Of a stretch of 44,109 nucleotides of DNA, positions 1-44,109 are shown piece by piece (position 1 is the first letter of the stretch; each line of letters opens with the position of its first letter). The notes under the pieces were generated by a model. The model saw only the letters and a program-made list of their open reading frames with translations. It did not search any database and was not told the origin of the DNA. Origin of the DNA: Candidatus Peribacteraceae bacterium (lineage in GTDB: Bacteria > Patescibacteriota > Gracilibacteria > Peribacterales > Peribacteraceae); NCBI GenBank assembly GCA_022843885.1, contig JALHMU010000003.1, positions 1-44,109 of the forward strand, in the 5' to 3' direction. A program made the translations under genes and the position numbers.

Positions 1-1230
1 CACGAGGTTATCACCGGAACCGGACGCAAGTGTGAACAAGGTGCTCTTGTATTCCTCCAATGGAGCAGATGCCTCTTCCGTTTCACCTTCATTTAGAAGT
101 GCCAAGGCCTCGCTGAGACGCGTGTCTGCTTGCTGGATACGCTTCTCGACTTTGGCTTCCTGACCGACGGTAAACAGTACATCAACTTCCTCGGCTACAC
201 GCTTTACCGGATATAAAAGAGATGTAGGCAAAATACCTGCACTCTTCTCGCGGCGTTCACGATGTAGGGCAACGAGTCTTTCGCGATGTGCGTTGTCACG
301 ATTGGTATTCTCGGCAATCCATGAATCACGTAGATCATGTTTGGAAATTTCTCCCGGAACGTACTGTCCCGAGCTGAGTGTCAGTATTTCATTCGTGACG
401 AGGTACAATTTTTCCGGACCGTTTTGAACAAGTGCACGATGATCGAGCATCGCGATGGACACACCGTGTTGGAGATCGATACTTAGACTGCCCTCATTCA
501 ATGCGACCGTATCTGCATTTGGAAGTTCGATGATGAAGCTATCCACGGTTGGCGGCAACAAGCCGAGAACCCACGCCTTGCCTTTGATCATACTAAGCGT
601 GCTTGGGAGTGATGGCTCGGGTCGGTCTGCGAGATCATGCAAACGAATACTCGTGTGTGGTGCCAAACGAACAACAGCATCGTCATGTAAGACGAGTGTT
701 GCACCTTGCTCACCGGTCGTGATCAATGCGGCGTTACTCAGTGTGTAGGGAGCGGTAACTGGAACGACAATTCCTCCGATCGAAACATCGACCGTGCCAC
801 CTTCTGGAATGATCTCTACTTTGCTTTGCGCCTGCGTAGACGGTGCGAGCAATGCGAGTGGCATCAATCGAACGATCAAGACGAAGATGGCAAATGCAGC
901 CGTCCACTTCAGCCCTCCGCTGACAAATGTGACTCGAACTGGGGCCAAACGTCCGCTCATTGCCTGCCAGATTGCATTGCTTTGACCGTGGCTTGGGGAC
1001 AAAGAATCTTTGAACGACGGCAAGACGCCTGCTGCCGGTGAGGAGATTCTATCGAGGAGTCGTGCTTTCACTTTTTGGCCAAAAGAAGCGGTTGGATGCG
1101 TTTTGGCGACCGCAGCTTTGAGATCGTGGGAGTCGATTCGCTTCAAAACACGTGCTTTCATCCGTTCCGAAGCCGTTTGAGAGGGCTTCAGGTTCTTCGC
1201 GAGCCGTGAGAGAAGGTCATCGAGATGCAT
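1..1230 (-). CDS. FecR-like / DUF5667-like membrane protein downstream of ECF sigma factor (C-terminus truncated by window edge)
   Basis: Open minus frame from ATG at 1230 to the left edge (not in ORF track because no stop). Translation MHLDDLLSRLAKNLKPSQTASERMKARVLKRI...; one TM segment (WTAAFAIFVLIVRLMPLALL), FecR-like beta region, C-terminal helical region resembling DUF5667. Confidence 0.7.
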   Translation of the reverse strand, partial: MHLDDLLSRLAKNLKPSQTASERMKARVLKRIDSHDLKAAVAKTHPTASFGQKVKARLLDRISSPAAGVLPSFKDSLSPSHGQSNAIWQAMSGRLAPVRVTFVSGGLKWTAAFAIFVLIVRLMPLALLAPSTQAQSKVEIIPEGGTVDVSIGGIVVPVTAPYTLSNAALITTGEQGATLVLHDDAVVRLAPHTSIRLHDLADRPEPSLPSTLSMIKGKAWVLGLLPPTVDSFIIELPNADTVALNEGSLSIDLQHGVSIAMLDHRALVQNGPEKLYLVTNEILTLSSGQYVPGEISKHDLRDSWIAENTNRDNAHRERLVALHRERREKSAGILPTSLLYPVKRVAEEVDVLFTVGQEAKVEKRIQQADTRLSEALALLNEGETEEASAPLEEYKSTLFTLASGSGDNLV

Positions 1231-1270
1231 AGAGTTTGTCAGTCGTTAAAACGCAGGATTAGGGCTTTTG

Positions 1271-1840
1271 TTACACAGAATCTTTGATTGTGGAGGGTAA
1301 ATACGATTCGAGCTTTTTGAGCGCTCGGAACTTCAAAATTCTGACCGTTCCTTCGCGGATGCCCATCGCTTTGGCAATTTCTGCATGGGTAAGGTCGCTG
1401 ACGTAACTGAGGAGCAATGTTTCACGATATCGTCGTGGTAGTTCATTCATCGCTTTTCGGACCGTCGAAATAGTCATGCCCCGTTCCGTGCGACGCTTTG
1501 GATCGCTTGATGTGTTCTCATCCTGCACATTTTCTGAGAGTTCATCGAAACCACGATGTCTACGGTACGCATCGATCACAACGTGACGCGCAATACGGAA
1601 CAACCATGCCGCAAATGGGACATTCTTTTGCGCTTTATAGGTGTGCAACTTTTCCCATGCTTTCACGAAAATATCGGCAACAAGATCTTCCGCGAGTTCT
1701 TCCGGAAAACGAAAAGCGACATAGCGATACACCGGCGTGAGATACGCATCATAGATTGCACCGAACGCTTCGGTATCGCCTTCTTGAGCTGCACGAACGA
1801 GTGTGAAGAGCTCTTCCTGAGAGAGTGGATTCTGTTGCAT
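1271..1840 (-). CDS. ECF-type RNA polymerase sigma-70 family factor
   Basis: Sigma2 (YDAYLTPVYRYVAFRF..AEDLVADIFVKAWE) and sigma4 (LPRRYRETLLLSYVSDLTHAEIAKAMGIREGTVRILKFRALKKLE) signatures. Confidence 0.95.
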   Translation of the reverse strand: MQQNPLSQEELFTLVRAAQEGDTEAFGAIYDAYLTPVYRYVAFRFPEELAEDLVADIFVKAWEKLHTYKAQKNVPFAAWLFRIARHVVIDAYRRHRGFDELSENVQDENTSSDPKRRTERGMTISTVRKAMNELPRRYRETLLLSYVSDLTHAEIAKAMGIREGTVRILKFRALKKLESYLPSTIKDSV

Positions 1841-1850
1841 GCGAGCACGC

Positions 1851-1856
1851 AGTATA
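1851..1856 (-). promoter_or_regulatory. -10 box TATACT upstream of sigma factor
   Basis: Reverse complement of agtata; 10 nt before ATG at 1840. Confidence 0.55.
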
Positions 1857-1894
1857 GAGGAAATACGACGATGAAAGCGAAAAGTAACGATGGA

Positions 1895-3676
1895 TTACTC
1901 CCATTCAATCGTTCCTGGTGGCTTGGTCGTCATGTCGAGGAGCACCGTATCAATACCCGGAATTGCGAGGAGTCCTTTGGTCATTGCAGCGAGTACGGAT
2001 GCGGGAATCGTGCCCATTCCTGCCGTCATTGCATCGGTAGATTCCACGGGGCGTAGCACAATCGTTTGTCCGCCCGGTGTCGATCCAGCTGGCAAGAGAA
2101 CGACAGGAAATTGCCAAATAGACTGATACAAATTCTCCGAACGCATGATGCGATCGACCAAGTTGTCTGCATCACGCAAAAGATCTGCTCGCTCACGTGT
2201 AATCGACAGTGGTGTGAATGAAAATTCAAATGGATCGGCATGCGACAGACACACGAGCACGCGATTGATATCGCGGCTTTGATTCGGAATGGATGTTGCG
2301 AGCGGGATCATCGCATCGATATCGCCTTCTTTCTCTTTCGAGAAGAGAACGAGCGCATGTCGGTACGTGCGATTGTCGCCCTGAACTCCCACCGAACGAA
2401 TCGGAAGAATGGCTGATGGATGCGAAATATCGAGCTTTGGCGTTTCAATGGTATCCGGTTTGTCAGCGCAGAGAATACGCACGCCGAGTCCCGGACCTGG
2501 GAATGGATGTCGCCACACCAAATCGTGCGGTAGTCCGAGTTCTTCACCGAGAATTCTGACTTCATCTTTGTACAATTCTTTCAGTGGTTCGATCACGAGA
2601 CCTTGATCGATCATTTTCTGAATCGCATCGACACGGTTGTGATGTGTTTTAATTTTGTCAGCGTGTTTTGTACCGCCGGTTTCGATCGTGTCTGGATAAA
2701 TTGTGCCTTGTCCGAGCATCCATTTTCCATTTTCAAGTTGCATCGATTCACTGACGCGTTTTTGTACGGCAAGAAATGTGTCACCAATGATTTGTCGCTT
2801 CTTCTCTGGCTCCGTGACACCTTTGAGATTCGACAAAAACTCTTCAGATGCATCTTCAACGTGGAGATTTTTAATGCCGAGAACATCAAAGGCCTGCTTG
2901 ATCAGCGTCACTTCGTCTTTGCGCATCAGTCCTGTATCAACGAGAAGACCCACGACGCGATCCGCACCCAACACTTGATTGAGTAATGTGAATGCGACGG
3001 TCGAATCGACGCCACCTGAGACGAGCATGAAGACATTTTTTTCACCGACTTCTTTTGTAATATCGTCACCAATTTTTTTCGCAAAACTTTCGACGGACCA
3101 AGGTGCAGCTTTGCTCACATCAACGAAACGTTTGAGCATATCGATCCCATGTTCGCTGTGCATGACTTCTGGATGAAACTGCAGTGCGAAAAATTTGCGA
3201 GTCTCATCTGCAAAGGCCGTATTCTTGCACGTATCCGATGTTGCGATGAGTTTGAAACCTTCCGGGAGTTTCACGGCTTCATCACCGTGGCTCATCCAGA
3301 CCGTGCAACTGTCGCCACAATCTTGCAGCAACGTATCGCCATCGACGATCGTAATTTTCGTGCGACCATATTCTTTCACATGTCCCGGCTTCACTTCTCC
3401 GCCGAGCGTTTGTGTCATCCAATGTAAACCGTAACAAAGTCCGAGTACGGGCTTTCCGAGTTCCAGAATTTTTTTGTCAGCCTGCGGACTACCTGCGTCA
3501 TACACACTTTGCGGTCCACCCGACAAAATGATTGCTGCGGCATCTTTCAAATCTTCCGCCGGCGTCTCGGGTGGAAGGATCTCCGAATAGGCTCCAAGCC
3601 TGCGAATCCTGTTTCCAATCAGGTGCGTGTATTGGCTCCCGAAGTCCAAAATGACGATGCTGCCTGGATGTACCAT
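1895..3676 (-). CDS. guaA: GMP synthase (glutamine-hydrolyzing)
   Basis: GATase (GLCYGLHWM, ALQFHPEV) and ATP-PPase (LVSGGVDSTVA) motifs, C-terminal HPFPGPGL...KPPGTIEWE. Confidence 0.98.
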   Translation of the reverse strand: MVHPGSIVILDFGSQYTHLIGNRIRRLGAYSEILPPETPAEDLKDAAAIILSGGPQSVYDAGSPQADKKILELGKPVLGLCYGLHWMTQTLGGEVKPGHVKEYGRTKITIVDGDTLLQDCGDSCTVWMSHGDEAVKLPEGFKLIATSDTCKNTAFADETRKFFALQFHPEVMHSEHGIDMLKRFVDVSKAAPWSVESFAKKIGDDITKEVGEKNVFMLVSGGVDSTVAFTLLNQVLGADRVVGLLVDTGLMRKDEVTLIKQAFDVLGIKNLHVEDASEEFLSNLKGVTEPEKKRQIIGDTFLAVQKRVSESMQLENGKWMLGQGTIYPDTIETGGTKHADKIKTHHNRVDAIQKMIDQGLVIEPLKELYKDEVRILGEELGLPHDLVWRHPFPGPGLGVRILCADKPDTIETPKLDISHPSAILPIRSVGVQGDNRTYRHALVLFSKEKEGDIDAMIPLATSIPNQSRDINRVLVCLSHADPFEFSFTPLSITRERADLLRDADNLVDRIMRSENLYQSIWQFPVVLLPAGSTPGGQTIVLRPVESTDAMTAGMGTIPASVLAAMTKGLLAIPGIDTVLLDMTTKPPGTIEWE

Positions 3677-3682
3677 GTGTGG

Positions 3683-3688
3683 AGTGTA
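3683..3688 (-). promoter_or_regulatory. -10 box TACACT, 6 nt before guaA ATG (leaderless candidate)
   Basis: Reverse complement tctagTACACTccacacATG. Confidence 0.6.
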
Positions 3689-3715
3689 CTAGAAAACGGC
3701 TTGTGTGTGCAGAAC

Positions 3716-3743
3716 TTGACAAATAATTATTCCAGAGTATAAA
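3716..3743 (+). promoter_or_regulatory. Sigma70-like promoter TTGACA-N16-TATAAA, 6 nt before ATG 3750
   Basis: ttgaca (3716-3721), tataaa (3738-3743), then tatggc and ATG. Confidence 0.75.
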
Positions 3744-3749
3744 TATGGC

Positions 3750-4403
3750 ATGCCTCAGGAAACACGGGATCTACTTGGTTGGCATCAACGAGAAACGGAG
3801 AATATCCACATGGCGCTCGAAGGGCCCGGACTTGAATTGGATGAAAACGCAGAAAGAATTCGAGCACATCTTCAACAGCGTTTTCGTTCGTTAGTACAGG
3901 TCGTCATTGGTTCTAAGGAAAGATTTCCAAAAGAATCAGTGGGTGCATTTATCTATATGATGGTCGAACCTGCGGATGAACGAGAAATCAAACATGAGAT
4001 CTTAGAAAAGAAAGGATTACTACATCATTGGAGTCCACATCTGGCAGAAGATTTGATTCGCGAAGGCGCTGATCCGAACGAGGCCACGCATATTCAACAA
4101 GTCACGGGCGCAGCCCGAATGCCTGAAATAGCAGCTGTCACACCAGAAGAACATGTTTTCCTGAATGCGCTTACAACTGCAGAGCGAACACGACGTTATC
4201 TCGATGCTCTGTTATCAGATGCACATTTTGTACATATTCCTGCCGCACAAAAAGAAATAGAACGTGAAACAACATTGGAATTACCTGAAACAAGTGAACA
4301 TCATTCCGGTCCGCGTCAGCATCTAGAAGTGGTTCCGATTGATGAAATCTTCCCTACTGGTGTTTCTCCGACTGAGAAACCGAAGTTAGAAAAGCGGCGC
4401 TAA
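3750..4403 (+). CDS. Hypothetical protein (217 aa), family not recognised
   Basis: Long ORF with promoter directly upstream; soluble, charged protein. 3' end overlaps the convergent CDS by 50 bp. Confidence 0.8.
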   Translation: MPQETRDLLGWHQRETENIHMALEGPGLELDENAERIRAHLQQRFRSLVQVVIGSKERFPKESVGAFIYMMVEPADEREIKHEILEKKGLLHHWSPHLAEDLIREGADPNEATHIQQVTGAARMPEIAAVTPEEHVFLNALTTAERTRRYLDALLSDAHFVHIPAAQKEIERETTLELPETSEHHSGPRQHLEVVPIDEIFPTGVSPTEKPKLEKRR

Positions 4404-5718
4404 GCAACCACATGGAATAGGTGATCGCGCCATCTTCCCATGCATGAAGGAAGAGTGCAGCGATAGACACTCCCAAGAATGCAGAGAAGAGTGCGACATT
4501 CTTTCGAAGTTTCAAAAGCATCGTCAGTGTCAGTGCGAGGAAGAAAACGAATCCGATCCAACCGAGTTCTACGCCGATTTGCAGATACCAGTTCTCCGGC
4601 AAAAAAGGGCAGGAACATGGCTCTGTAGGCTGTACCTGCGCACTATCCACGAACACGCATAACTCCGGACGATCCGTTGCCCACGAAGGATCAGCACCCG
4701 CTTCTAAGAAGACACATGTATCACTAATGCGATTGGAGGCAGGACCAGCAGTGCCGAGTCCCTGACCAAACGGATATGCAATCATTTTTTGCATCGCTTC
4801 GATCGGTCGCGTGAGATGATGACGAGTAGAAAGTGTGCGGAACAAAATATCGCGACCAACATATCCACCAAGAGACACAAGAATCAAAAGAACAATGCCG
4901 ATCGAAAGAAGACGTTTTTTGGAAAGTCTGATCTTTCGTTCTCGCACAAACAGAATCGCAACCAGCACAAAAATCACGCTCGCAGCAATCCATGCGGAAC
5001 GTGAAAATGTGAGGAAGAGCGAAAGATCGATCAGCGCGAGGAGAAGCCATAAACCGATCGACTTTGGTGTCTGTAACAGCTTCGAAAGAACGATGCTCCA
5101 TGGCAGAAGCAACCAGATGCCGAGTTGATTCGGACCACTCAATGTACTTTGCAAGCGTCGGAGTCCATTCGGCAAATATTGGAATGCTGCAATCGGACCA
5201 TCCGCAACATACAAGGAATGGAGATCGGAATATCCAAGCCACGTGAAAAATGTTTGCGGCACAAAATATGTTGTAAGTCCAAATGCAATGATAAGAATCG
5301 TCACGCTGAGGATTGCAGTAATACTTTTTCTCAGAAAATCTACAGACCAATCTGCACGACGCAGTACAAGAAACGCGAGGAGTGCTGTAAAGTCATATTT
5401 GGCTCCATACAGCGCTTGCGTGAGATCTGTACCAATGACAAATGTCACAATCACCGCAAGAACAATGAGTGCCACGATCAGCATATCGATCAGATCGAAT
5501 CTGAACGCACGTGTGAGAAGCGATCGATTGGAAAAAATTTCCAATAGTGCGATGAACACAATCAACACGAGTACGCATTCTTTCCAGAGTGCGAGTGACA
5601 CGATCGGTGCCTGATTCGGACCCGAAAGGAATCGTGTAGCAACGGTGATCAGAAATGCATGCAACGGAAGCAACGCGAGAAGCCCGATACTCAAGCCTTC
5701 GCGGATCTTTTGCAGCAT
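4354..5718 (-). CDS. O-antigen ligase-like / Wzy-family multi-TM protein
   Basis: About 10-12 hydrophobic segments, typical Wzy/WaaL pattern with LSGPNQLGIWLLLPW and FGQGLGTAGPAS....ENWYLQIGVELG. Confidence 0.85.
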   Translation of the reverse strand: MLQKIREGLSIGLLALLPLHAFLITVATRFLSGPNQAPIVSLALWKECVLVLIVFIALLEIFSNRSLLTRAFRFDLIDMLIVALIVLAVIVTFVIGTDLTQALYGAKYDFTALLAFLVLRRADWSVDFLRKSITAILSVTILIIAFGLTTYFVPQTFFTWLGYSDLHSLYVADGPIAAFQYLPNGLRRLQSTLSGPNQLGIWLLLPWSIVLSKLLQTPKSIGLWLLLALIDLSLFLTFSRSAWIAASVIFVLVAILFVRERKIRLSKKRLLSIGIVLLILVSLGGYVGRDILFRTLSTRHHLTRPIEAMQKMIAYPFGQGLGTAGPASNRISDTCVFLEAGADPSWATDRPELCVFVDSAQVQPTEPCSCPFLPENWYLQIGVELGWIGFVFFLALTLTMLLKLRKNVALFSAFLGVSIAALFLHAWEDGAITYSMWLLSAAFLTSVSQSEKHQ

Positions 5719-5720
5719 AG

Positions 5721-7061
5721 TTATGCCAAGAAACCGATACGACGTTCATCTGTGCGCGCAATGTCATCATCCAGTGCGAGCACGCGTTCAACGGCATCGA
5801 TGCACTGCTTGCTCACACTCTCGCCGTACAACTTCGGCGCTGCTTTCATCTCTGCATTATTCCATGCGAATTCAATCGCAGATTTCACGATGCTCGGATT
5901 GATCGGTGGTGCGAGAACATTGCCGCCGGACATAAGTGATTCACTGCGATCAGAACCAAAACGTAACGTGACACACGGCACACCGAGGACATTCATTTCT
6001 TCCTGCATCGAACCGGAATCCGTCGCACAGACAGCGGCTTTTGCCATGGCGGCAATCACATCGCCGTATTCAGGCCACACGGGTGAATAGATGAAATTCG
6101 GGAGTTTCGCGAGCTCTTCGACTTCTTTGCGCAAATTAAAACGATCAAACGCAGCTTCGGTTTGGAACATCGAAATCAGCAGCACATTCTTGCCGCTTTG
6201 AATCATGTCTTTCATTGCAGTGAAGATCGCTTTGAATCGAACTTCCGATAAACAGTTCTCGCGACGGTGAATACAGAAGCGAACGAAGTTACCATCTTTC
6301 AAGAGTGGATACTTTTCAAAAATTTTCGAATCCTTCGCAACTTTCAATGCAGTTTTGGTCGCGTCAGAGACAGAGTTTCCAACGACGAAAATACGATCTG
6401 TGGCATACCCTTCTGCAAGCAAGAACTCTTGATCCAGCGCGACGGGTGCCAAGTGAATGCCGCTCGCAGCCTCGCTTGCGCGTGTGTTGAACTGCTCCGG
6501 ATACGGCTCTTGGCTGCCACGCTCATAGTTCTTACGATCCATCAAAAACCCTCTCCACTTCGCCATGTCCATGGTCGTTGTCGACAATTTAAATGTCGGA
6601 TCAAATTCAAAGTACTTCGGTGTGAGCGTGCGAATACCAGCTTCGACGTGCACCGATGGGAAGCCGTGGCAGAAAGCCGCATTGCTGGCTGCCATCGCAG
6701 TGGTTGTATCACCGTGCACATACGGGATGACAATCTTCCCGAGCGACTTCATGTGTCCGATCACCTCTCCGAGTCGTGCGATAATTTGAGAGACGACTTC
6801 ATGCATCTCTCCTCGAACATTTAAGTTGAAATCCGGAACAACACCGAATTCTTTTAGCATTCCCCCGCTCAAATTTTCATCGTAATGCTGACCAGTGTGA
6901 CCCAAAATGACTTCATGTGAACGGTCCTTCAGCTCTTTGTAGAGCGGAATCTGTTTAATGATGTCAGGTTTCGTGGCAATCAGAATCAAGTGAACCTGGC
7001 GGTAAGGCCGTGATTCAATTTCTTCGTAGAAACGATCTGATGCAAAGGTGATGTCAGACAT
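5721..7061 (-). CDS. UDP-N-acetylglucosamine 2-epimerase family protein (WecB-like)
   Basis: GHTGQHYDENLS, YVHGDTTTAMAAS, HVEAGIRT, HRREN, ATDSGSMQEE motifs; unusual internal insertion. Confidence 0.88.
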   Translation of the reverse strand: MSDITFASDRFYEEIESRPYRQVHLILIATKPDIIKQIPLYKELKDRSHEVILGHTGQHYDENLSGGMLKEFGVVPDFNLNVRGEMHEVVSQIIARLGEVIGHMKSLGKIVIPYVHGDTTTAMAASNAAFCHGFPSVHVEAGIRTLTPKYFEFDPTFKLSTTTMDMAKWRGFLMDRKNYERGSQEPYPEQFNTRASEAASGIHLAPVALDQEFLLAEGYATDRIFVVGNSVSDATKTALKVAKDSKIFEKYPLLKDGNFVRFCIHRRENCLSEVRFKAIFTAMKDMIQSGKNVLLISMFQTEAAFDRFNLRKEVEELAKLPNFIYSPVWPEYGDVIAAMAKAAVCATDSGSMQEEMNVLGVPCVTLRFGSDRSESLMSGGNVLAPPINPSIVKSAIEFAWNNAEMKAAPKLYGESVSKQCIDAVERVLALDDDIARTDERRIGFLA

Positions 7062-7071
7062 GCCAAAAGAG

Positions 7072-7077
7072 AGTATC
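7072..7077 (-). promoter_or_regulatory. -10 box GATACT, 10 nt before ATG 7061
   Basis: Reverse complement atcgGATACTctcttttggcATG. Confidence 0.45.
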
Positions 7078-7099
7078 CGATTTTCCCGAAAAGCGGAAT

Positions 7100-7768
7100 C
7101 TAGATACGACCGGTTTCGACCTTCTTCTCGGTCAATGATGCGCCTTGCGTGATGATGCCAGGCACTTCACGGATCTCTTTGTTCGTCATCTTGTCACCGT
7201 CAAAGGTGTAAATGTACGGCGTGCAGAGTCCGATCTCGAGTGAACCAGTTGTGTCATCGTCGAGGTTTTCCAAGTACCTCATGATCGGGCGGAGGCTGTT
7301 GCCGTGTGCCGCGATGATGACGTTCTTGCCAGCTTTAATGTGCGGCATCACGTACTGCATAAAGTATGGCGTCGTGCGACGAACACAGTCTTCGATGCTT
7401 TCACCGTTTGGTGGTCGGCCACTGAAACTTCGGCGCCACTCTTGTACTTTTTCTTTTCCGAACTTCTCTGTCGTTTCAGCTTTATTCAAACCTTGAAGAT
7501 CGCCGTAGTGACGTTCGTTCAATGCTGAATCGTATTCTTTCGGAATCTCTTTGTGACCCATCGATTTCAGGACCGTATCCAACGTGCGGTTCGCACGGAT
7601 CAAACGGGACGAAAACGCGAGGTCAAAACTCAAACCTTTGAGTGCTTCGCCGGTCTTTCCGGCATCTTTTTCACCTTGTTCGGTGAGGGGGACATCAGAC
7701 CAGCCTGTGAAGCGGTTTTCGAGGTTCCACTGGGACTGACCGTGTCGGAGAAGGACGAGAGTAGCCAT
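7100..7768 (-). CDS. gpmA: 2,3-bisphosphoglycerate-dependent phosphoglycerate mutase
   Basis: LVLLRHGQSQWN, NRFTGWSDVPLTEQG, ERHYGDLQGLNK, AAHGNSLR. Start set at MATLVLLRHG, not the longer ORF start at 7849. Confidence 0.97.
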   Translation of the reverse strand: MATLVLLRHGQSQWNLENRFTGWSDVPLTEQGEKDAGKTGEALKGLSFDLAFSSRLIRANRTLDTVLKSMGHKEIPKEYDSALNERHYGDLQGLNKAETTEKFGKEKVQEWRRSFSGRPPNGESIEDCVRRTTPYFMQYVMPHIKAGKNVIIAAHGNSLRPIMRYLENLDDDTTGSLEIGLCTPYIYTFDGDKMTNKEIREVPGIITQGASLTEKKVETGRI

Positions 7769-7776
7769 AGGCGCGC

Positions 7777-7782
7777 ACTGTA
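7777..7782 (-). promoter_or_regulatory. -10 box TACAGT, 8 nt before gpmA ATG
   Basis: Reverse complement ggctgcTACAGTgcgcgcctATG. Confidence 0.55.
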
Positions 7783-7810
7783 GCAGCCGCTGGCCATGAA
7801 GCCAAATTTT

Positions 7811-7819
7811 TGCTATAAT
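7811..7819 (+). promoter_or_regulatory. Extended -10 TGCTATAAT, 6 nt before ATG 7826
   Basis: tttTGCTATAATggtctgATG. Confidence 0.75.
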
Positions 7820-7825
7820 GGTCTG

Positions 7826-8176
7826 ATGGATATCGAAAAACTCACACACAGAAACTATCGCATGAACGTGCTTGTCGCGGTCATCCTCTCAGGCGTCGTC
7901 GTGACGGCTGCATCCTTGCTCGGACGTGGTGTCCTGCAGATCAAAGGTGCACTCCTTACGGACAAGCCAACTGACCTCACCGTTGCGATCCTTTTGGAAC
8001 CATACGATCTCGTTCCACGCGATGTGTACGAACTTCCGAAGCGTGAAGATAAGAACTTCCACTATTCCGTCGAAACACAAAGTGGTGCGATCTACTTCCT
8101 CACGATTGATAAGAACGGTCCACCATGGAAACTCAAAAGTAAGCCGGAGAAGCTTCACGCGAGTGGCCGTCTTTAA
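7826..8176 (+). CDS. Hypothetical membrane-anchored protein (116 aa)
   Basis: Start MDIEKLTHRNYRMNVLVAVILSGVVVTAASLL; N-terminal TM; extended -10 six nt upstream. Confidence 0.8.
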   Translation: MDIEKLTHRNYRMNVLVAVILSGVVVTAASLLGRGVLQIKGALLTDKPTDLTVAILLEPYDLVPRDVYELPKREDKNFHYSVETQSGAIYFLTIDKNGPPWKLKSKPEKLHASGRL

Positions 8177-8889
8177 TCAAATCTGAGAACGAGATACGGA
8201 AACACAACGACTGCATTGAGAATGCGCTTGTAGCGTTTTGGTTCGCGGAACAATCGCCAAAGCCACTCGAGTCCGGCTTTACGCATCCATTCCGGTGCAC
8301 GCTTTTGTTTGCCTGCGATGAAGTCGAATGCGCCACCGACGCCCATCGCGACTTTGACGTGTGTGAGCTTAGGCAACACACGATCGATCCAGATGTCCTG
8401 CATCGGCGCACCGTACGCAACAAAGAGAATCTTCGCGCCTGATGCATTGATACGTTCGACGATCTCATCTTCTTCTCCGCGAACGGGTGTACCGGAAAAT
8501 GTACCGACAACTTTGAGATTCGGATTCTTCTCACGCAAGCGATGCTTCGCAGTATCAGCAACGCCTGGTGCAGCTCCTAAGAAAAACATCGATGCCTCGG
8601 ATTGTTTCGACAACGCGATAAGCATGTCCGTGCCCGTCACACGTTCGCGCAGCGGTTGTTTTTTTCTACGTGCGGCCCAGAGAAGTCCCGTGCCATCCGG
8701 AAGATTGAGTGCTGTTTTATTGAGCAACGCATGAAAAGAGGAATCGCGGTGCGCCGCGACAAGCATCTCAGGATTCGGCGTCATGATGTGATGTCGTGTC
8801 TCACCTCGTGCAAGTGTGAGGATCTGAGAAAAGGCTTCCTCTTGCGTCAAATCGTCGATTGGAACGCCAAGGATGGGAACGCGTTTCAT
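8173..8889 (-). CDS. WecG/TagA/CpsF family glycosyltransferase
   Basis: RVPILGVPIDDLT, MTPNPEMLVAA, LPDGTGLLWAARRK, FLGAAPGVADTA, VAYGAPMQDIWI, GVGGAFDFIAGKQKRAP, GLEWLWRLFREPKR. Confidence 0.95.
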   Translation of the reverse strand: MKRVPILGVPIDDLTQEEAFSQILTLARGETRHHIMTPNPEMLVAAHRDSSFHALLNKTALNLPDGTGLLWAARRKKQPLRERVTGTDMLIALSKQSEASMFFLGAAPGVADTAKHRLREKNPNLKVVGTFSGTPVRGEEDEIVERINASGAKILFVAYGAPMQDIWIDRVLPKLTHVKVAMGVGGAFDFIAGKQKRAPEWMRKAGLEWLWRLFREPKRYKRILNAVVVFPYLVLRFD

Positions 8890-8972
8890 CAAAGACACTC
8901 TACAGCATGTTCAGTGATTTCGAGGAAAAATGAAGGTTGCGCGACGGGAAAAAAACGCTCACAATTCTTTTC

Positions 8973-9314
8973 GTGAATCAAAAGAGCGCACTCACAACCG
9001 GCATCGTTCTCGCATTTCTTTTTGGAGTCGGTTGTACGTTCCTGTTTTTCCAATCAGTTTTCGTCAATTCATTGCAAGGTTCGATCGTCGAAACACAAAC
9101 GAGTTCGGAGCAAACGCAAATCGTCACGGGCTGCACCGTTCATGAAGAATGCCCAATCGGATCGCTTTGTAAAACTGGTGAGTGTGTGAAAGCTGAGAAG
9201 AGTTATTGCAGCCAACCATTCATGCTCGCAGAATCCGCCGAAGGTCGTTTCATCCGTTACACAGAGTGCTCAAATCGCTGTGTCGTGAGCGGTGAAACCG
9301 CTTTCTGCCAATAA
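8973..9314 (+). CDS. Small secreted/anchored cysteine-rich protein (113 aa, GTG start)
   Basis: N-terminal TM (ALTTGIVLAFLFGVGCTFLFF), then CTVHEECPIGSLCKTGECVKAEKSYC...CSNRCVVSGETAFCQ. CACAAT box 7 nt before GTG 8973. Confidence 0.75.
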   Translation: MNQKSALTTGIVLAFLFGVGCTFLFFQSVFVNSLQGSIVETQTSSEQTQIVTGCTVHEECPIGSLCKTGECVKAEKSYCSQPFMLAESAEGRFIRYTECSNRCVVSGETAFCQ

Positions 9315-9330
9315 GAGATCTCTCTTCTTG

Positions 9331-9336
9331 TATACT
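9331..9336 (+). promoter_or_regulatory. -10 box TATACT, 8 nt before recombinase ATG
   Basis: cttgTATACTaggacgcgATG. Confidence 0.6.
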
Positions 9337-9344
9337 AGGACGCG

Positions 9345-10256
9345 ATGCAACTCAAAGATGCGATCCACGATTTCCTGACGCACTGCGAAGTGGGCAAATA
9401 TCAAAGTAAGAAAACGATTGAAAACTACAATCATTATTTGAAGCGCTTTGAAAAATTTGCGAAAGAAACGCGCGATGTGGAAAGCATTCATAAAGGAATC
9501 ATTCAGGACTATCGATTACATTTACATAACTATAAAACACCAACCGGAGAAAACTTAGATATTAAAACGCAGCAGTATCATTTGATCGCCCTGCGCGCAT
9601 TCTTAAAGTATCTCGCCAAGAACGACATCAAAACGTATGCACCAGAAAAGATCGAATTGCCGAAAGTGCCGCAACGACAAGTAGAAGCCCTTTCTCGGGA
9701 AGAACTGGCCGATCTGTATAACGCGATTGATGTGACAAAACGAAACGGCCTGAGAGACCTCGCGATGCTTCACATGCTGTACTCAACCGGACTGCGCGTC
9801 AGTGAACTTTCGAATTTAAATCGTGAGCAAGTGAATATGAAAAAAGGTGAATTCCAAGTACGAGGAAAAGGTCGAAAGCTGCGCATTGTGTTTCTTTCCA
9901 CGGAATGCACGGAACATCTCGGTCGATATCTGGAGACGAGAAATGACAATTACAAACCTCTCTTCTTGAGTAATTCGAATCGATCAAAATCAGATATCGG
10001 TGAAGGTGAGAATCGAAGAATGCAGCCACAGGCAATCGAACGCATCGTCCGTGAAGCGGCCTTGAGAGCCAACATCATCAAGAAAGTGACCCCACACGTT
10101 CTTCGTCATACGTTTGCAACAGAGCTGCTACGCAATGGTGCGGACATCCGTTCCGTGCAGGAAATGCTGGGTCATGCATCTATTACAACAACGCAGATCT
10201 ATACGCATCTCACCAATAAGCGCCTCAAGGAGGTGCATGAGAAGTTCCATAAATAA
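9345..10256 (+). CDS. Tyrosine recombinase, XerC/XerD type
   Basis: Catalytic motifs STGLRVSEL, HVLRHTFATELL, LGHASITTTQIYTH. Confidence 0.95.
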   Translation: MQLKDAIHDFLTHCEVGKYQSKKTIENYNHYLKRFEKFAKETRDVESIHKGIIQDYRLHLHNYKTPTGENLDIKTQQYHLIALRAFLKYLAKNDIKTYAPEKIELPKVPQRQVEALSREELADLYNAIDVTKRNGLRDLAMLHMLYSTGLRVSELSNLNREQVNMKKGEFQVRGKGRKLRIVFLSTECTEHLGRYLETRNDNYKPLFLSNSNRSKSDIGEGENRRMQPQAIERIVREAALRANIIKKVTPHVLRHTFATELLRNGADIRSVQEMLGHASITTTQIYTHLTNKRLKEVHEKFHK

Positions 10257-10284
10257 TTGACATAATCATAAAAAGAGGTAAAAT
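10257..10284 (+). promoter_or_regulatory. Sigma70-like promoter TTGACA-N16-TAAAAT
   Basis: ttgaca 10257-10262, taaaat 10279-10284, directly after the xer stop codon. Confidence 0.75.
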
Positions 10285-10328
10285 GAGATAAGGTCATTTT
10301 CCCAACGGACATACCTAGGAGAGTTCCC

Positions 10329-10649
10329 GTGAAAGACGAACTTTTGATTGCGTATTCTATCATGTACTTCGCCTTGGTGGTTGTTCCACCCATCTACATG
10401 ATACGAGGAATGTTTTTGCTCTTTGAGTACTTCGGCAAACCTCTCTGGACGACGTCGATCGTTACGCTTTTCTTGGCACTACTAGGAATTCATTGGTGGA
10501 AGCCAGAAGGGGCTCGGCATTACGGAATTTTGATCGTATGCATTCCTCTTCTCTGCCTTCTATGGAAACTGCGCGAGTATAAGTTTACTCCGCCAGTTCC
10601 AGTTCCTGGCCCCATCAGCCCTCGCGCTGATATACCCCCAGCTTCATAG
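10329..10649 (+). CDS. Small hypothetical membrane protein (106 aa, GTG start)
   Basis: SD-like taggag before GTG; about three hydrophobic segments; promoter and terminator present. Confidence 0.7.
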   Translation: MKDELLIAYSIMYFALVVVPPIYMIRGMFLLFEYFGKPLWTTSIVTLFLALLGIHWWKPEGARHYGILIVCIPLLCLLWKLREYKFTPPVPVPGPISPRADIPPAS

Positions 10650-10660
10650 CTGGGGATTTT
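10636..10660 (+). terminator. Intrinsic terminator overlapping the stop codon of the upstream CDS
   Basis: CCCCAGCT-TCAT-AGCTGGGG 8-bp perfect stem followed by attttaaaat. Confidence 0.75.
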
Positions 10661-10699
10661 AAAATACATATTAGAGCCCTCAGAAGACCGTTTCAGTAA

Positions 10700-10727
10700 T
10701 TGACACAATAATAATATGTAATAAAAT
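10700..10727 (+). promoter_or_regulatory. Sigma70-like promoter TTGACA-N16-TAAAAT
   Basis: ttgaca 10700-10705, taaaat 10722-10727; same architecture as the 10257 promoter. Confidence 0.75.
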
Positions 10728-10765
10728 ATATAATGTTCTTTCGATTCCATTGGTGAGGAGAAATC

Positions 10766-11107
10766 ATGAACCCGATGCATTGGACTACGTGGGTTATAGT
10801 TGGTAACTTCGCTGTCATTTTTTGCTTCCCGATACTCGCGTTTGTGCGACGCCATCACTGGCGCAAACAAATTGCGAATCGTGAAAAAGATTGGCGACCG
10901 CTCGTTGAGCAGTTTCGACAACGCAGAAAGAGTCTGCAGTTTAAGAAACGATTCGCCATGGGCGAAGTGCCTCCTGAACCGATGATCTGGGATGAAGAGC
11001 TTTCAAACATGCTAAGCAAAGAAAGCTTTTGGACAAGCGCTTTCATGGGCATGCTCATGATGACGTGTGTCGGCATTCTCATTCTCGTCAGCTGGGCCAC
11101 CAGCTAA
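10766..11107 (+). CDS. Small hypothetical membrane protein (113 aa)
   Basis: SD gaggag 9 nt upstream; N- and C-terminal TM segments flanking a basic central region. Confidence 0.75.
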   Translation: MNPMHWTTWVIVGNFAVIFCFPILAFVRRHHWRKQIANREKDWRPLVEQFRQRRKSLQFKKRFAMGEVPPEPMIWDEELSNMLSKESFWTSAFMGMLMMTCVGILILVSWATS

Positions 11108-11146
11108 AGAACGTGTTCCATGAACCCGAAAAGGTTCCTGGAAATA

Positions 11147-11168
11147 ACCCGGCTTAGGTCGGGTTTTT
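11147..11168 (+). terminator. Intrinsic terminator
   Basis: ACCCGGC-TTAG-GTCGGGT stem followed by tttt. Confidence 0.7.
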
Positions 11169-11390
11169 CTGTATACGTAAGATTTTCTTAGAGTTGGTTT
11201 GCCCAGAAAGAATTTCAATATCTGATTTTGCCACATCAAATTCTTTTGCCAAAAATCGAATCAATTCGAGATTGGCTTTATTGTCTTCTGGCACAGCCGC
11301 AACATCGATTTTATATGTACCGTCAGCCATGATTCCCTTGATGTGCGTTTTGGGTGCGCCGACTCGAACTTTGACTGCAATCGTTTTCAT
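11154..11390 (-). CDS. DUF167 / YggU family protein
   Basis: MKTIAVKVRVGAPKTHI..YKIDVAAVPEDNKANLELIRFLAKEF; TAATG junction with trmD. Confidence 0.85.
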   Translation of the reverse strand: MKTIAVKVRVGAPKTHIKGIMADGTYKIDVAAVPEDNKANLELIRFLAKEFDVAKSDIEILSGQTNSKKILRIQKNPT

Positions 11391-12052
11391 TATTGAAGAT
11401 TTTCTTTGCGCCACTTTTCAATCTCACCATGATTTCCGGACAGGAGAACATCGGGCACTTTCATCTCTCGAAAAATCTCGGGACGCGTGTAATGCGGATG
11501 TTCTTTTTTTCGATCAAGTGCTTCCGAAAAACTTTCTTCATGTGAGGAAAGATCATCACCGAGCACACCCGGAATATGGCGAGCTACTGCGTCAATCAGC
11601 ACCATGGCCGGAATCTCTCCGCCGGTGAGAACATAATCCCCGATCGAGAGTTCTTCATCGATCCAACCGTCGATCACGCGCTGATCAATCCCTTCATAAT
11701 GTCCACAGATCAGGAGTAACCATTTCTTCTTCGCGATGGATTCTACTTTCTTCTGCTTCAATTTTTTCCCACGCGGCGAGAAATAGATGCGATGTGGCTT
11801 TCTCGCTTTACCGGATTTTCCCAATTCGGTGATCTTTTCGATCGCGTCTACAAGTGGCTCCGGACGCATCAGCATGCCCGCTCCTCCGCCATACGGCTTG
11901 TCATCGATCTGTTTATAATTGCCGATGCCGAATGAACGGAGATCGTGAAAATGAAGATCGAGCAGCTGATTGTCTCGCGCACGCGCGATGATGCTCTCGG
12001 TCAGAGGACCTTCGAACATTCCCGGAAATAAGGTAACGACATCGACTCGCAT
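11390..12052 (-). CDS. trmD: tRNA (guanine-N1)-methyltransferase
   Basis: MRVDVVTLFPGMFEGPLTESI, KPYGGGAGML, ICGHYEGIDQRV, SIGDYVLTGGEIPAMVLIDAVARHIPGVLG, HYTRPE. Start trimmed from ORF start 12187. Confidence 0.97.
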   Translation of the reverse strand: MRVDVVTLFPGMFEGPLTESIIARARDNQLLDLHFHDLRSFGIGNYKQIDDKPYGGGAGMLMRPEPLVDAIEKITELGKSGKARKPHRIYFSPRGKKLKQKKVESIAKKKWLLLICGHYEGIDQRVIDGWIDEELSIGDYVLTGGEIPAMVLIDAVARHIPGVLGDDLSSHEESFSEALDRKKEHPHYTRPEIFREMKVPDVLLSGNHGEIEKWRKENLQ

Positions 12053-12058
12053 CTCCTT

Positions 12059-12065
12059 TAGTATA
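12059..12065. promoter_or_regulatory. Bidirectional -10: TAGTATA (plus) / TATACTA (minus)
   Basis: Minus TATACT lies 7 nt before trmD ATG (12052); plus TAGTAT lies 6 nt before GT2 ATG (12071). Confidence 0.65.
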
Positions 12066-12070
12066 GCCGC

Positions 12071-13027
12071 ATGTCCGGACAAATCGACGTTCTTATTCCG
12101 ACCTACGAGCCAAATGCCGAGTACCTCACCGAGGCGCTCAAAAATCTGCAAGCGCAGACCTATCCGCACTGGAAGGCTTTCATTCATGATGATGCTTCAA
12201 AAGTGGATGCAAAAGCCATCGTAGAGCCATTTTTGAGTGATCCTCGCATCACGTTTGAACGCAGCCCGGTCCGTCTGGGAATTGCCGGAAACTGGAACGC
12301 ATGCGCCCAAAAAACATCGAATGCCATTCTGCAATTCCTCTTTCAAGACGACCTTTGGTATCCGCAGTATTTGGAAAAAGCAGTCGAACCGTTCTCCGAT
12401 CCTTCGGTGGGCATCGTGTCCGTTGCCCATGAGTACCTCAATAAAGAAGGATTGAAACTGGAAGAATATGAAAACGTACAACTCGCACGAAAGAATGAAC
12501 TGCCATCCGGAAAAACGAACGGCATGCAATTCTTACGAAAGTGGATGCAGAGCGGCATGCATCCAAACATCGTCGGTGAACCTCCCTTCGTCATGTTTAC
12601 ACGTCAGATGTTTGAACGTGTGGGACCGTTCAATAAAGAACTGCCCCAGTCACTCGACGCTGAATATTGGATCAGAGTCTTGCAACATACCGATCTGTAT
12701 AACGTAACGGAATCAGTGGGTGCATTCCGCGTACATTCCGCAGGAACAAGCGCACAAAACCAACGTGAAGCGAAAGGAATGTTTGATCGTTTATTGATGT
12801 TCCAGCGCCTTATCAAGGAACTCAAAGGCGACGATAAAAAACTCGCGAAGAAATATACGATCATCCAATTCGGGCGCATGGTGGAGAAGTTTAAAAACCG
12901 TATGAAAGCAGAAGCCGATGCTCCAGTTGGACCGAGTAAGAAAAAAGCTCTGATGAAATTCTTCTTCAAGCATCCACTCTTCATGAGTTGGTGCGGACTC
13001 AATTACGTATTGAAAAACCCTCGTTAG
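12071..13027 (+). CDS. Glycosyltransferase family 2
   Basis: IDVLIPTYEPNAEYLTEALKNLQAQTYPHWKAFIHDDAS, LFQDDLW, FNKELPQSLDAEYWIRV. Confidence 0.92.
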   Translation: MSGQIDVLIPTYEPNAEYLTEALKNLQAQTYPHWKAFIHDDASKVDAKAIVEPFLSDPRITFERSPVRLGIAGNWNACAQKTSNAILQFLFQDDLWYPQYLEKAVEPFSDPSVGIVSVAHEYLNKEGLKLEEYENVQLARKNELPSGKTNGMQFLRKWMQSGMHPNIVGEPPFVMFTRQMFERVGPFNKELPQSLDAEYWIRVLQHTDLYNVTESVGAFRVHSAGTSAQNQREAKGMFDRLLMFQRLIKELKGDDKKLAKKYTIIQFGRMVEKFKNRMKAEADAPVGPSKKKALMKFFFKHPLFMSWCGLNYVLKNPR

Positions 13028-13046
13028 TTTTCTACCCTCCCATCAT

Positions 13047-14006
13047 ATGAAACTCCAAAAACTCTTTGAAGCAGCCATCGAAATCGGCATTGATGCCGAC
13101 CCACGCGGTCGAAAAATGATCGAAAAGAAATTGAAGAAAACAGCTGAACAAGCGAAAAAACTCGAAGGTCGAGAAAAAGAATATTTCGATCAGGAACGCA
13201 CCTGGAACCCATACAGCGACAGCCGCATTATCAATGGCAGTGGCGATGAAGAGATTCACACCGTTGCCGTCGGTGTTGATATTGAGACACCAGAAATGCT
13301 GTTGATCGATCGTTTGCGTGAGAACGGAATGAAGATCGACGCTGCATTCATTCACCACCCGGAAGGTCGTGCACTGGCAGATCTTGAGAAGGTCATGCCG
13401 ATGCAGGTTGATATTATGATGCTGACAGGCGTTCCCGTGAACCACGCAGAAGCACTCATTCGTCCACGTATGGACCGCATTTGGCGTTCCATTCACGCTG
13501 ATAACCTCTTCCGCACAGAGCGCGCTGCCGAGCTGCTGAAAATCCCTGCATTCTGCTGCCACACACCGACTGATAACTTGGTCTGGGGCTTCATGGAGAA
13601 GAACATCTGCAAGAAAGAATACGACGATCTTGGAGAGATCTTGAATGCCATCAGCGACATCCCGGAATACAAGCACTACGCCAAGAAGGGTAATCCGCCG
13701 ATCATCGTGAATGGCTCACGCGGAGGACGTCCGGGCAAAATCTTCGCAACAGAATTCACAGGCGGCACAAATGGTCCAGAAGACTTCATGGAGCTGCAGT
13801 CACGCGCTGGCGTCGGCACGATCCTTTCGATGCACGTTCCAGAGAAGATGGTTGAAGAAGCTAAGAAGCATAATGTAAACATGATCCAGTGCAGTCATAT
13901 GGCCTCCGACTCCCTCGGTATTAACCTGATGCTCGATAAGCTCGGCAAGCTCGAAAAGAAGCTCAACGTCGTCGAGATCTCTGGATTTATTCGAGTAAAA
14001 CGTTAG
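13047..14006 (+). CDS. NIF3-like (DUF34) family protein
   Basis: VAVGVDIETPEM, FIHHPEGRA, VPVNHAEALI, CCHTPTDN; metal-binding-like His/Asp pattern. Confidence 0.65.
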   Translation: MKLQKLFEAAIEIGIDADPRGRKMIEKKLKKTAEQAKKLEGREKEYFDQERTWNPYSDSRIINGSGDEEIHTVAVGVDIETPEMLLIDRLRENGMKIDAAFIHHPEGRALADLEKVMPMQVDIMMLTGVPVNHAEALIRPRMDRIWRSIHADNLFRTERAAELLKIPAFCCHTPTDNLVWGFMEKNICKKEYDDLGEILNAISDIPEYKHYAKKGNPPIIVNGSRGGRPGKIFATEFTGGTNGPEDFMELQSRAGVGTILSMHVPEKMVEEAKKHNVNMIQCSHMASDSLGINLMLDKLGKLEKKLNVVEISGFIRVKR

Positions 14007-14017
14007 TATTTCACACT

Positions 14018-14245
14018 ATGTCTCTCAAATCTCGCCAAGAAGAAGTACAGAATTTATCTGATGAGGATTTTATTGAAAAGCTTCAGCAGGAAGGCTTTGT
14101 CCCTCATGGGTTAGGGAAAATCTACGAAGCAAGAATAAAAATCCTTCAAGGAGAACAGTACGTACGTGCAATGCAAATCTTGCAAAACGCAAACAGAGAC
14201 TCTACTTCAGGTCGATACGGAAAGGATCCGGAGGAGACTGATTAA
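14018..14245 (+). CDS. Small hypothetical protein (75 aa)
   Basis: ORF MSLKSRQEEVQNLSDEDFIEKLQQEGFVPHGLGKIYEARIKIL; TAGTAT 8 nt upstream overlaps the preceding stop codon. Confidence 0.65.
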   Translation: MSLKSRQEEVQNLSDEDFIEKLQQEGFVPHGLGKIYEARIKILQGEQYVRAMQILQNANRDSTSGRYGKDPEETD

Positions 14246-16044
14246 CGTCCTGCACGCTTGCGATCGACTTCACTGAGGAGTTTCTTGCGAAGACGGATGG
14301 ATGTCGGCGTGACTTCCACGAGCTCATCATCGGCGATGTATTCAAGTGCCTGTTCAAGTGTCATTGGATTGATTGGCGTCAGCGTCATAGCTTCGTCCGT
14401 ACCGGAAGCACGCACGTTCGTGAGCTTCTTGTTCTTTGTCACGTTCACGACCATGTCGTCGCTCTTGGCGCTCTCTCCGACGATCATCCCTTCGTAAATC
14501 TTGGTCTGTGGGAGGATGAAAAGCATGCCGCGTTCCTGGAGTTTCCAGAGGGAGTACGCCATCGATTCACCGTTTTCCATCGAGATCATCGCACCACGAG
14601 AGCGGCCTGGAAGATCACCTTTATATGCTTCATACGCGATGAACGAGTGCGCAAGAATACCTTCACCTTTTGTTTCGATGATGAAGTCACCACGGAAACC
14701 GAGGAGTCCGCGCGTTGGCACTTTGAATTCAAGACGAGTGTGTCCGTTTTCCGTACGCATATCGACGAGTTCACCTTTGCGACGAGCAAGCATTTCGATG
14801 ATCGTACCGGTGTCTGATTCTGGAACGTCGATGATCGCCTGTTCCATTGGCTCTTCCTTGCCATTTGGACCGTCACGCATGATCACTTCCGGACGAGAGA
14901 CTTGGAGCTCAAATCCTTCGCGACGCATCGCTTCGATCAACACAGACAAGTGCAATTCACCACGACCGGACACTTTATAAGAGTCCGTTCCTGGAACATC
15001 TTCGACCATAAGTCCGACGTTCGTTTCACCTTCTTTATCAAGACGAGCTTTGATGTGACGTGTCGTCACGAACTTTCCTTCCTTCCCTGCAAACGGAGAG
15101 TTGTTCACGAGGAACAACATCGAAATCGTTGGCGGGTCGATAGCAATAGCTGGCAGTGGTTCCGCATTTGGATCCGTCGTGATCGTTTCACCGACGTAAA
15201 TATCAGGGATACCGGCAATAATGACGAGTTCTCCTGCTGGTGCCTCCTGCACTTCTACGCGGTTTAGGCCTTCATTTACGAAGATCTTTGTAGCCTTACC
15301 CGTACGGCTTGAACCATCTGGTTTCTTGACCGTCACGTTCTCACCAACTTTGAGCACTCCGGAATACACACGTCCGATACCGAGGCGTCCGACGTAATTG
15401 TCGTATCCAAGTGAACTTGGTTGCATCATGAATGGACCGTCCAATTTCTGTTCAGCCTTTGGCACTTTTTCCATGATCAGATCAAACAATGGTGTGAGAT
15501 CTTTGGAATCTTGATCCAATGTTTTCTTTGCAATACCTTCACGAGCGATCGCGAAGATATACGGGAAGTCGAGTTGTTCATCCGTCGCACCGAGTGTGAC
15601 GAAGAGATCGAAGACCATATCGACAACTGCTTGTGGGCGAGCTGCTGGCTTATCGATTTTGTTGATGACGACAATCGGTTTGAGGCCCAGCTGTAGCGAT
15701 TTCTTGAGCACGAACTTCGTCTGTGGCATCGGACCTTCTTGCGCATCCACAACGAGCAACACGGAGTCGATGGTACGAAGAATACGTTCTACTTCGGATC
15801 CGAAGTCAGCGTGTCCTGGTGTATCAACGATGTTGATCTTGCAGTCTTTGTAATGGACCGATGTGTTCTTGGCGTAAATGGTGATACCGCGCTCACGCTC
15901 CTGATCGTTGCTGTCCATGATCAGCTCCTGCTCGTTCTCTTCTTGGTGCGCCTTAAATGCGCCACCCTGTTTCAAAAGGGCATCCACAAGCGTTGTTTTG
16001 CCGTGGTCGACGTGCGCGATGATAGCGATGTTACGAATGTCCAT
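14242..16044 (-). CDS. typA: Translational GTPase TypA/BipA
   Basis: [57 protein letters not shown]; typical C-terminal domain. Confidence 0.98.
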
Positions 16045-16139
16045 ACGAAGCTGCCTTCCGAAAAGAAAGCCCGGATAGGCTACGCTCTTTTTGGCCTAAA
16101 TCCAAGGGATTATGGCTACGGGAACCCATGAAGATCCGC

Positions 16140-16145
16140 TACAGT
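16140..16145 (+). promoter_or_regulatory. -10 box TACAGT, 6 nt before ATG 16152
   Basis: ccgcTACAGTacgcgcATG. Confidence 0.55.
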
Positions 16146-16151
16146 ACGCGC

Positions 16152-17024
16152 ATGGGAAAATCATCCACATGGGGTTTAGTCTTGTCCGGCGGTGCTGCGT
16201 GGGGCATTGCGAATGCAGGCGTGATCGAAGTGCTTGAAAAAGAAGGCCTGGAGCCAGATTTCGTGGCAGGCAGCAGCATGGGCTCCATCGTTGCGGCACT
16301 GTATGCGCTGGGACTTCGCAGTAAGGAAATGAAAGAAATTTTGGAGAAGATGAAGGTGTATAAAATTGCCGCGCTCAGTGAAACACCATTCAAAGATGGA
16401 CTGCACGGCGGATTATTCCGACAACAAGTCGAAGATCTTCTCGCGCCAATCCTTGGCGATAGCGTGATTGGAAATTGTCAGATTCCCTTCGTCTGCGTTG
16501 CAGGAAAAGTACACAAACCGATCCGCTGGGAACGCATCGTTCTTCCAACATTTGTGAAAGAATTGGAGGACATCGTGGAACCTGTGACGTTCGGAAAAGA
16601 TGTTCGTATCATCGACGCGATCTTGGCTTCCAGCGCCATTCCGGTGCTCTTCTCTCCGTATCGCATCGATGGTGAAGAATACATCGATCTGTGTAACTTC
16701 GGAGCGATCCCCGCTCGATCACTCAAAGCACGATATCATCCGAATCGGATCATCGCAGTGGATACAGCATTCCGTCATGAGAGTTTGAAAAAAATTCTCC
16801 CGCACGGCTGGAGAAAGTTTTTGGAAGCGAGTAATAAAAATATTGAGGAGTCACGCGAAATTTGCGACTTCATTACCGAACCTGTGATTCCGTATGCATA
16901 TTATCGTTTCGATAAAGCAGCGGAGATCTACGAAGCCGGTAGAGCCGAAGCCGAAAAAGATCTTCCTGAAATTGTGAAGATCGTTCGGAAAGACGCGATG
17001 CATGAAAACGAACCTATTCTGTAA
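16152..17024 (+). CDS. Patatin-like phospholipase family protein (RssA-like)
   Basis: LVLSGGAAWGIANAGVIEVLEKEGLEPDFVAGSSMGSIVAALYA; DLCNFGAIPAR catalytic Asp region. Confidence 0.93.
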   Translation: MGKSSTWGLVLSGGAAWGIANAGVIEVLEKEGLEPDFVAGSSMGSIVAALYALGLRSKEMKEILEKMKVYKIAALSETPFKDGLHGGLFRQQVEDLLAPILGDSVIGNCQIPFVCVAGKVHKPIRWERIVLPTFVKELEDIVEPVTFGKDVRIIDAILASSAIPVLFSPYRIDGEEYIDLCNFGAIPARSLKARYHPNRIIAVDTAFRHESLKKILPHGWRKFLEASNKNIEESREICDFITEPVIPYAYYRFDKAAEIYEAGRAEAEKDLPEIVKIVRKDAMHENEPIL

Positions 17025-17047
17025 AATAGAGCAACATCGCGTGAATG

Positions 17048-17392
17048 TTAGGCCATGATTTCCTTCACAAGCTTCTCGAATGTCGCTGGTTCGTTGATTG
17101 CGAGTTCGGAGAGCACTTTGCGGTCGAGCGTGACCTTCTTCTTGTTGAGCTGATTGATGAAACGCGAGTATGACACACCATGAGTGCGAACAGCTGCATT
17201 CAAGCGGATGATCCAGAGTGAACGGAAATCACGCTTCTTGAGGCGACGGTTGCGATACGCATTTTGACCAGCTTTGATGAGTGCTTCCTTTCCTTTCTTC
17301 ACCGTCGTCGAACGCATACCGCGGTATCCCTTCGTCAACGCACGAAGCTTCTTGATTCTGCGATGCCGATGAATTCCACGTTTGACGCGCAT
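17048..17392 (-). CDS. rplT: 50S ribosomal protein L20
   Basis: RVKRGIHRHRRIKKLRALTKGYRG...RLNAAVRTHGVSYSRFINQLNKKKVTLDRKVLSELA. Confidence 0.99.
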   Translation of the reverse strand: MRVKRGIHRHRRIKKLRALTKGYRGMRSTTVKKGKEALIKAGQNAYRNRRLKKRDFRSLWIIRLNAAVRTHGVSYSRFINQLNKKKVTLDRKVLSELAINEPATFEKLVKEIMA

Positions 17393-17395
17393 GGT

Positions 17396-17590
17396 TTACA
17401 GGTGAGGGACGAGGTGACTGAGTGCATGTTCGTTCGTTTCGTGAACGAGAATGGTGCGACCGAGTCTCTTCTGACGCTTACTTTTCTGCATCAGGAGGTG
17501 ATTGCGGCTGTGTCGCTTCATAGCGAGTTTACCGGAGCCGGTTTTGCGGACACGCTTCTTCGCGCCGCTGTGAGACTTGAGTTTAGGCAT
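17396..17590 (-). CDS. rpmI: 50S ribosomal protein L35
   Basis: [33 protein letters not shown]. Confidence 0.98.
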
Positions 17591-17601
17591 AGGGACGCGA
17601 A

Positions 17602-17607
17602 AGTATA
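17602..17607 (-). promoter_or_regulatory. -10 box TATACT upstream of rpmI
   Basis: Reverse complement ctgtcTATACTttcgcgtccctATG, 11 nt spacing. Confidence 0.55.
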
Positions 17608-17645
17608 GACAGATTTACAGGAAAAGCAAAGAGCAAATCCAATAA

Positions 17646-18260
17646 TCATCCCTGCAGAATATCCTGTATCTGCTTGGCTGAATCTACACAATAATCCGGT
17701 TCTACCTTCTTGAGAATATGTAGAGGGCTGGTGCCCCAACCGACAGCAATTGACCGGATTCCCGCCATTTTGGCGGCAACAATATCCCGTTCTTCATCTC
17801 CCACGTAATACGTTTCATCTTTGGAAAGATCATGTTGCTGCACGATATCTTCTAAAACTTCATTCTTACCCGAAAGTGCACCTGCACGAAGAACAGAAAA
17901 TAACTGAATACGCTCGCCCAGCATTTTCTCCACATTCATAGGAGTATTGGACGTCACAATACCCGTCAGAGAACCTGCTTTCGCAGCTTGAAGAAATACT
18001 TCTTCCATACCAGGAACCAGATGAATATTCGCGCGTGTTTGCGCGACCGCATCGCAAATGTATCGAACAACATCTGGAAGTTCGCTCTCAGAAAATTTCA
18101 AATGAAGCAGAAATTTTTTCCAGCCCAATTCTGCCAATTGTTCACGCACGTGCGTAGGTGAAAAAGGTTTTCCTACAGAAAGAATGCGGACTTCCTGTAA
18201 AAGTGCCTCCGTTGTATCAACAATCGTGCCATCAAAATCCGAGAGAACTGCTTTCTTCAT
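17646..18260 (-). CDS. HAD-superfamily hydrolase (phosphoglycolate phosphatase-like)
   Basis: LSDFDGTIVDTTEAL, TSNTPMNVEKML, YYVGDEERDIVAAKMAGIRSIAVGWG. Confidence 0.92.
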   Translation of the reverse strand: MKKAVLSDFDGTIVDTTEALLQEVRILSVGKPFSPTHVREQLAELGWKKFLLHLKFSESELPDVVRYICDAVAQTRANIHLVPGMEEVFLQAAKAGSLTGIVTSNTPMNVEKMLGERIQLFSVLRAGALSGKNEVLEDIVQQHDLSKDETYYVGDEERDIVAAKMAGIRSIAVGWGTSPLHILKKVEPDYCVDSAKQIQDILQG

Positions 18261-18266
18261 ATGTAT

Positions 18267-18295
18267 ATTAAATAATTCCTTTTACTATTAGTCAA
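18267..18295 (-). promoter_or_regulatory. Sigma70-like promoter TTGACT-N17-TTTAAT, 6 nt before HAD ATG
   Basis: Minus strand between infC and the HAD gene. Confidence 0.65.
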
Positions 18296-18299
18296 TCTC

Positions 18300-18851
18300 C
18301 TACCGTTTGGGCTTCAGGATGACAATGAATTGATTCCCCTGCTTCTTGATCGGCTGTTCGACTTCTGCGGCATCCATGAGGCTTTCGATGAACTTCTTCA
18401 GTTTATCGATCGCATAATCTTTATTGGTGAATTCACGACCACGCAGGATGATGCCCACTTTCACGAGGTGATTCTCCGCAAGGAATTCGCGTGAGCGAGC
18501 GGCCTGACGTTCGATATCACCGGTATCCGTGCGGAATCCGAAGCGAATTGTTTTTACTTCCGACTGTTTGCTGTGCGCCTTCTGGCGCTTCTCCTTCTTA
18601 CGCATCTGATACAAGTAACTTCCGAAGTCTCCGATCTTCACGACCGGCGGAACTGCTTTCGGAGAAACTTCGATCAAATCGAGTTCTTCTGCTTTCGCAC
18701 GTGCGATGGCATCTGCGATCGGCAAACGTTCAGCTTCACCACCATCGGAAATCATGAGCACCTCCGGCGCTCTGATCTGTTCGTTAATTCTTGGGCGGCG
18801 CTCCTGCGACTGAGGACCTCGGCGATTGGAACTGGAATGACGCTGACGCAA
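18300..18851 (-). CDS. infC: Translation initiation factor IF-3 (start codon uncertain)
   Basis: RINEQIRAPEVLMISDGGEAERLPIADAIARAKAEELDLIEVSPKAVPPVVKIGDFGSYLY. No ATG at the expected start; TTG 18884, TTG 18851 or an internal ATT are possible. Confidence 0.9.
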   Translation of the reverse strand: MRQRHSSSNRRGPQSQERRPRINEQIRAPEVLMISDGGEAERLPIADAIARAKAEELDLIEVSPKAVPPVVKIGDFGSYLYQMRKKEKRQKAHSKQSEVKTIRFGFRTDTGDIERQAARSREFLAENHLVKVGIILRGREFTNKDYAIDKLKKFIESLMDAAEVEQPIKKQGNQFIVILKPKR

Positions 18852-18921
18852 ATGAGAAAGGTAAAAGAAAAGGGAACCGCTCAATTGTTGAAGAAAGCAG
18901 CGTCTACGTCAAGCTCTTCGG

Positions 18922-19764
18922 CTATTTCGCGGGTGTCGGCTGCGTAAAAAACGTCAGTCGAACGGTGCCTTTTCCAGCTTCAAAGGAAAGCTGTTCGATC
19001 GAAAGCAGTGGGAGCGGCCACGCCTGCTGTGAGCGTAGAAGTGGCGCAATGGTTTTCAAAGAAGAACGCACATCCGCCAGTCCCGCTTCTAAGAGAAGCT
19101 GCTTCACATCGGTTGCGACATTACTTGGGAGATCTTGGAATGCGTCTTCTTCGGCTTGATCGGGGCGGCTGGCATACGCGAGCAGATCCATGCGCAGGAA
19201 TTCTTCTGCTGCAGGAAGTGCTAACGGCTGCTCTGCTTGAATGCGTTTCAAGAATGTCTCAGCTTGACCACGGACGATGTCATGCACTGTGAATGTTCCA
19301 GACCAGCGGAGAATGCCGATGAAATCAGAGACACCTTGTTCAGAGCCTGATAGCACCATCTCACTGGGGATGAACACGAGTGCGCCAGATTGTGTTGAAC
19401 CACCAAACGTAAAGCGATCGATCGTGATGGGGTTCGTTTCGGATACAGCATCAACAATGCGTTGGAACAGACGACGAATACGTTCCTGGTCGAGTGTCAC
19501 AGGCAACACATAGGCTGCAGCTTGTTCTTCTAACGCCGCTTTTCCGACTTGTCCGTACAGACGCTCGGAATCGATATTGCCCTTCAGAATCGAATTTGAA
19601 GAACGCAGTTCTGGCAGTTCTTTCGCCATCGAGATGGCTGTGTCACGCATCTCTGAAATGCGGAAAGATTCCACAACGCAGAGTGCAATTGCACCGACAA
19701 TCAACACAACTCCACATGGGTATGCGATTTTCTGAAAGCCGTGACTGGCGAGCATTTTCTTCAT
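18922..19764 (-). CDS. Single-TM protein, PilO-like (type IV pilus inner-membrane type), tentative
   Basis: Short cytoplasmic N-terminus, one TM, coiled periplasmic region with ferredoxin-like tail pattern; ATGA-coupled to a similar single-TM protein. Confidence 0.5.
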   Translation of the reverse strand: MKKMLASHGFQKIAYPCGVVLIVGAIALCVVESFRISEMRDTAISMAKELPELRSSNSILKGNIDSERLYGQVGKAALEEQAAAYVLPVTLDQERIRRLFQRIVDAVSETNPITIDRFTFGGSTQSGALVFIPSEMVLSGSEQGVSDFIGILRWSGTFTVHDIVRGQAETFLKRIQAEQPLALPAAEEFLRMDLLAYASRPDQAEEDAFQDLPSNVATDVKQLLLEAGLADVRSSLKTIAPLLRSQQAWPLPLLSIEQLSFEAGKGTVRLTFFTQPTPAK

Positions 19765-20342
19765 GGCTGTTTCAATGTGATATTGATCGCGAAAGGTGCA
19801 ACGAGATGTCCATCTTGTGTACGCGTCTGTCGGTACTCTGGTTCACTGACGGACGTGAAAAATGGTGATTCGCGGAGTCGATCGACAAAGGATGCAAGCA
19901 ATGCAATCGATCGTCCTTGATCACTTCGGATCATGCCCGACACAGACAGAGCTGATGCGTGTACGCGAAGGAAATCGATCTGCAGAGCAGTGTCGAATGT
20001 GGCTGCAATATCGGAAAATTCCGCCGTTGCTGTCGCAACTTGCTGTGCTGCAAATGCACGTGATCCGTGAATCAGGTTCAACGTTGGCGTTGGCGTCAGT
20101 GATGCAATGCGTGATTGTTCATCCAAGAGTTTTGCCTGCTCAGCTCGCAATGCGTCTCGTTCAGCCGTGACATCTCCGAAGCGGACCATGCGCTCGCCGG
20201 TCTGAACAGGGAAGCGACTTGGTGTTAAAACGATGAGCAGAAGAACCGATCCGATGAACAGCGTGAAGGCAAACAGAAAGAAGGGCACACGCAGGAAATC
20301 TTTGAGTGCTTTCTTGGCCTGTGCGGATGAAATGTCAGACAT
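19761..20342 (-). CDS. Single-TM protein, PilN-like, tentative
   Basis: N-terminal TM (FFLFAFTLFIGSVLLLIVL) then coiled coil; operonic with 18922-19764. Confidence 0.45.
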   Translation of the reverse strand: MSDISSAQAKKALKDFLRVPFFLFAFTLFIGSVLLLIVLTPSRFPVQTGERMVRFGDVTAERDALRAEQAKLLDEQSRIASLTPTPTLNLIHGSRAFAAQQVATATAEFSDIAATFDTALQIDFLRVHASALSVSGMIRSDQGRSIALLASFVDRLRESPFFTSVSEPEYRQTRTQDGHLVAPFAINITLKQP

Positions 20343-20427
20343 ACTGTTTTCCTCTCAGTATAGCACAAATCGAGCTTTCTTTCCACTGCCGAAAATGCTA
20401 AAATAAGAGAGATTTACCCCCTTCCGA

Positions 20428-21517
20428 ATGGACGAGCTTATCGCAAAAATCACCGACCTTTGCGCCGCTCTGAACACGGGGAAGGACTCTCTTTGAGGCC
20501 CGAAAACTTCCGGAACAAATCAAAGCACTCGAAAAGCAGACAGAAGGTGAAATTTGGGAAGACCAAAAACTCGCTACTCGTATTTTTGGCGAACTCCGAA
20601 TCCTCAAAAAGCTCTGGGAGCCGACAGTCGAAATGAACGATCAAGCCAAAGAACTGTTAGAACTGACAAAAGCATCCGATGAAAAAGATCTTCCTGATTT
20701 GGAGAAAGAATATGACAAGCTCTATACAGCATGGCTCGAATTGGAAAAATCTCTCTACTTAAGTGGGAAGTACGATGCGGGAAATACGTACTTGAGCATC
20801 ACAAGCGGCGCTGGCGGCACGGAAGCACAGGACTGGGCTGCGATGCTCATGCGCATGTATCTACGCTATGCAGAACGCAAAGGGTGGAAGACAGAAATGA
20901 TCGATAAAGCCGATGGTTCCGAAGCAGGAATCAAATCTGCGACGATTCATGTCTCGGGAGATTTTGCGTACGGATATTTGAAGAACGAACGAGGCACACA
21001 TCGTTTAGTTCGACTGTCCCCTTTCAATGCAAAAAGTTTACGACAGACATCATTCGCTCTTGTGGAAGTGTTGCCGGACATGGCCGAACATCATCATGAA
21101 ATTGTTTTGAAGCCGGAAGACTTGCGTGTCGATACCTTCCGTTCCGGTGGTGCCGGCGGACAACACGTGAACAAAACCGATTCAGCCGTGCGCATCACGC
21201 ACTTGCCAACGGGCATCGCAGTTGTGTGTCAGAACGAACGCAGCCAATTGCAAAATCGGGAACGCGCGATGGCACTCCTCAAAGGAAAGTTGCACCAGAA
21301 AGAATTGGAAGAGCAGAAGAAAGAGAAGGATAGCTTGAAGGGAGCAACCAAGAGCGCTGACTTCGGCAGTCAGATCCGTAGCTACGTGCTGCATCCGTAT
21401 CAGATGGTCAAAGACCTCCGTACACACGTAGAAACCAGCGATACGACGGGCGTGCTGGATGGTGACCTCGATGCATTCGTCGAAGCTGAACTGAAACGCT
21501 CAAGCAAAGAATTGTAA
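20428..21517 (+). CDS. prfB: Peptide chain release factor 2, programmed +1 frameshift: join(20428..20493,20495..21517)
   Basis: Frame 0 MDELIAKITDLCAALNTGKDSL-UGA; +1 frame continues EARKLPEQIKALEKQTEGEIWED...; downstream SGGAGGQHVNKTDSAVRITHLPTGI. Confidence 0.95.
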
Positions 21518-21547
21518 GATTTTTCCGCAAAAAAAGCAGAGAATAGG

Positions 21548-21553
21548 TATACT
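21548..21553 (+). promoter_or_regulatory. -10 box TATACT, 6 nt before ATG 21560
   Basis: ataggTATACTtcatgaATG. Confidence 0.65.
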
Positions 21554-21559
21554 TCATGA

Positions 21560-22033
21560 ATGACCAACCTGATCTTCAAAAGCAGGAAATGGTGGAAAAG
21601 TGATTGGGATTTGTATGCAGGAGAAAAAGTGATCGGTTCTTTCAGCATGAAGGGCTGGTCGTACACACGTGCCGCCGTACACATCGGAACAAAGCAGTTT
21701 GAAATTACGTACAAAGGATGGAGTGGAAATCGAACGCAACTGTGCGATGCATCGGGCAAAGAAATCGCAACGGCAGAGCCGATAAATTTTTGGGGGACGA
21801 GAGTAGAAATACGGCTTCATGGGAGAAAATACATTCTGACGACATCTGGATGGATGACACACTTCCTTGCAATGGACGAACAAGGTCATGAGCTCGTACG
21901 GCTTAAGGACCGTTGGTGGAGCAACACCTTCGATGTCACGATCAAAAATCCCGATGCAGAAGTGGAACTCCTTTTAGCATTCCTCCTCCTCTATCGAGGG
22001 ATCCAAATGAGAGCAGCGTCCTCTGGGACGTAG
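21560..22033 (+). CDS. Hypothetical protein, weak LURP-one/tubby-like beta-rich pattern
   Basis: Repeated beta-strand pattern (SDWDLYAGEKVIGSFSMKG..., GTRVEIRLHGRKYILTTSGWMTHFLAMDEQGHEL); family call is tentative. Confidence 0.6.
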   Translation: MTNLIFKSRKWWKSDWDLYAGEKVIGSFSMKGWSYTRAAVHIGTKQFEITYKGWSGNRTQLCDASGKEIATAEPINFWGTRVEIRLHGRKYILTTSGWMTHFLAMDEQGHELVRLKDRWWSNTFDVTIKNPDAEVELLLAFLLLYRGIQMRAASSGT

Positions 22034-22095
22034 TATTCGACTCGTCTATAAATAGTTGGTGGCTTGCCATGAGCGAGCACGTAGTGCGAGTCGAA

Positions 22096-22185
22096 TGGCG
22101 GAGAGAGAGGGATTCGAACCCTCGATTCCCGTAAGGGAATACACGATTTCGAGTCGTGCGCTTTCGACCACTCAGCCATCTCTCC
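22096..22185 (-). tRNA. tRNA-Ser(CGA), CCA encoded
   Basis: Reverse complement GGAGAGATGGCTGAGTGGTCGAAAGCGCACGACTCGAAATCGTG...GAGGGTTCGAATCCCTCTCTCTCCGCCA; anticodon loop CTCGAAA; long variable arm. Confidence 0.95.
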
Positions 22186-22230
22186 GTAAAGCCTGCAGAT
22201 TCTACACTGATCTATCGTGGAATGTGAGCC

Positions 22231-22276
22231 AAGAAAAGTGCCTCCTCCCATCAAAGAATATGATGAGAGGAAGCAC
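22231..22276 (-). terminator. Strong intrinsic terminator, 16-bp stem, minus strand
   Basis: Reverse complement GTGCTTCCTCTCATCA-TATTCTT-TGATGGGAGGAGGCAC-TTTTCTT; all 16 positions pair (two GU). Confidence 0.85.
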
Positions 22277-22297
22277 AGGTGGGAAGATCAGGCGGAA

Positions 22298-22387
22298 TTA
22301 GGCACAGAGCCTTTTCGGAGACCGATTTTTTGGATAGCTGATTTTTTTCTTCGGTTTCGGATAGGCCAATTTCCTCGACTTTGCCAT
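22298..22387 (-). CDS. Very basic 29-aa mini-protein
   Basis: MAKSRKLAYPKPKKKISYPKNRSPKRLCA; SD AAGGAGG five nt before ATG; strong terminator downstream. Confidence 0.6.
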   Translation of the reverse strand: MAKSRKLAYPKPKKKISYPKNRSPKRLCA

Positions 22388-22416
22388 GAGATCCTCCTTC
22401 CGCTCAGAGATGAGGT

Positions 22417-22435
22417 GAACCGATCCGATCGGTTC
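22417..22435. repeat. Perfect palindrome GAACCGATC-C-GATCGGTTC
   Basis: 9-bp inverted repeat with 1-nt centre, 30-48 nt upstream of the 29-aa ORF start. Confidence 0.8.
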
Positions 22436-22599
22436 GTTTGTAGACCTCAGAAAAAGAGCGGAATACCAAAGTACGCCAGATTCTATATATGTGCAATGCG
22501 ACACAAAATTGATATTGTGCAACGAAGGGAAGGGGGTACCATAATGCAAATTGTTCTTTGCATCTTTCTAGAATCAGAAGGAATTGGAGGGAATTTTCT

Positions 22600-22674
22600 A
22601 TGAATTTCGTCCGCTTCTTTTTCAGCTGCAGGGTGCAGTTGGCAAGCATGGACACTAGCTTTAGGAGTGTGTAA
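22600..22674 (+). CDS. Possible 24-aa leader peptide
   Basis: SD-like ggaggg before ATG 22600; MNFVRFFFSCRVQLASMDTSFRSV; its TAA directly abuts ATG 22675. Confidence 0.35.
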   Translation: MNFVRFFFSCRVQLASMDTSFRSV

Positions 22675-22839
22675 ATGAGTGGTCACTATCAGAAGCAAGG
22701 TGGTGCGAAACGCAGTCGTAACTGGAAGAAACGCGTGGAACGCGGAAGGGCTGGTAATCGTACGGCCAAAGTGATCAAAGAGCAGCAAAAACTGCTCCTG
22801 CAGCAGAGGAAACAAGAAGCAATCGAGGCGGCTGCCTAG
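22675..22839 (+). CDS. Very basic 54-aa small protein
   Basis: MSGHYQKQGGAKRSRNWKKRVERGRAGNRTAKVIKEQQKLLLQQRKQEAIEAAA; SD aggag upstream; strong terminator downstream; below the ORF-track length cutoff. Confidence 0.7.
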   Translation: MSGHYQKQGGAKRSRNWKKRVERGRAGNRTAKVIKEQQKLLLQQRKQEAIEAAA

Positions 22840-22858
22840 TTTGGTAGCTATCTCGAAT

Positions 22859-22892
22859 CACGCCTGGGGTTTATCCCCGGGCGTGTTTTTTT
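22859..22892 (+). terminator. Strong intrinsic terminator
   Basis: CACGCC-T-GGGG-TTTAT-CCCC-G-GGCGTG followed by T7. Confidence 0.9.
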
Positions 22893-22896
22893 GGCG

Positions 22897-22902
22897 TATA
22901 AT
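22897..22902 (+). promoter_or_regulatory. -10 box TATAAT, 7 nt before ATG 22910
   Basis: ggcgTATAATttcttcgATG. Confidence 0.7.
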
Positions 22903-22909
22903 TTCTTCG

Positions 22910-24160
22910 ATGAAATCGAATGCTGAACATTCGGCAGATCTTACTATCGTCGGTGCCGGAGCAGCCGGGATCGAAGCCGCAAAAATCGCACAAGAAAATG
23001 GAGCACGTGTCATTCTGCTAGAGGGAAACGACCGACCGCATGGACGCATCAATACGGATAGTCATTTCGTCGAACATGGTGCGGAATTCCTTCATGGAGT
23101 ACAAAGTAAAACGTGGGAACACGTAAAAGAATACGGTCTGACAACCATCTCCGATGGAGACGTCAAAAATAGCTACGTCTATATGGAGGGGAAGGTGCAA
23201 AAGAACAATCAATGTGAAATTCTTATCGCCAAGATCCGTGAAAAAGCACGTGAACATCTATCAACGAAAGGCGAAACAAGTGCCGACCGTATTATCAAAC
23301 AAGTATTACATAATCTCGATATTCCTGAAGAATTGAAGAGCACCATCCGCGGAGCGATCGAAAGTGAATATGGTGCGAGACTCAGAAATTTAGGTCTGCC
23401 GGGATTACAGGAACCGTCGAGTTTTGAAGAAGAGAATTTTCGCTTAGAAGAGGGTTATTCCGCACTTTTACAACGCATGTCGGAAGGCCTCGATATACGC
23501 TTACATCAAAATGTGCAGCGTATCGATTGGGGAAACGATGTCGAGCTCACAACGGGAACAGGAGAAACATTTCGTTCCAAAGGAGTTATCAGTACCATCC
23601 CTGCTGGGATTCTCAAGCAGCAACCGGATCTCTTTATGAAACCATTGCCACCAGAAAAAATAGAAGCGTTCGGAAGAATAGGAGTTGGCGAAGTTTGGAA
23701 AATTATCGCGACATTCCGGAAGCGTATTTGGAAGGAAGATATGGCCGTGCTACGAACACCACTTCTGACACAGGTATGGTGGCCGGCACATTGGGGTCGC
23801 TCAAAACCTGCACCCATCCTCACAGCGCTCATCGGTGCAAATGGCGTGAAGAAATTTGGGCAGTCGGAAGATGAGGCATCACGAATTGCCTTTGAGGAAT
23901 TGAAGCTCATGTTCGGCGCATCAAAGGTAGAAAACGCATTAGAAAATATCGATGTTATTCCGTGGACACTCGATCCACATATTCGCACCGGCTATTCGTA
24001 TCTTCCGCCTCATGCGAATGGCATTCGAAAAACATTGGCTGAGCCTGTCGACGGCAAGCTTTTCTTTGCAGGAGAAGCAACCGATCCGGAAGCCGGGACC
24101 GTGCACGGTGCATTCAACAGCGGCGAACGCGCAGCGCTTGAATTCTTGCGATCAAGTTAA
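22910..24160 (+). CDS. FAD-dependent amine oxidase (flavin monoamine/polyamine oxidase-like)
   Basis: DLTIVGAGAAGIEAAKIAQENGARVILLEGNDRPHGRI, HGAEFLHG, C-terminal KLFFAGEATDPEAGTVHGAFNSGERAA. Confidence 0.92.
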   Translation: MKSNAEHSADLTIVGAGAAGIEAAKIAQENGARVILLEGNDRPHGRINTDSHFVEHGAEFLHGVQSKTWEHVKEYGLTTISDGDVKNSYVYMEGKVQKNNQCEILIAKIREKAREHLSTKGETSADRIIKQVLHNLDIPEELKSTIRGAIESEYGARLRNLGLPGLQEPSSFEEENFRLEEGYSALLQRMSEGLDIRLHQNVQRIDWGNDVELTTGTGETFRSKGVISTIPAGILKQQPDLFMKPLPPEKIEAFGRIGVGEVWKIIATFRKRIWKEDMAVLRTPLLTQVWWPAHWGRSKPAPILTALIGANGVKKFGQSEDEASRIAFEELKLMFGASKVENALENIDVIPWTLDPHIRTGYSYLPPHANGIRKTLAEPVDGKLFFAGEATDPEAGTVHGAFNSGERAALEFLRSS

Positions 24161-25414
24161 TTACGTTCCTTCCTGCCAGCTTCCCAGATACTTCACCTGT
24201 TCAGGCGTGAGTTCGTCGATAGCCGTATCCATCGCGACAAGCTGAAGACCTGCGATGTAATCATCGATGTTCGGTGGAAGCGTAATGACTTCAGATGGAA
24301 GCTTGCCTTTATTATCGACCAAATATTTGCAGGAGAGTGCTTGTCCGCAGAACGAGAGACTCATCACTTCACTTGGGTGCCCTTCGGCAGAAGCGAGGTT
24401 CACGAGACGACCTTCACCAGCGATGTAAATCACGCGGCCTGACTTCATCAAGTATTCGTCCAAGTAATGACGTACACGACGCTTGCGGCTGGCCTTGCTT
24501 TCGAGTGTGTCGATATCGATTTCATGATTGAAGTGTCCAGAGTTTGCGAGGACTGCTGCATCTTTCATCTTTTCCATGTGTTCATAACGGATCACATGCA
24601 AGTTTCCAGACACCGTGATGAAGAGATCCCCGACCGATGCGGCATCTTCCATTTTCATGACACGGTGACCATCCATGAGTGCCTGCAATGCCGCAAAGTT
24701 ATCGACTTCTGTAACAATGACTTGAGCGCCAAGACCCTGCGCACGCATCGCAACGCCCTTTCCGCAGCTTCCGTAGCCGATCACCACAACGGTCTTTCCG
24801 GCGATGAGGAGGTTCGTAGAGCGGAGGATACCGTCGAAGGTCGACTGACCTGTGCCGTAGTAGTTATCCATCAAGTGTTTCGTCTTATTGTCGTTCACAG
24901 CGATCATCGGGATCTTCAAAACATTTTCTTTCTGCATCGCATGGAGACGAACGATACCGGTCGTCGTTTCCTCACATCCTCCGATCATCTCTGAAAGAAG
25001 TGCTGGGTGCTTCGTATGAATTTCCGTCACGAGATCGCAACCGTCATCAATGATGATGTGTGGCTTCGTGTCGATGACTGCATTCAAGAACTTGTAGTAA
25101 TCTTCACTGCTCTCACCTTTATATGCCCAAACCAATGTGTCCTTTTCTTCTGCAAGTGCTGCGACAATGTCGTCCTGCGTTGAGAGAGGGTTACAACCCG
25201 TGATCGCGACTTTCGCGCCACCTGCAACGAGCGTTCGAACCAAAATTCCTGTTTCTTTTGTGACATGCAGTGCCATTCCGATCGTGAGACCTGCAAATGG
25301 TTTTTCTTTTTCAAAAATTCCTTTCAAGTGCATGAGTGCGCCCATGCGTTTTTCGGCGATCTCCAAGTTGAGACGACCTTGTTCTGCGAGTGATGGATCT
25401 TTGACGTATGACAT
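24161..25414 (-). CDS. ahcY: Adenosylhomocysteinase
   Basis: GMALHVTKETGILVRTL, CNPLSTQDD, DNYYGTGQS, VVIGYGSCGKGVAMRAQGLGAQVIVTEVD, NSGHFNHEID. Confidence 0.97.
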   Translation of the reverse strand: MSYVKDPSLAEQGRLNLEIAEKRMGALMHLKGIFEKEKPFAGLTIGMALHVTKETGILVRTLVAGGAKVAITGCNPLSTQDDIVAALAEEKDTLVWAYKGESSEDYYKFLNAVIDTKPHIIIDDGCDLVTEIHTKHPALLSEMIGGCEETTTGIVRLHAMQKENVLKIPMIAVNDNKTKHLMDNYYGTGQSTFDGILRSTNLLIAGKTVVVIGYGSCGKGVAMRAQGLGAQVIVTEVDNFAALQALMDGHRVMKMEDAASVGDLFITVSGNLHVIRYEHMEKMKDAAVLANSGHFNHEIDIDTLESKASRKRRVRHYLDEYLMKSGRVIYIAGEGRLVNLASAEGHPSEVMSLSFCGQALSCKYLVDNKGKLPSEVITLPPNIDDYIAGLQLVAMDTAIDELTPEQVKYLGSWQEGT

Positions 25415-25423
25415 AAGGCTCAG

Positions 25424-25429
25424 AGGGTA
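25424..25429 (-). promoter_or_regulatory. -10-like TACCCT, 9 nt before ahcY ATG
   Basis: Reverse complement ccggTACCCTctgagccttATG. Confidence 0.4.
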
Positions 25430-25444
25430 CCGGAAGTTCGTTTC

Positions 25445-26389
25445 CTAGGAAAGCTTCGGCATCGGCTTGCCGTATGTCAGCTCGAAACGCTCCGCGATCT
25501 GCTTTATAGATAAATCCATCGCAAGCGTGCCCATACATTCGACGGCAAATGAACCCATAACGGCGCCCAATCGACCACTGTCCTCAAGACTCCAGCCTGC
25601 ACCCATGCCCGCCATCAAACCTGCACGCAGTGCATCACCGGCACCTGTTGGATTCGTAAACTTCGTCGGCTTGGCAGCAGCAATACCATGTTCCTGCAGC
25701 CGATCGGCGATGATGAGTCCTTCTTCACCGCGCGTCATCACAAGGAGGCCGCACGCTTCGACGATATCTTTTTGCGTCCATTCCGTTTTTTCCTGCGTGA
25801 TCCCCCATTCGAATTCATTCACGATTAAACCTTTGCTTGCTTTGATCGCACGTCGGAATTCATCTTTGCCAAATGCATGTGCGACTTGGCCCGGATCGAA
25901 AAAGTAGGGCACGCCGTCACGCTCGAGTCGTGATGCAAGATCCAAATTCAATTGCGGATTGCGCGGACTCACAATCGCATGGTGGAACATTCCCTTTTTG
26001 AAAGAGTCTGGCAATGTCCCTACGGCATCTGCGCCCGGATGGAAGAATGCGATTTGGCGTTCATGTGTATCAGTACCGATCATCGCGGTTGCCGTCACAG
26101 CATCTTGATTGCGATCAACAAATTTCACATCGACACCTGCTTTTTTGAGCATCGACAGATATTCGTCACCATCTTTTCCGACCGAACCGATGAGTGACAC
26201 ATCTTGTTTGAGAATGCGCAGATACCACGCGATGTTGGCTCCTGTGCCACCCGGGAACCGCTGATACCCCGGTGCATAGAAGGATACGGACAGCTTTTCC
26301 AGATCCGCAGCATGGATAACTTCGGCAAATGACCCATCATATTGCAAGAGGACGTCATAGGCGATGGAACCGTTTACGAGAAAGCGCAT
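25445..26389 (-). CDS. PfkB-family carbohydrate/nucleoside kinase (possible adenosine kinase)
   Basis: FPGGTGANIAWYLRIL, TNPTGAGDALRAGLMAGMG. Confidence 0.9.
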   Translation of the reverse strand: MRFLVNGSIAYDVLLQYDGSFAEVIHAADLEKLSVSFYAPGYQRFPGGTGANIAWYLRILKQDVSLIGSVGKDGDEYLSMLKKAGVDVKFVDRNQDAVTATAMIGTDTHERQIAFFHPGADAVGTLPDSFKKGMFHHAIVSPRNPQLNLDLASRLERDGVPYFFDPGQVAHAFGKDEFRRAIKASKGLIVNEFEWGITQEKTEWTQKDIVEACGLLVMTRGEEGLIIADRLQEHGIAAAKPTKFTNPTGAGDALRAGLMAGMGAGWSLEDSGRLGAVMGSFAVECMGTLAMDLSIKQIAERFELTYGKPMPKLS

Positions 26390-26395
26390 GGCTCC

Positions 26396-26401
26396 ATGCT
26401 A
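26396..26401 (-). promoter_or_regulatory. -10-like TAGCAT, 6 nt before ATG 26389
   Basis: Reverse complement cttgTAGCATggagccATG. Confidence 0.45.
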
Positions 26402-26409
26402 CAAGCCGA

Positions 26410-26438
26410 CTGACAGAAAGTGAAATCTTGGCTACACT
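26410..26438 (+). promoter_or_regulatory. Promoter CTGACA-N17-TACACT, 6 nt before ATG 26445
   Basis: ctgaca 26410-26415, tacact 26433-26438. Confidence 0.65.
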
Positions 26439-26444
26439 CTTGGT

Positions 26445-27764
26445 ATGAAGATCGCCGTCGTCGGCACCGGCTATGTTGGGCTCGTTTCTGCGGCCTGCTT
26501 CGCGGAACTCGGACACGATGTCATTGGTATCGATATTGATGCAAAAAAAGTTGCGATGCTCCAAAGTGGAAAGAGTCCAATTTTCGAACCAGGACTTGAG
26601 GAATTGATTGTAAGAAATCTTCAATCGAAGCGTCTGACATTCACGACCGACCTTGTCTCGGCATTGTCGAATGTACAGATTGTATTTTCCGCGGTTGCCA
26701 CTCCTCCAGGGGAAGGGCATAAAGCTGATCTCCGAGCCGTGTTCACTGTTGCAGAAAGTGTTGCAACAAATGTTGATCATCCGATCATCTTTGTAAACAA
26801 GTCGACGGTTCCAGTCGGCACGGGAAAATTGTGCGAAGAGAAGATCCAAAAAATTCTGAAAGATCGCGGTGTTGCATTTGAAATCCCCGTCGTGAGTAAT
26901 CCGGAATTTTTGCGTGAAGGCATGGCCGTTCCAGACACCATGATGCCAGATCGCATCGTGGTGGGAGTGAATGGAGATGAGAATGCAAAGAAGCAAATGG
27001 AAGAACTCTATCGCCCGATTACGCGCATCGGGAAGCCACTTGTGTGGATGAGCCGTGAGAGCGCGGAGATCGTAAAATATGCATCGAATGCATTCCTCGC
27101 GACCAAGATTTCGTTCATCAACATGATCAGCGAGCTGAGTGAAAAAACCGGCGCGAATATTCGTGATATTGCAAAAGGCATGGGTCTTGATGACCGTATC
27201 GGCGGACGATTTTTGCATGCTGGTATCGGATACGGCGGAAGTTGTTTCCCGAAAGATGTGAAGGCACTCCTTGCAACCGGAAAAGAATATGACGTTGATA
27301 TGTCGATCATCGAAGCGACAGACAAGATCAACATGCGTCAGCGCAAACGCTTCTTCGATGCATTCCTCAAAGCACTCCCGAAGAATGCGAAGGTTGCCGT
27401 CTGGGGGCTCAGCTTTAAGCCAAAAACGGATGATATGCGTGAGGCGCCAAGCCTGGATTTGATCCCGGAACTTCTGAAAGCCGGTCACTCTGTGAAAGTC
27501 TTCGACCCAGCTGCAATGGAAGTATCAAAACCACTCCTTCCGAAAGAAACCGAATTCATGAATGATCATGTGTCTGCTGTGAAAGATGCCGACGCGTTGA
27601 TCGTCTTAACTGAATGGGATCTGTTCCGCGGTGTGAACTTGAAAGAAATCAAAGGACTGATGAAAGGCAGCCTCCTCTTCGATGGTCGTAACGTCTACGA
27701 ACCGAAAGAAGTAGAAGCAGTTGGACTTACGTATCGAGGTATCGGCATTCCTTCTTCTCTATGA
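26445..27764 (+). CDS. ugd: UDP-glucose/GDP-mannose 6-dehydrogenase family
   Basis: MKIAVVGTGYVGLVSAACFAELGHDVIGIDID, GIGYGGSCFPKDVKAL, GLSFKPKTDDMREAPS. Confidence 0.95.
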   Translation: MKIAVVGTGYVGLVSAACFAELGHDVIGIDIDAKKVAMLQSGKSPIFEPGLEELIVRNLQSKRLTFTTDLVSALSNVQIVFSAVATPPGEGHKADLRAVFTVAESVATNVDHPIIFVNKSTVPVGTGKLCEEKIQKILKDRGVAFEIPVVSNPEFLREGMAVPDTMMPDRIVVGVNGDENAKKQMEELYRPITRIGKPLVWMSRESAEIVKYASNAFLATKISFINMISELSEKTGANIRDIAKGMGLDDRIGGRFLHAGIGYGGSCFPKDVKALLATGKEYDVDMSIIEATDKINMRQRKRFFDAFLKALPKNAKVAVWGLSFKPKTDDMREAPSLDLIPELLKAGHSVKVFDPAAMEVSKPLLPKETEFMNDHVSAVKDADALIVLTEWDLFRGVNLKEIKGLMKGSLLFDGRNVYEPKEVEAVGLTYRGIGIPSSL

Positions 27765-28708
27765 AAATTCTTCTGACAGGTGCTGCCGGCTTTATCGGAT
27801 TTCACACCGCACAAGCACTCCTTGCACGCGGTGATGAGGTCATTGGCTTCGATAACGTCAGCCCGTATTACGATCCCAAGTTGAAAGAAGATCGTTTGAA
27901 ACTTTTGGAAGGCAAGAAAGGATTCACCTTCATCAAGGGTGACATTTTGGATCGTCCGGCTCTGGCGAAAGCAATGAAGGGTGTCGACCGTGTCTGCCAT
28001 CTCGCTGCACTCGCCGGTGTACGTTACGCACTCGAGCATCCGGAAGAATACGTCTCAACGAACATCCAAGGTTTCTTCAATGTCATCGACGAAGTCAAAG
28101 TGCAGGGCATTCCAGGGTTGATCTATGCATCGAGCAGCTCCGTCTACGGCTCCAATGAAAAATTTCCAGCGGAGGAAGCTGATAAAACCGAAAACCAGGT
28201 GTCGCTCTACGGTATGACAAAGAAAGATAACGAGCTGATGGCCTACACCTATCATCATTTACATAAGATCAACCTCACAGGACTGCGCTTCTTCACGGTG
28301 TATGGCCCGTATGGCCGTCCAGACATGGCGCTGTTTCTCTTCACTGATGCGATCCTCCGTGGAAATCCCATGCACATTTATGGTGAAGGAAAAATGCAGC
28401 GCGACTTCACGTATGTTGATGACATCGTGGCTGGCATCGTCGCATCCATTGATAAAAATTATCCGTACGAAATCTTCAACCTTGGGTGCGGACGAAAAGA
28501 AGAGTTGATGGATTTCATTACGATGATCGAAAAAACGTGCGGTAAAGAAGGCAAGAAAGAATTCATGGATATGCAACCTGGTGACGTGCGCGTGACGTCT
28601 GCAGATATTTCAAAGGCACAGAAAATGCTTGGATTTGAGCCAAAAACATTCATTGATAAAGGCATTCCGCAGTTCGTTGAATGGTTCCGCTCGTACTACA
28701 AACTTTAG
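27761..28708 (+). CDS. NAD-dependent epimerase, UDP-glucuronate 4-epimerase-like
   Basis: LLTGAAGFIGFHTAQALLARGDEVIGFDNVSPYYDPKLKEDRL, YASSSSVYGSN, YGMTKK, FFTVYGPYGRPDMA; ATGA overlap with ugd. Confidence 0.92.
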   Translation: MKILLTGAAGFIGFHTAQALLARGDEVIGFDNVSPYYDPKLKEDRLKLLEGKKGFTFIKGDILDRPALAKAMKGVDRVCHLAALAGVRYALEHPEEYVSTNIQGFFNVIDEVKVQGIPGLIYASSSSVYGSNEKFPAEEADKTENQVSLYGMTKKDNELMAYTYHHLHKINLTGLRFFTVYGPYGRPDMALFLFTDAILRGNPMHIYGEGKMQRDFTYVDDIVAGIVASIDKNYPYEIFNLGCGRKEELMDFITMIEKTCGKEGKKEFMDMQPGDVRVTSADISKAQKMLGFEPKTFIDKGIPQFVEWFRSYYKL

Positions 28709-29820
28709 CGTCGTCCTCGAAGCAATTCTTGGGAACATGTATCTAAGCAGACGATTGCGTCGTAACGATTCTTAAATGTTTCAGAGTATCGAAGGATGAC
28801 TGCATCACTATAGTATTGCCATTCATGTCCGAATGACCCGACCACGAGAATGTCTTTATGTGGAGCAAGATTTTGAAATGCCAACGTGTCACGCGCCGTA
28901 TTGGAGAGTGGAGCGAACGGCAAAAACTGAATCAGAATGAGCAATGTTTCAAATAATCCCCAACGTACAATGGGCGTGAGTAAAGGCAAAAACTCCTTCA
29001 TGCCGATGATGAAGAACGGAACGAAGAGAATTCCGTAATACTCTTGGAAAGAAAAGAAAACATAGACCGCGATCAATCCGAATGCGCACAATTCCGTCCA
29101 TTTTTTTGCGTAGGCTAATCCGATGATACCAAGTGTGGCAACCACTCCGCTGCCCGAAAGAAAGAAGAGTTGTAGGAAAAAAAATATCTTCACAAAGAAT
29201 GTGATCGACGCATCTTTTCCTGCAACATTCAGCATGCTCGCGAGTGCCAGTGGATTCGTCAGTGTATAGAGAATCAGCATGGCTACCGGCCCACCGACAT
29301 ACAAGCATTGCTTCCAGAGTGGCAGACGACTACGCCAAAAAATGACCAACACAAGCGGCAAAAGCAACGCTGCTTGATATGCAATGAAGAGTGATGCCAG
29401 CCAAAAGAGCGCAACGAGCATCAGTTGCCACTCCGTGAACGATAATCGACGTAACAGCCAAAGAAACACAACTGCGGAGAACGCTGTCAGCGGTGCCATC
29501 ATGATGCTGCCGGCCTGCAAAATGACACTACCCGAAAGCAGCCACGCTGCAGCAATCAGAAGATTCATCGCAGTACGCTTCTTATCCAGAAAGAACCAGA
29601 CCGCTTGGACAATCAATGTTGCAAAAAAGAGACGGAAGAAAAATTCCATCCATAACGGACTTGAAAATAACGACAGAAGATATCGCGCGAGTGGCGGGTG
29701 TGGATATGGAATATCAAGCAAGTATTTGGCTTCATCTGTGCGAATACCGATCGACCATTGATACAACGCCAGCATCAGCGCGTATCCTTCCAACCCGAGC
29801 AGAATGATTATTTTTCGCAC
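28705..29820 (-). CDS. Multi-TM protein, GT-C-like glycosyltransferase
   Basis: IRTDEAKYLLDIPYPHPPLARYLLS motif after the first TM; many TM segments; GTG start. Confidence 0.7.
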   Translation of the reverse strand: MRKIIILLGLEGYALMLALYQWSIGIRTDEAKYLLDIPYPHPPLARYLLSLFSSPLWMEFFFRLFFATLIVQAVWFFLDKKRTAMNLLIAAAWLLSGSVILQAGSIMMAPLTAFSAVVFLWLLRRLSFTEWQLMLVALFWLASLFIAYQAALLLPLVLVIFWRSRLPLWKQCLYVGGPVAMLILYTLTNPLALASMLNVAGKDASITFFVKIFFFLQLFFLSGSGVVATLGIIGLAYAKKWTELCAFGLIAVYVFFSFQEYYGILFVPFFIIGMKEFLPLLTPIVRWGLFETLLILIQFLPFAPLSNTARDTLAFQNLAPHKDILVVGSFGHEWQYYSDAVILRYSETFKNRYDAIVCLDTCSQELLRGRR

Positions 29821-30122
29821 GGCGTGAGGGAGGAATCAGCAAGCGCAATGTCATAACATGCACTGTCACGCACAACGCGGCCGTGATTGCGATGTATGAA
29901 TCGCACACTGTCATGTGTTACATGTTTTATGGAAAGATCGGACAAAATCCATCCACGTTCGTCTGCGAGAGCTGTAAGTTCATGTTGCACGTCCTGACGT
30001 AGTGCGGAAAAAAGATACAACGGCCACAAGCGAATCACTTTCGGAACGAGAACCAATGCAATCAAAAACAGTACGAAAAGGAAGATTTTCAGAGGCTGCC
30101 GTCGGATCTGCTCGAAAGTCAT
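29808..30122 (-). CDS. Small hypothetical single-TM protein (104 aa)
   Basis: ORF in operon with 28705-29820; N-terminal TM. Confidence 0.65.
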   Translation of the reverse strand: MTFEQIRRQPLKIFLFVLFLIALVLVPKVIRLWPLYLFSALRQDVQHELTALADERGWILSDLSIKHVTHDSVRFIHRNHGRVVRDSACYDIALADSSLTPCEK

Positions 30123-30155
30123 ACGAGAAGCCTATGTAAAAAGGTCATCTTTCGC

Positions 30156-30164
30156 TAGTATACG
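30156..30164 (+). promoter_or_regulatory. -10 region TAGTATACG before ATG 30171
   Basis: cgcTAGTATACGcgggctATG; TATACG is 6 nt from ATG; also reads TATACT on the minus strand. Confidence 0.55.
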
Positions 30165-30170
30165 CGGGCT

Positions 30171-31082
30171 ATGAAAATCATGGTTACAGGATCATCGGGA
30201 ACGATTGGTACGCGCCTCACAGAAAAGCTGCTTGCACGCGGCGATGAGGTTGTAGCAGTCGACTGGGTGCCAAATAAGTGGAATGCCACAATCGACAAGA
30301 TGACGACCCTCGTCGACCTACGTGATCGCGAGAAAACGTTGGCACTGCCGAAAGTCGATCTCATCGTGCATTTGGCTGCGAACGCTCGTGTGTACGAATT
30401 GGTCGAAGATCCAACCCGCGCACGCGACAACTTTGAAACGCTTTTCAACACGTTGGAATACGCTCGCAAGAACGGTGTGAAGAAATTCATCTTCGCATCA
30501 TCGCGTGAAAGCTACGGTAACTTCCGTCGCGACAAATATACGGAAGATCTCGTCCGCGTCGAACACTGCGAAAGCCCCTACACTGCCAGCAAAGTCGGTG
30601 GCGAAGCATTGATTCACTCCTACATGAACTGCTACGGCATTGATGCCGTTATCTATCGCTTTAGCAACGTATACGGCATGTATGACGATTCTGAACGTGT
30701 CATCCCTCTCTTCATCCGACTCACGAAGAACAACGATCCGCTCACGGTCTTCGGAAAAGAAAAGTGTCTCGACTTCACCTACATCGACGATAACGTCAGC
30801 GGCATCATGCTTGGAATCGATACATTTGATGCAGTGAAAGGCGAAACCTTCAACCTAGGAAACGGTGAAGGTACGACGATTCTCGAGCTCGCAGAAACGA
30901 TCATCAAGATGCGTAACGGGAATTCCAAGGTGAACATCGGTGAATCGCGTATCGGTGAGGTACACCACTACATTGCAGATATCTCCAAAGCGAAGAAGCT
31001 CCTTGGCTACGATCCAAAAACACCGTTCAGCGAGGGTATCAAGCTGACGTTCGATTGGTATCAGAAGAACCTTAGCTGGTAG
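30171..31082 (+). CDS. NAD-dependent epimerase/dehydratase (SDR)
   Basis: MVTGSSGTIGTRLTEKLLARGDEVVAVD, FASSRESYGN, YTASKVGGEAL. Confidence 0.93.
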   Translation: MKIMVTGSSGTIGTRLTEKLLARGDEVVAVDWVPNKWNATIDKMTTLVDLRDREKTLALPKVDLIVHLAANARVYELVEDPTRARDNFETLFNTLEYARKNGVKKFIFASSRESYGNFRRDKYTEDLVRVEHCESPYTASKVGGEALIHSYMNCYGIDAVIYRFSNVYGMYDDSERVIPLFIRLTKNNDPLTVFGKEKCLDFTYIDDNVSGIMLGIDTFDAVKGETFNLGNGEGTTILELAETIIKMRNGNSKVNIGESRIGEVHHYIADISKAKKLLGYDPKTPFSEGIKLTFDWYQKNLSW

Positions 31083-32520
31083 CCTGATCTTCCTCCGGAA
31101 TGTACCCGCGCTCGAAGTATTCTTTTTCGTTGCCGACTTCTTCTACATCACGACGCTTTCCGTCTAAGATGCTCTGCGCAGCCAAAATACCCATTTCGAG
31201 TGAATGGTCCTGATTGGTATAACGGAAACGTCCTGGGCGACCGATAACATAGAAGTTTTCAAAACCATCCAACCATTTCATCACCGTTTCGATGCGATTT
31301 TTGTATTCCAAATCGTAAATCGGATACACGTGCTGCTGTTTGAAATGATGAATACTGAGTACCTCTTCTTTTTTCAGGAATCCGAGTTGATCCAGATGCG
31401 TGATCGTGAGATCGAAGAGATCGCCTTTCGACATGTTCCAGATTTTGTCGCCTTCAAAACAGAAGTACTCGACGAAGAGTGATGTTTTCCCTGGGGGAGA
31501 CATCTGTTTGCTGAAATTTTTCATTTCGGAGATGCGTCCGAACGGAATATTTTTATTCGGGAAATAGACCCAGTTGTCTGGAGAAATTTGCTCCTTATTC
31601 ACCGTCAAAAACAGATAGACCTGGGCACGGAAACGCAAGCCGGAAACGGCTTCTACAAGCTCTTTCGGGGGTGCAGGATCCATCAATTTCACCGTCTGTG
31701 TGATCGGAATAGAACACACGTATGCAGGTGCTTCAAATGTCTTTTCGCCGTCCGGCGTTTTCACATCGACCGCTGTCACACGATTTCCTTGCCAGCGAAT
31801 ACGAGTCGGCTCGCTTGAAACGAGAACATCGCTACCTTTTTGGCGGATGCGTTCTGCAATTGCTTCGTAAATTGTGCCGCTTCCAAATTCCGGATAGTAA
31901 AAAGAGTCGACGAGTGATTTTGGTCCGGACTTTTTGAAGATCATTTTCTTCAGCGTCGACCATACGCTCAGTCCGCCGATACGCTGCAACGCCCAGTCGC
32001 GACTTATCTCGGAACACGGAATGCCCCAGATCTTCTCTGTGTAATTGAGCATGTTAAATTCCGCAAGCGTCCGCCCAAAAGTCGTCACTGCATAGTCTTC
32101 GAATGATCGAATTTCCTTCGGCCAAATACGACGGCGCAGACGGGCGAAGAGATAGTCGATCAATGCACGAACAGCGCGAATCGGACCCATCTGCGTGAGT
32201 ACGTTTCCCAGACGAACTGGATAGAAGTAAAACTTTCCATCGACGTAGAAACGTGTCAGTCGATTCACTTTGATCCACTTCTCTTTCAGAAGATCTTCGA
32301 TGAAATCATAGAGATATTTATTCTTACTGAAGAAACGATGTGGACCGATGTCGGTTCGGTACGTTCCCGACGTTTCTTGGAATTCAAACGTCTTCGCGAG
32401 TCCGCCAACCATCGATGCTTTTTCAATGATCGCTGTGCGCTTACCCTTGCGGGAAAGCTCCATAGCTGAGGCCATTCCGGCCGGACCTCCTCCTAAGATA
32501 ACGGCATCGTACTGGGTCAT
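31072..32520 (-). CDS. FAD/NAD(P)-dependent oxidoreductase (UDP-galactopyranose mutase/protoporphyrinogen-oxidase-like)
   Basis: YDAVILGGGPAGMASAMELSRKGKRTAIIEKASMVGGLAKT; C-terminal YVIGRPGRFRYTNQDHSLEMG. Confidence 0.9.
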   Translation of the reverse strand: MTQYDAVILGGGPAGMASAMELSRKGKRTAIIEKASMVGGLAKTFEFQETSGTYRTDIGPHRFFSKNKYLYDFIEDLLKEKWIKVNRLTRFYVDGKFYFYPVRLGNVLTQMGPIRAVRALIDYLFARLRRRIWPKEIRSFEDYAVTTFGRTLAEFNMLNYTEKIWGIPCSEISRDWALQRIGGLSVWSTLKKMIFKKSGPKSLVDSFYYPEFGSGTIYEAIAERIRQKGSDVLVSSEPTRIRWQGNRVTAVDVKTPDGEKTFEAPAYVCSIPITQTVKLMDPAPPKELVEAVSGLRFRAQVYLFLTVNKEQISPDNWVYFPNKNIPFGRISEMKNFSKQMSPPGKTSLFVEYFCFEGDKIWNMSKGDLFDLTITHLDQLGFLKKEEVLSIHHFKQQHVYPIYDLEYKNRIETVMKWLDGFENFYVIGRPGRFRYTNQDHSLEMGILAAQSILDGKRRDVEEVGNEKEYFERGYIPEEDQATS

Positions 32521-32945
32521 TTTTGCTTAAAGATAAATGAATGCGAGAAGTAGTAATTCCACACTGCAATGATCAAAATGGCAGAGAGTTTTGCGATGAT
32601 GTATTGCAGACCAAACTGCAACAGCAGTGAGTACAGCGCAATATTCATTGCGAACGCCATGCTGTAGATAAGCATGAATTTTGCGATCTGCTTCGCAAAG
32701 GTGCGTTCGTGATTTCTGAAAGTGAAGAACTTATTCACCGTGAAGACAACTGTCACAGCAATGAGTGAAGACAGAATACCTCCGAGAAGTTCCGGAAAAC
32801 CGACATACTCGACAAAGAGTGTCAGTGCCGAAAGATCGATGAAGGAACCGATACCACCCGTCATGCCAAATTTCACCAACTGTTTGATGTGCTTTCGCAA
32901 CACTGGCGATTCGATTCTCAAAAATGTCAAAATGGGGTCAATCAT
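32517..32945 (-). CDS. GtrA family protein
   Basis: LVKFGMTGGIGSFIDLSALTLFV..., FTVNKFFTFRN, NYYFSHSFIFK. Confidence 0.93.
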   Translation of the reverse strand: MIDPILTFLRIESPVLRKHIKQLVKFGMTGGIGSFIDLSALTLFVEYVGFPELLGGILSSLIAVTVVFTVNKFFTFRNHERTFAKQIAKFMLIYSMAFAMNIALYSLLLQFGLQYIIAKLSAILIIAVWNYYFSHSFIFKQK

Positions 32946-32957
32946 CGTTGCCCTACC

Positions 32958-33890
32958 TTAGCGCGAGACCTGCCACCAATCCACCGTTTCCTTCAGCCCT
33001 TTCTCCAGCGGGGTCCATTCGTATGACTTGAGAGATTCATGCATAGGGAGTCGCACAAAGCTGCGCTTCCCATCGGGTTTTGATGGATCGAATTTAATCG
33101 GGACTTTCGGATTGACCAGATCGCGGATTTTCTTCGCCAACAATCGAATTTCCACTGACGACGGCGGCACGATGTACTGAATACCCGTAGCATCACGCTC
33201 GATGAGTTTCATGACTGCGCCAATGAGATCCTCAACGTAGAGAAAGACACGATGCTGATGTCCGCTACCCCAGACATCGAGGTGCTCTTTCGCTTTCTGC
33301 GCTTTGACCATGAGCGACGGAATCACGTTCCCCTCTTCTGTGAAAGTATCGCGTGGACCGTAGGCGCCAATCGGACGAACAATGAGCAATGGGAACTTTC
33401 GCTGCTTGGATGCAGCAAACCACAATGTTTCACACAGCGCTTTTCCAAGAACATAGCCATCAAGCTTCTCATTTTGAACCAATGCAATGACATCGCTAGA
33501 TGGTGGAACATTCGCAGTGCTGAAAAATGTGACGGATGGAGTCGCACCTGCTTCTTTCATACCTTGAATGAGTGCAAGTGACATCTGCACGTTGCCGTTC
33601 ATCACATCGCTTGAGTACTTGGAATGAAAATCGGGATTTCGGCGATGTGAAGCCAAATGAAAGACATGATCGACACCACGCACGAGCTCAGTGCAGTACT
33701 CAGCTGTGCGAAGATCACCTTCAATCCACTCTACTTCATCACGACGCTCGGAGAGTGTACGAAAATTCTTTGTGCGAACAGGCACACGTACTTTTGCGCC
33801 GGCATCGAGGAGTGCTTCGACGAGGAAACTGCCGATGAATCCCGTACCGCCAGTGACAAGGACAGTCTTTCCTGACCAATTCGTCGTCAT
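32958..33890 (-). CDS. NAD-dependent epimerase/dehydratase (SDR)
   Basis: KTVLVTGGTGFIGSFLVEALLDAGAKVR, FHLASHRRNPD, VRPIGAYGPRD. Start at MTTNWSG. Confidence 0.92.
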   Translation of the reverse strand: MTTNWSGKTVLVTGGTGFIGSFLVEALLDAGAKVRVPVRTKNFRTLSERRDEVEWIEGDLRTAEYCTELVRGVDHVFHLASHRRNPDFHSKYSSDVMNGNVQMSLALIQGMKEAGATPSVTFFSTANVPPSSDVIALVQNEKLDGYVLGKALCETLWFAASKQRKFPLLIVRPIGAYGPRDTFTEEGNVIPSLMVKAQKAKEHLDVWGSGHQHRVFLYVEDLIGAVMKLIERDATGIQYIVPPSSVEIRLLAKKIRDLVNPKVPIKFDPSKPDGKRSFVRLPMHESLKSYEWTPLEKGLKETVDWWQVSR

Positions 33891-33898
33891 ATGTTGCA

Positions 33899-33904
33899 AG
33901 CGTA
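33899..33904 (-). promoter_or_regulatory. -10-like TACGCT, 8 nt before ATG 33890
   Basis: Reverse complement cctgcTACGCTtgcaacatATG. Confidence 0.45.
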
Positions 33905-33964
33905 GCAGGAGTTCCGAGCGGTTCAAATCAAGTTTTGGACCTACTCAGCGAGTCACTTTTTCCC

Positions 33965-33970
33965 TACACT
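33965..33970 (+). promoter_or_regulatory. -10 box TACACT, 7 nt before ATG 33978
   Basis: tcccTACACTgggaccgATG. Confidence 0.55.
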
Positions 33971-33977
33971 GGGACCG

Positions 33978-35255
33978 ATGAATTCGACTCCTGTCATTTG
34001 TGTCGTGGGCCTTGGATACGTGGGATTGCCGCTTGCCGCTGCCTTCGGAAAATCCGGCTGGAAAACCTACGGCTTTGACGTGAATGCAAAACGCATCGAC
34101 ACATTGAAGAACGGCGAAGACTGGACGCATGAACTCTCGAGTGACGATTTGAAGAAAACGACGATCGAATACTCAAGTGATCCAAGCATCATCAAAAATG
34201 CAAATGTAGTGATCGTTGCCGTACCGACACCAGTCGATGCAAAGAATGTGCCGGATCTTTCCATCGTTGAATCTGCGAGCGAGTCCGTCGGGAAAAATCT
34301 TTCGAAAGGATCTGTCGTCGTGTTTGAATCAACCGTCTATCCGGGTGTCACAGAAGAACTTTGTGTGCCGATTTTAGAAAAACATTCTGGACTGACATGT
34401 GGCGCGGATTTCACGGTCGGATATTCACCGGAACGCATCAATCCGGGTGATAAAGAACACACGATTGATAAGATTACGAAGGTCGTTGCCGGGCAAGATG
34501 AAGCCACAACTGACCGTTTGGCTGAAGTGTATGGAAAGATCGTCACGGCCGGTGTCTATAAAGCTGCAAACATCAAAGCTGCGGAACTTGCGAAGGCACT
34601 GGAGAACACGCAACGCGATATCAACATCGCATTGATGAACGAAGTTGCACGGTTCTGCGACAAGCTTGGTATCCGCACAAAAGATGTGCTTGATGCGGCA
34701 GGAACAAAGTGGAATTTCTTAAAGTTTTCACCTGGACTCGTCGGCGGACACTGCATTGGCGTCGATCCGTATTATCTCGTACACAAAGCGAATGAACTCG
34801 GCATGCAAACCGATGTCATTTCTGCAGGAAGAAAAATCAACGATGCACAGCCTGCCTTCATCGCTGATCAAATCATGCGCGCATTATCAACTGCGAAGAT
34901 CGATCCAAAGAGCGTCAAAGTTCTCGTGCTCGGTCTCACATTTAAAGAGAATGTTCCTGATACGCGTAACGCGAAGATTCATGACCTAATGCACATTCTT
35001 TCGAAGAATGGCCTGACGGTTGCAGGACACGATCCATGGCTTCAGGAAGAGCACATCACAAAGTTAGGCTTTGCATCAGGAGCACTTACAAAGGAAACCT
35101 ACGATGTGATCATTTTGGGAGTCACACATCGTGAATATCTCGCCATGAAATCTGCGGACTTCATAAGTGCACTGAAAAATCCGGGTATTTTCTACGATGT
35201 GAAATCTGTGTGTGATCCGAAAGACTTTGCACATCGCACGTACCTCTCTCTATGA
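33978..35255 (+). CDS. Nucleotide-sugar dehydrogenase (UDP-GlcNAc/UDP-ManNAc 6-dehydrogenase type, TviB/WbpA/WecC-like)
   Basis: ICVVGLGYVGLPLAAAFGKSG, TVYPGVTEELC, VGYSPERINPGD, GLVGGHCIGVDPYYL, LGLTFKENVPDTRN. Confidence 0.94.
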   Translation: MNSTPVICVVGLGYVGLPLAAAFGKSGWKTYGFDVNAKRIDTLKNGEDWTHELSSDDLKKTTIEYSSDPSIIKNANVVIVAVPTPVDAKNVPDLSIVESASESVGKNLSKGSVVVFESTVYPGVTEELCVPILEKHSGLTCGADFTVGYSPERINPGDKEHTIDKITKVVAGQDEATTDRLAEVYGKIVTAGVYKAANIKAAELAKALENTQRDINIALMNEVARFCDKLGIRTKDVLDAAGTKWNFLKFSPGLVGGHCIGVDPYYLVHKANELGMQTDVISAGRKINDAQPAFIADQIMRALSTAKIDPKSVKVLVLGLTFKENVPDTRNAKIHDLMHILSKNGLTVAGHDPWLQEEHITKLGFASGALTKETYDVIILGVTHREYLAMKSADFISALKNPGIFYDVKSVCDPKDFAHRTYLSL

Positions 35256-36409
35256 CAAAGGATCTCATCATGAAGCAATGGCCGATTCTTTTTGTAGCTG
35301 CCGCGCTCATCATCGTGCTGACGGCAACGCTCACATACTACAAAGGCAGTCCGAGTGCGCTGTTTCATATCGACCGAACGATCACGGATGAGTATGAACT
35401 CCCAGAATATACGGTCGTCTTAAATAACATCGGGTACGACGGCATGCATTATTATCAAATCGCACGGAATGTACCGAAGCTCGTGCAACCCACATACTGG
35501 AATGAATTGAGCACGATCCCTCCAGGACCATACGCACATCAGCGCATCCTCTTGCCAGTCTTGGCGTATCTCATCGCTTTCGGACAAGACACGTTATTGC
35601 CGTATTCATTCTTGCTGATCAACATTCTCGCACTGCTGGGAACAGCATGGTTCATCATGCAAACCAAGAAACGTTCGTCGAACCTTTTTGCTGTTGCACT
35701 CGCACTTTGCCCCGCAGCAATGGTCGGTTTGCATTTCTCGCTCGCGGAACCGTTGACGCTCTTTTTGGTCACCGTCTTTTTGTTCCGTTTCACGCGTGGC
35801 GAAAAAATCGATGTGATCAACATCTTGTTGTTATCCGCGTTAGTCCTCTCACGCGAAGTGAATATTCTCTTTGCAGGTGCCACGGGTCTCTATCTCCTTG
35901 CAAAGATGCGCTGGAAAGACGCACTTCTGCTCTTCATTCCTGCGTTCGTCTTCCTTGGACTCCACTTCTTTATCTACCAAGTATTCGGAGAGATTCCGTT
36001 CCTGTGGAGTGCCGAGAAAAATGCACCGCCACTCTATGCAATTGCCGAACTCTTGTTTGGGCTCAAGGGCTATAACAAATTCACTCTGTCTTCGATCGCA
36101 CTCTTTACTGCATTCGTTCTGCCGGCGCTCATCTTGGTATCCATCCACCTCATCAAAAATCGAAAGATCGACTATGTCCCATTGATGCTCCTTACATTCC
36201 TGGGACTCATGCTCCTTATGCCAGATCACATCTGGGGTTCGATCACGAGTATTGGACGCGTTATTACGCCGGTGTACCCGCTCTACGCGTTCTTTGCGCT
36301 CACGCATGAGAATCGCGCGACGCGCACAGTTGGAGTCTGTATGCTGCTGCTCGGCCTAGGCGCGGCATTTGGCCTCGCCTTCATCCCACATCCGTTCATG
36401 TTCTCATGA
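35252..36409 (+). CDS. Multi-TM protein, GT-C-like cell-surface glycan protein
   Basis: IGYDGMHYYQIARN after first TM and AHQRILLPVLAYL; many TM segments; ATGA overlap with the upstream dehydrogenase. Confidence 0.75.
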   Translation: MTKDLIMKQWPILFVAAALIIVLTATLTYYKGSPSALFHIDRTITDEYELPEYTVVLNNIGYDGMHYYQIARNVPKLVQPTYWNELSTIPPGPYAHQRILLPVLAYLIAFGQDTLLPYSFLLINILALLGTAWFIMQTKKRSSNLFAVALALCPAAMVGLHFSLAEPLTLFLVTVFLFRFTRGEKIDVINILLLSALVLSREVNILFAGATGLYLLAKMRWKDALLLFIPAFVFLGLHFFIYQVFGEIPFLWSAEKNAPPLYAIAELLFGLKGYNKFTLSSIALFTAFVLPALILVSIHLIKNRKIDYVPLMLLTFLGLMLLMPDHIWGSITSIGRVITPVYPLYAFFALTHENRATRTVGVCMLLLGLGAAFGLAFIPHPFMFS

Positions 36410-37086
36410 AGTCCGAACTCACTATCCTCGTGCCGATCTATAACGAAGAGCGAACACTTGTGTCCATCATGGATGCGATCGTGGAAACGTGCCCAGATGC
36501 CCAAATCATTTACATTGATGACGGATCAAAAGACAAATCTCTGGAACTCCTAAAAAGTCGAGCTCGCCCGCAGGACCTTGTACTGACAAAACCAAATGGA
36601 GGAAAAGGATCTGCCATTCGTTTGGGCTTAGAACACGCAACGGGCATATACACCGTTATCCAAGATGCCGACTTGGAATATCACCCACGCCAAATCCCGA
36701 TGCTCTTAGATGAGGCGAAGAAACGCCCACATGTTGCAATCTTCGGTTCACGATTTCTAAAACCGAATCCAGCGCTCTATAAAAGATACTTAATGGGCAA
36801 CAAAGTGATGACAGGATTTTTGAATCTCTTCTTTGGATCGACACTGACGGATAGTTACACGTGCTACAAATTGTTCGAAACAGAACAGATGAAAACATTG
36901 CCGTTACAAGCGCGTGGGTTTGAATTGGAAGCAGAACTGTCAGCCTATCCGCTGAAACGGGGTATCATCATTCATGAAATTCCCGTCGAATATAAACCGC
37001 GTTCCTTGGAAGAAGGAAAAAAGATTCGCTTCAAAGATGCATGGAAAGGCATGCTGACGATCTTGAAGATCCGTTTTGGCAGCTAA
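36406..37086 (+). CDS. Glycosyltransferase family 2 (dolichyl-phosphate-mannose synthase-like)
   Basis: LTILVPIYNEERTLVSIMDAIVETCPDAQIIYIDDGSKDKSLELL, GGKGSAIRLGL, IQDADLEYHP. Confidence 0.94.
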   Translation: MKSELTILVPIYNEERTLVSIMDAIVETCPDAQIIYIDDGSKDKSLELLKSRARPQDLVLTKPNGGKGSAIRLGLEHATGIYTVIQDADLEYHPRQIPMLLDEAKKRPHVAIFGSRFLKPNPALYKRYLMGNKVMTGFLNLFFGSTLTDSYTCYKLFETEQMKTLPLQARGFELEAELSAYPLKRGIIIHEIPVEYKPRSLEEGKKIRFKDAWKGMLTILKIRFGS

Positions 37087-37092
37087 ATCGCG

Positions 37093-37121
37093 TTGCGAAG
37101 CGCACGGGGAATCGATAGTCT
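37093..37121 (+). promoter_or_regulatory. Promoter TTGCGA-N17-TAGTCT, 6 nt before ATG 37128
   Basis: ttgcga 37093-37098, tagtct 37116-37121. Confidence 0.5.
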
Positions 37122-37127
37122 GCCCGC

Positions 37128-37979
37128 ATGAAGTGGCAACCTGCCTTCGTTCACCCGGTTTCGCATGTCCCGCTTACGCGCGAGGCGGACAGCTTTAAAG
37201 ATGCACAAACTGGCGACGTATTTCCGGTCAAAAACGGTATTCCGATCTTTGTGCCGGAATCATTGCAGGAACATATGGATGGCGAACGCAAAGGACTTGA
37301 GAACACGTTGAAGACATTGCTGCGCAAGTCACCGCTGCTCTATCGTTTCTTAATCTTCATGATCAGTCCGGTATGTTTCACGGGACTATCAGCCAAGAGA
37401 TTTTTGAAACGTCTTGGTCCAGATACGACTGGTCTGAACGTGGGATCCGGTGTGCATAAATTCGGACCGAACATTTTGAACATCGATATTTTCTACTATG
37501 AAGGTGTCGACGTTGTCGCAAACGGTGAACAACTCCCCTTTGCTGATAACTCCGTCGATGCTGTCGTGTGTGAATCGCTCTTGGAACATGTACCAAAGCC
37601 GAAAGTCATCGTCGATGAAATGTTCCGCGTCTTGAAGAAAGGCGGACAGATGTACATCGTCATTCCATTCGTCTATCCGTTCCATGCGTGTCCGAACGAT
37701 TTCTATCGCTGGTCCAAAACGGGTCTGAACGAGATGCTAAAAGAAGGTGAGATCGTGAAAATCGGCGTCCGTGCCGGTGCCAGTTCCGCCTTGATGGGTC
37801 AGCTGACGACGTGGACGGCTATCATCCTCTCTTTTGGTCTCACGCCGCTCTATAACTTCTTTTCGATCGTTCTGCCACTCGTGTTCTTCCCGGTAAAATT
37901 CCTGGATCTGCTGTTTGGCTGGTATCCGACAGCTATCCATGGCGCCGGGCAATTTTACGCGGTCGTCAAAAAGCAGTGA
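37128..37979 (+). CDS. Class I SAM-dependent methyltransferase with degenerate Trm112-like N-terminus
   Basis: LNVGSGVHKFGPNILNIDIFYYEGVDVVANGEQLPFADNSVDAVVCESLLEHVPKP (Methyltransf_11 pattern). Confidence 0.92.
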   Translation: MKWQPAFVHPVSHVPLTREADSFKDAQTGDVFPVKNGIPIFVPESLQEHMDGERKGLENTLKTLLRKSPLLYRFLIFMISPVCFTGLSAKRFLKRLGPDTTGLNVGSGVHKFGPNILNIDIFYYEGVDVVANGEQLPFADNSVDAVVCESLLEHVPKPKVIVDEMFRVLKKGGQMYIVIPFVYPFHACPNDFYRWSKTGLNEMLKEGEIVKIGVRAGASSALMGQLTTWTAIILSFGLTPLYNFFSIVLPLVFFPVKFLDLLFGWYPTAIHGAGQFYAVVKKQ

Positions 37980-38002
37980 TACCATAGGGGCATCGCATTC
38001 AG

Positions 38003-39007
38003 ATGACTTCCCACTCCTCCACTCACGGCAATTCCGAGGCTCATCGTATTTCCATCGTGATACCGGTGTATCAGGGTGAAACGACGTTGCCGGCATTGAT
38101 GAAAGAAATTGAACCGTTCACAAAAAATACCGTCTCTGGAAAACATGCGTTCATCGTGACGGAGGTTGTGCTTGTACATGACAATGGTCCCGATCGTTCA
38201 GATGTGACGATGCAAACATTGAGCGAACAGTATTCTTTCGTGCGTCCTGTGTGGCTGTCCCGAAATTTTGGACAGCATCCAGCAACACTCGCAGGTATGT
38301 CGTCTACAAGTGGTGACTGGGTCATTACAATGGACGAAGACGGACAGCAGGATCCAGCGGATATTGCAGAGATGCTCAAAACCGCGCTCGAGGAAGATGT
38401 ACAAATCGTCTACGGCTCACCAAAAAATCCTCCGCCACACGGATTCCTTCGCAATACATTGAGCAACTTTGCGAAATGGATCTCTGCACATCTGCTTGGG
38501 AACGGCACAATCGGTCGCTTCAATAGTTTCCGATTGGTCGACGGTGAAATCGCACGCAGCCTTGCGGCGTACTGTGGCCACAGCGTGTTCTTGGACGTCG
38601 CGTTGTTCTGGGTCGGATCACGTGCAGCGTACTGTCCTGTCACATTGCGTGAGGAAATGGGCAGACCATCGGGATATTCATTCAAACGCCTGATGCGTCA
38701 CTTCTGGCAGTTGATCCTAACATCTGGAACAAAGCCACTACGACTCATCACCTTCATGGGTATCGCATCCATCTTCCTCGGACTCGCACTCACTGCCTAC
38801 GCCCTCTACGTGAAATTCGGATTGAAGATTCCGGTGCAAGGCTGGGCCTCGATCGTGATCGTCGTGTCGTTCTTCTCGGGTTGTATTTTGTTCTCGCTCG
38901 GCATCATCGCGGAATATCTTGCTGTCGCATTGACGATCGTGATGGGCAAGCCGCTCTACTTGGTCGTCTCGAAGCCATCCAAGCGCCGAGATTCTACGAA
39001 CGCATGA
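38003..39007 (+). CDS. Glycosyltransferase family 2 with C-terminal TM pair (GtrB/DPM-like)
   Basis: ISIVIPVYQGETTLPALM, LSRNFGQHPATLAGMSSTSGDWVITMDEDGQQDPADI. Confidence 0.95.
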   Translation: MTSHSSTHGNSEAHRISIVIPVYQGETTLPALMKEIEPFTKNTVSGKHAFIVTEVVLVHDNGPDRSDVTMQTLSEQYSFVRPVWLSRNFGQHPATLAGMSSTSGDWVITMDEDGQQDPADIAEMLKTALEEDVQIVYGSPKNPPPHGFLRNTLSNFAKWISAHLLGNGTIGRFNSFRLVDGEIARSLAAYCGHSVFLDVALFWVGSRAAYCPVTLREEMGRPSGYSFKRLMRHFWQLILTSGTKPLRLITFMGIASIFLGLALTAYALYVKFGLKIPVQGWASIVIVVSFFSGCILFSLGIIAEYLAVALTIVMGKPLYLVVSKPSKRRDSTNA

Positions 39008-39942
39008 CACACGCACTGGTGCTTGGACGGGGGCTCATCGGATCAGCACTGGAGAATGCACTCGCAGAGGTCGATGTGAAGGTTCATGCCGACTACCCTG
39101 CTCTTTCCTGGAACAATCCGGGAGTTCTCGAAGCAGAATTCGTAAAACTCTTCGAAGCATTCGCAAAGAAACTGACATCTGATGATACCTGGATGATTGC
39201 TTGGACTGCAGGAAAAGCTGTCATGAGCAGTCCGCAGGAAGTACTCGATACTGATAATCAGCTACTCTCTGTTTTTTTGAAAACACTCGAGCAATCTGCG
39301 CTGACGCAACCAGGCATTCTATTCTTAGCGAGTTCCGCCGGTGCCATTTACGCAGATGAAAAGGATCTCTGCACCGAAGAATCGTCGGCACATCCGTCGT
39401 CGTTGTACGGTCAAAATAAAATCAAGCAGGAAGAGTTGTTAACCGCATGGGCTGCAGATCAATCACACATCCGATTGTTGATCGGTCGCATTGCAACGGT
39501 GTTTGGTCCCAATCAAAACGAAAGAAAATCCCAAGGACTCATCTCACATATCTCACGTTCCATCATTCACCGTGCGCCGATCAATATTTTCGTCCCGCTC
39601 GATACCGTGCGTGATTATGTCTACAGCGATGATTGTGCCGCACACATCGCGTTGTGCCTAAAGAAAATGATGGAAGAAAAAACGGAAAAGATCGTCATGA
39701 AAATCTTCGCATCGGAACGCGTAACCACGGTCGCGCAAATCATCGGAGTGTTCCGAAGAATCTCCGCACAGCCACCTCAAATCGTTGCGTCAAACCATGT
39801 ATCTGGCGCTCTCTACAGCCATTACACGCGTTTTCGATCATTACGATGGCCGAAGGTGCGTCCAAAGAACGAACACAGTCTCGTCAGTGCAATCGCAACA
39901 GTACACAAAGCGGAATTACTCCGACATCAACGCGCAAACTGA
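39004..39942 (+). CDS. NAD-dependent epimerase/dehydratase (SDR-like)
   Basis: HALVLGRGLIGSALENAL, LASSAGAIYADE, SLYGQNKIKQEELL, GRIATVFGPNQ; ATGA overlap with upstream GT2. Confidence 0.88.
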   Translation: MTHALVLGRGLIGSALENALAEVDVKVHADYPALSWNNPGVLEAEFVKLFEAFAKKLTSDDTWMIAWTAGKAVMSSPQEVLDTDNQLLSVFLKTLEQSALTQPGILFLASSAGAIYADEKDLCTEESSAHPSSLYGQNKIKQEELLTAWAADQSHIRLLIGRIATVFGPNQNERKSQGLISHISRSIIHRAPINIFVPLDTVRDYVYSDDCAAHIALCLKKMMEEKTEKIVMKIFASERVTTVAQIIGVFRRISAQPPQIVASNHVSGALYSHYTRFRSLRWPKVRPKNEHSLVSAIATVHKAELLRHQRAN

Positions 39943-41663
39943 ACGATGGAAATTCCATTTTGATTGTAGATCTCTTTTCCATGTGACTTCAGTGTTTGCC
40001 AATTCGCAGTATCGATATCTTTTGCTGTACGAATGATGAAATCGAGTGGATAGAGTGCGAGTTTTTCTTCGGTGGAGAGTTGTAGATACTCTTCGTAAGC
40101 TTCGATTTGCTGATCAATAATGTCATCAGGAATATTCTCGTATCCACCAGCAAATTCACGATAGTAAATGCTATACAAACGACTGCTCACGAACGCGCGC
40201 AAGTCAGTTGGGAAGCGCTCTGTAGCCTCAGCGAGCGACAGATCTTCTAACCACAATTCAAAGAACATTGCGTCCCTGGCTCGCGTGGTTGGTGTGAGGT
40301 ATCCATTCGCATTTCCGGCCATATACGCACTCAACGGCGTATATACCGTAATCAAATCACGTGCATGCGCATTTTCTTTGCTAATGAAAACGACTTGTCC
40401 TTTCGTTCCAATGGAAGACAGTTCCTCGAAGACAGGTGCGTAGATCTGATACGCATCCCATTCTGCTTCACTGGCGTTGTAGGCATGCATCTGTTGCATG
40501 TATCCAAAGCCGATTGTTCCAATACAGAGAATAATTCCGAGGAGCACCTGCACGTTTCGTGTTGTAAAGCGGGAGATGCCGAAGAAGATCAGGGTTAGAA
40601 TAAGGAGTGCTGCGAGCGGCTGAATGAAATACCAATGATAATGCTGAAAGACGATCGCAGTGCCGGTAATCAGTTGTTGATTCAGTGCAATCAAGCCTGC
40701 AATCGCAAGTGCTGGCACAAGCGGCCATGTGGCCGGAAGCATTTTCCTTGTCGGAAGAGACGCAACAATGAAAGCCACTGCATACGCACCGAAGACTGCG
40801 AAGCGTTTATGAATGAGACCTTGTCGCGCGGCTGTTTCCGCATACAACGGATGATGGGCCAATTCCCACATATTGATGAGATAGGGAATACCCAACAAAA
40901 AGAACCACGCAAAAATGATGCCAATATCGGAGATGCGCATCCATTCCCTTTTCCAGAAATACCAAAGAAACAACAATCCGAGGGTCGCTGCCAAATAGGA
41001 CCATGCATACACATACGAATAGAGCATCACAGCCATACAGATGCCGATCAAACTTGCTTTCCAGGTTGCACGCTGCTTGATCCAAGAAGCCAAGATCCAC
41101 AGCGCCAAGAAGAACCATGTCGCACTCCACTGCGGATTGATGGGGCGGGCGAAGCGAAGGAAATCACTTGAGAAAATGCCTGTTTCAAGAAATTTCAGAA
41201 TGTCCCACGGCGCATTCAATGCAGCATTCGCAAACAACAACGTACATACCGCGACAATGCTCAGCCACGGCTTCTTTGTGATGGACGTCCATGCTCCAAT
41301 CATGACAATCGTGAGCAGCACTCCAAAGAAAAACTTGGAAACCGTGAAGGATGTAAGCGCATTCAAACCAAACAAGCGTCCAATCCAATAGATCGTTGCT
41401 TCGGGAACTGCTGGCTGCAGATAGGGCTGATCTTTTGGCTCACTGTAGTACTGATTCGCAACAGGCCAGTCACCTTGTTCGACCGAAACCACTCTCCCGC
41501 CATAATAAAATTCTTGATCGGTGCCCATTATCACGATGCCATCGAATGAATCGTCGAATCTCTGAAGAATATTCGGCAGTACACATGCTGCCCCAAAGAA
41601 TGTGGCGATCAGAAGTGCCACGATCCATTGTGTGCGCGGGAAAGAAAAATCTGCTTTACGCAT
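39927..41663 (-). CDS. Large multi-TM protein, GT-C-like
   Basis: MRKADFSFPRTQWIVALLIATFFGAAC...GTDQEFYYGGRVVSVEQGDW...; about 12 TM segments; start trimmed from 41747. Confidence 0.75.
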   Translation of the reverse strand: MRKADFSFPRTQWIVALLIATFFGAACVLPNILQRFDDSFDGIVIMGTDQEFYYGGRVVSVEQGDWPVANQYYSEPKDQPYLQPAVPEATIYWIGRLFGLNALTSFTVSKFFFGVLLTIVMIGAWTSITKKPWLSIVAVCTLLFANAALNAPWDILKFLETGIFSSDFLRFARPINPQWSATWFFLALWILASWIKQRATWKASLIGICMAVMLYSYVYAWSYLAATLGLLFLWYFWKREWMRISDIGIIFAWFFLLGIPYLINMWELAHHPLYAETAARQGLIHKRFAVFGAYAVAFIVASLPTRKMLPATWPLVPALAIAGLIALNQQLITGTAIVFQHYHWYFIQPLAALLILTLIFFGISRFTTRNVQVLLGIILCIGTIGFGYMQQMHAYNASEAEWDAYQIYAPVFEELSSIGTKGQVVFISKENAHARDLITVYTPLSAYMAGNANGYLTPTTRARDAMFFELWLEDLSLAEATERFPTDLRAFVSSRLYSIYYREFAGGYENIPDDIIDQQIEAYEEYLQLSTEEKLALYPLDFIIRTAKDIDTANWQTLKSHGKEIYNQNGISIVQFAR

Positions 41664-42507
41664 GTGAGGATTTTCTGCTGCTGTAGGCCTGAAATCCCAT
41701 GCCGAACAAAACCCATGCAGCAAAGAATGAAGCAGCAGAGAGAGCAATCATGGCCGACATCCAGATCCAGAAGGAAAGTGTAAAGAGGAGGAGCGACGTG
41801 AAAAACGCGATGCCACTCAAAAGTAGATAGAGCTTGAGTGGATTGTACGTCGCCATTGCCTCGGTGATGTACTGCAATGTCATCAGTGAATCGCGGATGA
41901 TGCGCACCTTCGAACGCCCAACACGTTTGTGATACGCAATGGGAAGATACGTGACAAATTTTCCTGTGAGCATGTAGACGAGTGTGATCGTTGTGGTGAA
42001 ACTGAAGCCTTCGCAGAGGTCTGGGAAAAATTGCAACGCCGTACTCTTCTTAAACACGCGAAGTCCCGAATTGATGTCAGGAATACGCTTCCCGGTTGTG
42101 AATTCCACAAGAAACTTCAGCACAATACGTGCTGGCATCTTCAGAAATGAGCCACGATACGCTTTGCCACTGCGTGCTCCGACAACCATGTCGAATCCTT
42201 CATCCATTTTATCGAGAAGATCCTGAATGCGATCGATCGGATAGCTGCCATCAGCATCAGAAATAACAATCGTATCGTGTGTTGCCGCAAGAATGCCGTC
42301 TTTCAAAGATCGACCGTAGCCTGCATTCGTTGGATGCGTGACGACCGTAGCACCCTTCCCTTCTGCAACAGCAGCAGTGTTATCAGTCGATGCATCGTTG
42401 ACAACGATGATCTCAGCATGTGGCATTGCCTCACGTAATGCATCAAGCACATGCGCGATACCTTTTTCTTCGTTGTATGCCGGGATGATGATCGAACAGT
42501 GTTTCAT
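41656..42507 (-). CDS. Glycosyltransferase family 2
   Basis: CSIIIPAYNEEKGIAHVLDALREAMPHAEIIVVNDASTDNTAAVAE, ISDADGSYPIDRI. Confidence 0.95.
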   Translation of the reverse strand: MKHCSIIIPAYNEEKGIAHVLDALREAMPHAEIIVVNDASTDNTAAVAEGKGATVVTHPTNAGYGRSLKDGILAATHDTIVISDADGSYPIDRIQDLLDKMDEGFDMVVGARSGKAYRGSFLKMPARIVLKFLVEFTTGKRIPDINSGLRVFKKSTALQFFPDLCEGFSFTTTITLVYMLTGKFVTYLPIAYHKRVGRSKVRIIRDSLMTLQYITEAMATYNPLKLYLLLSGIAFFTSLLLFTLSFWIWMSAMIALSAASFFAAWVLFGMGFQAYSSRKSSHA

Positions 42508-43727
42508 CGCTTGAAGAGCCGTGCAAAACCGACGGCTGAGCAAAGAGCATAGCAGAAAAGCACCGGCATGAGGTATCGAGGCGTCGCATCAGTCAGGGTA
42601 AACAATGCGGTCGTATACAGCATCAAAAGCAGGAATGGCGCATACTCTCGCTTCCAAATCGTAGTGAGACTGAGAGCACATCCAATGTAGAGAAGAAGCA
42701 TGCCTAACGCTGCCAATGCATTGTAGACAAATGGCCATCCGCCACCGACATACGGAAAGTGCAATTCAGCGATATCCACGATGGAGAACCACACGTAATT
42801 CGGGAAATGGCCGAGAATTTTTGAAATTGATTCCTGCTTGATCTGCTCTTCATTGCCGAGCGGAAGATTGTCCGGCCATTGTGCATGAATCAATGCATTA
42901 AAAGAGCACGCATCCGATCGGCCTGTCCAATCACGTGATACATATTCAGCCCAAAGGCATTTTACCGGCTCCAAACCTGTAACCCGCTCTGCTTGCTCAC
43001 CGCGAACGTAGATCGACCAGACACTGCGGAACGATCCGGCAACGGACCATTGTCCAAACTGTTCATGATTGCGATACGCCCACGCACCTACGAAAAGATA
43101 TGGAACAAGAATGAGGATTGCGACGTGTTGTTTCTTCATCTTCCAGAAATAGGCGAGCGAAAGAAGGCCAATCGGGAAGAAGACAAATGGGTAATATGTG
43201 AGAAGAATGCAGCCAAGTACCAATCCTGAAAAAAGCGCAGAGGAAAGTGATGGAAGACGCTTGTAGTGCAACAAGAGCGTCATGAAAATCAGGAATAAAC
43301 TTAGTGCGAGAGATTCTCGATACACCGAGAACAGGATGCGAAACACGCTCGGTGTCAGGAGCAGGAAAAAGAACGTGATCTGTGCAATTCGATCAGATGA
43401 GACATGTTTCAATTCACGTACGAAGACAAAAACTGCGGTCAGATACAGTACCGCTTGGATGAGAAAGATTGCGGAGCGATTTTCGAGTCCGAATATGAGA
43501 TAGATAATCGCAAGAAAAACGCTGTACCCAGGTTCACGCTCCATCGTGGGAGTTTCTCCATCAAGTGAATACATCCCGTGCTGTACAAGTGACGCTGCCC
43601 CAGCGTTATATTCACCGGCATCATCTTGAAACGTAAATTCAGTGGGCAATGAGGAATACCAAAAAAATACACCGCTAAATACTAGGACAAAGAGTGTGAA
43701 GCCAATGAGAAGTGAAGAACGTTGCAT
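42504..43727 (-). CDS. Multi-TM glycosyltransferase, GT39/ArnT-like
   Basis: FQDDAGEYNAGAASLVQHGMYSLDGETPTMEREPGYSVFLAIIYLIFG; many TM segments; ATGA overlap with GT2 start. Confidence 0.83.
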   Translation of the reverse strand: MQRSSLLIGFTLFVLVFSGVFFWYSSLPTEFTFQDDAGEYNAGAASLVQHGMYSLDGETPTMEREPGYSVFLAIIYLIFGLENRSAIFLIQAVLYLTAVFVFVRELKHVSSDRIAQITFFFLLLTPSVFRILFSVYRESLALSLFLIFMTLLLHYKRLPSLSSALFSGLVLGCILLTYYPFVFFPIGLLSLAYFWKMKKQHVAILILVPYLFVGAWAYRNHEQFGQWSVAGSFRSVWSIYVRGEQAERVTGLEPVKCLWAEYVSRDWTGRSDACSFNALIHAQWPDNLPLGNEEQIKQESISKILGHFPNYVWFSIVDIAELHFPYVGGGWPFVYNALAALGMLLLYIGCALSLTTIWKREYAPFLLLMLYTTALFTLTDATPRYLMPVLFCYALCSAVGFARLFKR

Positions 43728-43732
43728 AGAAG

Positions 43733-44109
43733 TTATGTGTATTGTCGCATCCATTCATCAAGCCACAAAAGTGCCCAGACGTGGTCGGAATAATCCGTGC
43801 GACTCTTCTCGTACGTGGACAGGAATTGTGCGACACCTTTTTGTTCGAGAAACTGCCACAATGGCGAATCCGATGCACCGAGGCGGTCATGCACAAATGG
43901 CTTCAGATCGCCACGGAACCATGTATCGAGTGGCAAACGGAAACCAGTTTTTGGTCGACGCAATGTTTTCTCTGGAAGAAGATCTTTGAGAAGACGTTTT
44001 AAAAGAATTTTACGTTTGCGACCTTGGACTTTGTATCCGGCGGGAATGGTTGCCGTGAGTTCCAGGAGTTTGTGATCCAAAAATGGTGAACGTGCTTCGA
44101 GGCCATGGG
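43733..44109 (-). CDS. asnB: Asparagine synthase (glutamine-hydrolyzing), C-terminal part; N-terminus beyond window
   Basis: Open to the right edge: HGLEARSPFLDHKLLELTATIPAGYKV...KRLLKDLLPEKTLRRPKTGFRLPLDTWFRGDL. Confidence 0.95.
   Translation of the reverse strand, partial: HGLEARSPFLDHKLLELTATIPAGYKVQGRKRKILLKRLLKDLLPEKTLRRPKTGFRLPLDTWFRGDLKPFVHDRLGASDSPLWQFLEQKGVAQFLSTYEKSRTDYSDHVWALLWLDEWMRQYT

Follow-up and report, generated by a model that had tools for sequence, protein, structure and literature searches.

We identified a short minus-strand unit within a 44,109-nt stretch of Candidatus Peribacteraceae DNA (the window throughout), the best explanation of which, held at about even confidence, is a real unit of ~240 nt, namely a leadered small mRNA for an orphan peptide of net charge +11 in a mostly leaderless lineage. 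As read from the DNA, the unit comprises a Shine-Dalgarno (SD) sequence, a small open reading frame (ORF), an intrinsic terminator and a leader with a stable single-sequence fold (Table 1). If real, it would count as one of the few small genes of Peribacteria that have a leader and depend on an SD, in a family dominated by leaderless starts and an altered 16S anti-SD, and would offer a natural reporter of whether SD pairing still functions in that family; for the present the evidence on this orphan is mixed, and its main use would be as a test case.

Table 1 Features of the candidate unit and its downstream context, in positions of the window
Feature	Position	Strand	Basis or remark
Putative -10 TAGAAT within TATATAGAAT	22480..22485	-	Best -10-matrix site 5′ of the ORF; weak
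Structured 5′ leader, three stems	22398..22463	-	Single-sequence fold
Perfect 19-bp palindrome GAACCGATCGGATCGGTTC, leader-hairpin tip or DNA operator	22417..22435	-	
Shine-Dalgarno AAGGAGG, 5 nt 5′ of ATG	22393..22399	-	
29-codon ORF MAKSRKLAYPKPKKKISYPKNRSPKRLCA + TAA	22298..22387	-	ATG 22387, sense codons 22387-22301, TAA 22300-22298
3′UTR GAUCUUCC, able to pair with GGAGGAUC at the SD	22282..22289	-	Full-transcript MFE fold
Intrinsic terminator, 16 pairs (2 G-U), loop TATTCTT, then TTTTCTT	22238..22276	-	
tRNA-Ser(CGA), downstream context, outside the unit	22096..22185	-	Own putative -10 TAGAAT 22204-22199

Predicted transcription of the unit

The genome belongs to Candidatus Peribacteria, its best named prfB relatives all being Peribacteria MAGs. 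The unit is flanked by tRNA-Ser(CGA) on one side and by a divergent 54-aa basic ORF (22675-22839, plus strand) on the other. Its predicted RNA runs from ~22472 to 22231 (242 nt), the start being placed from the best upstream -10 element, whose last base is 22480; the short, well-bounded unit of about 250 nt put forward in the preliminary description is supported. A -10 matrix derived from 17 of the window's leaderless starts places the putative -10 only within the top 0.3 % of positions, i.e. it is weak. The terminator is strong and unidirectional, with stem arms at 22276-22261 and 22253-22238 beginning 21 nt after the end of the ORF and a folding z of -5.6, the fifth of 4404 80-nt windows. 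Its earlier description as a 16-bp perfect stem with a T-tract holds for the 16 pairs, eight of which are G-C, and for the TTTTCTT tail; the stem is not perfect, two of the 16 pairs being G·U. The nearest minus-strand gene upstream is ahcY, with its 3′ end at 24161, and none lies within 1.8 kb. Because no nearby upstream gene on this strand needs a terminator, a ~240-nt transcript starting inside the gap is likely, and we consider it quite probable that a discrete small transcript arises from the locus. A promoter near 22480 would start such an RNA, and the intrinsic terminator would separate the unit from tRNA-Ser(CGA).

The putative translation start and its chance expectation

The canonical SD reported earlier, AAGGAGG at five nucleotides from the ATG, is present on direct reading of the minus strand, and it is compatible with the genome's own 16S tail AUCUCCUU, with which it would form six base pairs and a G-U (-8.4 kcal/mol). 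SDs are rare in this genome but SD-led genes exist in it, because both copies of csrA carry an AAGGAGG start signal and are among the clear real starts at AAGGAGG-N-ATG sites; the two genes stand in tandem (L167/L168, at ~6748-7294 of contig C15 of assembly G000) and encode products of 72 and 64 aa with PF02599. The presence of two csrA genes also raised the possibility of a CsrB-like CsrA sponge, which was rejected on finding the GGA motifs of the unit outside the hairpin loops of the predicted fold; no CsrB-like RNA was identified.

Across the 861-kb assembly AAGGAGG-N3-9-ATG occurs 23 times compared with 14 for a reversed control, which is near background, and most of the AAGGAGG-N-ATG sites of the genome are not gene starts, lying inside or opposite other genes. 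Within 240 nt the motif would be expected by chance ~0.002 times at the control rate, and AAGGAGG at optimal spacing together with a 29-codon ORF fitting the transcript has a chance of ~6e-4, as estimated from the genome counts. A composite filter, set after seeing the case and requiring an SD and ATG followed by 15-80 codons and then by a terminator with at least 8 pairs, returned one site in the window, the mini-gene itself. Dinucleotide-shuffled versions of the window gave 0.03 such sites each, and no stem of 14 or more appeared in 200 shuffles. We judge it a little more probable than not that the transcript encodes the peptide.

These counts bear on the reading that there is no functional unit here, in which a terminator-like hairpin insulates tRNA-Ser and the ORF arose by chance in an A-rich spacer. 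The near-control number of AAGGAGG-N-ATG sites genome-wide is in keeping with it, as are the weak promoter, the orphan sequence and the codon usage described below; nevertheless the composite of SD, ORF and terminator is rare, the terminator requires a minus-strand transcript to stop and the leader fold is stable, and we regard this reading as unlikely.

Predicted leaderless starts and erosion of the anti-SD

As first noted, the unit stands apart from the window's otherwise leaderless style, and it has a structured leader. A TANNNT -10 element lies 5-10 nt 5′ of the start codon in 17 of 18 gene starts examined, which are therefore predicted to give leaderless mRNAs, the 18 having been chosen from starts already leaderless-looking. 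These include 3676, 7061, 9345, 12071, 13047, 21560, 26445, 33978, 37128 and others. The 16S 3′ end in this genome (L190, minus strand) is AACAUCUCCUU, from which the canonical CCUCC has been lost. The SD of the mini-gene would thus pair with a slightly altered 16S tail, and the unit would be an ordinary leadered small mRNA among mostly leaderless genes.

We surveyed the anti-SD with one pattern search requiring NNUCCUU, which sees two positions only and matched 83 genomes. Counted from the listing, in which one genome carries two different copies, the 45 genomes matched within the family of the window comprise CACUUCC (26), CAUCUCC (11), CAUUUCC (7) and the canonical CACCUCC (1), so that CCUCC is missing from 44 of the 45, with CUUCC, UUUCC or UCUCC in its place. 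The 38 matching genomes outside the family comprise 32 canonical sequences and 6 CAUCUCC, with neither CUUCC nor UUUCC among them. Candidatus Peribacter riflensis has been listed among SD-scarce organisms without CCUCC (PMC10783764). On these 16S sequences, erosion of the anti-SD extends across nearly the whole family, having been known before for that organism. This family-wide pattern seems to merit separate study and is more interesting than the mini-gene.

Peptide composition and codon usage

The peptide contains eight Lys and three Arg, exactly the 11 Lys/Arg residues in 29 first noted, and no Asp or Glu, giving a net charge of +11; it is hydrophilic and has no hydrophobic stretch. It may bind nucleic acid. 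Codon usage was scored per 28 codons against 25 genes of the window. The ORF scores -5.2 (-4.5 counting the start codon) where real genes have a mean of 8.2 and an sd of 4.6, which places it under every 28-codon window of real genes and outside the codon usage of its host. The +2 frame scores +5.6 and is more gene-like than the ORF, but has no start codon. All three Arg codons of the ORF are rare (AGG, CGG, AGG), AGG and CGG making up 17 of 430 Arg codons here (4 %), and for a typical gene three such codons have P ~6e-5; in the real bL20 and bL35 genes, both present in the window, most Arg codons are CGT/CGC. On this scoring the codons speak against an ordinary gene. Of the suggestion that the product is a nucleic-acid- or ribosome-binding mini-protein, a ribosomal or house-keeping type is disfavoured because the Arg codons are all AGG/CGG and relatives do not have the peptide. 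Two further proposals for the ORF were set aside: an in-frame extension to 83 aa has a non-coding upstream part, and an attenuator leader peptide for tRNA-Ser does not fit a single TCG codon without a run.

The same codon scores enter into the reading of the locus as a structured non-coding small RNA, whose working parts are the 5′ hairpin and the terminator and whose SD and ORF are incidental. Non-gene-like codons, the folding z-scores of leader and terminator and the mostly spurious nature of the genome's SD-ATG pairs are all consistent with it, but an optimally spaced AAGGAGG with a fitting 29-codon ORF is improbable in so short a sequence and the RNA has no Rfam match; we consider a non-coding RNA possible but rather unlikely.

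Searches for homologues

Tblastn-type searches with the peptide against 59 relatives and 353 class genomes returned chance-level matches only (best E 0.049), and most of the top matches (19, less L123 and L126) lie in unrelated frames or contain stops. Nothing was found for the peptide in phages, plasmids, Pfam, NCBIfam, PHROGs or PDB, a DNA pattern search of IMG/VR gave no match, and the DNA of the unit gave short low-complexity matches only across the 353 class genomes. By these searches the mini-gene peptide belongs to no known family. Relatives keep prfB and often tRNA-Ser/ahcY, and none of the tRNA-Ser loci of relatives that were examined has the peptide. Conservation among relatives, which the preliminary description had itself set as its test, is thus lacking at the family and class level; this absence has little force, because the gene-like 54-aa neighbour is equally an orphan and the genomes compared include no second species of the genus.

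Predicted leader structure and possible self-closure

The 85-nt leader would fold into a tiered hairpin ending at the SD. Its first stem pairs UUCCGCUC with GAGCGGAA (22463-22456 with 22405-22398), its second UGAGGU with ACCUCA (22449-22444 with 22416-22411) and its third, the apical palindrome, GAACCGAU with AUCGGUUC (22435-22428 with 22424-22417). The palindrome reported in the leader (22435-22417) is therefore the tip of a larger three-tier hairpin, and it is unique in the 861-kb assembly when up to 3 mismatches are allowed. The leader has an MFE of -29.6 kcal/mol (z -4.1; z -3.9 and 23rd among the 4404 80-nt windows), calculated on a single sequence, and abuts the SD such that its final two bases are the AA of AAGGAGG.

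In the predicted full RNA the SD pairs with GAUCUUCC of the 3′UTR (22289-22282) at -13.9 kcal/mol, an energy matched by 1.85 % of shuffled 3′UTRs and so statistically weak. The unpaired probability of the SD is near 0 in the full transcript, and the SD is partly open in nascent RNA without the 3′ part. This model is suggestive of a full-length RNA that is a self-closed mRNA through 5′-3′ pairing; such an RNA may close its own SD through the 3′UTR, and translation would then be limited to nascent or processed RNA. An extension of this idea, in which the locus is a lineage-specific mini-mRNA with a strong SD amid an eroding anti-SD, gated by leader hairpin and 3′UTR as a regulated, SD-dependent exception where translation is mainly leaderless, appears distinctly unlikely.

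A structured leader and a plausible translation start within one short transcript could also point to a dual-function RNA, as was first suggested, acting by base-pairing or protein binding and serving as mRNA for the peptide. Nothing marks an RNA role beyond what the leader does to the ORF, and with no Rfam match or other pointer to such a function the suggestion is possible but unsupported, and we hold it very unlikely. The 5′-3′ pairing is likewise what would be looked for in a type I toxin-like mRNA, here with an opposite-strand antisense RNA from TACACT (22203-22208, plus strand), the second-best -10 score in the region. However, about two such scores are expected by chance in the region, the codons of the 128-aa ORF that overlaps the unit on the plus strand are not those of a coding sequence, and the peptide is hydrophilic without a membrane segment, making a toxin of this kind extremely unlikely. 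That antisense ORF (22217-22603, plus strand), preceded by a leaderless-type TACACT-N8-GTG, was rejected as a gene in its own right on its non-coding codons and lack of homologues.

Neighbouring orphan ORFs and analogous loci

Further orphan ORFs lie beside the proposed small mRNA. The 54-aa basic ORF at 22675-22839 resembles real genes in its codons and has the window's strongest terminator (22859-22885); no homologue of it was found in 338 class genomes. A 157-aa ORF (21560-22033, plus strand) has a leaderless-type promoter, and neither Pfam nor PHROGs gave a match for it. Both ORFs contain rare Arg codons, with AGG at two of seven in the 54-aa ORF and AGA (3), AGG (1) and CGG (2) among the 10 of the 157-aa ORF. 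Because these neighbouring orphans share rare Arg codons, the prfB-to-amine-oxidase stretch holding the 157-, 29- and 54-aa ORFs may be young or acquired DNA.

SD-led small ORFs were also seen near tRNA-Ser in two loci of relatives. Upstream of the same tRNA-Ser in L038 (1661-1780, minus strand) is an unrelated 39-aa hydrophobic ORF, MEAILRFLDLTQSIRGIVPISLALLVICVIADFLQSLRD, with an SD-like AAAGGA, a TTGACA/TAATAT promoter, a ~110-nt leader and a terminator, whose product may be a small membrane protein or resemble a type I toxin. Between ahcY and tRNA-Ser in L015 (690-815, plus strand) is a 42-aa Cys-rich ORF, MARKIKTKTGQCTACGYHRNCKACKAEQVRAQQAQAAAQKQN, with a GGAGG SD and no Pfam match, whose product is a possible zinc ribbon. 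Both are analogies to the mini-gene and not homologues.

Comparison with known systems

The peptide resembles the tiny basic ribosomal proteins bL36, bL37 and bTHX in size and Lys/Arg content but, unlike them, has no Pfam, NCBIfam or PDB match, is not conserved in the family and uses rare Arg codons. The mRNAs of hok-type type I toxins undergo 5′-3′ closure, and most type I toxins have a membrane segment. The unit is like hok-type mRNAs in its predicted long-range sequestration of the SD, whereas its peptide is hydrophilic and its antisense RNA is a candidate resting on a chance-level -10-like plus-strand site only. SgrS/SgrT, SR1/SR1P and RNAIII/hld are dual-function sRNAs, which the unit resembles in size, small ORF, structured 5′ part and intrinsic terminator; in contrast to these it shows no sign of a base-pairing function or conserved seed. 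Mycobacteria, as far as is set out in one report (PMC4633059), have leadered, SD-led genes for small proteins (mini-mRNAs) alongside many leaderless genes. The peptide described here differs in being an orphan with atypical codons, known from its DNA alone, but the unit shares with mini-mRNAs of the mycobacterial type the arrangement of a short leadered ORF in a largely leaderless genome.
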